Source: an uncultured bacterium (GTDB lineage: Bacteria; Verrucomicrobiota; Lentisphaeria; Victivallales; UBA1829). Taken from it: 51,716 nucleotides of DNA. Made by a program: the position numbers and the translations under genes. The first letter of the stretch is position 1. The number at the start of each line of letters is the position of its first letter. This document shows positions 1 through 51,716 of the stretch, piece by piece. The stretch covers positions 1 through 51,716 of the forward strand of contig CASFTV010000033.1 of assembly GCA_949297765.1 (NCBI GenBank). Direction: 5' to 3'. The notes below the pieces were generated by a model that was not told the DNA's origin, made no database searches, and saw nothing but the letters and a program-made list of their open reading frames with translations.

Positions 1-1
1 T

Positions 2-379
2 CTTCGATGTCTGATTCCCGGGTTCAATGTCCGGAACGATACCGTGGGAGACTGTTACAGAAATTTTTCTGCACTTCACGATGTCCTGCGGCAGAAACGT
101 ATTACCGGCTGGATCTGCGGAACCGGGAACATGGGACGCTGGTTTTGCGAGGAGGCGGAAAAACTCGGACTGCGCATTCCGGAGGATCTCTCCGTTCTGG
201 CACTGACGGGAATCGAAATCCCGCCGGAGAGAATCTCCTCGGTGGAGGCGGAGACGGAACATCTGGAGGCGGCTCTCCGCGATTTTCTGATTTCAGACCC
301 GTTCGAGGAGAAGCAGACCGCCCTGCGTCCCCGGCTGCGGAATCCCGGACGGACGCTTGCACCTCCGCCCGGCGCGTGA
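2..379 (+). CDS. LacI-family transcriptional regulator, C-terminal part (5' end cut by window edge)
   Basis: The frame is open from the first bases and ends at the TGA near 379, so only about 125 C-terminal residues are present. The segment around GTGNMGRWFCEEAEKLGLRIPEDLSV matches the last part of the periplasmic-binding-protein-like effector domain of LacI/GalR regulators, where GLRIPEDLS is a hallmark. ERISSVEAE and the terminal RTLAPPPG also fit the usual end of this family. The DNA-binding domain lies outside the window. It converges on the sugar isomerase/glycosidase operon that ends at 398, so control of that operon is possible but not shown. Confidence 0.72.
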   Translation, partial: LRCLIPGFNVRNDTVGDCYRNFSALHDVLRQKRITGWICGTGNMGRWFCEEAEKLGLRIPEDLSVLALTGIEIPPERISSVEAETEHLEAALRDFLISDPFEEKQTALRPRLRNPGRTLAPPPGA

Positions 380-397
380 GACCTCCGGCTCCCTGAA

Positions 398-1264
398 TCA
401 GTTCCGGATAACCAATTCGTTCTGAAGACGGGTTATCAGCTCGCAGTTTTCCAGAAAGCAGATCTGGCGTTCGATGTGCTGGATCCGGAAAAACGGATCA
501 ATCTTCCGGTGTGGATTCCAGGAGGGCGGCGTGGTGGTGTTTTCCGTTTCGATCACGAGAAGGAGATCGTGCGGGATCTTCCGGATCGCCCGCATTACAG
601 CGCACCAGTCGATGATTCCGGTATTGACCGGCCAGTGATTTTCATCCAGCCCGTCGAAATCGGAGAGATGGAAACTTCTGATCCAGGGCGCGGCACGGTC
701 GATCATGGATTCCAGATTCGAGACGTTGCCGGAGGCGTGGTTGACGTCGAAACAGATCCCGACATGCGCCGGGTCAAACCCTTCGACGGTGTCCAGAAGC
801 GAGTCCACCGTGTTGTGCGGCGCCTGACGCGGAAGAAGTTCCAGATTCAGGGAGATCCCATATTTCCGCGCCGTCGGGAGCATCTCTTCCAGCGATTTGC
901 GCAGCTGACGGATGCACTGCCGGCGCTCCTCCTCTCCGGTGATCTGTCCGCCGGAGTGCAGGGTGTACTGCTTTGCGCCCGTGTAGGCGCTCTCCTCTAT
1001 GACGCGGATCAGGCGGGCAACCTCGTTTTTCCGGAACGGTTCGTCGAAGGCGGACGGCTCCATTGCGGGGAGATGGACTCCCGGTATATGAAGACACCCC
1101 TCCCGGAGCCATTCCAGACGCAGCGGACTGCGTCTGGATGCGGATTCCCCGTCCGTTTTCCCGAAGGTCATTTCAATACTTTTGAGCTTTGAACGGCGGA
1201 ATGCCGGAATCATCCGGTAGTCGTCCAGTTCCGTGTCGCGCAGAGACATCGCATAGTGCAGCAT
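398..1264 (-). CDS. Sugar phosphate isomerase/epimerase-like TIM barrel protein
   Basis: A 288-residue protein of the xylose isomerase-like/AP endonuclease 2 TIM-barrel superfamily. Visible family features are LNLELLPR, then HVGICFDVNHAS (end of a strand with a metal-ligand-like Asp and His), then SFHLSDFDG and a late LLLVIETEN strand. No signal peptide is seen, so it should be cytosolic. The ATG at 1264 was chosen because AAGGA lies just upstream, and the stop codon of the upstream glycosidase ends one base before it, which suggests translational coupling. It probably handles a sugar released by that enzyme. The substrate cannot be told from sequence. Confidence 0.75.
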   Translation of the reverse strand: MLHYAMSLRDTELDDYRMIPAFRRSKLKSIEMTFGKTDGESASRRSPLRLEWLREGCLHIPGVHLPAMEPSAFDEPFRKNEVARLIRVIEESAYTGAKQYTLHSGGQITGEEERRQCIRQLRKSLEEMLPTARKYGISLNLELLPRQAPHNTVDSLLDTVEGFDPAHVGICFDVNHASGNVSNLESMIDRAAPWIRSFHLSDFDGLDENHWPVNTGIIDWCAVMRAIRKIPHDLLLVIETENTTTPPSWNPHRKIDPFFRIQHIERQICFLENCELITRLQNELVIRN

Positions 1265-1265
1265 T

Positions 1266-4200
1266 TTAAGGATTCCTTTTTTGAAATGGGGTGAAGCGGA
1301 TGTCGTCAAAAAACATCGAGTGCTCCGGAAATAATAGAATCCGGAACATCCGGTTTGCAAATTCCTGAGGATTTTTTTTGTCTTCCGGAAACGTGAAACG
1401 GACGGTGTATTCCTTCCATTGCGGGGAGATGTTGAAGTCGCGGACGATGGAAAACGGCGCTCCTTCGTTTCGGAGCGGATCCGGATTCCGATGCTGGATC
1501 AGAACCCGGAGAGATCCCTGACGTTCCCCGCGCGCGAAAAAGGAAAATTCATACTCCTGCCCCGCAAGGCCGGGAAGGAACTGCGAAGAGATCGATACCG
1601 AATTTCTGTCCGCTTTCCGCAGAACCATGCACTTTCCCCGCGATCCCTCCCGGAACGGCGCAACGGCAAGAGAGAAGTTCCCTTTTTCCCGGATTCTCCA
1701 GTCCGCCGGAACCGATGAATCCTGTTCAAAGTCCCAGAAGAATCCGTTTTCCCGGAGCCATTCATCCGGGCGTTCGGACAGTGTGACATTCCGGATGGAA
1801 AGCGTTCCGGGCGTTCCGCTTTTTTTCGTATGAAACACATAATTCACAGCCGACCGTTCCCCGGAATGGAAGAAGACAGTCTGGCGTGTCCATTCCTGTG
1901 AAGGTGTCCAGGTCGGATGGAATTGGTTCCCGGCATCCAGCGCCAGTCCGGGATTCTCCTGCAGGGAGCCGCCGGTCGCCCTGCTTTCGAACGAGAGCGC
2001 GTAAAATGTCCCCGTTTTGACCGGGGATCGGAAAAACAGACGCCGGACCCGGTCGGAAACCGCCGTCCAGCCGTGTTCGGAAACCGGCGTCCATTGTCCG
2101 GAGGAGAAACAGTTCTGCGGGATCGTTGATGGAGAAGCCGTCTCCGCGCGGCGCTCCGAAAAATCGACAATGCCGAATTCCAGACGGTTTCTGTACGCCT
2201 CTTTCGAGCCGAACAGCGAAGCGCTGCGGAGAGTTTTCTCTTCCGGCGAAGGGGCGTCGTTCACTTTGACTTCCACGCCGAATTCCCGTCCGTTGAATCC
2301 GGGAAGATCGGCGGGAAGAGCGATTGTCGCCTCATATCCGTCTTTTGTGCGGACGAGATTCGTTTCAACGCCGTGCAGTGTTTCCGGCACGACGGTTTTT
2401 CCGGAGCGTCCGATCCGGGGCAGAAGCAGGATGCGCGCCGTGCTCTCCCGCCATGCCTCCGCATGGTTCATCGGAAGAACGTCCGGTTCGGGATCAAGAA
2501 ACAATTCGATGGAATCCTGATCCCAGGGAACGCGGCCGTTCTCTTCTCCGGAATCGGTCGTGTCGCCGACCCGGATCCGGAACAGCAGGCGGTTTCCCGC
2601 GCGTTCCGCGGAAAACGATGCGGAAAGCAGCCCGTCGCTGCTGCGGAACGGAAGATTTTTCCGGCATTCGACAACCTGTGCGGGATGCGGAACAACAGAG
2701 AATTTCCGCTCGTTTCCATTGCAGATGACCGTTCCCTCCGTTTCATTTTCCGTCGCGGGGAGATCCACGGCGGCATAGCCGCTTCCTGGGATGGAAAAGG
2801 AGCGGTTTGTTCCGGAATTCAAGCTCAGAATCCCCCTCTGCCAATCCGCGGTTCTGTTGAAAACGCCCATCCGGAGAATCCGTCTGCCGTTCCGGAGCAG
2901 GAGACGCGCCGCGGGAGAGATGTCCACGGTCCGGTCGGGAACGAGTTTCAGTTTCTTCAGATGCGCGATAAAGGTTTCCGGATCTGTTTTCCCCGCAAAG
3001 AAATAGAGCGGCGCACCGGAAATTTTCACGTTTCCGGAGAGCGGATTTCCGAAAAGATCCGTCACTGCCGCCGTTCCGGGATCGACCGTGTAGACCGTCC
3101 GGTCGAAAGCGTTCCAGATCGCCGCGGCCGCCTCCGCGTTCTTTCTCCGGTAGACATAACACACAACGCCCGGAACCGGCTCGAAGCGGTGAAGCGGCCG
3201 TGCTCCCTCGAAGAATCGGGCGAGCGCATTGTAGGCGGCCGCGTTTGCGGAGGGATTCCACTGGCTCCCGTTCCAGCTCCGGTAGCCTTCGAACAGATCG
3301 CGTTTCCAGAGCTGGGCAACGGTGACGCAGATCGACTGGCGGATCCCTTCACCCAGATCGGTCAGAAAACGGGTCGCGGCATGGTGCGGTTCAAACAAAC
3401 CGTCGCCGAAATGGTCCGCCGGCGAGAGACGCGGACGGTCGTGCAGATAGTACAGTTCCGTGTTCCAGAGGGGGGCCTTCGTATATTTCCGCACCTGCTT
3501 CTTCAGCTGATCCAGCATCCGGTCCGCCCTCTGCGGGGAACCGAGGCGCCGGGCCGCATAGGGATGGAAACTCACTGCATCCAGATTTTCCGCTCCGCCG
3601 GATTCCAGGCATTCCCGGAGAAAGGGGCCGATCTCGTCGCCGTGGTCGTTGGTGGAGCTGATGCCGAGAACGAAATTGGTCCGGTCCGCCTTTTTCAGTT
3701 CCTCCCATGCGATCCGCAGATACGGGAGGTAGGTTTTCGCATCCATGCTGAACTGGGGTTCGTTCATCACCTCGTAAAAACGAATCCCCGGACGTGCCGT
3801 TTCCGCAAACGCGCGGACATAGCGGCGGAAGTTGTCCGGAGGGGGAAGAAAGATGGTCCGTTTCCGGAAGGAGGTTTTCCTGCACCGTTCCGCAAGCCAT
3901 GCGGGGAAGCGGCATTTCCCGTCGGAGGTCTCCTGAACGTCGCTGTTCAGGAGGACCGGGAGCATGGCGATTCCGTGACGATGGTGCAGGTCCGCCGCGT
4001 ATCGGATGAGATCCCGCCGGAAATTTCCCTCTTCCGGTTCGAACACGGCCCAGCTGCTTACATTGAGTCCGTCGTCATGGCTGCGGAGCAGACGGCATCC
4101 CATCTTTGCGAGCATTGCGAACCGCTCTTCCGGAGATGCGTCGATGACCCGGTAGCCGAGCACTCCCGATGAGCGGTCCAGATCGACTCCTCCGTTGAAG

Positions 4201-5165
4201 GCGACACAGAAATCCTTCCGGAGATCCAGTTCTTCCGCTTTGTAACGTCCCGTGACGCAGAAACTCCCCGGATAAAACCGCATCTTCGCTCCCCGGACCC
4301 CGGGAATCAGCTGGAACGCCCCGTACCGGTCAAGAGGGACGGAAACGGTTTTCCGGATGCTCTGCCCCGCAGGAAGATGAAGCGGAAGAGAGGGGAGGGG
4401 TCGGGTTGTCTTGAAATAGTCGTCCGCGAGCGTGAGTTCGATTTCGCCGGAAAAATCCGCTTTTCCCGCGTTGTGAATCCAGACACCCGTTTCCGCCCGC
4501 TCTCCGCGGAGATGGAGTTTTTTTCCGGTTTCAAAGGTGATTTCCAGTCCGTCGTATTCGGAGGACGGGTCGCCGAGGCGTGTCAGCGTGAGGTCGTCGA
4601 TCCACACGGTTCCGGGAACGGGACCCCGCCGGATCCGGGTGATGAACGCCCCTTCGGATTTTCCCGTCTGAAACACCATTTCAATTTTCCGCCATTCCTT
4701 TCCGACGGGGAACTCTTTCCGGAATGTCCGGGAGGGCAGCACCGGATGGCGGAATTCCGTCCGGAGTGTGAGTGTGCCGCCGCAGTCGGATTTGACCATC
4801 GCGGAGAGGCGGTAGGCCGTTTCCTTTTTCAGAAAAACGGAACGGCAGAGCAGAGCCATCTCCTCCGAAAAGGGATTTTCCAGACGCAGAGAAGTCTCTC
4901 CGGAAACCTTCTCACGCCTGTCCGGCTTTTTCGGGATGAAGCGTCGTTCCGGATTCGTGTCGGGGCGAAGGTGGCGCTGGAGGGCATATCCGCCCGTCCC
5001 CGCCTCAAAGGATCCGTTGAAAAAAAGATTTTCCGCGGAGGCGCCGGCTCCGCAGAACCCGGACAGCAGAAACAGAAGCCGCGCGTTCCGGCGGAGGAGC
5101 GTTCCTCCTTTCCGGCGGGAGTCTGTTCCTCCTTTCCGGCTCTTCTGTTCAAATGGAAGGTACAT
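1266..5165 (-). CDS. Giant secreted clan A glycoside hydrolase with carbohydrate-binding-like domains
   Basis: 1299 residues. A positively charged N-terminus is followed by the hydrophobic run LLFLLSGFCGAGA and a likely cleavage at ASA, so it is exported. Residues 45-200 look like a jelly-roll binding domain. About 315-650 is a TIM barrel with the clan A pattern: acid/base E469 in EVMNEP and nucleophile E570 in LWNTELYY, with SFHPYA between them. Residues about 840-1000 resemble CBM9 (WDQDSIELFLDPEPD), and 1020-1295 is a further beta-rich domain. AGGAG lies 8 bases before the ATG. It follows a pseudopilin gene by 24 bases and precedes a sugar isomerase by 1. The exact GH family (39-like or 5-like) and substrate are uncertain. 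Confidence 0.8.
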   Translation of the reverse strand: MYLPFEQKSRKGGTDSRRKGGTLLRRNARLLFLLSGFCGAGASAENLFFNGSFEAGTGGYALQRHLRPDTNPERRFIPKKPDRREKVSGETSLRLENPFSEEMALLCRSVFLKKETAYRLSAMVKSDCGGTLTLRTEFRHPVLPSRTFRKEFPVGKEWRKIEMVFQTGKSEGAFITRIRRGPVPGTVWIDDLTLTRLGDPSSEYDGLEITFETGKKLHLRGERAETGVWIHNAGKADFSGEIELTLADDYFKTTRPLPSLPLHLPAGQSIRKTVSVPLDRYGAFQLIPGVRGAKMRFYPGSFCVTGRYKAEELDLRKDFCVAFNGGVDLDRSSGVLGYRVIDASPEERFAMLAKMGCRLLRSHDDGLNVSSWAVFEPEEGNFRRDLIRYAADLHHRHGIAMLPVLLNSDVQETSDGKCRFPAWLAERCRKTSFRKRTIFLPPPDNFRRYVRAFAETARPGIRFYEVMNEPQFSMDAKTYLPYLRIAWEELKKADRTNFVLGISSTNDHGDEIGPFLRECLESGGAENLDAVSFHPYAARRLGSPQRADRMLDQLKKQVRKYTKAPLWNTELYYLHDRPRLSPADHFGDGLFEPHHAATRFLTDLGEGIRQSICVTVAQLWKRDLFEGYRSWNGSQWNPSANAAAYNALARFFEGARPLHRFEPVPGVVCYVYRRKNAEAAAAIWNAFDRTVYTVDPGTAAVTDLFGNPLSGNVKISGAPLYFFAGKTDPETFIAHLKKLKLVPDRTVDISPAARLLLRNGRRILRMGVFNRTADWQRGILSLNSGTNRSFSIPGSGYAAVDLPATENETEGTVICNGNERKFSVVPHPAQVVECRKNLPFRSSDGLLSASFSAERAGNRLLFRIRVGDTTDSGEENGRVPWDQDSIELFLDPEPDVLPMNHAEAWRESTARILLLPRIGRSGKTVVPETLHGVETNLVRTKDGYEATIALPADLPGFNGREFGVEVKVNDAPSPEEKTLRSASLFGSKEAYRNRLEFGIVDFSERRAETASPSTIPQNCFSSGQWTPVSEHGWTAVSDRVRRLFFRSPVKTGTFYALSFESRATGGSLQENPGLALDAGNQFHPTWTPSQEWTRQTVFFHSGERSAVNYVFHTKKSGTPGTLSIRNVTLSERPDEWLRENGFFWDFEQDSSVPADWRIREKGNFSLAVAPFREGSRGKCMVLRKADRNSVSISSQFLPGLAGQEYEFSFFARGERQGSLRVLIQHRNPDPLRNEGAPFSIVRDFNISPQWKEYTVRFTFPEDKKNPQEFANRMFRILLFPEHSMFFDDIRFTPFQKRNP

Positions 5166-5189
5166 AAGGTTTTTCTCCTGTTCTGTCTG

Positions 5190-5927
5190 TCAGTTCTGGA
5201 TGACGAAGCGGTCCCGCAGAATGACCTCGTGCAGACGCCGGGCTCCGTTTTCTCCGGCAGCGCCTGTCTGAATGGACGCGGTGTGGCCGTCCACCCAGAG
5301 AACATTGCAGATGCTCCACTCCCCATGGATCGGAAATGCCGTGTTGGATGCGATGTTGTAATTTGAACCGACCTTGAAGTAGGGCGTGATGGAGGGAATT
5401 TTCCGGTTGGCGTCTCCAAAGGCGGATTCCACGCAGAGGACCTGCCGGGATGGCTGTTTGATCCGGGAGATCCTGCCCGGCTTGTTCGACGGGGCCAGTT
5501 CCTGATTGTAGCCGTAGCAGACATACTGCCACGAAAAGTGCGCAGGGTCCGCGAGCATGTCGGGATTTCTTGTTTTCAGATTGACCCAGTAGTTGATCGT
5601 TCCCAGCGCCGAGGCGCGCTTTTCACAGAGGAGAAGCGCCGGATCCAGTTTTGCCGCATGGTAGAGATGCCATGCCCAGAAACCGTAAGTCCCGTTCTCC
5701 CCGTGGGTCGGGAAAAAATCGCCCGAGGACTGAAAATAGACCGCGAATGCGATGCCGAGCTGTTTCATGCTGTTGACACATCGGATCGTTCCCGCCTTTT
5801 CCCGCGCGGCGTTCAGAGCGGGCGCCAGAAGTCCCGCCAGAATTGCAATCACGGCAATGGCAATCAGAAGCTCTATCAGAGAAAAACGCCTTTTCCGGGA
5901 TTCCCCGCAAGGGTGAAACTCATACAT
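5190..5927 (-). CDS. Type II secretion/type IV pilin-like pseudopilin (prepilin N-terminal methylation domain)
   Basis: 245 residues. A short basic leader is followed by [20 protein letters not shown], the prepilin peptidase recognition site with Glu at +5 and a single hydrophobic helix. The globular part ends with HGEWSICNVLWVDGH, a variant of the H-X9-DG signature common in Lentisphaerota/Planctomycetes pseudopilins (11 residues between H and DG here). GGAG lies upstream of the ATG. It sits directly upstream of the 1299-residue glycosidase on the same strand. Function is inferred only: possibly an envelope anchor or secretion partner for that enzyme. Confidence 0.85.
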   Translation of the reverse strand: MYEFHPCGESRKRRFSLIELLIAIAVIAILAGLLAPALNAAREKAGTIRCVNSMKQLGIAFAVYFQSSGDFFPTHGENGTYGFWAWHLYHAAKLDPALLLCEKRASALGTINYWVNLKTRNPDMLADPAHFSWQYVCYGYNQELAPSNKPGRISRIKQPSRQVLCVESAFGDANRKIPSITPYFKVGSNYNIASNTAFPIHGEWSICNVLWVDGHTASIQTGAAGENGARRLHEVILRDRFVIQN

Positions 5928-6002
5928 ATTTGAACTCCTTTCTTTTTGTTTCCGGCGGAGAGCCGGGAACGTTTGTGTGTGTTGAATATCCCCCCGGAAG
6001 GA

Positions 6003-7262
6003 TCAGAAATACTCCCGGACGGGTTGTTTCCGGACAAGACGGGCATGGATGACCGGACCGTTGCATTTCGGTTTGCCTTCATCATGAACCGCGCAGAGGA
6101 AGGCCCGCCATCCTTCCTCCGTTTCGGGATAGAGCTTGACGGCGTTTGCCGCGATGGCGGCGTCGACGAAGCGCTGTCCGGCTTCGCTGCGCACGACGAC
6201 GGCGGTCATTCCCTGACGGGCGTGGGCGATGCGTTCATCCCGTTTCAGATCTTCCTCGGTGTAGCCGTCCAGCTTTGTCGGACAGAGAACCGGATGGTGC
6301 CAGGTGTCGCCGACGACAATATCCGCGGCGCTTGCCGCTTTTTCCAGACAGTACCGGCACTCCTCCGGCGTATACTTCGCAAGCTGCCCGAGTCCGCCGC
6401 CGTTGACGAAGGAACGGATGTTCAGATCGCCGTTTTTTGTGCGGACCTGGAATTCGCCGGGGAAGGGGCGCGCCCGGTATTTCAGTTCTTTCACCTCGGA
6501 GAGCGGGACTCCCGTCCAGTTTTCGATCAGGTCCTCGGTCCCGTGGCGGGACCAGTGCGCGCCGCAGATGTTGCCGATTACAAGACGGATGCAGGAGGTT
6601 AGTTCATCAAACTCATCCTGAAGCATCATTTTCCGCAGAGAAAGGACGGTGCAGGGAGTGGCCGTCACCGCGATGTTTTTCAGTCCGAGCTTCAACGCAT
6701 CGCGGATTCCGGGCAGCTGCGGATGGGGCTGGTATTTGCTGCCCGCACAGCGGAGGATTTCCTCGCGGGTCGTGGCGACACAGGCCTTTGCCTCGTAGGG
6801 CGTTTCCGGATCGAAGCCCGCGAGGACGGCGCCGTCGATCATCCCGCTCTGGAGAGCGTGGACCAGAATGGAGGTGCTGATTCCGCCGGAAACCGCCTGT
6901 TCGTAAATTTCCGGATCGGTGGAAAAGCCTGTATAGAACGACCGGACAATGCCCGTTTTATCCTCATCGTGCTCGCAGGGAAGATCGGGGCTCTTTCCCG
7001 GAAACAGATGGGGACGGGTCCGGCCGAAAAACCGTTTTTCGATCTCCGAAAGCGGAACTTGCGCCGCGGCACAGGCGTCATAACAGCGCGTGCAGTTGTT
7101 CTTCACGCAGTCCGCGACCAGCTCCGGATTCCGGAACCAGGGATATTTCTTCAGTTTCAAGGCTCCATTGGGACATACAAGCTCACATGCGCCGCACTCA
7201 AAGCACAATCCGGTCCGGATGCACTCTTTTTCCAGTTTCCGATAACCTTCCTGCTCAAACAT
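6003..7262 (-). CDS. Coenzyme F420 hydrogenase/dehydrogenase beta subunit (FrhB/FdhB) family iron-sulfur protein
   Basis: 419 residues. The N-terminus carries a ferredoxin-type cluster motif C20-x2-C23-x2-C26-x3-C30-P and a second, less regular set C52/C57/C60/C64. The rest fits the FrhB/FdhB N- and C-terminal domains (AVSGGISTSILVHALQSG; TATPCTVLSLRKM; VVGDTWHHPVL). The start at 7262 is set by GGAGG 8 bases upstream. Family members are flavoproteins that pass electrons between ferredoxin-like centres and a deazaflavin or other acceptor. The acceptor here is unknown, and no F420 biosynthesis gene is in the window. It is the first gene of the run that continues with the pseudopilin and glycosidase, 75 bases downstream. 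Confidence 0.78.
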   Translation of the reverse strand: MFEQEGYRKLEKECIRTGLCFECGACELVCPNGALKLKKYPWFRNPELVADCVKNNCTRCYDACAAAQVPLSEIEKRFFGRTRPHLFPGKSPDLPCEHDEDKTGIVRSFYTGFSTDPEIYEQAVSGGISTSILVHALQSGMIDGAVLAGFDPETPYEAKACVATTREEILRCAGSKYQPHPQLPGIRDALKLGLKNIAVTATPCTVLSLRKMMLQDEFDELTSCIRLVIGNICGAHWSRHGTEDLIENWTGVPLSEVKELKYRARPFPGEFQVRTKNGDLNIRSFVNGGGLGQLAKYTPEECRYCLEKAASAADIVVGDTWHHPVLCPTKLDGYTEEDLKRDERIAHARQGMTAVVVRSEAGQRFVDAAIAANAVKLYPETEEGWRAFLCAVHDEGKPKCNGPVIHARLVRKQPVREYF

Positions 7263-7375
7263 ATTCTTTTTCCTCCTTTTCCTGCTTGATTTTCCCTTCT
7301 TTTGTGATACAGTATTTCTTCTGAAAATAAAATACAATGGGACAAAAGGGATATCATAGGGACATTTCGCGGATT
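7263..7375. promoter_or_regulatory. Divergent intergenic control region
   Basis: This AT-rich stretch separates the FrhB-like gene (minus) from the AraC-type gene (plus) and must hold both promoters unless the AraC protein starts at 7337. I see a GGAGG ribosome site for the minus gene near 7268. TTGTGA at about 7303 followed by A/T-rich DNA is a weak plus-strand promoter candidate. No clear operator stands out. Confidence 0.3.
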
Positions 7376-8233
7376 ATGACAAAAGAGATGCCGTTCTATA
7401 TCAATCCGATGGATGGAGAATGCCTGAAATCTCCATTTCTTTTTCCTCTGCCCAGGAAATGCGGCTATGAACGCAATATCCGCGGAACACCGTATTTTGT
7501 TGACGGAGCAAGCCGTCCGGGTAATACCCGGATCCTGTTCAAATACACCATTTCCGGCGAAGGAGAGCTGGCGCTCAACGGGAAATGCCGGAGACTCCGC
7601 AGCGGCGACGCATTCCTCGTGGAGGTTCCCGGAAACTATGTCTATCGTCTTCCGGAGGATTCCGCCTCGTGGGAGTTTCTCTATCTGGTGTTCTGGCATC
7701 CGCAGGCGCTGGAAATCTTCCGGGACATCATTGCCGAATGCGGCAATATTTTCCGTCTCAATCCGGACGGTATCGTCATTCAGAAGGCGTGGACGCTGTT
7801 CCGTCTGTTCCGCTCCGGCGAAATCAACGACAAGTACGCCGCCTCGCTTTCCGCCTGGGAGTTCCTGATGAATCTCTGCCGGGAGGCCGGACGGAACGAT
7901 GAGGATCTCCGGAACGGACTCGTCCCGATGGTCGACGCGTACTGCAGTTCCCGGATGGAGTCTCCCGTCACGGTGGAGGATCTCGCCCGCCACTGCGGTT
8001 ACAGCCGGGGATACTTCTCCCGGCGTTTTCAGAAAGAGTGCGGAATCGCCCCGCTGGACTATGTCATGAAACGGAAACTGGAACATGCCCTGAAACTGAT
8101 GGCCGGCGGACGCATCGGCATCAAGGAGCTCGCCTTCCGCTGCGGGTTCAGCGATCAGGGCTATTTCACCCGCCGATTCCGCCGCTATTATGGAATGAGT
8201 CCGACTCGCTATATCAGCACAATTTACCGATAA
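7376..8233 (+). CDS. AraC-family transcriptional regulator
   Basis: About 285 residues from the start given here. The N-terminal half is a cupin-like sugar-sensing domain (ILFKYTISGEGEL, SGDAFLVEVPGNYVY). The C-terminal half contains the two helix-turn-helix motifs of AraC/XylS proteins: VEDLARHCGYSRGYFSRRFQKECG and IKELAFRCGFSDQGYFTRRFRRYYGMSP. The start is uncertain. An in-frame ATG at 7337 exists but has no visible ribosome site, and 7376 is only slightly better. It is divergent from the FrhB/pseudopilin/glycosidase operon, which makes it a candidate regulator of that operon. A PHP phosphatase follows 22 bases later. Confidence 0.85.
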   Translation: MTKEMPFYINPMDGECLKSPFLFPLPRKCGYERNIRGTPYFVDGASRPGNTRILFKYTISGEGELALNGKCRRLRSGDAFLVEVPGNYVYRLPEDSASWEFLYLVFWHPQALEIFRDIIAECGNIFRLNPDGIVIQKAWTLFRLFRSGEINDKYAASLSAWEFLMNLCREAGRNDEDLRNGLVPMVDAYCSSRMESPVTVEDLARHCGYSRGYFSRRFQKECGIAPLDYVMKRKLEHALKLMAGGRIGIKELAFRCGFSDQGYFTRRFRRYYGMSPTRYISTIYR

Positions 8234-8255
8234 ATGCCGGAAAGGAGCACCGCGA

Positions 8256-9062
8256 TTGAAAAAGATCAACCTTCATACCCATACATCCCGCTGCCGTCAT
8301 GCCGCCGGGAGCCCCGATGAATACTGCGCCGCCGCTCTGGAACAGGGATTCTCCATTCTCGGCTTTTCCGATCATGCCCCGTTCCCGGACAACCGCTATA
8401 GGAGAAGCCGGATGGATTTTCAGGAGCTGGGCGATTACTGTCGCGATATCCGGAATGCCCGGGAGCGGTTCCCGCAGCTCCGGATTCCGCTCGGTCTTGA
8501 AATCGAATACTGCGCCGATCTCGGAAAGGGATATTACGAGGATCTGATCGGAGAATTCGGTCTGGATTATCTGATCGGAAGCGTCCATTTTGTGACCACT
8601 CCCGATCATGAGGTCCATACGTTCTACGGCAGCGAGTGGGAATCCGCGGAGGTCCTTGATGCGTTTGTCCGCCACACCATTCAGACCATGGAACATCTTC
8701 CGCTTCTTTATCTGGCCCATCCGGACGGATTTGCCACTGTCGCGGGAAAAATGACTCCGGAGCTGAAACGCGGATTCCGGGAGATCGCCGCCGCCGCGAA
8801 AGCTCTCTCCATCCCTCTGGAGATCAACGGAAACGGATTCCGGAAAGGACTCTTCCAGACGGAGGAGGGGATGCGTTTCCGCTATCCGTGGGATGCGTTC
8901 TGGGAGATTGTCGCTGATACCGGCGCCGATGTGGTGGTCGGATCCGACGCCCATACACCGGATCAGATCGACACGGAGTACGCTGCGTGTCTTGACTATG
9001 CGGAACGGTTCGGATTGAACAACCGCATGGAGGCCGTCGCGGAGAAACTCCTTCTCCGCTGA
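8256..9062 (+). CDS. PHP-domain phosphatase, histidinol-phosphatase (HisJ/HisK) type
   Basis: 268 residues. The start is a TTG at 8256 with AAGGAG about 9 bases upstream. INLHTHTSRCRHA at the N-terminus gives the first metal-binding HxH of the PHP domain. GFSDHAPFP, GLEIEY, GSVHFV, YLAHPDGF and VVGSDAHTP supply the other metal ligands in the usual order. The length agrees with HisJ-type histidinol-phosphate phosphatases. No other his gene is nearby, so a different phosphate ester substrate is possible. It is probably cotranscribed with the AraC-type regulator. Confidence 0.82.
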   Translation: MKKINLHTHTSRCRHAAGSPDEYCAAALEQGFSILGFSDHAPFPDNRYRRSRMDFQELGDYCRDIRNARERFPQLRIPLGLEIEYCADLGKGYYEDLIGEFGLDYLIGSVHFVTTPDHEVHTFYGSEWESAEVLDAFVRHTIQTMEHLPLLYLAHPDGFATVAGKMTPELKRGFREIAAAAKALSIPLEINGNGFRKGLFQTEEGMRFRYPWDAFWEIVADTGADVVVGSDAHTPDQIDTEYAACLDYAERFGLNNRMEAVAEKLLLR

Positions 9063-9086
9063 CCTCTCCGTTCCGCATTCCGCCGT

Positions 9087-9611
9087 TTACGGCTGAGCGG
9101 CTTTTACCATGAAGCCGATTTCGACCGCCTGTCCGCCCTTGACGGAAATTCTCTGCGTGGCCCGTTTGTCATGATTGGTCTGCACACAGTTTTTCCCGGA
9201 GGCGGCTCCGTTCGTGCGGAACGCTTCCTGTTTGAGGTTCCAGCCGGCGGGGAGTCCTTTGGCGTTCAGCTCTTCGAAAGTGCCGTTGTTCAGCGTTGCG
9301 CCCTTCACGGTGACGGAGTCATAGAGGATGTCTTTGTCCTTCCGGTTGCCCATGATGATGACTTCAATCTGGCCGTCGGCCTTCGGCGTGAAGGTGACCG
9401 AGTGCTGTTTCCATTCCGGACTCGACTGGACCGTGACGATCAGACGCTGGTCCTCCCGTCCCTTCATCCAGAGCGCGGGCGAGGCGGTGACTCCTTCCGA
9501 TACCGAGTTGCAGACCAGTCCGCTTTTTGCAAGAAGGTCAATTCTTGCATCATCTGCGGCCATGAGCGCGGCCGCTGCGGCAAATGCCGCGGCAATCAGA
9601 ATTCTTTTCAT
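9087..9611 (-). CDS. Small secreted protein with a carbohydrate-binding-like beta domain
   Basis: 174 residues. MKRILIAAAFAAAAALMAAD is a textbook Sec signal peptide, so the protein is exported. The remainder (SPEWKQHSVTFTPKADGQIEVIIMG, TLNNGTFEELNAKGLPAGW) resembles the galactose-binding/CBM4-9 type jelly roll also found at the ends of the large glycosidases here. No catalytic motif is visible. AAGGAG precedes the ATG. It lies 25 bases after the 1127-residue glycosidase on the same strand and is probably the last gene of that operon. Binding of a glycan is an inference. Confidence 0.6.
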   Translation of the reverse strand: MKRILIAAAFAAAAALMAADDARIDLLAKSGLVCNSVSEGVTASPALWMKGREDQRLIVTVQSSPEWKQHSVTFTPKADGQIEVIIMGNRKDKDILYDSVTVKGATLNNGTFEELNAKGLPAGWNLKQEAFRTNGAASGKNCVQTNHDKRATQRISVKGGQAVEIGFMVKAAQP

Positions 9612-9636
9612 GAGGCATTCTCCTTTTCAGGGTTGA

Positions 9637-12600
9637 TTATTCCAGTTCCAGACGGATGTCGTCAAAAACGATTTTTCCGGTTGTCGCCTTCCCGAGTCCG
9701 AGCTCGACATTCAGGAAATCTGTATTGTTTTTCAGCGTCACGGGAAACTGATAGAGTTTCCATCCGGAGGTCCCGGCAATATCCTGTTTCCGGTATTGTT
9801 CCACCGGGGTTTCGCCGTGGCGCTTCATGCTGCAGCGGACAAACAATCCATGTTTTCCCTTTCCTTCGGAGGTCGTTTTCACATTGTCCAGTTTTGCCAG
9901 GAAGGAAAGGGTCGCCTTTTGGTATTTTCCGGGAGGAAACTGAATCTGCTGAGTGACGGTCGTCAGCTCCGCCTGTTCTTTTGAAAGTTCCAGACTCATC
10001 CCGCCGCCATGATAACCGAGATCTCCGGCACAGCGGAAGTGTGTCCCGAAGCGGACGGGATGGAACCAGAAGTCCGCTTCTCCCAGCTGACTCTGTTCAA
10101 AGCTGCTGTTCTTCAGCGTTCCGGACGTTTTATTCCGGAAGAGCGGATAATGGAAACGATCCTGATAGGAAGAACCGGAAATCCCCTTGATCCGTTCTTT
10201 GCTTCCGTCGCCGCGTGTGACAATCAGATCCATGCCGAAATATTCTCCGGTCAGCGGAATGCGGAATTCCGCACGGTAGCCGGATGCGGTTTTTTCCGCT
10301 TTGAAATCGAAGGGAATGTTCCCCTTTTTCCCTTTTTTCAGTATCCCTTTGTTCCCGTCCGGCGTGCCGTAGAACTGGTTCGGGTAGATTCGGTTCAGCG
10401 CCAGACTGCGGAACGGCTGATCGTCCAGAAACAGTTCCACGCAGCTGCCCTGATGAAAGACTTTCTCCGGACGGACTTTGGAATCCCTGACATCCACATT
10501 TACCGTCAGAGTTTTCCCGTCGGAGGAGACCTCCGCCGTGCTGCCGTTTTCCAGAGCCAGTCTGGCGGGAAGGGAAAATGCCGGAGTATCCGGAATGAAG
10601 GCGGTGAGTCCCTTCAGCGACCCCCGGAACCCTTCGATGGCAATCGTGTTCAGAAGCGGATCGTTCCGGAAGGAAAACTCCACGGGAAGGGCGTCGATCC
10701 GGGCTTCCACTTCAATCGGGAGACCGGTCAGGTTCTGTCCTTCAAAGAAGGTGGTGTTCCCGAAACGCCGCGCGCGGATCTCCACCGGATTCTTCAGAAG
10801 AAACTGCGAATTTTTCAGAAGTTTCCGGACTTCCGCCGGAGTGCCGGTCACATACCACGGTTCAAATTTGAGCGTATGCTCCTTCCCCCTGACCGGATTG
10901 CCGTAGATGTCCAGAACCTGCGCCGAACTTTTTCCCGGAACCCATGTGCTTCCGGATGGACGCATGTCGTAAAGGAAGCCGAGCGCCTTTTTCCCGTCGC
11001 GGCTTTCAAACATGCCGGAGCGGACCCATTTGGAAAGATTCAGCTCCTGTACATGATCCATATCCTTCAGGAGAACGGAAAGAGCGTTGGTCGCGGCGAA
11101 AACATCGTTCGGTGCGGCAAGGCCGTTCACATTCACCTGACGGTAGAATGCGGTCGTCGTGTTGGCCATGGTGGCTTTGACGCCGTTCAGGAAGCCGTCG
11201 AGGAACTGGCGCGCCACTTCGTTGGCGCCGAAGCGTTCCTTGTTCAGATAGTAGTTGATCTGTCTGGAATAGGCGGTCTGGAGATAGTAGTTCTCCGTGT
11301 TCCAGAGAGGTTTCTTCACCTTCAGCGTACTGGAGATGTCGCGGACCACGTCGCGGTAACGGAAATAGGTTCCGTTGATATAGTCCAGTCCGCAGTTGTA
11401 GGGATGGAACGCAATGCCGTCCAGGTAGTTGACGTAGTCGGGGTCCGCCTGATTGAGCTGCCGGCACCAGCCGACAATGTTCATGCCGAAGTCGCCGGTC
11501 ACGCCGTTGCCGAGAACGATCGAATCCGGCTGCACCTTCTTGATCGTCCGGTAGGTGTACTTGCAGAGGCCGATGAACCATTTTGCATGTCCCTCCGGCG
11601 GATGGATCAGAAGGCCGGGCTCATTGCTCATTTCCCAGATTTTGACATCGTCCTTCCAGGTCTTCAGCACGAAATCCAGATAGCGGTCGTAGACACCTTT
11701 GACCGGAATCATCAGCACACCGTCGCGATTGTCTTTTGTCACCTTGTGGTATTTGGCAAGATAGGTCGGGAAACCGTGACGCCCTTTCTTCAGAACATCC
11801 TGTATGTTGGTCTGCGTGTTGAAATTGCCGACCAGACAATAGACCGGTTCAATCCGGTGTTTTTTCATCATCTGAATGGTGCGGTTCAGAGGTTCCTTCC
11901 GGAATTTACCCTCTTCCGGTTCGGTCGCCCGCCAGTAGCCCCACACCCGTCCGATTGCCTGGCCGCTGAGACGCATGTCACGGAAGGTCTTGTCGAGTCC
12001 GCCCGCAAGAGTGAAATAACAACTCTCAAGAGGATCTTTCCCGTAGAAACGGATGCCGTTATCCACATTCGATCCGATCGCCCAGCCCGGCGAGAAGCGC
12101 GGATGGCTGACCGGATCATGAAGAACCGCAAATTCTCCGCCGATCCGATCCGGCGCAAATCCTTTCAGATTCAGATGCGCCGCAAAAGAGCCGAACCGGT
12201 CCGGTTTCCAGAGAAGGCTTCCTTCATACACCCCGTCCGGCTGACGTTTCAGTGTCACCGGAAGCGAGGCAACCGGCTGCTGATTGTGGAAAAAGCGGAT
12301 TTCCATCGTTCCCGCAATCTCTTTTTCCTGCGAATCCAGAATCGCGCGGACGGTCATTTTCACCGGGTTGCCCGAACGATAGGCGGAATCCGCATTGTCG
12401 AAGGTCACAGCATATTCATCCTGCGGTTTCGCCGGAGCATCCAGACGGCGGAAACGGAAATTGTCCAGATACAGCGTATTGATCTCTTTCGCGCCGGGTG
12501 TCAGAACCCAGATGCTGTAAAAGTTTGTGTAGCCTTTGATCTTGAAGCGCTTGGAAAAATTCTGCCACTTGTCGGAAGGCCGGAAAGAAAAACCGGAGAG

Positions 12601-13020
12601 CATCGGATAATATTTGTCTCTGTCGCCGTCGGTATTGGCGCGGAAGTCGATGCGGAAAAGCTGGTTCGGCGTATAGCTCCCGTTCTCGTTCGGTCCGGCT
12701 TTCGCGTCGAAGGAGATCTCCACTTCGCAGTCGTCATAGATATAGAAATCCTCCAGCGAGAACCGATAGGAACAGAGTCCCTTGTATCCGGGAAGCATCA
12801 CGCATCTCCCCGGATTGCCGCCGTTCACCGTGAGCGGATAATAGATCCGTTCCGGATTCGCATTGACCTCGCTGTTGCGAATCTGAATATGCTCGAATTT
12901 AAATCCGGGCGCGGGCCCGTTCAGAACACCGAGTTCCCCGCTTGAGTTGCTGTTGATGGTTTTTGCCGCTGCGATCAGGGAAATTCCGGAAAGCAGGACC
13001 GTTGTGCAAAGTTTCTTCAT
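9637..13020 (-). CDS. Giant secreted clan A glycoside hydrolase (second copy of the architecture)
   Basis: 1127 residues with a clear signal peptide (MKKLCTTVLLSGISLIAAAK). Residues 20-195 form a beta-rich binding domain. About 300-720 is a TIM barrel with catalytic pair E467 (IWEMSNEP) and E576 (PLWNTENYYL), and AFHPYN between them. About 880-990 contains a CBM9-like stretch (CVELFLDDQPF), and the last 170 residues are another jelly-roll-like domain. The overall plan matches the 1299-residue enzyme at 1266-5165, although the two are clearly diverged. It is preceded by two pseudopilin genes and followed by the small binding protein. Substrate and GH family are not assigned with certainty (GH39/GH5-like). 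Confidence 0.8.
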   Translation of the reverse strand: MKKLCTTVLLSGISLIAAAKTINSNSSGELGVLNGPAPGFKFEHIQIRNSEVNANPERIYYPLTVNGGNPGRCVMLPGYKGLCSYRFSLEDFYIYDDCEVEISFDAKAGPNENGSYTPNQLFRIDFRANTDGDRDKYYPMLSGFSFRPSDKWQNFSKRFKIKGYTNFYSIWVLTPGAKEINTLYLDNFRFRRLDAPAKPQDEYAVTFDNADSAYRSGNPVKMTVRAILDSQEKEIAGTMEIRFFHNQQPVASLPVTLKRQPDGVYEGSLLWKPDRFGSFAAHLNLKGFAPDRIGGEFAVLHDPVSHPRFSPGWAIGSNVDNGIRFYGKDPLESCYFTLAGGLDKTFRDMRLSGQAIGRVWGYWRATEPEEGKFRKEPLNRTIQMMKKHRIEPVYCLVGNFNTQTNIQDVLKKGRHGFPTYLAKYHKVTKDNRDGVLMIPVKGVYDRYLDFVLKTWKDDVKIWEMSNEPGLLIHPPEGHAKWFIGLCKYTYRTIKKVQPDSIVLGNGVTGDFGMNIVGWCRQLNQADPDYVNYLDGIAFHPYNCGLDYINGTYFRYRDVVRDISSTLKVKKPLWNTENYYLQTAYSRQINYYLNKERFGANEVARQFLDGFLNGVKATMANTTTAFYRQVNVNGLAAPNDVFAATNALSVLLKDMDHVQELNLSKWVRSGMFESRDGKKALGFLYDMRPSGSTWVPGKSSAQVLDIYGNPVRGKEHTLKFEPWYVTGTPAEVRKLLKNSQFLLKNPVEIRARRFGNTTFFEGQNLTGLPIEVEARIDALPVEFSFRNDPLLNTIAIEGFRGSLKGLTAFIPDTPAFSLPARLALENGSTAEVSSDGKTLTVNVDVRDSKVRPEKVFHQGSCVELFLDDQPFRSLALNRIYPNQFYGTPDGNKGILKKGKKGNIPFDFKAEKTASGYRAEFRIPLTGEYFGMDLIVTRGDGSKERIKGISGSSYQDRFHYPLFRNKTSGTLKNSSFEQSQLGEADFWFHPVRFGTHFRCAGDLGYHGGGMSLELSKEQAELTTVTQQIQFPPGKYQKATLSFLAKLDNVKTTSEGKGKHGLFVRCSMKRHGETPVEQYRKQDIAGTSGWKLYQFPVTLKNNTDFLNVELGLGKATTGKIVFDDIRLELE

Positions 13021-13064
13021 AACGATCTCTCCATGAAAAGTTTCTATTTCATTTTTTCTGATTT

Positions 13065-13246
13065 TCAGGGTTTGAATCCGGCTTTCAGGATGCGGTTGGC
13101 GGTTCCGTCATAGCCGGGGGTTCCGAGAGCGACACTTTCTCTCTGATGCACGGCATGTCCATCCGCGTAAAGAAATCCCGCGGTTCCGTTGTGCCGGGTG
13201 TAGGCCGGGTGTAGTTGACGGTGTTTTTCGATCCGCTTCCGTTGTA
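13065..13246 (-). other. -1-frame tail of pseudopilin A carrying the H-X9-DG motif
   Basis: In the frame one base behind that of pseudopilin A, the minus strand reads [20 protein letters not shown], followed by [23 protein letters not shown] and a TGA at 13065-13067. The motif [12 protein letters not shown] at 13158-13193 has exactly nine residues between H and DG. All four substitutions relative to pseudopilin B between 13089 and 13104 fall on third positions of this frame and are silent in it. In the frame of the open ORF they change residues. No canonical slippery heptamer was found. Confidence 0.7.
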
Positions 13247-13861
13247 ATCCGAACCGTAAAGCCGGGATGAACTGTTGGAGACCCCTTCACCTATGCTGAC
13301 GGCCTGTGCAGGAGAGGAAACCTGCGTTATTTTCCGTGTCCGTCCCGGTTCATCTCCCACCGTGTTTACCGAACCTCCGTGAAGAAAGATATTGACCTGA
13401 TAGTTCGTAATATTATCCGCCCAGTGCAGCAATTTCGGTTCCGCCGGACAGGAGAACTGGCCGACTCTCCGCTTGGCATGACATCCCCATGCAACGCCAT
13501 ATGGACCGGGTCTTGACCATGCCTCTTCCGTCGACGGCGTATTTTCCGTCAGTCCGCAGAGCATCCCGAACCAGACCCGATGACGGAGATCCAGCGTATA
13601 TTCCGTCGCTTCCCCGTTCCAGTTCGGAACGAGCCAGTCGTCATAATCGCCCGAATACTGCATGCTTGCCATGCCGAGCTGCTTCATATTGTTGATACAG
13701 GAGGTTATTCGTGCCCGGTCGCGGGCCTTGTTCAGCGCCGGCAGCAGGAGACTCGCCAGAATGGCGATCACCGCAATTACCACAAGAAGTTCTACAAGAG
13801 TAAACCTTTCGATCCGATAGAAACCGGATTGCCGGTTTCCCTTTTCATCCCTTTTGTTCAT
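13085..13861 (-). CDS. Pseudopilin A of a tandem pair; C-terminal signature is out of frame
   Basis: As an uninterrupted frame this encodes 258 residues. It has the prepilin motif [25 protein letters not shown] and a body very similar to its neighbour ([29 protein letters not shown]). AAGGAG lies upstream of the ATG. After DYNGSGSK the frame runs into a sequence unlike any pilin ([15 protein letters not shown]) and ends at 13085. The -1 frame of the same DNA encodes the expected H-X9-DG tail and ends at 13065. Either the gene needs a -1 shift, or it carries a one-base lesion. It lies upstream of the 1127-residue glycosidase. Confidence 0.75.
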
Positions 13862-13906
13862 TGTATTTTCATCTCCTTATGATTGAAAAATTCCGTTGAC
13901 ACATTT

Positions 13907-14077
13907 TCAGGGCTGGAATCCGGCTTTCAGAATGCGATTGGCAGTGCCGTCATAGCCGGGGGTTCCGAGAGCGACACTTTCTCTCTGATGCACGGCATGT
14001 CCATCCGCGTAAAGAAATCCCGCGGTTCCGTTGTGCCGGGTGTAGCGGTCTTCTTCGATCCGCTTCCATTGTAATCA
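13907..14077 (-). other. -1-frame tail of pseudopilin B carrying the H-X9-DG motif
   Basis: The -1 frame reads [20 protein letters not shown], then [10 protein letters not shown], and continues to a TGA at 13907-13909. It is open only downstream of an in-frame TGA at 14075-14077. Any switch of frame must therefore occur between that point and the H codon at 14033-14035, about 40 bases. The motif at 14000-14035 is identical to that of pseudopilin A. The -1 reading ends in [16 protein letters not shown] against GFKP in the other copy. Confidence 0.7.
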
Positions 14078-14679
14078 TCTCCAAACGCAAACATTGCTTT
14101 CGGTTTGATTCCTTCCACGATGCTGACGGCCTGTGCAGGAGAAGCCACCTGCGTCATTTTCCGTGTCCGTCCCGGCTGATCTCCCAGATTGTTGACGGAT
14201 CCCCCGTGCAGAAAAACATTGAGATGATAATTCGTGATATTATCCGCCCAGATCAGCAGAAGCGGATCGGCCGGACAGGAGAACTGGCCGATCCTTCGCG
14301 GCGCGTCACATCCCCAGCGGACTCCGTAACGCTTCGGAATGGAACGAGCCGGTCCGGAGTTGATCGGAATACTTGCATCGAATCCGCATAACATTCCGAT
14401 CCAGGTCCGGTAGGTATACTTATTATCATATTCCGTCGCTTCCCCGTTCCAGTTCGGAACAAGCCAGTCGTCATAATCACCCGAATACTGCATGCTGGCC
14501 ATGCCGATCTGCTTCAGATTATTGATACAGGCCGTTGTATGCGCCCGTTCCCGGGCCCTGTTCAAAGCCGGCAGGAGAAGACTTGCCAGAATGGCAATCA
14601 CCGCAATCACCACAAGGAGTTCCACCAGAGTGAACCTCATGATTTCCCCGGGAGACTTTATCCAACCTTTCGTTTTCAT
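13927..14679 (-). CDS. Pseudopilin B of a tandem pair; C-terminal signature is out of frame
   Basis: 250 residues from the ATG at 14679, which has AAGGAG 8 bases upstream. The prepilin cleavage/methylation helix is [20 protein letters not shown]. It is closely similar to pseudopilin A over most of its length ([36 protein letters not shown]), so the two arose by tandem duplication. Like its neighbour, it leaves the expected frame after DYNGSGSK and ends at 13927 without the DG motif in frame. It is the first gene of the operon whose promoter is at 14852-14880. Confidence 0.77.
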
Positions 14680-14721
14680 TTTCCCATCTCCTTGATTTGC
14701 ATCCTCTCCAGACCGCCGGAC

Positions 14722-14807
14722 GGAAAAATGCAGAAGCATTTTTCCGGGTCAAGGGCCGCCGCCCTTGTCGCGGTCCAGCGGCGAAACGCTGGTCGTGCGA
14801 AGCACGA
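14722..14807. other. Four consecutive perfect hairpins in the leader of the pseudopilin/glycosidase operon
   Basis: Four inverted repeats follow each other almost without gaps. GGAAAAATGC pairs with GCATTTTTCC (14722-14745, loop AGAA). CAAGGGC pairs with GCCCTTG (14750-14767, loop CGCC). CCAGCG pairs with CGCTGG (14775-14792, loop GCGAAA). TCGTGC pairs with GCACGA (14793-14807, loop GAA). None is followed by a T-tract like a standard terminator. The element lies between the predicted minus-strand start site (about 14845) and the ATG of pseudopilin B, so it would form part of the 5' untranslated RNA. It could instead be a dispersed palindromic repeat. Confidence 0.7.
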
Positions 14808-14851
14808 AATCCCCGTTCTTCCTTCCCTCCAACGAGACCCCCGCCTGTTTT

Positions 14852-14880
14852 ATTATAGCATATTCCCCGATATTTGTAAA
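14852..14880 (-). promoter_or_regulatory. Sigma-70-type promoter of the pseudopilin/glycosidase operon
   Basis: On the minus strand TTTACA (14875-14880) and a perfect TATAAT (14852-14857) are separated by 17 bases. The expected start near 14845 gives a leader of about 165 bases before pseudopilin B. The surrounding DNA is much more AT-rich than the rest of the window. Confidence 0.6.
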
Positions 14881-14891
14881 TGTATCTTTTG

Positions 14892-14919
14892 TTGATTTTT
14901 TTTGGACTTTTTGTAAAAT
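14892..14919 (+). promoter_or_regulatory. Candidate promoter of the AraC-type gene at 15023
   Basis: TTGATT (14892-14897) and TAAAAT (14914-14919) are 16 bases apart on the plus strand. They stand back to back with the minus-strand promoter of the pseudopilin operon, so one bound regulator could control both directions. The region is strongly AT-rich, which raises the chance of a false match. Confidence 0.35.
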
Positions 14920-15022
14920 ATCCAAAAATATAACCCCTCAGCAAACAAAAAAATGAATAACCCTTAAATCTCATTTGCTTTTTGAGCGGATTTGACTTAT
15001 TGTAAACAAAGGGAGGCCTTCC

Positions 15023-15862
15023 ATGCTTGAAAACCGTTCCGAAAAATGCAGCAACGATTTTATATGGAATCAGTTTCTTGCGGAACTGGACGTGAAGGTG
15101 ATCAAGAGCGGAGTGGCATACAACATTTTCTCCTGGTCAACCCTTCAGGGATTTTCCGGAGAAGCTTATTACCGTCTCCATCTTCCGATAACCGGGAAAT
15201 TCCGGACCGTATATCCGGGGGGCAGCTGCCTTGTCGAACCGGGAAATCTGTATCTGATGCCCTGCTCTCTTCCTCTGAAACTGGAAGGGATCGAACCCTG
15301 CACTCACGGCTGGATCCATTTTGTATCGAAACAGCTTCAGACGATTCCGATGCTTGGATATCCGCAGTCGGTTCCGCTGGAAAAACCTGAACTTATCCGG
15401 GAGAAATTCTATTCTGTCTACCGGAAAATGAAGGTCTGCGCCTCATTTGCCGACGCGGTCATGCTTAAGAACACGGTCACCGAACTTCTTGTCCCGTTCC
15501 TGGAAAAAATCTCCGATCATCTCCCGGATTCCATACTCCCGGTCTCCGAATTCATGAAGGTGGTCGACTACATTGACCTCCAGCTGAAGCGCAATATCGA
15601 GGTGGCGGAGCTCAGCGGCCTGCTCGGGATGTCCCGCGCGGAGTTTTCCGCTTCGTTCCGGAAGGTGTTCGGCGTTCCTCCGAAACAGTACATCTCCATC
15701 CGGCGGCTCTTCCACGCAAAACAGCTTCTGATGGAAAGTCCGCTTCCGATCAAGGAAATTGCACTCCGCTGCGGATACCGCGATGAATTCTTCTTTCACC
15801 GCATTTTCAAAAAATATACAGGAATCCCTCCCGCAAGATACCGGAAATACACCTGCTATTGA
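15023..15862 (+). CDS. AraC-family transcriptional regulator
   Basis: 279 residues with GGGAGG just upstream of the ATG. An N-terminal cupin-like part (YYRLHLPITGKFRT, EPGNLYLMPCSLPLKLEG) is followed by the paired helix-turn-helix domain: VAELSGLLGMSRAEFSASFRKVFG and IKEIALRCGYRDEFFFHRIFKKYTGIPP. It is divergent from the pseudopilin/1127-residue glycosidase operon and sits 25 bases upstream of a GH20-like gene. It may therefore regulate either or both in response to a sugar. The inducer is unknown. Confidence 0.87.
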   Translation: MLENRSEKCSNDFIWNQFLAELDVKVIKSGVAYNIFSWSTLQGFSGEAYYRLHLPITGKFRTVYPGGSCLVEPGNLYLMPCSLPLKLEGIEPCTHGWIHFVSKQLQTIPMLGYPQSVPLEKPELIREKFYSVYRKMKVCASFADAVMLKNTVTELLVPFLEKISDHLPDSILPVSEFMKVVDYIDLQLKRNIEVAELSGLLGMSRAEFSASFRKVFGVPPKQYISIRRLFHAKQLLMESPLPIKEIALRCGYRDEFFFHRIFKKYTGIPPARYRKYTCY

Positions 15863-15887
15863 TGAATCAAAGGAGAAGACCGGGAAA

Positions 15888-18614
15888 ATGAGCCGCACCG
15901 CACAAAAGAACCGTTCTCCGGAAGCCATGCCGGAACCGCCACCCTTTCCGACGGGAGAACCCGCGTTTCTCCAGGATCTCCGCCGTCCGTTCGACTGCAC
16001 CCCCCGATGGGATCCGAATCCGGAGCCGGAAGCGGATGAGGCCGATTTCCGGAACGGCCTTGCTCTGAGGATGGAATTTCCCGATCCGGAAGGTCTTCTC
16101 CATACGGCAGAAACCGATTTTCTCCGCTTCCTCGACGCAGGAGGACTCCGGAAACCCGGCGCATCTCCCGTTGTCGCACGAAAAACGGATGCCCTTTCCG
16201 GAGAGTCGTTCCGGCTGACCGTCACACCGGATTCAATCACCCTTGAAGCGGGCGGGATCGAAGGAATTCGGCGCGGCCTCTATTTTCTGACCGATCGTCT
16301 TCTGGAGGCGCGCGCCCCGTTTTTGAAATGCGGAAGCCTTGTCCGGAAACCGTGGCTGAAAAACCGGATCTCCCGCTGCTTTTTCGGACCGATCAAGCGC
16401 CCGCCGTTCAACCGGGACGAACTGATGGATGACGTCGATTATTATCCGGAGGAATATCTGAGCAAACTGGCGCGGGAAGGCGTGAACGGCCTCTGGCTCA
16501 CGGTCGTGTTCCGGGAAGTCTGCACGACATCGCTTCTGCCGCGCGATCCGGATGCGGAACACCGTCTTGAAAAGCTCCGCCGGACCGTTGAAAAATGCCG
16601 GAGATACGGAATCAGAATCTGGATTTTCTGCATCGAACCCGCGTGCTGGAATCCGTCTGCCAATCCCTGTCCGCCGGATCATCCGGAGCTGAAAGGACCG
16701 CCGGGGTATTCCGGAATCTCCTTCTGCCCCGCATCGGCAACCGCTCAGCAGTATCTCTATGAATGCACCCGGAGTCTCTTTTCCGCCGTCCCGCACCTCG
16801 GCGGAATAATCACAATCTCCCTCGGAGAACGGCTTACCTCCTGTCTGAGCACGCTCCCCCTCGGCGGCGGAAAGGAAGGTCCCTGCGGCGGAAGATGCGC
16901 TCTTGAGGCTCCGGAGATCCTCGCGCAGATCCTCCGTCCGATGGCCGCGGGAATGCGATCCGCCTCTCCCGACGCGCAGCTGATCTCCTGGCTCTACATC
17001 CCTCAGGAGGAACCGGTGGCGGAATGGATTTTTCATCTGCCGGAAAAATGGAACGGAGAAATCATCCTGACCTTCAACTTCGAGTCCGGCTGTTCGGTCC
17101 GCCAGCTCGGGAGATGCCGGACCGGAGGGGATTACTGGCTCTCCGTTCCCGGGCCGTCCGACCGGTTCGGACGGATGGCCTCCGCCGCTCACGGGCACTG
17201 TTCCATCGGCGCAAAAATTCAGGCCTGCTGCTCCCATGAGATCGCAACGGTTCCGTTTGTTCCGGTCCCCGGACTGCTCTACCGGAAGTACCGGGCAATG
17301 AAACGCCTCGGCGTGGAGCATGTGATTCAATGCTGGTATTTCGGCAACTACCCCGGTCTGATGAACCGCGCCGCCGGCGAGCTGGCGTTTGAGACTTTCG
17401 AGGATTCCGAAGAAGCGTTTTCGGAACGTCTCGCCCGCCGGGACTGGGGATCTCATGCGCATGAAATGGCCCGGGTCTGGAAACTCTTCTCCGACGCATA
17501 TTCCCATTATCCGCTGGATCTCCAATTCCAGTATTACGGTCCGATGCACGACGGCCCCGTCTGGCCGCTTCATCTGAAGCAGGTTCTGCGTTCTCTTCCC
17601 CGGTCCTGGAAGCCGGACGAGGCCCCGGCGGGAGATCTCCTCTCCGAAGCGCTCTTCAACTTTGATCTGAGAGAGGCCGCTCTTCTCTGCCGCCGCCTTT
17701 CCGATACCTGGAATGCGGGGATGGATGTTTTCAACACATTCCGCTCCACCTGCACGGACTCTTCCGATCGCCGGCTCGACGCCTCCCTGATGGATGCGCT
17801 GGCCCTTCAATTCCGCTCCGGTGCAGACATTCTGGAATTCTATCTTCTCCGCGGCCGTCTGCTGGATGATCCGCCGGATCCTCTCCGGATTCTCCGCCGT
17901 CTTGAGGAGATCGTGAACGAGGAGGCCGGACTCAGCCGCGCTCTTGCGGATCTCTGCCGCACCGATCCGCGACTCGGCTACCACTCCGAAGCCGAAGTCT
18001 GCAAGTATTTCCCGGAAAAGCTCTTCTGGCGTGCCGGCGTTCTGGAACACACACTCGCTGCCGATTTTCCCGAATTCCGCCGCCATCTGCTCTCCGGCGG
18101 TTCCCCGTCGGAATTTCTCCTGAAGCCGTCGCCGCTTTATCGTCTCGGGACCGGCTATTCATGCGGAAACTGTCTCTGGCGGGCGGAAAAGGAGAAATCC
18201 CTCCTCCGCATTACGGTCGACTGCTTCATCCGGAAAGGAAGCACCCCGTCCGGAGAATGCGTGAGGTTCTTCCTGCTCGACCGGAAAGGACGCCGCACTC
18301 CGTGGACCGTTCTGAGGCTCAGCCGGTCCGGGGAATCCTGCGACTCCTTCCGCTGCGCTCATCTTCATTCCGAAGAACATGAAACACACTGGCGGGCGGT
18401 TCTGGAAATTCCGCGGATCGCGCTGGACGATGATTCCGCTGTCTGGTTCGGCTTCCAGCATGAGTGGCAGATGGAGGACGGCTCCATCCGCCGGGAAGAC
18501 TGTCCGGAAGGAACGGGATCAATGGAAGCCCGTCTGAATCTGGATTTTTTCCGTCCGGAGCGTCTGCTTCTGCTGGAACTGATCCCTGTCCGCGAATCCC
18601 GGACGGCGCAATGA
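15888..18614 (+). CDS. GH20-like (zincin-like plus TIM barrel) glycosidase-related protein, cytoplasmic
   Basis: About 908 residues from the ATG at 15888, which has AAGGAG 12 bases upstream. The segment SFRLTVTPDSITLEAGGIEGIRRGLYFLTDRL is typical of the zincin-like domain preceding the catalytic barrel of GH20 hexosaminidases. The barrel follows (GVNGLWLTVVFREV, YGIRIWIFCIEPACWNP). The usual Asp-Glu catalytic pair is not seen at the expected place, where the sequence is HLGGIITISLGERLT. No signal peptide is visible, unlike the other glycosidases here. The C-terminus looks like a CBM9-type beta domain. It appears to be in an operon with the AraC gene. Exact activity is unknown. Confidence 0.68.
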   Translation: MSRTAQKNRSPEAMPEPPPFPTGEPAFLQDLRRPFDCTPRWDPNPEPEADEADFRNGLALRMEFPDPEGLLHTAETDFLRFLDAGGLRKPGASPVVARKTDALSGESFRLTVTPDSITLEAGGIEGIRRGLYFLTDRLLEARAPFLKCGSLVRKPWLKNRISRCFFGPIKRPPFNRDELMDDVDYYPEEYLSKLAREGVNGLWLTVVFREVCTTSLLPRDPDAEHRLEKLRRTVEKCRRYGIRIWIFCIEPACWNPSANPCPPDHPELKGPPGYSGISFCPASATAQQYLYECTRSLFSAVPHLGGIITISLGERLTSCLSTLPLGGGKEGPCGGRCALEAPEILAQILRPMAAGMRSASPDAQLISWLYIPQEEPVAEWIFHLPEKWNGEIILTFNFESGCSVRQLGRCRTGGDYWLSVPGPSDRFGRMASAAHGHCSIGAKIQACCSHEIATVPFVPVPGLLYRKYRAMKRLGVEHVIQCWYFGNYPGLMNRAAGELAFETFEDSEEAFSERLARRDWGSHAHEMARVWKLFSDAYSHYPLDLQFQYYGPMHDGPVWPLHLKQVLRSLPRSWKPDEAPAGDLLSEALFNFDLREAALLCRRLSDTWNAGMDVFNTFRSTCTDSSDRRLDASLMDALALQFRSGADILEFYLLRGRLLDDPPDPLRILRRLEEIVNEEAGLSRALADLCRTDPRLGYHSEAEVCKYFPEKLFWRAGVLEHTLAADFPEFRRHLLSGGSPSEFLLKPSPLYRLGTGYSCGNCLWRAEKEKSLLRITVDCFIRKGSTPSGECVRFFLLDRKGRRTPWTVLRLSRSGESCDSFRCAHLHSEEHETHWRAVLEIPRIALDDDSAVWFGFQHEWQMEDGSIRREDCPEGTGSMEARLNLDFFRPERLLLLELIPVRESRTAQ

Positions 18615-18639
18615 AAAAGGCCGGACAAACTGTCCGGCC
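18613..18639 (-). terminator. Rho-independent terminator of the acetyl esterase gene
   Basis: GGCCGGACA and TGTCCGGCC (18619-18639) form a 9-bp GC-rich stem with a 3-base loop. On the minus strand it is followed directly by TTTTT. It overlaps the stop codon of the convergent GH20-like gene and may also slow transcription from that side. Confidence 0.8.
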
Positions 18640-18666
18640 CGAAGATGCTGAAACTGCACCTTTTGC

Positions 18667-20643
18667 TTACTTGGATTCCATCTCGAAGGTCTGTGCGCCC
18701 GGAGGATTGAATCCGTGATCCGCGCCCTGGATATACTTGATCTTCTTGGGACCCGGAATGTTGTTGTAGAGAACCGTCACGCCGCTGGGCGGACAGGTGT
18801 AGTCGCCGAGGCCCGCCTTGGTGATGAACACCGGACAGGTCTTCGGAATGCGCTTCGCATGGTTGACGATGTCATAGTAGTTCAGACCCGGAACATACGA
18901 AGGTCTCCATCCGTTGAGCCGCTTGATCGTCGTGGCACCGAAGTCGGCGCACCACGGGATGCTGGGCGTCGCATAATTGACCTGCGGATCCAGCGCCGCC
19001 GCCCAGACGGTCTGCAGTCCGCCCTGGCTTCCGCCGTTCGCCTGAAGGTTCTTTCCGTCCCACTGCGGGAGCGACTTGATGAACTGGAGCGACCGCATCA
19101 CGCGGAGCGCCATTCCATTGAAATACGCCTGTTCCGGATCGGCATTCTGCTTCGGATCAAACGCATAAATCTGATTGTTGGATTTGATCTTCGCAAAGAA
19201 ATCCTTGTAGTATTCGGCATCTTTTCCGAGATCATAGCCGTGGGCGTTGATCGTGAAGTTGATTTTGTCGCCCGGGAGCCATCCGGCGGGTTTCTGCACA
19301 CTGGTTCCGTAGCCCTGATAATGGACAACCGCCTTCAGGGATTTCGGCTTGGCGTTGACCGGAATGGAGAGATATCCCGTAACAGGACGCGGTCCCGCGC
19401 AGTCGATCGAGACAGCATACTGTTTGACCTTCGCATTGGAGGGCTGAACTTCCGTCATCGTGTACTTGAGCGGAACTTTGTCCAGTTTCGCCTTCTGTTT
19501 TGCCCAGAACGCATCGAAATCCTGCGGCTCGGGAACCGCCTGTTTCAGCGTGGCAATCTGCACGCCGGCTCCGCCGTCAAACGCTTTGGCGCGGGTGATG
19601 GTCTTGCCCTTCATCCACGGATGCGGATAGACAAGGCCGACATTGAAGCCTTTGTGATCGCGCAGCCATGCTTCGACGCGCACAAAACCCGGCTTGTCCG
19701 AGCTGGTGGTCACTTCGATCGGCTGATTCGGAACCACGTTGACCGTTCCGGTCTTGGTGATTCCGTCATCGCCCGAACGTTTCCAGAACAGCGTGTAGGG
19801 CTTGTCCGGGAGTTTCTGTCCGGCAAAATCCACGACAAACGTGAACTTCATCGGTTCCCCCGGCTTGTAATCCGGATTGTCGCGATCCAGCTTCGCGGAA
19901 AGTTTGATCTTGGAGTTGTCAACTCTGACCGGATTGAGTTTCTTCAGATTGTCGAATTTCCCGACCACATACAGTTCGGCCGATTTATATTTGTTTCCGG
20001 TCTGCTGGAAGGTCCAGTCGGGATGGCCTTTCTGATTCGGGTTGTTGCCGATTCCCAGCTCGCAATTCCGGTCATGGTGGCGGTTGTAGGCGAAGACCGT
20101 CTGCTTCTTCAGGTAATTATGCACCTGCATGGAGCCGTGACCGGAGACGTTGCTTTTGTCCGCCGAGTCGCCGAAGTCGTATTTCCCGGTCGCTCCGGGG
20201 ATCTGCTTGGCGTTTCCGCCTCCGTAATTTGTCTGCCAGAATTCAATATTGCCCTTCTCAAACGTCCCGGTTTCCACGCCGGGAACATTCGAGGCAACCT
20301 TCAGATTGGTGACATAATCCTGAATGATACCCGATGTTGCACTCGGTGCGCCGACCTTGTAAAGATCCTGCGTGAACGGATCCATTTCCGCATAGACCCA
20401 GGTCTCCTTGCCCTGTTTGTCCGTGAGCTTCAGCAGATATCCGATCCGCTTCAGTGTTCCGGAAAGAGCATCGGAATTGTCCTTCGAATATCCGGCTGAG
20501 CGGAATCCGGCGATCGGTGAAAACTGATAGATCAGTTCATACCCCTTGGCTTCCGGAACCAGCTGTTCCAGTTCGGGCACATCCGCCGCAAGCGGAAGCA
20601 TCCCGAGGGCAAGGGCCGACAATGCAAACGATTTCAATTTCAT
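18667..20643 (-). CDS. Secreted acetyl xylan esterase-like protein (CE7/AXE1 family) with an N-terminal extension
   Basis: 658 residues from the ATG at 20643, preceded by a purine-rich AGGAAGAGGA. MKLKSFALSALALGMLPLAAD is a signal peptide. The last 300 residues form an alpha/beta hydrolase of the acetyl xylan esterase/cephalosporin deacetylase type. Nucleophile S539 is in GGSQGG, the acid D614 in GLGDYTCPPS, and H643 in GADHGF. DFDAFWAKQKAKL is a typical CE7 entry motif. CE7 proteins usually have about 320 residues, so roughly 330 extra N-terminal residues of unknown fold precede the hydrolase. It likely removes acetyl groups from a polysaccharide outside the cytoplasm. Confidence 0.82.
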   Translation of the reverse strand: MKLKSFALSALALGMLPLAADVPELEQLVPEAKGYELIYQFSPIAGFRSAGYSKDNSDALSGTLKRIGYLLKLTDKQGKETWVYAEMDPFTQDLYKVGAPSATSGIIQDYVTNLKVASNVPGVETGTFEKGNIEFWQTNYGGGNAKQIPGATGKYDFGDSADKSNVSGHGSMQVHNYLKKQTVFAYNRHHDRNCELGIGNNPNQKGHPDWTFQQTGNKYKSAELYVVGKFDNLKKLNPVRVDNSKIKLSAKLDRDNPDYKPGEPMKFTFVVDFAGQKLPDKPYTLFWKRSGDDGITKTGTVNVVPNQPIEVTTSSDKPGFVRVEAWLRDHKGFNVGLVYPHPWMKGKTITRAKAFDGGAGVQIATLKQAVPEPQDFDAFWAKQKAKLDKVPLKYTMTEVQPSNAKVKQYAVSIDCAGPRPVTGYLSIPVNAKPKSLKAVVHYQGYGTSVQKPAGWLPGDKINFTINAHGYDLGKDAEYYKDFFAKIKSNNQIYAFDPKQNADPEQAYFNGMALRVMRSLQFIKSLPQWDGKNLQANGGSQGGLQTVWAAALDPQVNYATPSIPWCADFGATTIKRLNGWRPSYVPGLNYYDIVNHAKRIPKTCPVFITKAGLGDYTCPPSGVTVLYNNIPGPKKIKYIQGADHGFNPPGAQTFEMESK

Positions 20644-20719
20644 TGTTTTCCTCTTCCTTTGTTTCTTGTTGCATTTTTCAAATGAATTTCGGAAATCGAA
20701 AATCATCCCCATCTCCGCA

Positions 20720-20748
20720 ACAATAACACAGAAGAGAAGTCTTGTCAA
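20720..20748 (-). promoter_or_regulatory. Promoter of the acetyl esterase gene
   Basis: On the minus strand TTGACA (20743-20748) and TATTGT (20720-20725) are exactly 17 bases apart, in an AT-rich stretch. The start site would be about 70 bases before the ATG at 20643. Confidence 0.55.
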
Positions 20749-20852
20749 GAAAAAAATAGTAAAACCTTGGGATTTTCCTGCCTGCACACAGAAAAAACAC
20801 TCCGCATTTCCGGCGGAATCCGGAGAAATTCTTTGACCGGAAATCCGGAGAA

Positions 20853-21806
20853 TCAGGCCTCGCCGGAGCGGAGGAGATCTTCAAAATAGGCGATCGTCCG
20901 TTTCAGTCCCTCTTCGAGCGGGGTGGTCGGAGTCCAGCCGAGGAGCTGTTTCGCCTTGGTGATGTCGGGCTTGCGCTGACGCGGATCGTCGGACGGCAGA
21001 GGTTTGAACACAAGTTCCGAGCGCGAGGAGGTCAGTTCCTTCACCAGTCCGGCAAGCTGGAGCATCGTGAACTCCACCGGATTGCCGATGTTGACCGGCC
21101 CGGTGATTTCGTCGCCGGTGTTCATCATGCGGACCATCGCGTCGATCAGATCCGTACAGTAGCAGAAACTGCGGGTCTGGGAGCCGTCTCCGTAGATGGT
21201 GATCGGTTCATTGCGCAGCGCCTGAAGAATGAAGTTGCTGACCACCCGGCCGTCGTTCGGGTGCATGTTGGGTCCGTAGGTGTTGAAGATCCGGACAATC
21301 TTGATCCGCAGATTGCACTGGCGGCGGTAGGACATGAACAGCGTTTCCGCCGCCCGCTTCCCCTCGTCGTAACAGGCGCGTTCCCCGATCGGGTTCACGT
21401 TGCCCCAGTACTCCTCCACCTGCGGATGTACATTCGGATCACCGTAGACTTCCGATGTCGACGCCTGAAGAATTTTTGCTCCCGTCCGCCTGGCAAGCCC
21501 GAGCATGTTGATCGCTCCGTGGACGCAGGTTTTCACCGTCTGCGCGGGATCCTTCTGATAATGCACCGGCGAGGCGGGGCATGCCAGATTGTAGATCTCG
21601 TCCACCTCCACATACAGCGGAAACGTCACGTCGTGGCGGAGCAGTTCAAACCGGCGGTTGTCCATCAGCGCTTCGATGTTCTTCTTGTTCCCCGTGAAGA
21701 AATTATCCGCACAGATCACGCTGTGTCCCTCGTTCAGAAGCCGTTCGCAGAGATGGGAGCCGAGAAAACCGCCCCCGCCGGTGACCAGAATATTTTTGCG
21801 CGTCAT
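20853..21806 (-). CDS. UDP-glucuronate decarboxylase (UDP-xylose synthase), NAD-dependent SDR
   Basis: 317 residues. It converts UDP-glucuronate to UDP-xylose. The Rossmann motif [10 protein letters not shown] is at the N-terminus. The catalytic STSEVYGDP and [11 protein letters not shown] (YxxxK) follow, with the family-specific stretches [19 protein letters not shown] and [10 protein letters not shown]. Length and order match bacterial and eukaryotic UXS enzymes lacking a membrane anchor. A good promoter lies 70 bases upstream. The product would feed surface glycan synthesis, and a xylan-type esterase lies next to it on the same strand. dTDP-glucose dehydratase is a less likely reading. Confidence 0.9.
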
Positions 21807-21877
21807 GACAACACCCTGTCTTTGAAAATCGTCGTGGACTCCTCCGGAAAACCCGTCCGGAAGAGCTTTCGGGGATA

Positions 21878-21906
21878 TCTATACCATAAGAACAGGATCC
21901 TGTCAA
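21878..21906 (-). promoter_or_regulatory. Promoter of the UDP-xylose synthase gene
   Basis: On the minus strand TTGACA (21901-21906) and TATAGA (21878-21883) are separated by 17 bases. The spacer contains the 12-base palindrome ACAGGATCCTGT (21892-21903), which overlaps the -35 box and could be an operator or chance. The predicted leader is about 65 bases. Confidence 0.6.
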
Positions 21907-21915
21907 GCCGTCTTT

Positions 21916-22914
21916 TCAAATTTCAGGCATTGTTTTCCCTTCCGCCCGCCGGACGGCCTCCGCGGAGAACAGACGCCGGCAGAGATCCGCCATGTCGGGC
22001 GGAAGACTCGCCGACGCACAGAGCGTCCCTCCGCGGAAGGGGAGCCGGATCTCCGATGCGTGCAGCGCCTGCCGCGGAAGAATCAGACACTCCCGGTCCG
22101 CATCGGTCAGCGTATCCGAAAGAAAGCGGATGAACAGCGTTTCATCCGGTCCGTAAAGTTTGTCTCCGACCAGCGGAAATCCCAGGGAACAGAGGGTCGC
22201 CCGGATCTGATGAAGCCGTCCCGTCCGCGGAAACGCCTCCACCAGACTGAACGAATCCCGGCGTTCCAGACAGCGGAACAGCGTTTCCGCCCGCTCCCCC
22301 TCCGGCACCGGGTCCGGCGTGAACCTTCGCTTCTTCCGGACCTTCGCCGCCGGATCGGACGAGAGCCATCCCTCCGCCGCCAGTTCCTCCGGAAACGTCC
22401 CGTGAACCAGCGTGATGTAGCGTTTGTGAACATGCGCTCCGGTCAGCTCCCGCGTGAACTCCGCCGCCGCTGCCGCATCCCGCGCGACCAGAACCACTCC
22501 GGATGTTTCCCGGTCAAGACGGGTCGCAATATGGATTTTTTCTCCGAAGCGCTCCCGCAGCAGATGCCACAGCGTGTGCCGGAAAAACACTCCCGCCGGA
22601 TGACACGGCAGATTTCCGGATTTGGAAACGGCAAGATACTCCGGCGTCTCCCCCAGAAGCTCAAACGACGGATCGACCGGCGGTTCCTCCAGAACCCGGG
22701 GCAGGAAGGCGATCCGCTCTCCCGCCTGAAGACGGCGCGAAGGTTTGGTCTCTTTCCCGTTGAGCAGAATTTCTCCGTCCGCAATGCTCTTCTGCCACTC
22801 GGTGCGGGAGCGGTAGCTGAAGCGTTTCTGCAGATAAAAATCGAGCCGGACTCCATGACTGTCCGGCTCGATGACAGTTTCCGCGATCCTTCTGTCGGAG
22901 GGTCGGTCCGTCAT
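21916..22914 (-). CDS. RluA-family pseudouridine synthase with S4 domain
   Basis: 332 residues. An S4 RNA-binding domain ([32 protein letters not shown]) is followed by the synthase domain with the catalytic Asp in [16 protein letters not shown] and the later [22 protein letters not shown] and GDKLYG motifs. It modifies uridine in rRNA or tRNA. The target is not clear from sequence. The ATG at 22914 overlaps the ilvD stop in an ATGA arrangement, so the two genes are translationally coupled. Confidence 0.87.
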
Positions 22915-24596
22915 TTTCCGACTTTGAGGACGCCGCCGGTGTCGGCGCTGGTCGCCAGACTGGCGTATTTCGCAAGATATCCGGTCTTGATCTTCGGTTC
23001 GCGCAGCTTCCAGGTTTTGCGGCGCTCCGCGATCACATCGTCGGAAACCTCCAGCGTGACGGTCCGGTTCGGAATGTCGATGGCGATGATGTCGCCGGGT
23101 TCCACCAGTCCGATCAGTCCGCCCGCGGCGGCTTCCGGACTCACATGGCCGATGCAGGCTCCGTGCGTGGCGCCGGAGAAGCGTCCGTCGGTGATGAGCG
23201 CCACGGAAGATCCGAGTCCGCGTCCCATAATGTAGCTGGTCGGCGCCAGCATCTCCTGCATTCCGGGACCGCCTTTCGGTCCCTCGTAGCGGATCACGAC
23301 CACGTCGCCTTCCTTGACCTTTCCGCCGAGAATGCCTTCGCATGCCTCTTCCTGACTTTCAAAAATCACCGCCGGGCCTTTGTGGACCAGCATTTTCGGA
23401 TCCACTCCGGCGGCCTTCACCACGCAGCCCTTCTCCGCGAGATTGCCGAAGAGAATGGCCAGTCCGCCGGCTTTGCTGTATGCGTTGTCCAGCGTATGGA
23501 TGATGTCGCCGTCCGGATCGGGGGCCGCGGAATACTGTTCCGCCAGAGTCTTGCCGGAAACGGTCGGGCAGGAGCCGTCGATGAGGCCGGTCTTCGCGAT
23601 TTCCTTGACAATCGCCATGATGCCGCCGACCCGGTTGCAGTCCTCCACGATGTGCGCCGTGCTTCTGGACGGGGCAAGTTTGCAGAGGGTCGGCGTCTTT
23701 CTGGAGATCGCATCCAGTTCCTTGAGGTCGACGCTGAGTCCCGCCTCATTGGCGATTGCAAGCGTATGGAGAACCGTGTTGGAGGAGCCGCCCATCGCCA
23801 TGTCGAGGACCAGCGCGTTCCGGAAGGAGGCCGCCGTCACAAAGTCTTTTGCCCGCGGCGGATGTTCCATTTTCGCCATTTCGACAATGCGGAAGGCCGC
23901 TTTGCGCCAGAGTTCGATGCGTTTCGGATCGTCGGCGGCGATCGTGCCGTTTCCGGGAAGTGCGATGCCGAGCGCTTCGCAGAGACAGTTCATGCTGTTG
24001 GCGGTGAACATGCCCGAGCAGGATCCCGGTCCGGGACAGGCCGTGCATTCGAGCTGCTCCAGTTTGGCATCGTCGATCTTGTTGACCACGCGGGCGGCGA
24101 CGCCCTCAAAGATGGAGTTCAGATCCGTGTCATGGTCGATCCAGGGGGTTTTCCCGGCGCGCATCGGTCCGCCGGAAGCGAAGATGGTCGGGATGTTGAG
24201 CCGCATCGCCCCCATCAGCATGCCGGGAACGATCTTGTCGCAGTTCGGAATGCAGATCATGGCGTCGAACGGATGGGCGGATCCCATGGTTTCGACGCTG
24301 TCGGCGATGATCTCGCGGCTGGCGAGAGAATATTTCATTCCGGAATGCGCCATCGCGATGCCGTCGCAGACGGCGATGGTGTTGAATTCATAAGGGACTC
24401 CGCCCGCTTCCCGGATGGCGTCGCAGATGATCTCGCCGACCTTTTTGAGGTGACAGTGCCCGGGAACAATGTTGGTGTAGGAGTTGCAGACTCCGATGAA
24501 GGGTTTCCCGATGTCGGAACGCTGGATGCCGGTTGCCATCATCAGAGCGCGGTGCGGCGCACGCTCCAGTCCTTTCTTCATGATGTCGCTTCGCAT
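22911..24596 (-). CDS. ilvD: Dihydroxy-acid dehydratase
   Basis: 561 residues, the usual length. It dehydrates 2,3-dihydroxy-3-methyl acids to the 2-oxo acids that lead to valine, leucine and isoleucine. The iron-sulfur ligands lie in [25 protein letters not shown] and [20 protein letters not shown]. The C-terminal [16 protein letters not shown] and [11 protein letters not shown] are family signatures. The ATG at 24596 is preceded by GAGAGG. A longer upstream start is unlikely because it would reach into the promoter region shared with ffh. No other branched-chain biosynthesis gene is in view. Confidence 0.96.
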
Positions 24597-24637
24597 GGTG
24601 AATCCTCTCTTTTTACGAAAAATTATTGAAAGTCCGG

Positions 24638-24665
24638 TTGAAATTTCGTCGTTTCCTGCCATAAT
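24638..24665 (+). promoter_or_regulatory. Candidate promoter of ffh
   Basis: TTGAAA (24638-24643) and CATAAT (24660-24665) are 16 bases apart on the plus strand. A second TATAAT-like stretch lies at about 24704. The gap between ilvD and ffh is divergent, so the minus-strand ilvD promoter must lie here too, but I could not single it out. Confidence 0.4.
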
Positions 24666-24755
24666 ATAAAGGACAGTCGTCGGGCGTGTTTTTCAGCCAT
24701 TCGCATAATATAACACGGCTGTTGCGTTTACACAAGGCAGGAGAAGAAATAAATT

Positions 24756-26174
24756 ATGTTTAGTGATCTGACCGATAAACTTCAGAATGCTCTGCGGAGG
24801 CTGCGCGGCGTTGCGTCTCTTTCGGAATCGAACATTTCGGACTCGATGAAAGAGGTGCTCAACGCGCTGCTGGAGGCCGATGTGAACCGCGAAGTGGCGG
24901 AGGAGTTCATTGCCGGAGTCTCCCGCGAATGTCTCGGCGAGGACGTTCTCAAAAGCGTGACGCCCGGCCAGATGGCGATCAAAATCGTCCACGACAAACT
25001 GGTCGAGTTCATGGGAGAGGCCGAGGCGCCGCTGGCGTGGAATCCCGCGGTCCGGCCGAATGTGATCCTGATGGTCGGTCTCCACGGAGGCGGAAAGACC
25101 ACGTCCAGCGCCAAGCTCGCCGCCCTTCTCAGGAAACGCGGGAAACGGGTGCTGCTCGCCGCGTGCGACGTCTACCGGCCCGCCGCGATCGACCAACTGG
25201 AGGTGCTGGGAGGCGAGATCGGCGTCGAAGTCTATTCCGAACGCGGAGAGACGGATGTCTGCTCAATTGCCCGGAACGCGGTCCGGAAGGCCGCGGCGGA
25301 AAACGGCGACTATCTGATCATCGACACCGCCGGACGGCTTCAGATCGACACCGCAATGGTGCAGGAGCTGGTCCGTTTGAAAGAGACCGTCTCCCCGGCG
25401 GAGATTCTGCTGGTCGCGGATGCCGCTCTCGGTCAGCAGGCGGTTTCCGTGGCGAAACATTTCCATGACGCGCTCGGAATTACCGGCGTTGTTCTGACCA
25501 AGCTCGACGGCGATGCACGCGGCGGCGCGGCTCTTTCGATCCGGAAGGTCACGGGCTGCCCGATCAAATTCGCCGGCGTCGGAGAAAAGACGGAGGACCT
25601 GCAGGTCTTTCATCCGGACCGGATGGCATCCCGGATCCTCGGAATGGGCGACATCGTCTCCCTCGTGGAGAAAGCCGCCGAAGAGATCGACCGCGAAGAG
25701 GCCGAAAAACTCCAGGAAAAACTCAAAAAGAACAAATTCGACTTCAACGACTTCCTCGGACAGCTCCGCCAGATGAGCAAAATGGGCGGCGTTGAAGCCA
25801 TTCTGAAAATGCTTCCCGGCGGAGGGAAAATTGCCGGGATTCCGGGATTCGATCCGGGACAGTTCCGCCGGATGGAGGCGATCATCTGCTCCATGAACAA
25901 AAAGGAACGCGAAAATCCCGATCTGATCGACATGTCCCGCCGCCGCCGCATCGCAAAAGGAAGCGGAACCACCGTGGAACAGGTCAGCCAGCTGATTAAA
26001 CAGTTCACGAACATGCGCAAGATGATGAAAAACGTCGGGCTGTTCGGCCATGCGTTCCGCGGAGGAAAGCTCGGATCCATGGACATGGGATCGCTCGCGG
26101 CGGGTGGACGCATGCCCTCCTTCTCGCGCGGATCCAACTACACTCCGCCGAAGAAGAAACGGAAGAAACGGTGA
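24756..26174 (+). CDS. ffh: Signal recognition particle protein Ffh
   Basis: 472 residues. This is the SRP54 GTPase that binds signal sequences and 4.5S RNA and delivers ribosomes to FtsY. The N domain is followed by the G domain with G1 GLHGGGKTTS, CDVYRPAAIDQL, DTAGRLQID and TKLDGDARGGAALS. The methionine-rich M domain follows, with SRRRRIAKGSGTTVEQVSQLI and a basic C-terminus. The G1 loop differs from the common GLQGSGKTT (His for Gln, Gly for Ser) but still fits GxxGxGKT. lpxB follows 7 bases later. Confidence 0.96.
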   Translation: MFSDLTDKLQNALRRLRGVASLSESNISDSMKEVLNALLEADVNREVAEEFIAGVSRECLGEDVLKSVTPGQMAIKIVHDKLVEFMGEAEAPLAWNPAVRPNVILMVGLHGGGKTTSSAKLAALLRKRGKRVLLAACDVYRPAAIDQLEVLGGEIGVEVYSERGETDVCSIARNAVRKAAAENGDYLIIDTAGRLQIDTAMVQELVRLKETVSPAEILLVADAALGQQAVSVAKHFHDALGITGVVLTKLDGDARGGAALSIRKVTGCPIKFAGVGEKTEDLQVFHPDRMASRILGMGDIVSLVEKAAEEIDREEAEKLQEKLKKNKFDFNDFLGQLRQMSKMGGVEAILKMLPGGGKIAGIPGFDPGQFRRMEAIICSMNKKERENPDLIDMSRRRRIAKGSGTTVEQVSQLIKQFTNMRKMMKNVGLFGHAFRGGKLGSMDMGSLAAGGRMPSFSRGSNYTPPKKKRKKR

Positions 26175-26181
26175 GCGTGTC

Positions 26182-27348
26182 ATGAATCCGGTTCGCAAGG
26201 AAATCTGGATCATCGCGGGGGAGGCCTCGGGGGATCTGTACGGAGCGCGCATCGCAGCGGAACTCCGGCGCCGTCGTCCGGATGTGGTGGTCTGCGGAAT
26301 GGGCGGTGTCGAAATGCGGAAGGCCGGAGTCGAACTCCTGGTCGATTCCAGCGAACTTGGCGTGATCGGTGTGGTCGAGGTGCTGGAAAATCTGCTGAAG
26401 TTCATCCGGATTCTGCTGTATCTTGTGCGCGAGGCGCGGAAACGGCGTCCGCTGGAGGTGATCCTGATCGACTATCCGGGCTTCAATCTCCGGTTTGCCA
26501 AAGCGATGTGGAAAGCGGGAATTCCGGTGGTATGGTACATCAGTCCCCAGGTGTGGGCCTGGCGGCGCGGAAACATCCGGAAACTCGCGAAATACTGCCG
26601 CAGACTGCTGGTGATTTTCCCGTTCGAGCCGGAAGTCTACGAGGGGTCCGGGCTGGACGTGGAGTTTGTCGGGCATCCTCTGGTGGACATCGTCCGGGGA
26701 CGGGCGGATGCCACAATCGAACGCGATCCGAATACGCTTCTGCTCCTTCCCGGAAGCCGGAAGAAGGAGATCGAATATCTGCTGGAGCCGTTTCTGCGGA
26801 CTGCGGTCCTGCTGAAATCGCGGCATCCGGCGCTTCAGTTTGTGCTGGTTTCCCCGCGCGAACGGATTCTGCAGATGGCCAGAGACGGTGTGGAGAAGTT
26901 CCGGAAATCGCATCCGGATGTGGAACTGCCGCCTCTCCAGCTGACGCGCGGAAAGGCCGCGTTCTGGATGCAGCGCTGCACGGCGGGACTTGCCGCATCG
27001 GGAACCGTCACCGTGGAGTGCGCGATCGCCGGAATTCCGCTGGTGGTCGCCTACCGTCTGAACCGTCTGACATTTCTTCTGGCCCGTCTCCTGATCGGAA
27101 AACTCTTCCGCGGATTTTTCACGATGCCGAATATCATCCTGAACCGCTGTGTGTTTGAAGAGTTTCTTCAGCATCAGGTGATTCCGGAGGATCTTGCGAA
27201 TGCGGTGGAGCGCATTCTGCCCGGCGGGAAGCGCCGCGGTCATGTCGAAGCCGACATGCGGGAGGTGGTCGATCAGCTTTCCGGCGGGGCGAACGGAGCG
27301 ATTGCAAAGGCGGCGGCAAGTGCGCTCGCCGTTCTCGACAGGAACTGA
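26182..27348 (+). CDS. lpxB: Lipid-A-disaccharide synthase
   Basis: 388 residues of GT19. It joins UDP-2,3-diacylglucosamine and lipid X to make the lipid A disaccharide at the inner membrane. IIAGEASGDLYGA at the start, then IDYPGFNLRFAK, YISPQVWAWRRGNI, EFVGHPLVD, LLLPGSRKKEI, ASGTVTVECAIAGIPLVV and MPNIILNR are the classical family motifs in order. The ATG at 26182 lies 7 bases after the ffh stop. Its presence implies a lipopolysaccharide-bearing outer membrane. Confidence 0.95.
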   Translation: MNPVRKEIWIIAGEASGDLYGARIAAELRRRRPDVVVCGMGGVEMRKAGVELLVDSSELGVIGVVEVLENLLKFIRILLYLVREARKRRPLEVILIDYPGFNLRFAKAMWKAGIPVVWYISPQVWAWRRGNIRKLAKYCRRLLVIFPFEPEVYEGSGLDVEFVGHPLVDIVRGRADATIERDPNTLLLLPGSRKKEIEYLLEPFLRTAVLLKSRHPALQFVLVSPRERILQMARDGVEKFRKSHPDVELPPLQLTRGKAAFWMQRCTAGLAASGTVTVECAIAGIPLVVAYRLNRLTFLLARLLIGKLFRGFFTMPNIILNRCVFEEFLQHQVIPEDLANAVERILPGGKRRGHVEADMREVVDQLSGGANGAIAKAAASALAVLDRN

Positions 27349-27372
27349 TCCGGTCGGAATCCCTCTTCCGGC

Positions 27373-27381
27373 GGGGGGGGG
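27373..27381. repeat. G9 homopolymer between lpxB and nrdD
   Basis: Nine consecutive G residues lie 25 bases after the lpxB stop. The tract is non-coding and too far from the nrdD promoter to be an obvious spacer element. Confidence 0.9.
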
Positions 27382-27479
27382 CGGTCCGGAGAAGCGGACT
27401 TCTGTCCGCATACACCGTCGCGGCGGAATTGTCAAGCGCGGAATCGAAAATTTTTCCCGGAAAAAGTTCCCGGAACGGA

Positions 27480-27507
27480 TTGCATTTTCTCTGCAATGAT
27501 GTATCAT
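27480..27507 (+). promoter_or_regulatory. Candidate nrdD promoter
   Basis: TTGCAT (27480-27485) and TATCAT (27502-27507) are separated by 16 bases. The start site would fall inside the inverted repeat that follows directly. The leader would be about 58 bases. Confidence 0.45.
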
Positions 27508-27526
27508 ACAGCACAAAATATGCTGT
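27508..27526. promoter_or_regulatory. Inverted repeat over the presumed nrdD start site (possible NrdR-type operator)
   Basis: ACAGCA and TGCTGT are separated by seven bases (CAAAATA). A weaker repeat, TTGCA-N7-TGCAA, lies 29 bases upstream centre to centre. Paired palindromes about three helical turns apart are typical of NrdR control of ribonucleotide reductase genes, but the match to the known NrdR box (ACAC-n8-GTGT type) is only partial. Confidence 0.4.
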
Positions 27527-27571
27527 CGTTCATCAAGAGACAATACAAGATATGGGGAATGCAGAGGGTTT

Positions 27572-29734
27572 ATGAAGATCGTCAAGAGAAGCGGCGCGGA
27601 AGAGGATTTTTCCGTTTCGAAGATTCTGGCCGCCGTTACGAAAGCCAACCAGACCGTTGAATACAAGGATGCACTGACCGCGCATCAGATAGAATCCATC
27701 GGCGAATATGTGGAAGGGATCTGCCGGGCGCTGGACCGGGCGCTCTCGGTGGAGGAGATTCAGGATATCGTTGAGAACCGGATCATGCAGGAGGGCGCCT
27801 TCGAGGTCGCCAAGAAGTACATCACCTACCGCTATGTGCGCAGCCTGGTCCGTCACGCGAATACGACGGACAACCAGATCCTGAGTCTGATCGAATGCAA
27901 CAACGAAGAGGTCAAACAGGAGAACTCCAACAAGAACCCGACCATCAACAGCGTCCAGCGCGACTACATGGCCGGAGAGGTTTCCAAGGATATCTCGCGC
28001 CGCCTGCTCCTTCCGCCCGAGATCGTCGAAGCGCACGAACAGGGGCTGATCCATTTTCACGACATGGACTATTTCGCCCAGCACATGCACAACTGCGATC
28101 TGGTGAATCTGGAGGATATGCTGCAGAACGGAACCGTGATTTCCGGAACGCGGATCGAAACACCGCACAGTTTTTCCACCGCCTGCAACATCGCCACTCA
28201 GATCATCGCGCAGGTCGCGAGCAATCAGTACGGCGGACAGAGCATTACACTGACGCATCTTGCTCCCTTTGTGCAGATCTCCCGCGCCCGCATCCGGAAG
28301 GAAGTGCTGGAGGAGTTCAGGCTTGCCGGCGCGCAGGTCTCCGGGGAGTGCCTCGACGCCATCGTCGAAAAACGGGTGCGCGACGAAGTCGCAAGAGGCG
28401 TTCAGACCATTCAGTATCAGGTGGTTACGCTGATGACCACCAACGGCCAGGCCCCGTTTGTCACCGTGTTCATGTATCTGAACGAGGCCCGGAACGAGGC
28501 GGAGAAGAAGGATCTTGCCATCGTGATCGAAGAGGTCCTGAACCAGCGCCGGCAGGGGGTCAAGAACGAGGAGGGAATCTACATCACGCCCGCATTTCCG
28601 AAGCTGATCTATGTGCTGGAGGAGGACAACATCAGCGAATCCGGCGAATACTATTATCTGACAAGACTTGCCGCGAAATGCACCGCCCGTCGTCTGGTCC
28701 CCGACTATATCAGCGAAAAGAAGATGAAGGAACTCAAGGAGGGAAACTGTTTTCCCGTGATGGGATGCCGGTCCGCCCTCTCTCCGTGGCGGGATGCCGA
28801 CGGGAAATACAAGTTCTACGGACGGTTCAACCAGGGGGTCGTGACCCTGAATCTTGTCGATATCGCGCTGTCGAGCGAAAAGGATATGGACCGTTTCTGG
28901 AAGATTTTCGACGAACGTCTTGAACTCTGCTGCAAGGCGCTGATGTGCCGTCACAACCGTCTGAAGGGGACTCTTTCCGACGCGGCTCCGATTCTCTGGC
29001 AGAACGGCGCCATCGCCCGTCTTCCGAAAGGAGCGGTGATTGATCCGCTGCTCTACAACGGATATTCAACGATCTCCCTCGGCTATGCGGGACTGTATGA
29101 GTGCGTCCGCTATCTGACCGGGAAGAGCCACACCGATCCGGAGGCGACCCCGCTTGCCATCCGGATCATGGAGCATATGAACGAGGCCTGCGAACGCTGG
29201 AAAAAAGAGACCACCATCGGATTCGGCATCTACGGAACCCCTCTGGAATCCACCACCTACAAATTTGCCCGCTGCCTTCAGAAACGGTTCGGAATCGTTC
29301 CCGGAGTCACCGACAAAAACTATATCACGAACAGCTATCATGTGCATGTGACCGAGCCGATCGACGCGTTCTCGAAACTGGCGTTTGAATCGAAATTCCA
29401 GTCGCTTTCCACGGGCGGCGCGATCAGTTATGTCGAAGTGCCGGACATGCAGAACAACATCGAAGCCGTTCTCCAGGTGATCCGCTTCATCTACGACAAC
29501 ATCATGTACGCCGAGCTGAACACCAAGAGCGACTACTGCCACGAGTGCGGTTTCGACGGAGAGATCGTCATCGTGAAGGACGATTCCGGCAAACTGATCT
29601 GGCGCTGTCCGAAATGCGGCAACACGGATCAGACCCGGATGAATGTGGCGCGCCGCACCTGCGGCTATATCGGAACCCAGTTCTGGAACCAGGGACGCAC
29701 TCAGGAGATCCGCGACCGGGTCATGCACCTGTAA
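27572..29734 (+). CDS. nrdD: Anaerobic ribonucleoside-triphosphate reductase (class III)
   Basis: 720 residues. It reduces ribonucleoside triphosphates to deoxy forms in the absence of oxygen with a glycyl radical. An ATP-cone (MKIVKRSGAEEDFSVSKI) occupies the first 90 residues. The finger domain follows. Near the C-terminus CHEC and CPKC form the zinc site, and RRTCGYIG holds the radical glycine (G698), followed by FWNQGRTQEI. All expected motifs are intact. nrdG follows 30 bases later. It supports an anaerobic lifestyle. Confidence 0.96.
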   Translation: MKIVKRSGAEEDFSVSKILAAVTKANQTVEYKDALTAHQIESIGEYVEGICRALDRALSVEEIQDIVENRIMQEGAFEVAKKYITYRYVRSLVRHANTTDNQILSLIECNNEEVKQENSNKNPTINSVQRDYMAGEVSKDISRRLLLPPEIVEAHEQGLIHFHDMDYFAQHMHNCDLVNLEDMLQNGTVISGTRIETPHSFSTACNIATQIIAQVASNQYGGQSITLTHLAPFVQISRARIRKEVLEEFRLAGAQVSGECLDAIVEKRVRDEVARGVQTIQYQVVTLMTTNGQAPFVTVFMYLNEARNEAEKKDLAIVIEEVLNQRRQGVKNEEGIYITPAFPKLIYVLEEDNISESGEYYYLTRLAAKCTARRLVPDYISEKKMKELKEGNCFPVMGCRSALSPWRDADGKYKFYGRFNQGVVTLNLVDIALSSEKDMDRFWKIFDERLELCCKALMCRHNRLKGTLSDAAPILWQNGAIARLPKGAVIDPLLYNGYSTISLGYAGLYECVRYLTGKSHTDPEATPLAIRIMEHMNEACERWKKETTIGFGIYGTPLESTTYKFARCLQKRFGIVPGVTDKNYITNSYHVHVTEPIDAFSKLAFESKFQSLSTGGAISYVEVPDMQNNIEAVLQVIRFIYDNIMYAELNTKSDYCHECGFDGEIVIVKDDSGKLIWRCPKCGNTDQTRMNVARRTCGYIGTQFWNQGRTQEIRDRVMHL

Positions 29735-29764
29735 CGCGGAACAGGAGAAAGGAGAGGAGACCGA

Positions 29765-30313
29765 ATGAATTACGGCGAAATCAAACCGCTGGACATCGCC
29801 AACGGCGACGGAATCCGTGTCTCCCTCTTTGTCTCCGGCTGCACCCATCGCTGCCACGGCTGTTTCAATCCGGAAACCTGGGATTTTTCCTATGGAAAAC
29901 CGTTTGACCGCGAGGCGGAAGAGACCATCCTGCGTCTGCTGGACCGTTCCTATGTCAACGGGCTGTCCCTGCTCGGCGGAGAACCGTTCGAGCCGGTGAA
30001 TCAGCGCGCGCTTCTTCCGCTGATCCGCAGGGTCCGGCTCGAACTTCCCGGAAAAGACATCTGGGCCTACACCGGATACATCTATGAACACGATCTGCTG
30101 CCGGGAAAACGGGCTTTCTGCGAGGCAACCGATGAGATCCTCGATTCTCTCTCGGTCCTGGTCGACGGCCCCTTTCTCGAATCGCGGAAAGATATTTCTC
30201 TCCGGTTCCGCGGTTCGGACAACCAGCGGCTGATTGATCTTCCGGAAACCCGTCGGACCGGGCGAGTGGTGCTTCTTCCCGACCGACCCAACCAAGAAAG
30301 GATTGTACCATGA
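29765..30313 (+). CDS. nrdG: Anaerobic ribonucleotide reductase activating protein (radical SAM)
   Basis: 182 residues. The SAM-binding 4Fe-4S cluster motif C26-x3-C30-x2-C33 (GCTHRCHGCF) and LSLLGGEPF are those of NrdG, which installs the glycyl radical on NrdD. AAAGGAGAGGAG precedes the ATG. The stop overlaps the next start in ATGA. It is slightly longer at the C-terminus than the common 155-175 residue forms. Confidence 0.95.
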   Translation: MNYGEIKPLDIANGDGIRVSLFVSGCTHRCHGCFNPETWDFSYGKPFDREAEETILRLLDRSYVNGLSLLGGEPFEPVNQRALLPLIRRVRLELPGKDIWAYTGYIYEHDLLPGKRAFCEATDEILDSLSVLVDGPFLESRKDISLRFRGSDNQRLIDLPETRRTGRVVLLPDRPNQERIVP

Positions 30314-31116
30314 CAGATTTTACTCGAACCATCGAACTCTGGGGGGACGCCGTTCCTTTCCGCACCCCCGAAGACGCCGCCCTTCACGAGCATTTCACGG
30401 AGGACAAACACGACGGCATCAACCGTCTGACCGATGTCACGAAGCCGTCGATCACCTGGTTCCCTGCTTCGGGGAGAGGCCCGCATCCGGCCGTTCTGGT
30501 CTGCCCGGGAGGAGGATACAGCATTCTTGCCTGGAATCATGAAGGACGCGATATCTGCATGATGCTCAATCAGAGCGGATTCAGCGCGTTTCTTCTCAAA
30601 TACCGCTGTCCGGACCGCCGGGCGGCCGCTCATGCCGATGCCGCCCGGGCGATGCGTCTGATCCGGGCCCATGCGGAGGAATTTGAAATCCGTGCGGACC
30701 GGGTCGGCGCGATCGGATTTTCCGCCGGAGCCCATCTCGCCGCGACCATCTCCGCTCCCGCGAACGAGATTCCTTATCCCGCGGCGGATGCGGCGGATGC
30801 CCTTTCGTACCGTCCGGACTTCACCGCTCTGATCTATCCCGCGTATCTTGCCGACGACGATCTGAAGCTCGCCCCGGAGTTCCGGGTTGACTCCTCGGTT
30901 CCGCCGACCTTCCTTCTGCAGGCGGAAAACGACGGGATCCGTCCGGAAAACGCGGTGGCATGGTTCCTTGCGCTGAGGCGGAACAACGTTCCGGCGGAAC
31001 TTCACATCTGGCCGGAGGGCGGACACGGCTACGGAATTCTCCGGACGGGAAATCCGATCGCCGACTGGCCCGTTCTTGCCTGTGCATGGTTCCGCCGTCA
31101 GGCGGGGATTCTGTAA
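30310..31116 (+). CDS. Alpha/beta hydrolase, acetyl esterase/lipase type
   Basis: 268 residues, no signal peptide. The oxyanion motif is CPGGGYSILAWNHEG. The catalytic triad is probably S138 (GFSAGAH), D208 (AENDGI) and H239 (GGHGYG), as in the BD-FAE/xylanase-associated esterases often annotated as acetyl esterase or endoxylanase-like. Its ATG overlaps the nrdG stop, so it is cotranslated with the nrd genes although no functional link is evident. It probably deacetylates small sugars or oligosaccharides in the cytoplasm. Confidence 0.83.
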   Translation: MTDFTRTIELWGDAVPFRTPEDAALHEHFTEDKHDGINRLTDVTKPSITWFPASGRGPHPAVLVCPGGGYSILAWNHEGRDICMMLNQSGFSAFLLKYRCPDRRAAAHADAARAMRLIRAHAEEFEIRADRVGAIGFSAGAHLAATISAPANEIPYPAADAADALSYRPDFTALIYPAYLADDDLKLAPEFRVDSSVPPTFLLQAENDGIRPENAVAWFLALRRNNVPAELHIWPEGGHGYGILRTGNPIADWPVLACAWFRRQAGIL

Positions 31117-31180
31117 AGCGGAACGGCGTTCCGCGTCTCCCGGGGACGCGGATTTGTCCCGGACGGGAAAGGAATATGCG

Positions 31181-31576
31181 ATGAAGGAGAAAAGCGAGGC
31201 GCGCCATCTCCAGCTCGGCCGGAGAGGAGAACGTCTCGCGTGCCGCTATCTGGAGCGCAGAGGATTCGAGCTGCTCGGCCGGAATCTCAAGCTGCACAGC
31301 GCCGAAATTGATCTCCTGATGCGGGACGGCGCCGCCTTTGTCCTGGTGGAAGTGAAGTCCGGACGCGACCGCGGAGAAGAGACCCGGCCGGGACGGAACT
31401 ACTCGGAGGAACAGAAGGTCCGTCAGCGCCGCGCAGTCCACGAGCTGGAACGGAAGTACGGCGATGCCGGCTTCCCGTTCCGCCATGATCTTGTGGAGGT
31501 CCTCTTCGGACCCTTCCCCTCGGTGAAAATCCGCCATTATCCGGATTATTACCGCAACCGGAACTTGACAAACTGA
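31181..31576 (+). CDS. yraN: UPF0102 (YraN) family endonuclease-fold protein
   Basis: 131 residues. RRGERLACRYLERRGFELLGRN, EIDLLMRDG and LVEVKSG reproduce the conserved core of the YraN family, which has a restriction-endonuclease-like fold (E, D, E-x-K). Molecular function in the family is not settled. The ATG at 31181 follows AAGGA. The end of the gene overlaps a strong promoter for prs. Confidence 0.9.
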   Translation: MKEKSEARHLQLGRRGERLACRYLERRGFELLGRNLKLHSAEIDLLMRDGAAFVLVEVKSGRDRGEETRPGRNYSEEQKVRQRRAVHELERKYGDAGFPFRHDLVEVLFGPFPSVKIRHYPDYYRNRNLTN

Positions 31577-31594
31577 AAAAAAGTGTTACATTAT
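31565..31594 (+). promoter_or_regulatory. Promoter of the prs-to-bamA gene run
   Basis: A perfect TTGACA (31565-31570) is followed at a spacing of 16-18 bases by TACATT/CATTAT (31587-31594). It overlaps the last codons of yraN. The start near 31601 leaves a leader of about 208 bases before prs. Confidence 0.6.
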
Positions 31595-31599
31595 TGCTT

Positions 31600-31808
31600 C
31601 AGCATGAAAGAATAGAACCTTGATCCGTTTGAAGGATGCAAGTCCGTTCCGCGCAATGCGGAGGACATACCCGTAAGGTTCGTGTAAAAGCCGCAAGGAC
31701 TGGCTTTTGCGCGGTATGGCATCTTTTTCCTCCGGATCCGGCTTCTCTTTTTTCTGTTATGGATGAAACATAAGGATTTCCATTCAACGGAGGCAATGCG
31801 GAGGCATT
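31600..31808 (+). promoter_or_regulatory. Long, apparently structured prs leader
   Basis: About 208 bases without a convincing reading frame. Three stems can be drawn: ATCC/GGAT near 31622-31640, GTCC-CCGC with GCGG-GGAC near 31650-31675, and AAAAGCC/GGCTTTT near 31687-31709. Two T-runs follow, at about 31730 and 31749. GGAGG lies 8 bases before the prs ATG. It resembles an attenuator or regulatory RNA, but I do not recognise a known riboswitch class. Confidence 0.4.
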
Positions 31809-32771
31809 ATGGAAGGGAATGCAAGAGACATCAGGCTGTACAGCGGTACGGCAAATCCGGAATTGGCAAAATCAATTGCGAAATGTCTGGGGATGGAGCT
31901 GGGGCATGTCAATATCGAGAGATTTCCCGATGGAGAGATTTTCGTCCAGTACAAGGACAATCTCCGCAATGCGGACATGTTCATCATTCAGCCGACCTGC
32001 AATCCGACCAATGAAAACCTGATGGAACTGCTGATCATGCTGGATGCGGCCCGCCGTGCTTCTGCCGCCCGCGTCACCGCCGTGATTCCCTATTATGGTT
32101 ATGCCCGTCAGGACCGGAAGGACCGTCCGCGGGTCCCGATCACGTCCAAGCTGGTGGCCAATCTTCTGGTCAGCGCGGGCGCCAACCGGATTCTTGCCAT
32201 GGATCTCCATGCACAGCAGATTCAGGGATTTTTCGATATTCCGGTGGATCATCTGTATGCGTCGCCGGTGTTCATTCAGTATCTTCGGGAGGTCATCAAG
32301 GTGGGCGAGGAGTCGGTGATCGTCTCTCCGGACTCCGGCAGCGTGAAGATGGCGCACAGTTTTGCGGACCGTCTCAACTGCGGATTTGCCGTGATCGCCA
32401 AACGGCGCGTGAACGCGACGACGGTGGAGTCCGCACACCTGGTCGGAGATGTGGACGGCCGCTCCTGCGTGATCGTGGACGACCTGACCTCCACTGCGGG
32501 AACACTCTGCGCGGCGGCGGATCTGCTCAAACGCAAAGGGGCCGCGAAGGTCTATGCGGTCGTTTCCCACAGTCTCCTGACGGAAAAAGCGCGGACCAAT
32601 CTTCTGAACAGCCCGATTGAACAGCTGATTACCACCAATTCCGTACCGAATACCTGTCACATTGAAGGGAAACTGAAGGTTCTGTGCGTGGCCCCGCTGC
32701 TGGCGGAGGCGATCCGGCGCATCCACAACGGCGAATCGGTTTCAACGCTGTTCCGGGATCCGGAACAATAA
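31809..32771 (+). CDS. prs: Ribose-phosphate pyrophosphokinase
   Basis: 320 residues. It makes PRPP from ribose 5-phosphate and ATP for nucleotide, histidine and tryptophan synthesis. RFPDGEIFVQYKDNLRNADMF, YYGYARQDRKDRPRVPI, MDLHAQQIQGFFDIPVDHL and the PRPP-binding VIVDDLTSTAGTL loop are all present. Length is standard for class I enzymes. It heads a run of information-processing genes with the L25 and Pth genes next, a common arrangement in bacteria. Confidence 0.97.
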   Translation: MEGNARDIRLYSGTANPELAKSIAKCLGMELGHVNIERFPDGEIFVQYKDNLRNADMFIIQPTCNPTNENLMELLIMLDAARRASAARVTAVIPYYGYARQDRKDRPRVPITSKLVANLLVSAGANRILAMDLHAQQIQGFFDIPVDHLYASPVFIQYLREVIKVGEESVIVSPDSGSVKMAHSFADRLNCGFAVIAKRRVNATTVESAHLVGDVDGRSCVIVDDLTSTAGTLCAAADLLKRKGAAKVYAVVSHSLLTEKARTNLLNSPIEQLITTNSVPNTCHIEGKLKVLCVAPLLAEAIRRIHNGESVSTLFRDPEQ

Positions 32772-32820
32772 TTCGGCAACTTGCTTATACAAGCATTTTT
32801 TATCAACGAAAGGAAAAAGA

Positions 32821-33507
32821 ATGGCAAACAAAACCAAGCATGTGCTCAATGTGAGCAACCGCTCTGTGAAAGGCAGCGCGGCGGCGCGCAGAGTCAGAGC
32901 CCAGGGACTCATCCCGGCTGTCGTATACAGCAAAGGCGCGACAGGACGGGCGATTTCCGTGAAGGCTCCGGAATGGGAGGCTCTCTCCCAGCACGAGTTC
33001 AACATCGTTTCCCTCCAGTTCGAGGGAGGAGAGGAAGTCCGCGTTCTTCTGAAGGAGACGCAGAGAAACTTCATCAAGGGAACCACCAGCCACATTGATT
33101 TTCTGGAGATCCGCAAGGATGTCGCGATCGAAGCCGAAGTTCCGATCCATCCCGGATTCGAACAGCCGGCCGGCTGTTCCAGAGGAGGACTTCTGGAGCA
33201 GGTTCTGCATACTCTCAGAGTGGAATGTCTCCCCGATGCTCTGCCGGAGCTGATCGAGGTGGATGTTTCCAAGATGAACGTCGGAGATCTGATCCACGTT
33301 TCGGAACTCGTTCTTCCGGAAGGCGTGAAGGCGAAGAATCATGGCGATCTGGTGGTCTTCGAGGTTGTGGACTCCACGAAGATGGCGGAAGATATTCCCG
33401 AAGCTCCCGCAGCCGATGAGGAAACCGCCGCCGCGGAGCCGGAGATCGTCGGAGCGAAGGAGAAGGCTGAAAAGGCCGCTGAACGCGAAGAGGCGAAGAA
33501 GAAATAA
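32821..33507 (+). CDS. rplY: 50S ribosomal protein L25, long CTC form
   Basis: 228 residues. The L25 core (GSAAARRVRAQGLIPAVVYSKGA, HIDFLEIRKDVAIEAEVPIH) is followed by the TL5/CTC beta domain and an acidic/alanine-rich, lysine-ended tail. It binds 5S rRNA in the large subunit. AAAGGA precedes the ATG. It lies between prs and pth. Confidence 0.93.
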   Translation: MANKTKHVLNVSNRSVKGSAAARRVRAQGLIPAVVYSKGATGRAISVKAPEWEALSQHEFNIVSLQFEGGEEVRVLLKETQRNFIKGTTSHIDFLEIRKDVAIEAEVPIHPGFEQPAGCSRGGLLEQVLHTLRVECLPDALPELIEVDVSKMNVGDLIHVSELVLPEGVKAKNHGDLVVFEVVDSTKMAEDIPEAPAADEETAAAEPEIVGAKEKAEKAAEREEAKKK

Positions 33508-33521
33508 TTCCGGTTGGATGC

Positions 33522-34184
33522 ATGTCGTGTTCGGAGGAAACAGAGTGCCGGCTGATCGTCGGTATCGGGAATCCCGGAGCGGAATTCGCTGGAACGAGGC
33601 ATAATGCCGGGTTCGAAGTGATCGACCGCCTCCTCGGAAAGTTCCCGACGGTGTTTTCTCCCCGGCGAGCACGCAGCGCTCAGGCATGGGAAGGGCGTTT
33701 CGGAGGGAGAAATGTCATCCTGATGAAACCTCTGACCTATGTGAATCTGAGCGGGGATGCCGTTCTTCCGCTGATGAAGGGAGAAAATCTGGCCCCGTCG
33801 GAGATCCTGATCGTTTATGACGATATTGATCTTCCGGTGGGACGGCTCAGAATCCGGAAAAACGGCGGCAGCGCCGGCCACAACGGAATGAAATCCGTGA
33901 TCGGGGCGCTGCATTCGGAAGCCTTTCCCCGTCTCCGGATCGGGATCGGCGACGAAAACTCCAGACGGAGAGCGGATTATGTTCTGACCTCATTCGAGGG
34001 AAAGGAGAAGGAGAGTTTTGAAAAGGCTCTCGACAAGGCCGTCGAAGCCGTGGAACTGCTGCTGAGGCGCGGCATCTCCAAGGCGATGAACGTGTACAAT
34101 TCGACGGACTGCAGCGAATCCGCGGAAACGAAAACAACAGATGTTGAACTGACTAAAACACACCAACAGGAGGTGGAGTCTTGA
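33522..34184 (+). CDS. pth: Peptidyl-tRNA hydrolase
   Basis: 220 residues. It frees tRNA from stalled peptidyl-tRNA. IVGIGNPGAEFAGTRHNAGF contains the catalytic His. PLTYVNLSG, YDDIDLPVGRLRIRKNGGSAGHNG and FPRLRIGIG complete the family pattern. The C-terminus has about 25 extra residues rich in Thr and Glu. The last codons overlap the TTG start of rpsF, and the ribosome site for rpsF (AGGAGG) is inside this tail. Confidence 0.95.
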   Translation: MSCSEETECRLIVGIGNPGAEFAGTRHNAGFEVIDRLLGKFPTVFSPRRARSAQAWEGRFGGRNVILMKPLTYVNLSGDAVLPLMKGENLAPSEILIVYDDIDLPVGRLRIRKNGGSAGHNGMKSVIGALHSEAFPRLRIGIGDENSRRRADYVLTSFEGKEKESFEKALDKAVEAVELLLRRGISKAMNVYNSTDCSESAETKTTDVELTKTHQQEVES

Positions 34185-34510
34185 AAAAGTACGAAGCAGT
34201 ATTCATCCTCGATATCCGCAAGGTCGAGGACGAGGGAAAAGGATTCACCGAGGAATTCGGGAAGAATCTTGAGAGCTGGGGCGGCAAACTCGTGGAAGCC
34301 AATCCGATGGGACGCAAGCAGTTTGCCCGCGAGATCAACAAGCGCAAAGCCGGCATTTACTGGGACTATGTGTTTGAACTCGATCCGCTGAAAGTGATTC
34401 AGATTCGGAATCAGTACAAACTGGATGAGCGTCTGATCCGGCTTCTGATTGTCAACTTTGAGCGTCCGGAGGGCGTTCCGGCAATCTCCGGCGCCACGCT
34501 GGCGGACTGA
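34181..34510 (+). CDS. rpsF: 30S ribosomal protein S6
   Basis: 109 residues (MKKYEAVFILDIRKVED, WGGKLVEANPMGRKQFAREINK). It is a small-subunit protein that pairs with S18 on 16S rRNA. It starts with TTG, whose last two bases form the first two bases of the pth stop. AGGAGG lies 10 bases upstream. The order rpsF-ssb-rpsR-rplI-dnaB is the classic bacterial operon. Confidence 0.95.
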   Translation: MKKYEAVFILDIRKVEDEGKGFTEEFGKNLESWGGKLVEANPMGRKQFAREINKRKAGIYWDYVFELDPLKVIQIRNQYKLDERLIRLLIVNFERPEGVPAISGATLAD

Positions 34511-34540
34511 TACAACCCCGTTACAGAGGAGAATCGAGCA

Positions 34541-35143
34541 ATGGCATCGTTCAACAAGGTCCTTCTTATGGGCAATCTGACCCGTAAGCCTGAACTGCGA
34601 TACACTCCGTCCGGGATGCCTGTCTGCGAGTTTACGATCGCAGTGAACAGACGATTCACCCAGGGCAGCGAGACAAAGGAAGATACCTGTTTTGTGGATA
34701 TTACCGTGTGGGACCGCCAGGCGGATAACTGCAACAGATATCTTGACAAAGGCTCCTCTGTTTTCATCGAAGGTCGTCTTCAGCTTGACCGCTGGGTGGA
34801 CAAGAACGATCAGAAGCAGCGTTCGCGCCTGCGGGTTGTTGCCGAAAACGTGCAGTTTGTCGGCGCCCGCCGCGAGGGAGGCGACTACGGCGACGGAGGC
34901 GGACAGGCCTATGCGCCGCGCCGTCCGGCGGAGGCTCCGCAGTATGCTCCGGACGCAATGCCTCAGCAGTACGGGCGTCCGCGTCAGCAGTACGGTCAGC
35001 AGCCGGGCGGAATCCCTCCGCAGATGCCGCCGCAGGAACCGTCCTATGAAGGACCTCAGTCCTATACGCGTCCGGCTCCTCCGGCGGAGATGAACGACGG
35101 AGCAAATGATGTCCCGGGAATTGAAGACGATATTCCCTTTTGA
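34541..35143 (+). CDS. ssb: Single-stranded DNA-binding protein
   Basis: 200 residues. The OB fold occupies residues 1-110 (MASFNKVLLMGNLTRKPELRYT, VDITVWDRQADNCNRYLDKG). A Gln/Pro/Gly-rich linker leads to the acidic tip EDDIPF used to recruit partner proteins. GAGGAG precedes the ATG. It protects single-stranded DNA in replication and repair, and dnaB is encoded downstream. Confidence 0.97.
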   Translation: MASFNKVLLMGNLTRKPELRYTPSGMPVCEFTIAVNRRFTQGSETKEDTCFVDITVWDRQADNCNRYLDKGSSVFIEGRLQLDRWVDKNDQKQRSRLRVVAENVQFVGARREGGDYGDGGGQAYAPRRPAEAPQYAPDAMPQQYGRPRQQYGQQPGGIPPQMPPQEPSYEGPQSYTRPAPPAEMNDGANDVPGIEDDIPF

Positions 35144-35181
35144 TCAACGCAAGTGAACATACCATAAAAGGAGTTTGATAA

Positions 35182-35421
35182 ATGGCAATGGTCCAGAATA
35201 AAAAACGTCGCATGAAAAGACGGGTCGCGAAGCCGAAAATCTGCAGACTTTGTGAAAACAAGATCGCATACATCGACTTCAAGGACGCCGAGCTTCTCAA
35301 GAAGTTCCAGACAGAAAAAGGCCGTATTCTTCCGCGCCGCATCACAGGAACCTGCCTGAAGCATCAGAAGATGCTCGCGGTTGCCGTCAAGAGAGCCAGA
35401 ATTGTCAGTCTTGTTCTCTAG
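35182..35421 (+). CDS. rpsR: 30S ribosomal protein S18
   Basis: 79 residues. [24 protein letters not shown] and [19 protein letters not shown] are the S18 core. The CxxC hints at the zinc-binding form. It binds beside S6 on the small subunit. AAGGAG precedes the ATG. Confidence 0.96.
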
Positions 35422-35453
35422 TTTTAACCTCTTAACGATAAGGAAGACAAATT

Positions 35454-35906
35454 ATGGCCTCCATGAAACTGATCCTGCTGCAGGATGTTGAAGATCTCGG
35501 CCTTGCCGGCGAGGAAGTCCATGTTGCTCCCGGATATGCGAGAAACTATCTCATTCCGAGAAAACTTGCCGCCGTTGCCACGACGGCCGCGCTCCGGCAG
35601 CTTGCCGCACGCAAGGAGAAAATCGAAGAACAGCGCAAAGCGGAACTCGAATCCGCGCAGAATCTTGCGGCAAAACTGCAGGAACTGGCTGTCGAACTTC
35701 ACCTTCAGGCTTCCGACGACGGACATCTCTTCGGTTCCGTCACCGACCGCATGATCGCGGATGCGATCGCCGCTCTCGGCGTGGCGATCCCCCATCAGAG
35801 AATCCACCTGGATTCCCAGATCCGTTCCTGCGGCGAATATGTCGTGGCCGTCAAACTGCACCAGAAGGTCGTTGTTGACGTCAAAGTCAACGTGGTTCGC
35901 GCATAA
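35454..35906 (+). CDS. rplI: 50S ribosomal protein L9
   Basis: 150 residues. MKLILLQDVEDLGLAGEEVHVAPGYARNYLIPRKLA is the L9 N-terminal domain, then a long connecting helix and a C-terminal domain (GHLFGSVTDRMIADAI). The stop TAA shares its last base with the dnaB ATG. Confidence 0.96.
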   Translation: MASMKLILLQDVEDLGLAGEEVHVAPGYARNYLIPRKLAAVATTAALRQLAARKEKIEEQRKAELESAQNLAAKLQELAVELHLQASDDGHLFGSVTDRMIADAIAALGVAIPHQRIHLDSQIRSCGEYVVAVKLHQKVVVDVKVNVVRA

Positions 35907-37471
35907 TGCCCGATGCCGTGCAACAGAACGCCGCCGGATTGCCCCCTGCGGCGGCGGATTATCGTCCGCGGACGCTGAAAATTGCGTCCGCGGATGCTCT
36001 GCCTTTTGATCTTGAGGCGGAAAAGTCGGTTCTTTCCGCCATTTTCCTGGATCCGGGAAATTTTACGACGGTCTCCTCCATTCTCGGAAGCGTCGCCACA
36101 CCGGAAACCAGAAAAAGGAAATCTGCAAAAGAGAACGCTCCGGCAATCGGAAATCCTTTTTTCCGCCGGGTCGCCTCGACCATGTTCCACGAACCGATGC
36201 ATGCCGCTATTTACGAGGCCATGCTGAATCTCTCCGAGGGGAGAATGGCCATCGACGTCCTCTCGGTCAGCGACTGGCTCACAAGAGCCGGACGCCTGGA
36301 AATGATCGGCGGACTCGAAGCTCTGCTGGAACTCCAGTCCTATATTGTCAGCGCGGCCCATCTGGAGTCGTGGTGTCATCTGCTCCGCGATTACGCGATG
36401 CTGCGGGAGATGATGAAGACCTGCTCCATGTCGCTGGATCTCTGCAAACAGGGACACGAGAACATCAAGGAGCTGCTCGACACGGTGGAATCGGAAATCT
36501 TCCAGGTCCGGAACCGTTTCGTGCAGTCGGAGATCGTGGAGCTGCGCTCCCTGCTGAAAGAGGTGTTCGACGATCTGCAGAAGATCGCTCTGCACAAGAC
36601 CTCGCCGGGAATCCCGACGGAATTCCCGGATCTGGACCGCCTGATCGGCGGCGGGTTGAAACCCGGGGAAATGTTTGTTCTCGCGGCGCGTCCCTCGATC
36701 GGAAAGACCGCACTTGCGCTGAATATCATCCGCAACATCATCAACCGGGAACCCGACGGTCCCGGAAGCCGGAAGAAGGTGGCGTTCTTTTCGCTGGAAA
36801 TGACCGACAAGCAGATTATTCAGCGTCTTCTCTGCACCGAGGCGAAGGTGCCGCTCTCCGCAATTTACGAGGGATCGCTTCAGCCGGTCGACACCCAGCG
36901 TCTCGGAGCGGCGGTGGACAATCTCCGTCTTGCCCACCTGTTTATCGACTCGACCAGCGCCATTTCCGTATTCGAACTGCGCGCGAAAGCCCGGAAAATG
37001 AAGGAGCTGAACGGGATAGATCTGATAGTGATCGACTATCTGCAGCTGATGCGCGCCGGCGACCGCTCCGCAGAAAGCCGCCAGGTGGAAGTTGCCGCGA
37101 TCTCCGGCGGTCTGAAAGCCATCGCCAAGGAGCTGAATGTTCCCGTCCTTGTGCTGGCCCAGCTGAGCCGCGAATCGGAAAAATCCACCAATCCGAAGGA
37201 AAATCCTCTTCCGAAACTGAGTCATCTGAGAGAGTCCGGAGCAATTGAACAGGACGCCGACGTGGTTGTTTTCCTCCACCGGAACCGGGACGAATCCAAG
37301 GAGGACAATGCGGAAGGAATGAAAGACGGCATCAAGTCCATGCTGATCGTAGAGAAAAACCGTAACGGCCGTACAGGAATCGTCAATCTGCGCTTCATCC
37401 CGCAGCTGATGGAGTTCCGGTGCATTGAACACAAATATGATAAAGGTGATATTCCGGTCAAGAAAGAGTAA
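35906..37471 (+). CDS. dnaB: Replicative DNA helicase DnaB
   Basis: 521 residues. It is the hexameric helicase at the replication fork. The N-terminal domain (LPFDLEAEKSVLSAIFLDPGNF, DVLSVSDWLTRAGRLEMIGG) is joined by a linker to the RecA-like domain. That domain has Walker A ARPSIGKTALALN, Walker B LIVIDYLQLMR, FSLEMTDKQIIQRL and LSHLRESGAIEQDADVVVFLHR. About 25 residues are inserted in the N-terminal domain (around TPETRKRKSAKENAP) where typical DnaB runs straight from the first helices into the next. A one-base overlap with rplI suggests coupling. Confidence 0.96.
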   Translation: MPDAVQQNAAGLPPAAADYRPRTLKIASADALPFDLEAEKSVLSAIFLDPGNFTTVSSILGSVATPETRKRKSAKENAPAIGNPFFRRVASTMFHEPMHAAIYEAMLNLSEGRMAIDVLSVSDWLTRAGRLEMIGGLEALLELQSYIVSAAHLESWCHLLRDYAMLREMMKTCSMSLDLCKQGHENIKELLDTVESEIFQVRNRFVQSEIVELRSLLKEVFDDLQKIALHKTSPGIPTEFPDLDRLIGGGLKPGEMFVLAARPSIGKTALALNIIRNIINREPDGPGSRKKVAFFSLEMTDKQIIQRLLCTEAKVPLSAIYEGSLQPVDTQRLGAAVDNLRLAHLFIDSTSAISVFELRAKARKMKELNGIDLIVIDYLQLMRAGDRSAESRQVEVAAISGGLKAIAKELNVPVLVLAQLSRESEKSTNPKENPLPKLSHLRESGAIEQDADVVVFLHRNRDESKEDNAEGMKDGIKSMLIVEKNRNGRTGIVNLRFIPQLMEFRCIEHKYDKGDIPVKKE

Positions 37472-37491
37472 CCCCAGGAGCGTTTTTCCTC

Positions 37492-39792
37492 ATGAAAAAA
37501 GAGCGTTTGATTTTCTTCTGTGTCTGTCTTTGCAGCTCCGCGGCATTTGCCCAGGAATTGAAGTCCGTCACCTTTGAACAGCCCGGTGACAGCCGGTTCA
37601 CCGACGACGTCTTCCGGATGAACGTCCAAAGCCGGAAAGGAACCATGTACGACGAGCGCGTGGTCAATGACGATATCAAACGCCTGTATGCGACCGGTTT
37701 CTTCTCGGACGTCGCGGCGGAAACCCGGAAGACCTCCGATGGAAAACTCGACCTTGTTTTCCGCATTGTCCCGAAGGCCGTAGTCAAAGAGGTGAGAATC
37801 ACCGGGAACGAGAAGTATGAGACCGATAAACTCCGGGAACAGATCACCCTCTCCGCAGGCGGAATGCTGAACGACAAACGCCTGATCGAATCGGCCAACG
37901 CCCTGCGCAAATTCTATGCCGACCGCGGTCACAACGATGCCAAGGTCGATCCCCGATTCCACACAGAAAAAGACGGCTCCGTCATCGTGGAGTTCCGCAT
38001 CAAAGAGAATCTGAAACAGAAAATCGCCCGCGTCATTTTCACCGGCGCTACGGCATTTCCGGAATCGGAGCTGAAGAATGCTCTTGTGAACCGCTACTCC
38101 TGGCTGCACTGGGTTCCCTTTCTGGATCTCGGGCTGCTGAACAAACGGGAACTGGAAAACGACGCCGTCCGTCTCCGCGATCTCTACTGGACCAGAGGAT
38201 ATCTTGATTTCAACGTCAAGGAGACCCGTCTCCATGTGGATGAAAAGGATCCGGAATTCGTCACGGTGGAATTCATTGTGGACGAGGGGGAACCGTACAC
38301 CATCGGAAATGTCTCCATTACCGGGAATCAGAGACTCAAAACAGAGGAGCTGACGCCGCTCCTCACCCTGAAGAAAGGCGATGTGTTCAACAGTTCACAG
38401 GAACGCGCCACCGTTCAGGCGATCGACGACCGCTACTCCCCGATGGGATATGCGGATCTCTACTGCCGCGTCAACCGCATCCCCGACTACCTCAATCACA
38501 AAGTGGATCTGGTTGTTGAGATCACGGAGGGAAAACCCTACAAGGTGCGCGAAGTGTTCATTTCCGGAAACAAATGGACCAAAGACCATGTGATCCGGCG
38601 CGAACTGGCGATCGAACCGGATGACCCGGTCGACAAGCATCTGCTGGACGCCTCCCGATCCCGTCTGATGGGAATGGGGTATTTCAAAAAGGTCGATGTC
38701 GTCTCCATCAGCTCCCCGCAGGCGGACAGGAAGGATATCGACATCAAGGTTGAAGAGAAGAATTACCTGAACGCCAAGATCGGCGCCGGATGGTCCGATA
38801 CCGACAGCCTCGCCGGAATGATCGAACTGACGCACTCGAATCTTGACATTCTGGATCCCCGCAACTACTTCATGGGGGGGGGGCAGCGTGCCAGAATTCT
38901 CGCGATGTACGGTATCGAACGCTACAACTTCGAAGCCGATTTCACGGAGCCGTGGCTCTTCGGAATCCAGCTCCGCTGGGATGTCTCCGGTTATCTGCGC
39001 AACGTGGAGTATGATGACTGGGAGGAGCAGCGGCTCGGCGTAACCACCTCCCTCACAAAACGGATTTTTGACGATTTCACCACCATCAGCGGCGGATATA
39101 CCTTCGAACATGTCCGGATCCACCACATGGACCGGGGGCTTTCGGAGATCTTCCAGAAGGAGAAGGGCGGAAGCTACGTCGGCCGGGTCCACCTGACCCT
39201 CGATCGCGATACCCGCGACAATGCCATGGAACCCACCTCCGGTTATATGGTCAACCTTCTTGCGTCGGTTTCCACCGAACTCCTCGGCGGAAGCGAAAAC
39301 TATTACCGTTTGGAACTGAAAGGCATCAATTACTATTCGTTCCTGGATAAAATGTTCATCTGGTCGATCGGCGGAAAGATCGGCATGATCGGCATGATCG
39401 GCGACTGGAAGAAGGATCCTCCGATCTATGAACGCTACTTCCTCGGCGGCGGCGACTCCGTCCGCGGATTCCCCTACCGCTCCATCGGTCCTGAAGACCG
39501 GAACAAGGATAACTACGGCGGCGATTTCATGTACCTGCTGACCTCGGAAATTTCCCATCCGATCTGGCGTTTCATCCGCGGCGCCGTGTTCGTGGATATC
39601 GGAAATGCAACCCATTCCCGCTTCGGGCCTTTCAACAAGCCGAATATCGGTATCGGATACGGTCTCCGGATCAAACTGCCCGTGGTCAACGCGCCGATCA
39701 AGCTTGATCTCGCTTACCCGATCCTCAACAATCAGGACGGTGTCAGCAATTCGATTCGCTTCCACTTTAATATGGGCTTCTCCATCTTCTGA
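37492..39792 (+). CDS. bamA: Outer membrane protein assembly factor BamA (Omp85)
   Basis: 766 residues. The signal peptide ends near AAFAQE. About 25-430 holds the POTRA repeats (VKEVRITGNEKYETDKLREQ, YTIGNVSITGNQRLKTEEL, YKVREVFISGNKWTKDHVI). The remainder is the 16-strand barrel with the VRGFPYRSIGP loop motif, and it ends in Phe like other outer-membrane proteins. It inserts barrel proteins into the outer membrane. A G10 tract encodes M461-GGG-Q465 at the beginning of the barrel. The CAGGAG site and ATG follow dnaB closely, an unusual partner for bamA. Confidence 0.95.
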   Translation: MKKERLIFFCVCLCSSAAFAQELKSVTFEQPGDSRFTDDVFRMNVQSRKGTMYDERVVNDDIKRLYATGFFSDVAAETRKTSDGKLDLVFRIVPKAVVKEVRITGNEKYETDKLREQITLSAGGMLNDKRLIESANALRKFYADRGHNDAKVDPRFHTEKDGSVIVEFRIKENLKQKIARVIFTGATAFPESELKNALVNRYSWLHWVPFLDLGLLNKRELENDAVRLRDLYWTRGYLDFNVKETRLHVDEKDPEFVTVEFIVDEGEPYTIGNVSITGNQRLKTEELTPLLTLKKGDVFNSSQERATVQAIDDRYSPMGYADLYCRVNRIPDYLNHKVDLVVEITEGKPYKVREVFISGNKWTKDHVIRRELAIEPDDPVDKHLLDASRSRLMGMGYFKKVDVVSISSPQADRKDIDIKVEEKNYLNAKIGAGWSDTDSLAGMIELTHSNLDILDPRNYFMGGGQRARILAMYGIERYNFEADFTEPWLFGIQLRWDVSGYLRNVEYDDWEEQRLGVTTSLTKRIFDDFTTISGGYTFEHVRIHHMDRGLSEIFQKEKGGSYVGRVHLTLDRDTRDNAMEPTSGYMVNLLASVSTELLGGSENYYRLELKGINYYSFLDKMFIWSIGGKIGMIGMIGDWKKDPPIYERYFLGGGDSVRGFPYRSIGPEDRNKDNYGGDFMYLLTSEISHPIWRFIRGAVFVDIGNATHSRFGPFNKPNIGIGYGLRIKLPVVNAPIKLDLAYPILNNQDGVSNSIRFHFNMGFSIF
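38874..38883 (+). repeat. G10 homopolymer inside bamA
   Basis: Ten consecutive G residues span codons 461-464 (ATG GGG GGG GGG) in the first strands of the barrel. A change of one or two bases would put the rest of the barrel out of frame. Such tracts are typical sites of slipped-strand mispairing. In the sequence given the reading frame is intact. Confidence 0.95.
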
Positions 39793-39822
39793 GCGGAGAA
39801 CGGAACGCGGAACCGCGGCAAT

Positions 39823-40485
39823 TCAGCCAAGCGCCAGAAGCCGTTCGAACAGCGCTTCCGCAGTTATTGTTTCACCGCGGAAGCGGAGGCAGCGCACCCA
39901 GTCCCGCTCCAGGGAGACTGTGATCAGTTCCGCCCGCTCCGCAAGAGTCAGGAAGTAGGACGGGTCCCGGGGCTGAAGCGCCCGTTCGCATAAAAAACAG
40001 TCCAGATCAATATCCAGAATCAGCGGATCGGGAATTTCCGGGATCTGACGCTTCAGACAGGCGCTTTCCAGAACCTGTTCCGCGGCAAGGCGGGCGCGGT
40101 CGGAGCCGTCGAGAATTTCCTGAACGTCCGGCCAGATCCCGTCGCGGCAGACGGTCATCGCCGGATGCGCACACGGCGTGAAGTCCTCGTGCGAGAGGAT
40201 CCGGACGGACTCCAGAACCCCCGCGCGCAGCGCCCAGTCGAGATGTTCATCGTGGCGCAGGAACGAAAGCTCCGCCAGCACCTCCTCGTCCGTTCCGAAC
40301 CGGAATATTCCCTGCTTTCCGGAGCGGCTGAACGCCGGAAGCACATCGGTGTGATGATCCAGAATGACGGCATGGTATTTCCGCCCGGTCCGGCGGGCAA
40401 GACGTGTCCACGGCAGAAGAACGTGATGGTGCTGTTCCACCAGCGCAAGCGGAGTCCCGCGGAACGAAAGTTCCCGCAGAATCAT
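39823..40485 (-). CDS. UPF0489 family protein (arginase/deacetylase-like)
   Basis: 220 residues from the ATG at 40485. HAVILDHHTDVLPAF and DPLILDIDLDCFLCER are metal-site-like motifs of the UPF0489 (C5orf22-type) family, which has an arginase-like fold. Biochemical function of the family is not known. Its ATG overlaps the stop of rluB in ATGA, so the two are coupled. It converges on bamA, with 30 bases between the stops. Confidence 0.75.
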   Translation of the reverse strand: MILRELSFRGTPLALVEQHHHVLLPWTRLARRTGRKYHAVILDHHTDVLPAFSRSGKQGIFRFGTDEEVLAELSFLRHDEHLDWALRAGVLESVRILSHEDFTPCAHPAMTVCRDGIWPDVQEILDGSDRARLAAEQVLESACLKRQIPEIPDPLILDIDLDCFLCERALQPRDPSYFLTLAERAELITVSLERDWVRCLRFRGETITAEALFERLLALG

Positions 40486-41420
40486 TCGATCCGGCCGTTT
40501 GCCGGGGAGCGGGGACGCCGCGGCGGCCGGGATTGAGCGGCGGAACGTCCGGAGAATGGCTCGGCTCCGTGCCGGCGGCTCTTTCCGGACCGTCCGGAGA
40601 AGGAGGGGCGGGGCCGGTTTTCGTTCCCTGTTCCGGCTTTTCGCCGGACGGGGGTGTGACGTTTCACGGAGAAGCGTTCCAGAAGAGGATCCTCCTCTTC
40701 GAGCATCAGAATCCGGGCGATGTCGCGCCGGGTCATGAAGCGCCATTCGCCGGGTTTGAGCATGCCGCGCCGGAGATTGCCGATCGCCATGCGTTCCAGA
40801 CGCTTGGTCCGGTTTCCGAGCGCTTCCACGATCCGGCGGATTTCGCGGTTTTTCCCTTCCGCAAGAAGAATCATGTATTTGCGTTTTCCCGTTTGCCAGA
40901 CTTCTTCCGCACTGAGTGTTTCGCCGTTGTCTTCAATGCCGTCGACCATCTGCTGGAGTTCGTCATCGGTGAAAGGGTGCTCCGCGGAGAGGGCGTAGGT
41001 TTTGATGATTTCGTTGCGGGGATGCGTGAGACGTTCGGCGAAGTCGCCGTCGTTGGTGAAGATGATCAGCCCTTCGCTGTCCTTGTCGAGGCGTCCGGCG
41101 GAGAACAGGCGGACCGGTTTCCGGAGAGAGATCAGGTCGATCGCCTTTTTCTTCGCATGAGGATCCTCGTTCGTGCAGACATATCCGCGCGGCTTGTTGA
41201 GCATGATATACACATGTTCCTGCTCGCCCGCGACGGAGGAGCCTTCCACCCGGATCCGGTCCGACGGTCCGACCGGAGTCGCCGGATTGGTCACGACACA
41301 CCCGTTGACGGTTACTTTCCCGCTTTTAATCAGTTCGGCCGCCTTTCGCCGGGAGGCGATTCCCGCCGTCGAGAGCCGTTTTGTCAGATTCATTTCCGTC
41401 GTTTTTTCCGTCTCTTTCAT
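40482..41420 (-). CDS. rluB: RsuA/RluB-family pseudouridine synthase
   Basis: 312 residues. An S4 domain (MNLTKRLSTAGIASRRKAAELIKSGKVTVNG) precedes the synthase domain with the catalytic Asp in FSAGRLDKDSEGLIIFTNDG and GKNREIRRIVEALG. It probably modifies 23S rRNA. The last 70 residues are Arg/Pro/Gly-rich and probably disordered, as in many RluB proteins. An ATG nine codons later is an alternative start. It follows purB by 21 bases. Confidence 0.88.
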   Translation of the reverse strand: MKETEKTTEMNLTKRLSTAGIASRRKAAELIKSGKVTVNGCVVTNPATPVGPSDRIRVEGSSVAGEQEHVYIMLNKPRGYVCTNEDPHAKKKAIDLISLRKPVRLFSAGRLDKDSEGLIIFTNDGDFAERLTHPRNEIIKTYALSAEHPFTDDELQQMVDGIEDNGETLSAEEVWQTGKRKYMILLAEGKNREIRRIVEALGNRTKRLERMAIGNLRRGMLKPGEWRFMTRRDIARILMLEEEDPLLERFSVKRHTPVRRKAGTGNENRPRPSFSGRSGKSRRHGAEPFSGRSAAQSRPPRRPRSPANGRIE

Positions 41421-41441
41421 GGCAGAGTCCGTCTTCCCGGA

Positions 41442-42881
41442 TCAGACGCGGATTGCGTCCATCCTGGCGTTTTCATAGTTTGCCAGACGGCGTTTCAGCG
41501 GCTCGAACACGTCGCGGAGGAAGTCGTCCACCTGCTGCGGAGCGCGTCCGACAAACTGTGCCGGTTCCAGAATTTCGTGGAATTTCGGCGACACCTTTGC
41601 GAACAGCGGATCCGCCGCCAGACGCTCCATCAGATCGTTCGGCGCGCCTTCCGCCTTGACTTTGCGGCCGGCATCCATCGAATGGCGCCGGATCGCTTCG
41701 TGCAGTTCCTGCCGGTTGCCGCCGGCGCGGACCGCCGCCATCAGAATATTTTCAGTCGCCATGAACGGGAGTTCCGCCATCACATGCTTTTCGATCACTT
41801 TCGGCCAGACCTGCATGCCGTCCGCAACGTTCGCCACCAGCGAAAGAATGATGTCGGCGGTCAGGAAGGCTTCCGGAAGGGAAAGACGGCGGTTTGCGGA
41901 ATCGTCCAGAGTCCGCTCGAACCACTGAACCGCATGGGTCTGCGCGGCGTTGAGCGGAAGATTCATCAGATAGCGGGAGAGCGCGCAGATCCGTTCGGAC
42001 CGCATCGGATTGCGCTTGTACGCCATCGCACTGGAACCGACCTGGTTTTTCTCGAACGGCTCTTCAATCTCCTTGAGGTTCGCCAGAAGACGGATGTCGC
42101 CCGCGAACTTGTAGGCCGACTGCCCGATGCCCGAGAGCGCCGAAAGAACAAAGTAATCAATTTTGCGCGAGTAGGTCTGTCCGCTGAGAGCGACGGTCTT
42201 CTCGAATCCCATTTTTTCCGCGACCAGACGGTCGAGCCGGCGGATCTTTTCATGATCGCCCCGGAAGAGTTCCATGAAGCTCGCCTGCGTTCCGGTCGTC
42301 CCTTTCACGCCGCGCATGGGAATCCGTTCGATCTCTTCCATGATCCGTTCCATGTCGAACGTGAAATCCTGCAGATAGAGTGCAAAGCGTTTTCCCACGG
42401 TTGTCAGCTGGGCGGGCTGATAATGGGTGAATCCGAGGGTCGGCATGGTTTTGTACTTTTCGGCGTTTGCCGCGAGGATCTCCGCAACCTTCAGAAGTTT
42501 CCCAAGGAGGATTTTGAGTCCGTCGCGCATCTGGATGATCTCGGTGTTGTCGGTGACGAAGCAGCTGGTCGCGCCGAGATGGATGATGGGCATCGCCGCC
42601 GGGCACTGTGCGCCGAACACATGAATATGACTCATGACGTCATGACGGAGTTCCGCCTCTTTTTTCGCGACAGCTTCAAAGTCGATGTCATCGAGATGAG
42701 CCTTCATCTGGTTGATCTGTTCATCGGTGATCGGCAGCCCGAGCTCCTTTTCGGATTCCGCGAGGGCAACCCACAGCCGCCGCCAGGTGGAGTGTTTGTG
42801 CTGCGGGGACCAGTTGAAGCTCATTTCCGCTCCGGCATAGCGGTCGGTCAGCGGACTTTTATAGGTGTTGTAGCCGTCCAT
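41442..42881 (-). CDS. purB: Adenylosuccinate lyase
   Basis: 479 residues. It cleaves SAICAR and adenylosuccinate in purine synthesis. GATSCFVTDNTEI, GFTHYQPAQLTTVGKR, KGTTGTQASF and the superfamily signature GSSAMAYKRNPMRSE are present. The signature and N-terminus (YKSPLTDRYAGAEMSFNWSP) look more like the long form known from animals and Bacteroidota than the short B. subtilis type. GGAGGAG precedes the ATG, and a promoter lies 45 bases upstream. Confidence 0.95.
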   Translation of the reverse strand: MDGYNTYKSPLTDRYAGAEMSFNWSPQHKHSTWRRLWVALAESEKELGLPITDEQINQMKAHLDDIDFEAVAKKEAELRHDVMSHIHVFGAQCPAAMPIIHLGATSCFVTDNTEIIQMRDGLKILLGKLLKVAEILAANAEKYKTMPTLGFTHYQPAQLTTVGKRFALYLQDFTFDMERIMEEIERIPMRGVKGTTGTQASFMELFRGDHEKIRRLDRLVAEKMGFEKTVALSGQTYSRKIDYFVLSALSGIGQSAYKFAGDIRLLANLKEIEEPFEKNQVGSSAMAYKRNPMRSERICALSRYLMNLPLNAAQTHAVQWFERTLDDSANRRLSLPEAFLTADIILSLVANVADGMQVWPKVIEKHVMAELPFMATENILMAAVRAGGNRQELHEAIRRHSMDAGRKVKAEGAPNDLMERLAADPLFAKVSPKFHEILEPAQFVGRAPQQVDDFLRDVFEPLKRRLANYENARMDAIRV

Positions 42882-42926
42882 GAATCATCTCCTCCGAGTC
42901 GTTCAGAATAATTTTTTCAGGGAGAC

Positions 42927-42954
42927 AATATAGCATCGGAGCGTGAAATTTCAA
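42927..42954 (-). promoter_or_regulatory. Promoter of the purB-rluB-UPF0489 operon
   Basis: On the minus strand TTGAAA (42949-42954) and TATATT (42927-42932) are 16 bases apart. The start would lie about 40 bases before the purB ATG. Confidence 0.55.
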
Positions 42955-43058
42955 TCTCCGGAAGGCTCTGTCCGCGTTCTTTCCGCGGGTTGTTCCGCAG
43001 TCCGGGGATGCGTCTTCCCGTCCGGTTCCGTGCGGCACTCCGTCCCGGACGGTTCTTT

Positions 43059-43394
43059 TCAGGCGGAAAGGGCGGCTACGGCCTCTTCCAGAGATTCGCA
43101 GATCGTGAACATCGACGTGAAGCCGCTGATGTCGAAAATCTCCTTCACATTGGGCTGAAGGGAGAAGAGAACGATGCGGCCGCCCTTCTGCTGAACCCGT
43201 TTGGCCGCGAGAAGCAGAATGCGCAGCCCCGCACTGCTGATATATTTCAGCTTGGCGAGATCCAGAAGCAGACGGGTCTGTTCCTCCGTCGTTTCCGTGA
43301 AAACCGTTTCGACCTTCGCCGCGGTGTCGGAGTCCAGTTTCCCGATCAGCTGGATGATGGAATAGCCTTCCCCGGCGACAACATTTGTCTGCAT
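43059..43394 (-). CDS. STAS-domain anti-sigma factor antagonist
   Basis: 111 residues, a complete single STAS domain of the SpoIIAA/RsbV type. LLLDLAKLKYISSAGLRILLLAAKRVQQKGG carries the conserved Ser at 54 that the partner kinase phosphorylates in this family. It is the last gene of a three-gene cassette, 12 bases after the HATPase gene. In partner switching the unphosphorylated form would sequester the kinase. Confidence 0.88.
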   Translation of the reverse strand: MQTNVVAGEGYSIIQLIGKLDSDTAAKVETVFTETTEEQTRLLLDLAKLKYISSAGLRILLLAAKRVQQKGGRIVLFSLQPNVKEIFDISGFTSMFTICESLEEAVAALSA

Positions 43395-43406
43395 ATCAAA
43401 TCCTTT

Positions 43407-43814
43407 CTATTTTCTGACCGTGATGATCAGCATGTTTTTCCCATTCTTCCGGACGTACTTCATCGACTCTGAAAGGCGGGCTGTCAGATAGATCCCCAGT
43501 CCGCCGACCGGCCGCTCCATGATCCCCTGATTCACATCCGGTTCGGGACAGCGTGTCGGATCGAATTCATGGCCGTCGTCGATCAGGGTCATGACGACGC
43601 GGGTCTCCTCGATTTGAATCCGGATGTCAAGAACATGCTCTCCGGGATCGTCGTAGGAGTATTTGATGACATTGGTTGCCATCTCCTCAAACGCCAGCGA
43701 AACATTGCAGGCCGTTCTGCCGCTGAGATGCGCCGCGTTCAGAAATTCCTCCAGCTCCAGCGAAACTTCATGGAGTGACACCATGTTGTTTTTCATCAAC
43801 GCCGTGTATTCCAT
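43407..43814 (-). CDS. ATP-binding anti-sigma factor/serine kinase (RsbW/SpoIIAB-like)
   Basis: 135 residues with a GHKL ATPase fold. NVSLAFEEMATNVIKYSY is the N box, VVMTLIDDGHEFDP the G1 box and PVGGLGIYLTARLSESMKY the G2 box. Family members phosphorylate STAS partners and bind a sigma factor or other target. The ATG at 43814 is preceded by AAGGGCGG. It lies between two STAS genes. No sigma factor gene is adjacent, so its output target is not known. Confidence 0.87.
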   Translation of the reverse strand: MEYTALMKNNMVSLHEVSLELEEFLNAAHLSGRTACNVSLAFEEMATNVIKYSYDDPGEHVLDIRIQIEETRVVMTLIDDGHEFDPTRCPEPDVNQGIMERPVGGLGIYLTARLSESMKYVRKNGKNMLIITVRK

Positions 43815-43833
43815 GATTCCGCCCTTTCTCTGT

Positions 43834-44181
43834 TCAGCGGTTTTCCGTCGCGAGGCGGACCGCCTCTCCGAAATCTCGGGTGACCGGACACTCCTTTTCC
43901 AGTCCCGCCGTCCGGAGTTCATCCAGAACAAACGGCTGCGGATTGTAGAGAATCAGCCGGGCCTTATGCCGCGCAAGCTCCTGTGCGGAGGCGATCAATG
44001 TCCGGAGCCCGAGCGACGAGATGAACTCCATCTCCGTCAGATCCAGAATCGCGGGCAATCCGCGGTCTGTCACATTCCGCTTGAACTCCTCGAAGATCTC
44101 CGCGACTCCTTCGCAGTCAAAACTGCCGGAGAGCGCCACATGGGAGCACGCTGCGCTGTTATTGATGATTTTCAACTGCAT
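43834..44181 (-). CDS. STAS-domain anti-sigma factor antagonist
   Basis: 115 residues, a second STAS domain (AILDLTEMEFISSLGLRTLIASAQELARHKA) with the phosphorylatable Ser motif. The ATG at 44181 has GAGGG 6 bases upstream. A TTG two codons earlier is less well placed. It is the first gene of the cassette and has its own promoter. It is clearly diverged from the STAS protein at 43059-43394. Confidence 0.87.
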   Translation of the reverse strand: MQLKIINNSAACSHVALSGSFDCEGVAEIFEEFKRNVTDRGLPAILDLTEMEFISSLGLRTLIASAQELARHKARLILYNPQPFVLDELRTAGLEKECPVTRDFGEAVRLATENR

Positions 44182-44211
44182 GAACAACCCTCTTTTCGCT
44201 TCCTTCGTTGT

Positions 44212-44239
44212 AATGTAGCGCGGTTTTCTGAAAAGTCAA
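44212..44239 (-). promoter_or_regulatory. Promoter of the partner-switching cassette
   Basis: On the minus strand TTGACT (44234-44239) and TACATT (44212-44217) are 16 bases apart. The start lies about 25 bases before the STAS ATG. Confidence 0.5.
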
Positions 44240-44300
44240 TTCCGGAAAAATCCGTCGTTTCCCGCTGCGGACGGCGGCATTTTTTCTTCTTTTCCGCCGG

Positions 44301-44328
44301 TTGAAAAATCCCGGATCTGTGGTAAACT
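44301..44328 (+). promoter_or_regulatory. Promoter of uxuA
   Basis: TTGAAA (44301-44306) and TAAACT (44323-44328) are 16 bases apart on the plus strand. The leader would be about 68 bases, ending in CAGGAG before the ATG. Confidence 0.5.
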
Positions 44329-44402
44329 ATGAAAAGGATGGAACATCCGGACCGGACGGCTTCCGCCGGTCCGGAAAACCCTATTTTCAGGAGATTGAAA
44401 TC

Positions 44403-45608
44403 ATGTTCATGGAAGAATCATTCCGCTGGTATGGCCCGAAGGACCCGGTCCCGCTCGAATATGTGCGTCAGACAGGGGCGAAGGGAGTCGTCAGTTCTCT
44501 GCACCACATTCCTTACGGAGAGGTCTGGCCTGTCGAGGAGATCCTCGCATACAAGAAAAAAATCGAGGATGCCGGACTTGTCTGGAACGTCGTTGAAAGC
44601 CTCCCGGTCCACGAGGACATCAAAGTCCGGGCGGGCCGCTGCGACGAATACATCGAAAATTACAAAACCTCCCTCCGCAATCTCGGCAAATGCGGCGTGC
44701 GGGTGATTACCTACAATTTCATGCCGGTTCTCGACTGGATCCGCACCGATCTGCACTACAAACTGCCGGACGGATCGGAAGCGCTCTTCTTCAATCAGAA
44801 GGAGTTTGCCGCGTTTGAGATTTTCATTCTCGGCCGGAAGGGAGCGGAAAAGGATTACTCTCCGGAAATGGTGGAAAAGGCGCGGGAGTACTACAATTCC
44901 ATGACACCCGCCCAGCGTGATTCGCTGACCCGCGGCATCATCGACAACTTCCCCGGATTCAAAGGCGTTACGCTGGAGGACATCCGCTCCATGCTCGCGC
45001 GTTATGCGTCGGTCTCCCGGGAGGATTTGAAAGCCAACCTGAAACATTTTCTTTCCGAGGTTGTTCCGGTCGCTCAGGAGGCGGGATGCATCATGGTGAT
45101 CCATCCCGACGATCCTCCGCGTTCGATCCTCGGTCTGCCGCGCATCTTCAGCACGCAGGAGGATATTCATTCCCTGCTCGGCATGGTCGACAATCCCGCG
45201 AACGGAATCTGCTTCTGCGCCGGAAGTTTCAGCGGACGGCTCGACAACAACATTGTGGAGATGTTCAAATCCTGCGCTCCGCGCGTCGGTTTCATCCACC
45301 TGCGCAGCACGCAGCACGACAGCGAGGGAAATTTCTTTGAGGCCAACCATCTGGAAGGCTGTGTTGACATGTACGGTCTGGTCAAGGCGATCATTGAAGA
45401 GCAGCTCCGCCGGAAGAAGGAGGGACGCGCCGACTGGCAGATCCCGTTCCGTCCGGATCACGGCCATACGATGCTGGACGATCTGGCCAAGCCGCCGTGT
45501 CCGAATCCCGGTTATACCGCGATCGGCCGTCTGAAAGGACTTGCGGAGATCCGCGGCCTGGAGCTCGGCATTCTTAAATCGCTCTATCCGGAAGCTCTGA
45601 AATCCTGA
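44403..45608 (+). CDS. uxuA: Mannonate dehydratase
   Basis: 401 residues. It converts D-mannonate to 2-keto-3-deoxygluconate in glucuronate breakdown. SSLHHIPYGEVWP, MVIHPDDPPRSILGLPRI, FCAGSFSGRLDN, FIHLRSTQHD and FRPDHGHTMLDD are the UxuA metal and substrate motifs. The ATG at 44403 has AGGAG 9 bases upstream. An ATG two codons later is possible. It is not in an operon here, since neighbours are divergent or convergent. It suggests growth on uronic-acid-containing polysaccharides. Confidence 0.95.
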   Translation: MFMEESFRWYGPKDPVPLEYVRQTGAKGVVSSLHHIPYGEVWPVEEILAYKKKIEDAGLVWNVVESLPVHEDIKVRAGRCDEYIENYKTSLRNLGKCGVRVITYNFMPVLDWIRTDLHYKLPDGSEALFFNQKEFAAFEIFILGRKGAEKDYSPEMVEKAREYYNSMTPAQRDSLTRGIIDNFPGFKGVTLEDIRSMLARYASVSREDLKANLKHFLSEVVPVAQEAGCIMVIHPDDPPRSILGLPRIFSTQEDIHSLLGMVDNPANGICFCAGSFSGRLDNNIVEMFKSCAPRVGFIHLRSTQHDSEGNFFEANHLEGCVDMYGLVKAIIEEQLRRKKEGRADWQIPFRPDHGHTMLDDLAKPPCPNPGYTAIGRLKGLAEIRGLELGILKSLYPEALKS

Positions 45609-45641
45609 GACGGTTTCCGGCCATTGCATTTGAAAAAGAAA

Positions 45642-45687
45642 CGCCCCGGATCTTTCCTCTGAAAAGTCCAGGGCGCATTGCGTTTTT
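45642..45687. terminator. Bidirectional terminator between uxuA and the beta-propeller glycosidase
   Basis: CGCCCCGGA (45642-45650) pairs with TCCAGGGCG (45667-45675) with one mismatch. GCGTTTTT follows on the plus strand. On the minus strand the stem is followed by TTTCTTTTTC. It sits between two convergent genes. Confidence 0.6.
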
Positions 45688-45738
45688 CCGGAATTGCGGT
45701 TTTTCTTTTTCCGGAAGAGTTCTTCCGTGTTCTTCTGC

Positions 45739-46785
45739 TCAGTTGAACGGCGTGGAGCGGGCAACGGTCAGACAGCGATACTCCCGTCCAAACAGGAGTC
45801 GTTCCTCTTCGGTTTCCGTGGGACGGACCGCGCAGTAGAAATGGTACAGCACTCCCTCATGCCAGAGAATGCAGGGCTTGTGGGCGTGGAGACTGTCCAG
45901 GGAGCCGGGTTCTCCGTAAGAAATCAGCGGTTCCGGAAGACGTCTCCAGTGAATGCCGTCGCTGCTGATGGAGACTCCTTCCTGGGCATGGGTTCCATCG
46001 AATCCGCAGAAGAAGAGAACCCATTGTCTGCGTCGACTGTCCCAGAGCACATGCTGCCCGCATGCGAATGCGCTGTCCCAGCCGTCTTTGGAGACCGGAT
46101 GAACCGGATTCTTCTCGTACCGGCGCCAGCGGGTGAGCGAGTCGTCTTCGGGGAATGCCAGACCGCTCTGCTCCTTCCAGGGCCAGCGCAGTTGATTTTT
46201 CCCGTTGTAGTACATTCGATAGGAGTTTTCGAAGGGAATCACCCAGACGCTGTACAATCCGCCGCCGTCCCATTCCCCGTCGGCCCCCTTCTGAAAGACA
46301 GGGCGGTCGAGAAAATTCCACTCCCGGAAGGAATCCTTGCTTGTCCACGCCAGTCCGTTTGCCGCGGATCCGGTTTCGTATCCTTCCGCCGGGTAGGCAT
46401 GATAGAACATCCAGTATTTTCCGTCCTTCCGGATCAGTTCGCGGGAGCCGTAAAGATCAACATCGTGAAGCCAGCAGGAGACCGCCCGTCCGACCCGGTC
46501 CCAGCTGTTTGCCGAACCGCGCGGGAAAATCACGCCGAGTTTTTCCCAGTTCAGCAAATCGTCGGAAACCGCCAGCGCCGTCTGATAGCCGACACCGTCA
46601 AACCCGATATACGTCGCGTAAAATCTTCCCTTATGGCGGAAGATCCGCATATTGTCCACGCCGATGGCATCGAATGTTCCCGGCTTTCCGGATGGCGCCA
46701 GAATCGGCCGGTTGTATTTATAGGGCGTTCTGTAATCCGCAAACAGTTCCGTATTCTGTTCATACTGGACAGGGACCGTGTTCAT
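45739..46785 (-). CDS. Five-bladed beta-propeller glycosidase-like protein (GH43/GH32/GH130-like)
   Basis: 348 residues without a signal peptide. Repeated blades with the pattern of an exposed acidic residue followed by YxMxY/W are visible: FDAIGVDNMRIFRHKGRFYATYIGFDG, RKDGKYWMFYHAYP, ENSYRMYYNGK and RRRQWVLFFCGFDG. This is the furanosidase/phosphorylase propeller superfamily. Which GH family it belongs to cannot be told. AAGGAGAG precedes the ATG. The 193 bases between its start and the terminator at 46979 contain a direct repeat TTTCAA (46872 and 46886, 14-base period) but no clear promoter. Confidence 0.72.
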   Translation of the reverse strand: MNTVPVQYEQNTELFADYRTPYKYNRPILAPSGKPGTFDAIGVDNMRIFRHKGRFYATYIGFDGVGYQTALAVSDDLLNWEKLGVIFPRGSANSWDRVGRAVSCWLHDVDLYGSRELIRKDGKYWMFYHAYPAEGYETGSAANGLAWTSKDSFREWNFLDRPVFQKGADGEWDGGGLYSVWVIPFENSYRMYYNGKNQLRWPWKEQSGLAFPEDDSLTRWRRYEKNPVHPVSKDGWDSAFACGQHVLWDSRRRQWVLFFCGFDGTHAQEGVSISSDGIHWRRLPEPLISYGEPGSLDSLHAHKPCILWHEGVLYHFYCAVRPTETEEERLLFGREYRCLTVARSTPFN

Positions 46786-46978
46786 TCATGAACTCTCCTT
46801 CTTTTATTTTCCGATCCGTAAATTGTGGCTTTGCAGAGATTTTTCATCTGGAGTCGACCATCTGACGGTGGTTTCAAGTAGACTATTTCAATGATAGGTT
46901 TGATTACACTAGCATTGTCCGGGAATTTTTCAAATGCTTTTTTGTCTGACCATGCGTATTATTTTTTTTAAAAGACGC

Positions 46979-47010
46979 GCCCCGGACGTTGCAGAGAGAG
47001 CATCCGGGGC
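46979..47010 (-). terminator. Terminator of the 1200-residue glycosidase operon
   Basis: GCCCCGGA and TCCGGGGC form an 8-bp stem with a 16-base loop, 10 bases after the glycosidase stop. On the minus strand it is followed by GCGTCTTTT and an A/T run. Confidence 0.6.
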
Positions 47011-47020
47011 ACGCTGCGGT

Positions 47021-50000
47021 TTACGGAAGAAGGATGGTATCCATCCATTTTCCGGGGGACTTGGTGTCTCCGACGCCGGGGGTGAGTTCCAGATAGCCGA
47101 TCCGTTTTCCCTTTTCGTGCAGATTGACAATGACGCTGCTGCGCATCAGACTGCCGGCACGAAGCTGGAATGGACTGACCGCCTGTCGGGGGAATGCCGC
47201 CTCATAGACCGTTTTTCCTGCGGAGGTCCGGACTGCGAAACGTACTTCCGGAACGATACCGGGCGCCTTCATCAGACTGTCGTACACCGCGCTGGATCCG
47301 GTCCGGCGGAAGACGACAGGTTTTCCCGCCACCATGCCGAGACTGTATTCGAAATCGTCATCGCTGAACGCCAGATCGTTCGGTTTTCCGTTGTGGAGCG
47401 GATCCAGGCAGAGCTGGAAGCTGTCGTACTGCCAGACATTTCCCGGTTTTGCGGCATCCGGATTGGCATTCAGATTCTCTTTGAACACGGTGACGGCCAC
47501 ATAGAAGAAGTTGTCATCCCATGCGTATCGGAGTTCGGAGCGGATCTTCCGTTCCTTCTCTCCCCAGAGTGTTTTTTCCAGCATGACCGCATTGCGCTGA
47601 TCCAGGACGACCGGTGTTCCCGCGGGCCAGTCGGAAAGATTGCCGTCGATCGTCAGGGCTTTTGGGGTTTTCGGAACGGTGACCGCGGCGAGGTTCAGGG
47701 TGATTTTTTCCGTTTTTCCGTCTGGAGTGAGGATGGAGAGCGCCACTTTGCGAGCGGCCGTCGAGACCGGTTCCCGGAGTCGGAAGGAGACACTGCGGAG
47801 TTCTTCCGGATTCAGTGCGGGGAGAAGCTGTTCGACGGGACCTTCGATCATGGAGCGGTCTTCGACGCGGATCCGGAGTCCGCCCAGTTTTTTCGTTCCG
47901 AGATTGCGGAGATTGACGCGGAACTCGTTTGGTGCGATGACTTGAGCTTCCGCCTGAAGGGTTTTTCCGGAGGCCTCGCGGATGTCCGCCCGACGGATCA
48001 GCGCTTCGAGTTCGGGCGCGGAGAGGCTGGACTCCAGATAGACCGGGAATTCGCCGACGGAGAAGGATTTTCCGGGATCCCATCGGCTTCCGACCATGTC
48101 ATAGAGACGGACTTTTTTTGCATCGTCGGCCTTGAGCTGGAAGGTTGCGTTGCCCCCGTTGAATTTCCAGAAGACGGCGGTGCGGGAGTTTCCTTTGTCG
48201 AAGAGGAATGCGCGGTAGTTGTAGCCGAGTTTGATTCGTCCGGCAGGTTTTCCGTACCCGATCCGATCGGCGGCGTTGCGCATGGCGAAAAGCAGCGGCG
48301 CGGGAAGCTGAGCCCCGTCATTTTCCTTGTTTCCCATGAAAAGGACGTTCCAGCCGACAGCGATCTGCCAGGAGCTGATCGCAAACTGATTGTACTGCGC
48401 CAGACCGTTTCCGAATCCGAGCAGCATATTCCGGAGATCGCGGGCGGAGGCAATCCGGACGTAGTCGCAGAGGGTGTTGTCCGTAAGCACCGGGGGCTGG
48501 ACCCGTCCGGCTTCCGTGGCATAGTGAGGGGTGCCGGGTTTATAGAGATCAATGATTTTCCGAACCGCGACCACGTCGTCTCCATAGTCAGGCAGTTCCG
48601 GCATCTTCCGGTAGGGGTGTTCACTGACAATATCCAGATCTTTCGCGGCGCCCGCGGCAAGGACTCCCTGAATCCATGCGAAGTCCGTCCCGCACGGATC
48701 GGGCCCGGCAAGTTTCAGCTTTGGCGCGACCTCATCAAGAACCTTCCGCATTTCGTGGATGATCCGGGCGTTCCATGCGACATCCTTCACACCCAGATTG
48801 GCCTCATTGTGGGATTCCACGACGGTCAGAACATCGCGATATTTCTCCATGTCCTTCCGGAAGCGTTTGCAGAACTCCTTCAGCGCCGCCTCATCGCCTT
48901 TTTCTGTTTTTTTGTCCGCCGAGTAGTTCAACAGAACTTCAATACCGGCTTTGTGAAGGTACGGAGCATTCCCGAAAGCAGCCGGCAGATTTCCGGATGC
49001 TTGTCCGCAGCGGATGGCGCCGATTCCGAAATTCTGAAGAAACGGAATAATGTCGAGAACATTCTGTGATGCGGGCACTTCCAGGGAAAAGCGGCGGTTG
49101 AGACCGTTCGGGCGATCCACAACACCCAGATAAAAAGTTCGTTTAAAGTTCATATTTTTTCCTGCGTCGAAGGTGCAGACCAGATTCATCGGTCCACGCA
49201 GGTTCTCCGGAGGAACAAGCCGAAACTGTTCCCGAACCTCCTGATTCGGGGAAAGACGGAGTTTTTTCAGAGCCTGTTTTGCCACGGAGTTTCCATGAAA
49301 GTCAAACAGTTCCCAGGAGAGGTTTCCCTCCACGGCGTCTGCACCGGTCGATTCCAGCGAGAGATCCACTCCGACCGCTTCTCCGGGAAAATAATACTGA
49401 TTGGGCTTGTCCAGTTTTCCGGAACGAAAAAAAACCGTTCGTCTGTCCGGGATCTCCCCCCGTTTGCCGAGCCGGACACACGCATCGTCAAACCAGATGG
49501 TATTGTTTTCCGGCGCAACGAATGTCGGGATCAGAACGCCTGCCGGAGCATGGTAGGAGTTGACAAGCGGCTTTCCATTCCGGACGGAATCTCCTTCTCC
49601 CCATGCGGGGACATGAAGTTCCAGCTTGGTCCACTCTGTCCCGACCGGATATGTGTTGCCAAGTCCGGCTCCGTTTCCAAGGTAGAGTCCGAGTGCAATT
49701 CTGGAGGGGCGTTCCGCTTTTGCCCAGACCGTATAAGTATACTCTTCTCCGGGAAGAAGCGGAACCGGATTGAACGCGAATGTGTCCACGCGGGAGGTCA
49801 TCGGTCCCGTTCCGGAAAAGCGGATCCGATATGCGTATTTTCCGGAGCGGGCGTTGTTCGGATCCCGCGCCAGATCGCATTGAAAGGTTTCCCGTTCTCC
49901 TTTCCAGTTGAGATAGGCGCCATTCGCGGTGACATGCGCCCGGCGTTTGAGCGGAAGGTACATGGTATTGTCAAAACCGTTTTCCGCACCTCCATTCAGA

Positions 50001-50623
50001 ATGTAGTTGAACTCCGAATTGACCTGCGTCTGAGATTCTTTCTTTTCGATATAAAAATCGGGTGCTTCGAAGCGGAACACCCCCGGAGTCTTGAGGTCGA
50101 GCCGGAGGCCGAAACTCTCCAGATCGGCGGGCAGTTCCAGTTTGTGTGTCAGCGTCTGCTCGCTGCCGTCAAGAATGAAGACTTTATCAACGCGGAAATG
50201 ACCGTTGTTGAACTTTTTATCCCGTCTTCCCTCGAAAATCAGAGCGACCTGTCCGCCAGCCGGGCCTTTGATCCGGATTTTGTCGCAGTTCCATACCGAG
50301 CCGCGGATCTCTCCCGGTTTCAGCAGAACCCCATCCCCTTTTTTTATCCCGTACAGATAGAGTATCACCTCTTTTTTCAGATCGGGAAGGGCATAGAAAT
50401 CCCGGGTGTCCATCGTGATGGATTTTCCATCAAAACTTGCTTTCAGAAGATCGTTCCGTTTCGGAATTGTGCCCACAGATGCCGCATACGCCTTGGGACC
50501 TTTGATGGCCTGTTTTTTTGAGTCTTTCCAGTTGAGTCCCTGATAATCCGGTTTTTCGTATCCTCCGAGCCAGACGGCCGAGATGCCGAGCAGTGCGGAG
50601 AGAATCCAGCAAGTTTGTTTCAT
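47021..50623 (-). CDS. Giant secreted clan A-like glycoside hydrolase (third copy of the architecture)
   Basis: 1200 residues from the ATG at 50623 (AAGGAG 9 bases upstream) with the signal peptide MKQTCWILSALLGISAVWLGG. Two beta-rich binding-like regions fill residues 60-395. A barrel follows at about 510-830, with likely acid/base E607 in VVESHNEANLG (Ala instead of the usual Pro after Glu) and nucleophile E704 in PHYATEAGR. The C-terminus (about 985-1190) is CBM9-like, with LTIDGNLSDWP and WQYDSFQLCLDP. It follows a pseudopilin gene by 20 bases. Sequence outside the motifs is quite different from the other two giant enzymes, so the substrate probably differs. Confidence 0.75.
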   Translation of the reverse strand: MKQTCWILSALLGISAVWLGGYEKPDYQGLNWKDSKKQAIKGPKAYAASVGTIPKRNDLLKASFDGKSITMDTRDFYALPDLKKEVILYLYGIKKGDGVLLKPGEIRGSVWNCDKIRIKGPAGGQVALIFEGRRDKKFNNGHFRVDKVFILDGSEQTLTHKLELPADLESFGLRLDLKTPGVFRFEAPDFYIEKKESQTQVNSEFNYILNGGAENGFDNTMYLPLKRRAHVTANGAYLNWKGERETFQCDLARDPNNARSGKYAYRIRFSGTGPMTSRVDTFAFNPVPLLPGEEYTYTVWAKAERPSRIALGLYLGNGAGLGNTYPVGTEWTKLELHVPAWGEGDSVRNGKPLVNSYHAPAGVLIPTFVAPENNTIWFDDACVRLGKRGEIPDRRTVFFRSGKLDKPNQYYFPGEAVGVDLSLESTGADAVEGNLSWELFDFHGNSVAKQALKKLRLSPNQEVREQFRLVPPENLRGPMNLVCTFDAGKNMNFKRTFYLGVVDRPNGLNRRFSLEVPASQNVLDIIPFLQNFGIGAIRCGQASGNLPAAFGNAPYLHKAGIEVLLNYSADKKTEKGDEAALKEFCKRFRKDMEKYRDVLTVVESHNEANLGVKDVAWNARIIHEMRKVLDEVAPKLKLAGPDPCGTDFAWIQGVLAAGAAKDLDIVSEHPYRKMPELPDYGDDVVAVRKIIDLYKPGTPHYATEAGRVQPPVLTDNTLCDYVRIASARDLRNMLLGFGNGLAQYNQFAISSWQIAVGWNVLFMGNKENDGAQLPAPLLFAMRNAADRIGYGKPAGRIKLGYNYRAFLFDKGNSRTAVFWKFNGGNATFQLKADDAKKVRLYDMVGSRWDPGKSFSVGEFPVYLESSLSAPELEALIRRADIREASGKTLQAEAQVIAPNEFRVNLRNLGTKKLGGLRIRVEDRSMIEGPVEQLLPALNPEELRSVSFRLREPVSTAARKVALSILTPDGKTEKITLNLAAVTVPKTPKALTIDGNLSDWPAGTPVVLDQRNAVMLEKTLWGEKERKIRSELRYAWDDNFFYVAVTVFKENLNANPDAAKPGNVWQYDSFQLCLDPLHNGKPNDLAFSDDDFEYSLGMVAGKPVVFRRTGSSAVYDSLMKAPGIVPEVRFAVRTSAGKTVYEAAFPRQAVSPFQLRAGSLMRSSVIVNLHEKGKRIGYLELTPGVGDTKSPGKWMDTILLP

Positions 50624-50643
50624 GCAAAAATCTCCTTTTGTTG

Positions 50644-51402
50644 TTAATCTTCTGTAATATTGGCGATTCCCGAATCGGAGGGCGTGTTCCACCAGGCTTT
50701 GACATAACGGTTTTTCCAGTTCTTCCTCAATCCGGTGTGTCCGTCAAGAAAAAGGAAGGCTCCGCTGTTGGCATGGTTGGGACCGACCTCAAACGAGTGG
50801 GAAATGGTGACTTTGCAAGGCGTTGCGTTTTCTCCGATCCGACTGTGTTTGTATGCTTCGAGATTGGCGGGATCCATCCATCCGTGGTAATCGTTTTCCG
50901 CAATCTGGTAGGTGGATGCCGGACGTTTGTACCGGTTCAGTTTCGGCATGGGAGTTACTGTTCCGTTCACTTCCAGTCCCTGAATGAGAAAGACCAGACC
51001 GTAGGATTCCCTCTGATTGCTTTTGTCATTGGTTCCGATGAAGATTTTCGTCGTATCCGAAGGACACCGGAACACCGGCCATGGACCGACGGGATAGCCG
51101 GTTGGACCAACTTTATAACCCAGGTAGCGGGATCCGTACTGCCAGTCCCAGAGGTAATTGGTGGTCTTCCCGACATTTTGAGGAACCACATAGCCTTCAA
51201 AATCCACCGAATAGGAGGCCGATGCGGTTCCTATCTGTTTCAGATTGTTCAGACAGTTGATGGTCTGCGCTTTTTCCCTTGCAGATTTCAAGGCCGGAAG
51301 CAAAAGGCCGGCAAGAATCGCAATGATTGCAATCGTGATTAGCAATTCTAACAAAGTGAAAATTCGGATGCTTTGCAGATCCTTGTTTTTCCCGGGAATC
51401 AT
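50644..51402 (-). CDS. Pseudopilin with intact H-X9-DG signature
   Basis: About 252 residues. [33 protein letters not shown] is the prepilin helix. Near the C-terminus [13 protein letters not shown] gives H-X9-DG in frame. The ATG at 51402 is 7 bases from AAGGAG. An adjacent ATG at 51405 is too close to that site. Both overlap the stop of the upstream rhamnosidase-like gene. It precedes the 1200-residue glycosidase, repeating the pseudopilin-glycosidase order seen twice elsewhere in the window. Confidence 0.86.
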
Positions 51403-51716
51403 CATTTTTCTCCTTTTTGTTGCAGTTTCAGTAGTTGATAGAACGGACCGGCGCTCCATGCGTGACAGTCACTCCGGGTCTCCGGCCACGGACATTCCGG
51501 AAAGGTGCTGTAACCCGAATCCAGAATCGCCTCCCAGCGCTTCAGAAGCTCGCGAAAATCCTCCCGGCGGTCCAGACGGCGAAGCATCTCCAGAACATAA
51601 AACGAAAAATAAAGCGAACAGCTCGAAAGACGCGGATCCCTCATCACCGCATCCGCCAGATCCTCCGCCTTCCTCCCCTCCGCCGCTCCCGAAAGAACCG
51701 CCCATGTATTCACATG
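51402..51716 (-). CDS. Alpha-L-rhamnosidase-like (GH78-type) protein, C-terminal fragment cut by window edge
   Basis: The frame is open to the right edge, so only the last 104 residues are seen. [30 protein letters not shown] and [19 protein letters not shown] match the end of the six-hairpin catalytic domain of GH78 alpha-L-rhamnosidases, where DCHAWSA is highly characteristic. The stop overlaps the pseudopilin start. It would be an upstream member of the operon with the pseudopilin and giant glycosidase. Confidence 0.7.

What the first reader, a model, noticed from the sequence alone, without database searches (positions are those of the whole stretch)
14722..14807. Four back-to-back perfect hairpins in a 5' leader
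Stems of 10, 7, 6 and 6 bp follow each other within 86 bases between the predicted start site and the first codon of the operon. This is far more structure than chance and does not look like a terminator. It may be a regulatory RNA, an RNA-stabilising leader, or a member of a dispersed multi-hairpin repeat family. Series of short GC hairpins of this style occur between genes in several phyla as far as I recall, which I could not verify here.
Basis: partly seen in the sequence, partly recalled or inferred. Interest (0 to 1): 0.6.

Follow-up and report, generated by a model that had tools for sequence, protein, structure and literature searches.

The report
Dispersed four-hairpin mobile repeat family
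The four hairpins are one of about 44 scattered copies of a 90-base, apparently mobile, non-coding DNA element in this bacterium (order Victivallales), which happens to have landed in the leader of one gene; it is not a dedicated leader regulator, and the enzyme that moves it is unknown.

Summary
The unit is window 14721-14810 (+), one of 44 copies ("type A") in this 4.2-Mb genome, mostly between genes and mostly near gene 3' ends. A second type ("C", 7 copies) has the same four-hairpin plan with different stems; the two can lie as inverted neighbours. R1, a covariance model of type A, finds relatives almost only in the order Victivallales. Rfam has no match. In 125 distinct copies there are 198 double Watson-Crick changes against 24 G-T and 19 A-C half changes: pairing is kept without preference for the RNA of either strand. 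At 10 sites tested, the window's included, matching loci of same-genus genomes lack the element. In the window it sits in a predicted 5' leader, between a minus-strand promoter (region conserved in three relatives) and a pseudopilin gene, but it has no general tie to leaders. Best reading: a REP/MITE-like non-autonomous mobile element, probably moved as folded single-stranded DNA by an unidentified enzyme; Y1, IS91, IS110 and reverse-transcriptase genes do not track it. Its C-rich, G-poor flanks on the element strand are unexplained.

The parts
14721..14810 (+). complete type-A element (four hairpins plus the GAAA tail)
   Evidence: similarity to the other copies stops abruptly at both ends; covariance model match 14720-14811, 109.5 bits
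14721..14746 (+). hairpin P1 (11 bp), variable in sequence but paired in the copies
   Evidence: 8 of its 11 pairs show changes on both sides
14750..14767 (+). hairpin P2 (7 bp)
   Evidence: pair 14755-14762 is G-C in 22 and A-T in 22 of 46 copies
14768..14774 (+). linker TCGCGGT before P3 (GGTC occurs at the foot of P2, P3 and P4)
   Evidence: near invariant in own copies and kept in diverged members as CGnGGTCC
14775..14792 (+). hairpin P3 CCAGCG-GCGAAA-CGCTGG
   Evidence: 99.3% of cells paired, two pairs with double changes
14793..14807 (+). hairpin P4 TCGTGC-GAA-GCACGA
   Evidence: 97.8% of cells paired, two pairs with double changes
14808..14810 (+). conserved tail after P4 (end of CGAAA; last conserved bases)
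   Evidence: column conservation; kept in diverged members
14852..14880 (-). predicted promoter TTTACA-17-TATAAT of the pseudopilin pair; this copy lies downstream of it (context, not part of the element)
   Evidence: the region is conserved in three relatives whose leader has no element
13927..14679 (-). DUF1559-type pseudopilin gene whose predicted leader holds this copy (context, not part of the element)
   Evidence: Pfam PF07596; AAGGAG 14693-14688 and ATG 14679 read

Best explanation
The feature is a solo copy of a small (about 90 bp), non-coding, non-autonomous mobile repeat with four hairpins joined by constant GGTC-type linkers. SHOWN: it is dispersed in 44 copies; ten sites occupied in this genome are empty in same-genus relatives; the four stems are kept by double base changes; related types with other stem sequences share the plan; the types can lie as inverted neighbours. 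INFERRED: copies spread by a trans-acting enzyme that recognises the folded single strand (hairpins plus GGTC linkers), as RAYT or IS200/IS605-like enzymes do with REP hairpins; the enzyme here is not identified. INFERRED: copies are found mostly near gene ends because they do least harm there, with the orientation following the C-rich, G-poor strand. In the window a copy inserted into the leader of a pseudopilin operon; it is transcribed there as the reverse complement if the predicted promoter is used, with at most incidental effects on that mRNA.
For: 44 type-A copies in the own genome at 74-110 bits, and C-type copies at 38-45 bits (first seen). Double changes in 14 of 30 pairs, 97.4% of cells paired, 0 of 500 shuffles as high, in all four helices. 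In 125 distinct copies 198 double Watson-Crick changes against 24 G-T and 19 A-C cells (outer three P1 pairs left out): no RNA-strand preference. Empty sites: for 10 own-genome sites, window included, the loci fetched from G001-G003 hold no element. Same plan with other stems in type C and in g3 type B. A and C inverted side by side (own loci L021, L036). Orientation: opposite-strand gene at the P4 side 33 of 42, p 0.0003; tandem contexts 19 against 4, p 0.003. Flanks C-rich and G-poor on the element strand in every gene context.
Against: No mobilising enzyme was found: Y1 (PF01797) is absent from G001 and G002, which hold many copies, and no element lies near the Y1 loci read; IS91-type (PF04986) and IS110-type (PF01548) genes are absent from G000-G003. 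No target-site duplication and no terminal inverted repeat within one unit were seen by eye. Perfect stems could also be kept by template-switch repair of quasi-palindromes without selection. Flanking intergenic DNA is too diverged to fix an exact junction. All genomes are draft assemblies, so a missing gene is weak evidence.
Confidence: 0.72

Rival explanations
1. REP/BIME element proper: REP-like palindromes mobilised by a RAYT (Y1) transposase that is lost or unassembled in these drafts.
For: High-copy intergenic palindromes, inverted neighbours and tandem clusters; a constant tetranucleotide GGTC before three of the hairpins, reminiscent of the GTAG before REP palindromes (PMC2817692). One Y1 gene exists in G000.
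Against: Four hairpins in 90 nt instead of one palindrome; no GTAG; Y1 genes do not track the element (none in G001, G002) and are not flanked by it in the loci read.
Confidence: 0.12
2. A functional RNA (regulatory leader or 3' UTR stabiliser) selected at the RNA level and spread by duplication.
For: Strong predicted fold, covariation, conserved loops and linkers; most copies would be transcribed as the reverse complement behind a gene.
Against: G-T and A-C half changes are about equally rare (24 against 19), so neither RNA strand is favoured; no constant neighbour gene apart from abundant paralogs; sites not conserved within the genus; no Rfam match.
Confidence: 0.1
3. A SINE-like retro-element: the P1-to-P4 RNA is copied into DNA by a reverse transcriptase starting at the P4 end, leaving G-poor simple-repeat tails.
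For: The P4-side 60 nt in the own genome are repetitive (0.50 against 0.31 in element-free intergenic DNA) and C-skewed, e.g. (AAAAC)n at L038; tandem repeats of the P4 end in G002.
Against: In relatives the P4 side is not unusually C-rich; G013 has many copies and no PF00078 reverse transcriptase; the retron-like gene of G000 has no element nearby.
Confidence: 0.05
4. An intrinsic transcription terminator family.
For: Closeness to gene 3' ends; P1 holds an A-run and a T-run.
Against: No terminator-like site is called on the element; the window copy lies between a promoter and its gene; a terminator does not need four conserved hairpins and linkers.
Confidence: 0.03

Closest known systems
REP / BIME / REPIN elements with RAYT transposases (PMC2817692, PMC3116915)
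   Same: Intergenic, high copy, palindromic, complementary changes, inverted pairs and tandem clusters, a short constant motif at the foot of the hairpins
   Different: 90-nt unit with four hairpins; GGTC instead of GTAG; no associated RAYT found
Pneumococcal BOX elements (PMC3049150)
   Same: Modular structured intergenic repeats, about 100 copies, enriched between convergent genes, thought parasitic
   Different: BOX has terminal inverted repeats, target-site duplications and a proposed parent IS; none seen here; other phylum, no sequence relation claimed
MITEs in general
   Same: Short, non-coding, multi-copy, insertion polymorphism
   Different: No terminal inverted repeat in the solo unit, no target duplication seen, no parent transposon found
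Stem-loop sequence families of bacterial genomes (PMC2267715)
   Same: Repeated families sharing a predicted secondary structure, mostly intergenic
   Different: That survey covered 40 genomes; I did not check whether a Lentisphaerota genome was among them

Membership tests
REP/BIME | many intergenic palindromic copies | tested here: met
   44 A and 7 C copies, contexts
REP/BIME | single palindrome preceded by GTAG (or a variant such as GTGG) | tested here: not met
   four hairpins, GGTC before P2, P3, P4
REP/BIME | alternating inverted arrangement in clusters | tested here: met
   A(+) with C(-) and the g3 arrays; not all copies, most own-genome copies are solo
REP/BIME | cognate RAYT gene (Y1) flanked by the repeats | tested here: not met
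   Y1 absent in G001 and G002; no element near the Y1 loci read; drafts, so not final
MITE | terminal inverted repeats | tested here: not met
   solo A has CGGAAAAATGC at one end and GCACGAAA at the other; an inverted A-C pair could act so
MITE | target-site duplication | tested here: inconclusive
   none seen in 44 flanks by eye; intergenic DNA of relatives too diverged to fix junctions
MITE | insertion polymorphism | tested here: met
   0 elements in the 24 loci of relatives that match 10 own sites
5'-leader regulatory RNA | conserved association with the leader of homologous genes | tested here: not met
Rfam RNA families | score above a family's gathering threshold | tested here: not met
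BOX | boxA-boxB-boxC modules | not tested
   no BOX sequences were compared

The most novel reading that the evidence does not exclude
An order-wide family of mobile elements in which one fixed four-hairpin fold, rather than the stem sequence, is the recognition unit; it inserts in an orientation set by the strand composition of the target (C-rich, G-poor element strand) and is moved by an enzyme outside the known single-strand transposase families.
Probability: 0.2. Interest if true: 0.75.

Novelty: new variant of a known kind. Interest (0 to 1): 0.48.

Why it matters
It adds a structured mobile repeat family to a poorly studied order and shows a multi-hairpin plan kept across types whose stem sequences differ, which makes the question 'is the fold itself the substrate?' testable. 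With no RAYT in sight it also asks what moves it. For annotation, such copies should not be read as leader regulators.

Tried and rejected
Y1/RAYT as mobiliser: no correlation, no adjacency in the loci read. IS91 and IS110: absent from G000-G003. Reverse transcriptase: one retron-like gene in G000, not near an element, and none in G013. A 15-kb transposon bounded by inverted copies in G001/G002: it holds ordinary genes (by eye, e.g. an elongation-factor-P-like protein), no transposase noticed. Preferred insertion next to terminator T-runs, suggested by a few copies (L013, L035, L009): only 12 of 44 have a left T-run and 13 an A-run, so dropped. Shared neighbour gene: mainly abundant pseudopilin and AraC paralogs recur. 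Integron-like arrays in G005/G013: the stretches read are tandem repeats of hairpin modules; no gene cassette was seen there. Literature on repeats in Lentisphaerae/Victivallis: nothing relevant found in the open-access library.

Full report
OBSERVATION. The gene context is a divergent gap: a pair of DUF1559 pseudopilin genes on the minus strand (start ATG 14679 with AAGGAG eight bases before it) and an AraC-type regulator on the plus strand at 15023. The best promoter match, TTTACA-17-TATAAT, reads leftwards at 14880-14852, so a transcript starting near 14845 would carry the reverse complement of the hairpins in the leader of the pseudopilin operon.

FAMILY. A search of the own genome with the region found 40 scored copies; R1, a covariance model built from 46 type-A copies, finds 44. 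Alignment shows sharp ends at 14721 and 14810, an almost invariant stretch 14747-14810 apart from the P2 and P4 loops, the P3 loop base 14785 and the covarying P2 pair, and a P1 stem that varies but stays paired. The named structure has 97.4% of cells paired and 14 of 30 pairs with changes on both sides, against 3.0 in shuffles. Counting on 125 distinct copies of several genomes, with the three outer P1 pairs left out, gives 198 double Watson-Crick changes, 24 G-T, 19 A-C and 23 other mismatches. G-T would be tolerated in RNA of the plus strand, A-C in RNA of the minus strand; their near equality gives no sign of selection on one transcript. Cells are not independent events, and that alignment was fitted to the model, so this is an argument about direction, not a test statistic.

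RELATED TYPES. A second type, C (GAGCCGCAGGCTCGGTGCAGGTCCGTGACCTGC...), has the same order of four hairpins and the same linkers with other stem sequences; a further type, B, occurs in genus g3. Across the order the constant part is [P2]-nCGnGGTCCAGC-loop-GCTGGTCG-[P4]-CGAAA. In relatives A and C (or B) often lie as inverted neighbours with P1 outermost, and g3 genomes have tandem composites about 407 bp apart. In the own genome most A copies are solo; L021 and L036 hold such an A-C pair, and at L041 the pair is arranged the other way round, P1 to P1. Over 288 genomes of the phylum 21 have a match; 20 are in the same order and one is marginal. Records with the core pattern among 84,980 named species genomes are MAGs labelled Victivallales or Lentisphaeria, or an uncultured bacterium without a finer name. 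Rfam has no match.

MOBILITY. For ten own-genome sites, including the window, matching flanking genes were found in G001-G003 and the regions were fetched; most were also read by eye. R1 finds no element in any of the 24 fetched loci. At some sites only one flank is conserved, so there the absence is next to the conserved gene only. At the window locus both flanks and the promoter region are conserved in all three relatives, and the gap is about 105 bases shorter and without the element. So the copies were gained in this lineage, or lost repeatedly in the others; gain is simpler.

PLACEMENT. Of 44 type-A copies 19 lie between tandem genes in opposite orientation to them, 4 in the same orientation (p 0.003), 13 between convergent and 5 between divergent genes; the gene at the P4 side is opposite in 33 of 42 (p 0.0003). 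The gene finder behind these counts is a simple script of mine. In every gene context the element strand is C-rich and G-poor on the P4 side in this genome, and on the P1 side in most (first 20 nt after P4: C 0.42, G 0.09; decay over about 80 nt), against about equal C and G in element-free intergenic DNA. The P4-side 60-mers have a mean C-over-G skew of 0.54 against an absolute skew of 0.17 in controls, and are more repetitive (0.50 against 0.31). The 72 copies from relatives do not show this skew. Whether the skew is a target preference or came with the insertion is open.

MECHANISM. Mobility of a short non-coding unit requires an enzyme in trans. The near-perfect hairpins with constant linkers at their feet, symmetric pair changes and strand-dependent placement fit recognition of a folded single DNA strand, as proposed for REP/RAYT and known for IS200/IS605 systems (PMC2817692, PMC3116915); this step is inference. 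Y1, IS91 and IS110 genes do not fit as the enzyme, and reverse transcriptases do not either. Perfect stems could also arise by template-switch repair of quasi-palindromes, which would weaken the argument for recognition but not for mobility.

KNOWN KINDS. It works like REP/BIME and MITE elements but fails features that define them (single GTAG palindrome and RAYT; terminal inverted repeats). It resembles pneumococcal BOX elements in being modular and structured (PMC3049150). I therefore file it as a new variant of the kind 'small structured interspersed repeat' and not as a member of a named family.

LIMITS. Nearly all genomes used are drafts; the own genome has 92 contigs. The transcript start is predicted. 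No expression data were available. The absence of a description in the literature rests on an open-access library only.

Noticed in passing
window 13061-13807 and 13903-14637: Tandem duplication of the DUF1559 pseudopilin gene, 81-96% identical over long stretches; matches at G001-G003 suggest the pair is present there too.
   Followed up: partly
L202 3942-5078 (G000:C2 about 59.4-60.6 kb): Retron-like reverse transcriptase of 378 aa (YADD and VTG motifs by eye); no four-hairpin element in the 9 kb read.
   Followed up: partly
L065, L067, L069, L110, L113 (g3-like genomes): Type A is followed there by a further structured module, GCCCGGAGCGGTTC..GACGAGAAC..GTTCGAGAGCTCCGGGC; no Rfam match in the loci searched.
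   Followed up: partly
L076, L081, L118, L121, L129 (genus g1): Type A is often followed by another hairpin module, GCGAGAGGAGAAAACCGCTTTGAAAAGCGGTTCTTCTCCCCTCGC.
   Followed up: no
L078 3227-3296 and 17931-17991: The P4 end is tandemly repeated as a 21-bp unit TGCGAAGCACGAAATCTTTTT, which suggests slippage at this end.
   Followed up: no
L012, L021, L037, L038 right flanks: G-poor simple repeats directly after the P4 end, such as (AAAAC)n and CATCTTCATC repeats; origin unexplained.
   Followed up: partly
L078 3150-18068 and L158: Two identical type-A copies in inverted orientation enclose the same 15 kb of ordinary genes in G001 and G002, in regions over 99% identical although the two genomes are held as different species; G001 has 8% contamination, so a binning mix-up is possible.
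   Followed up: partly
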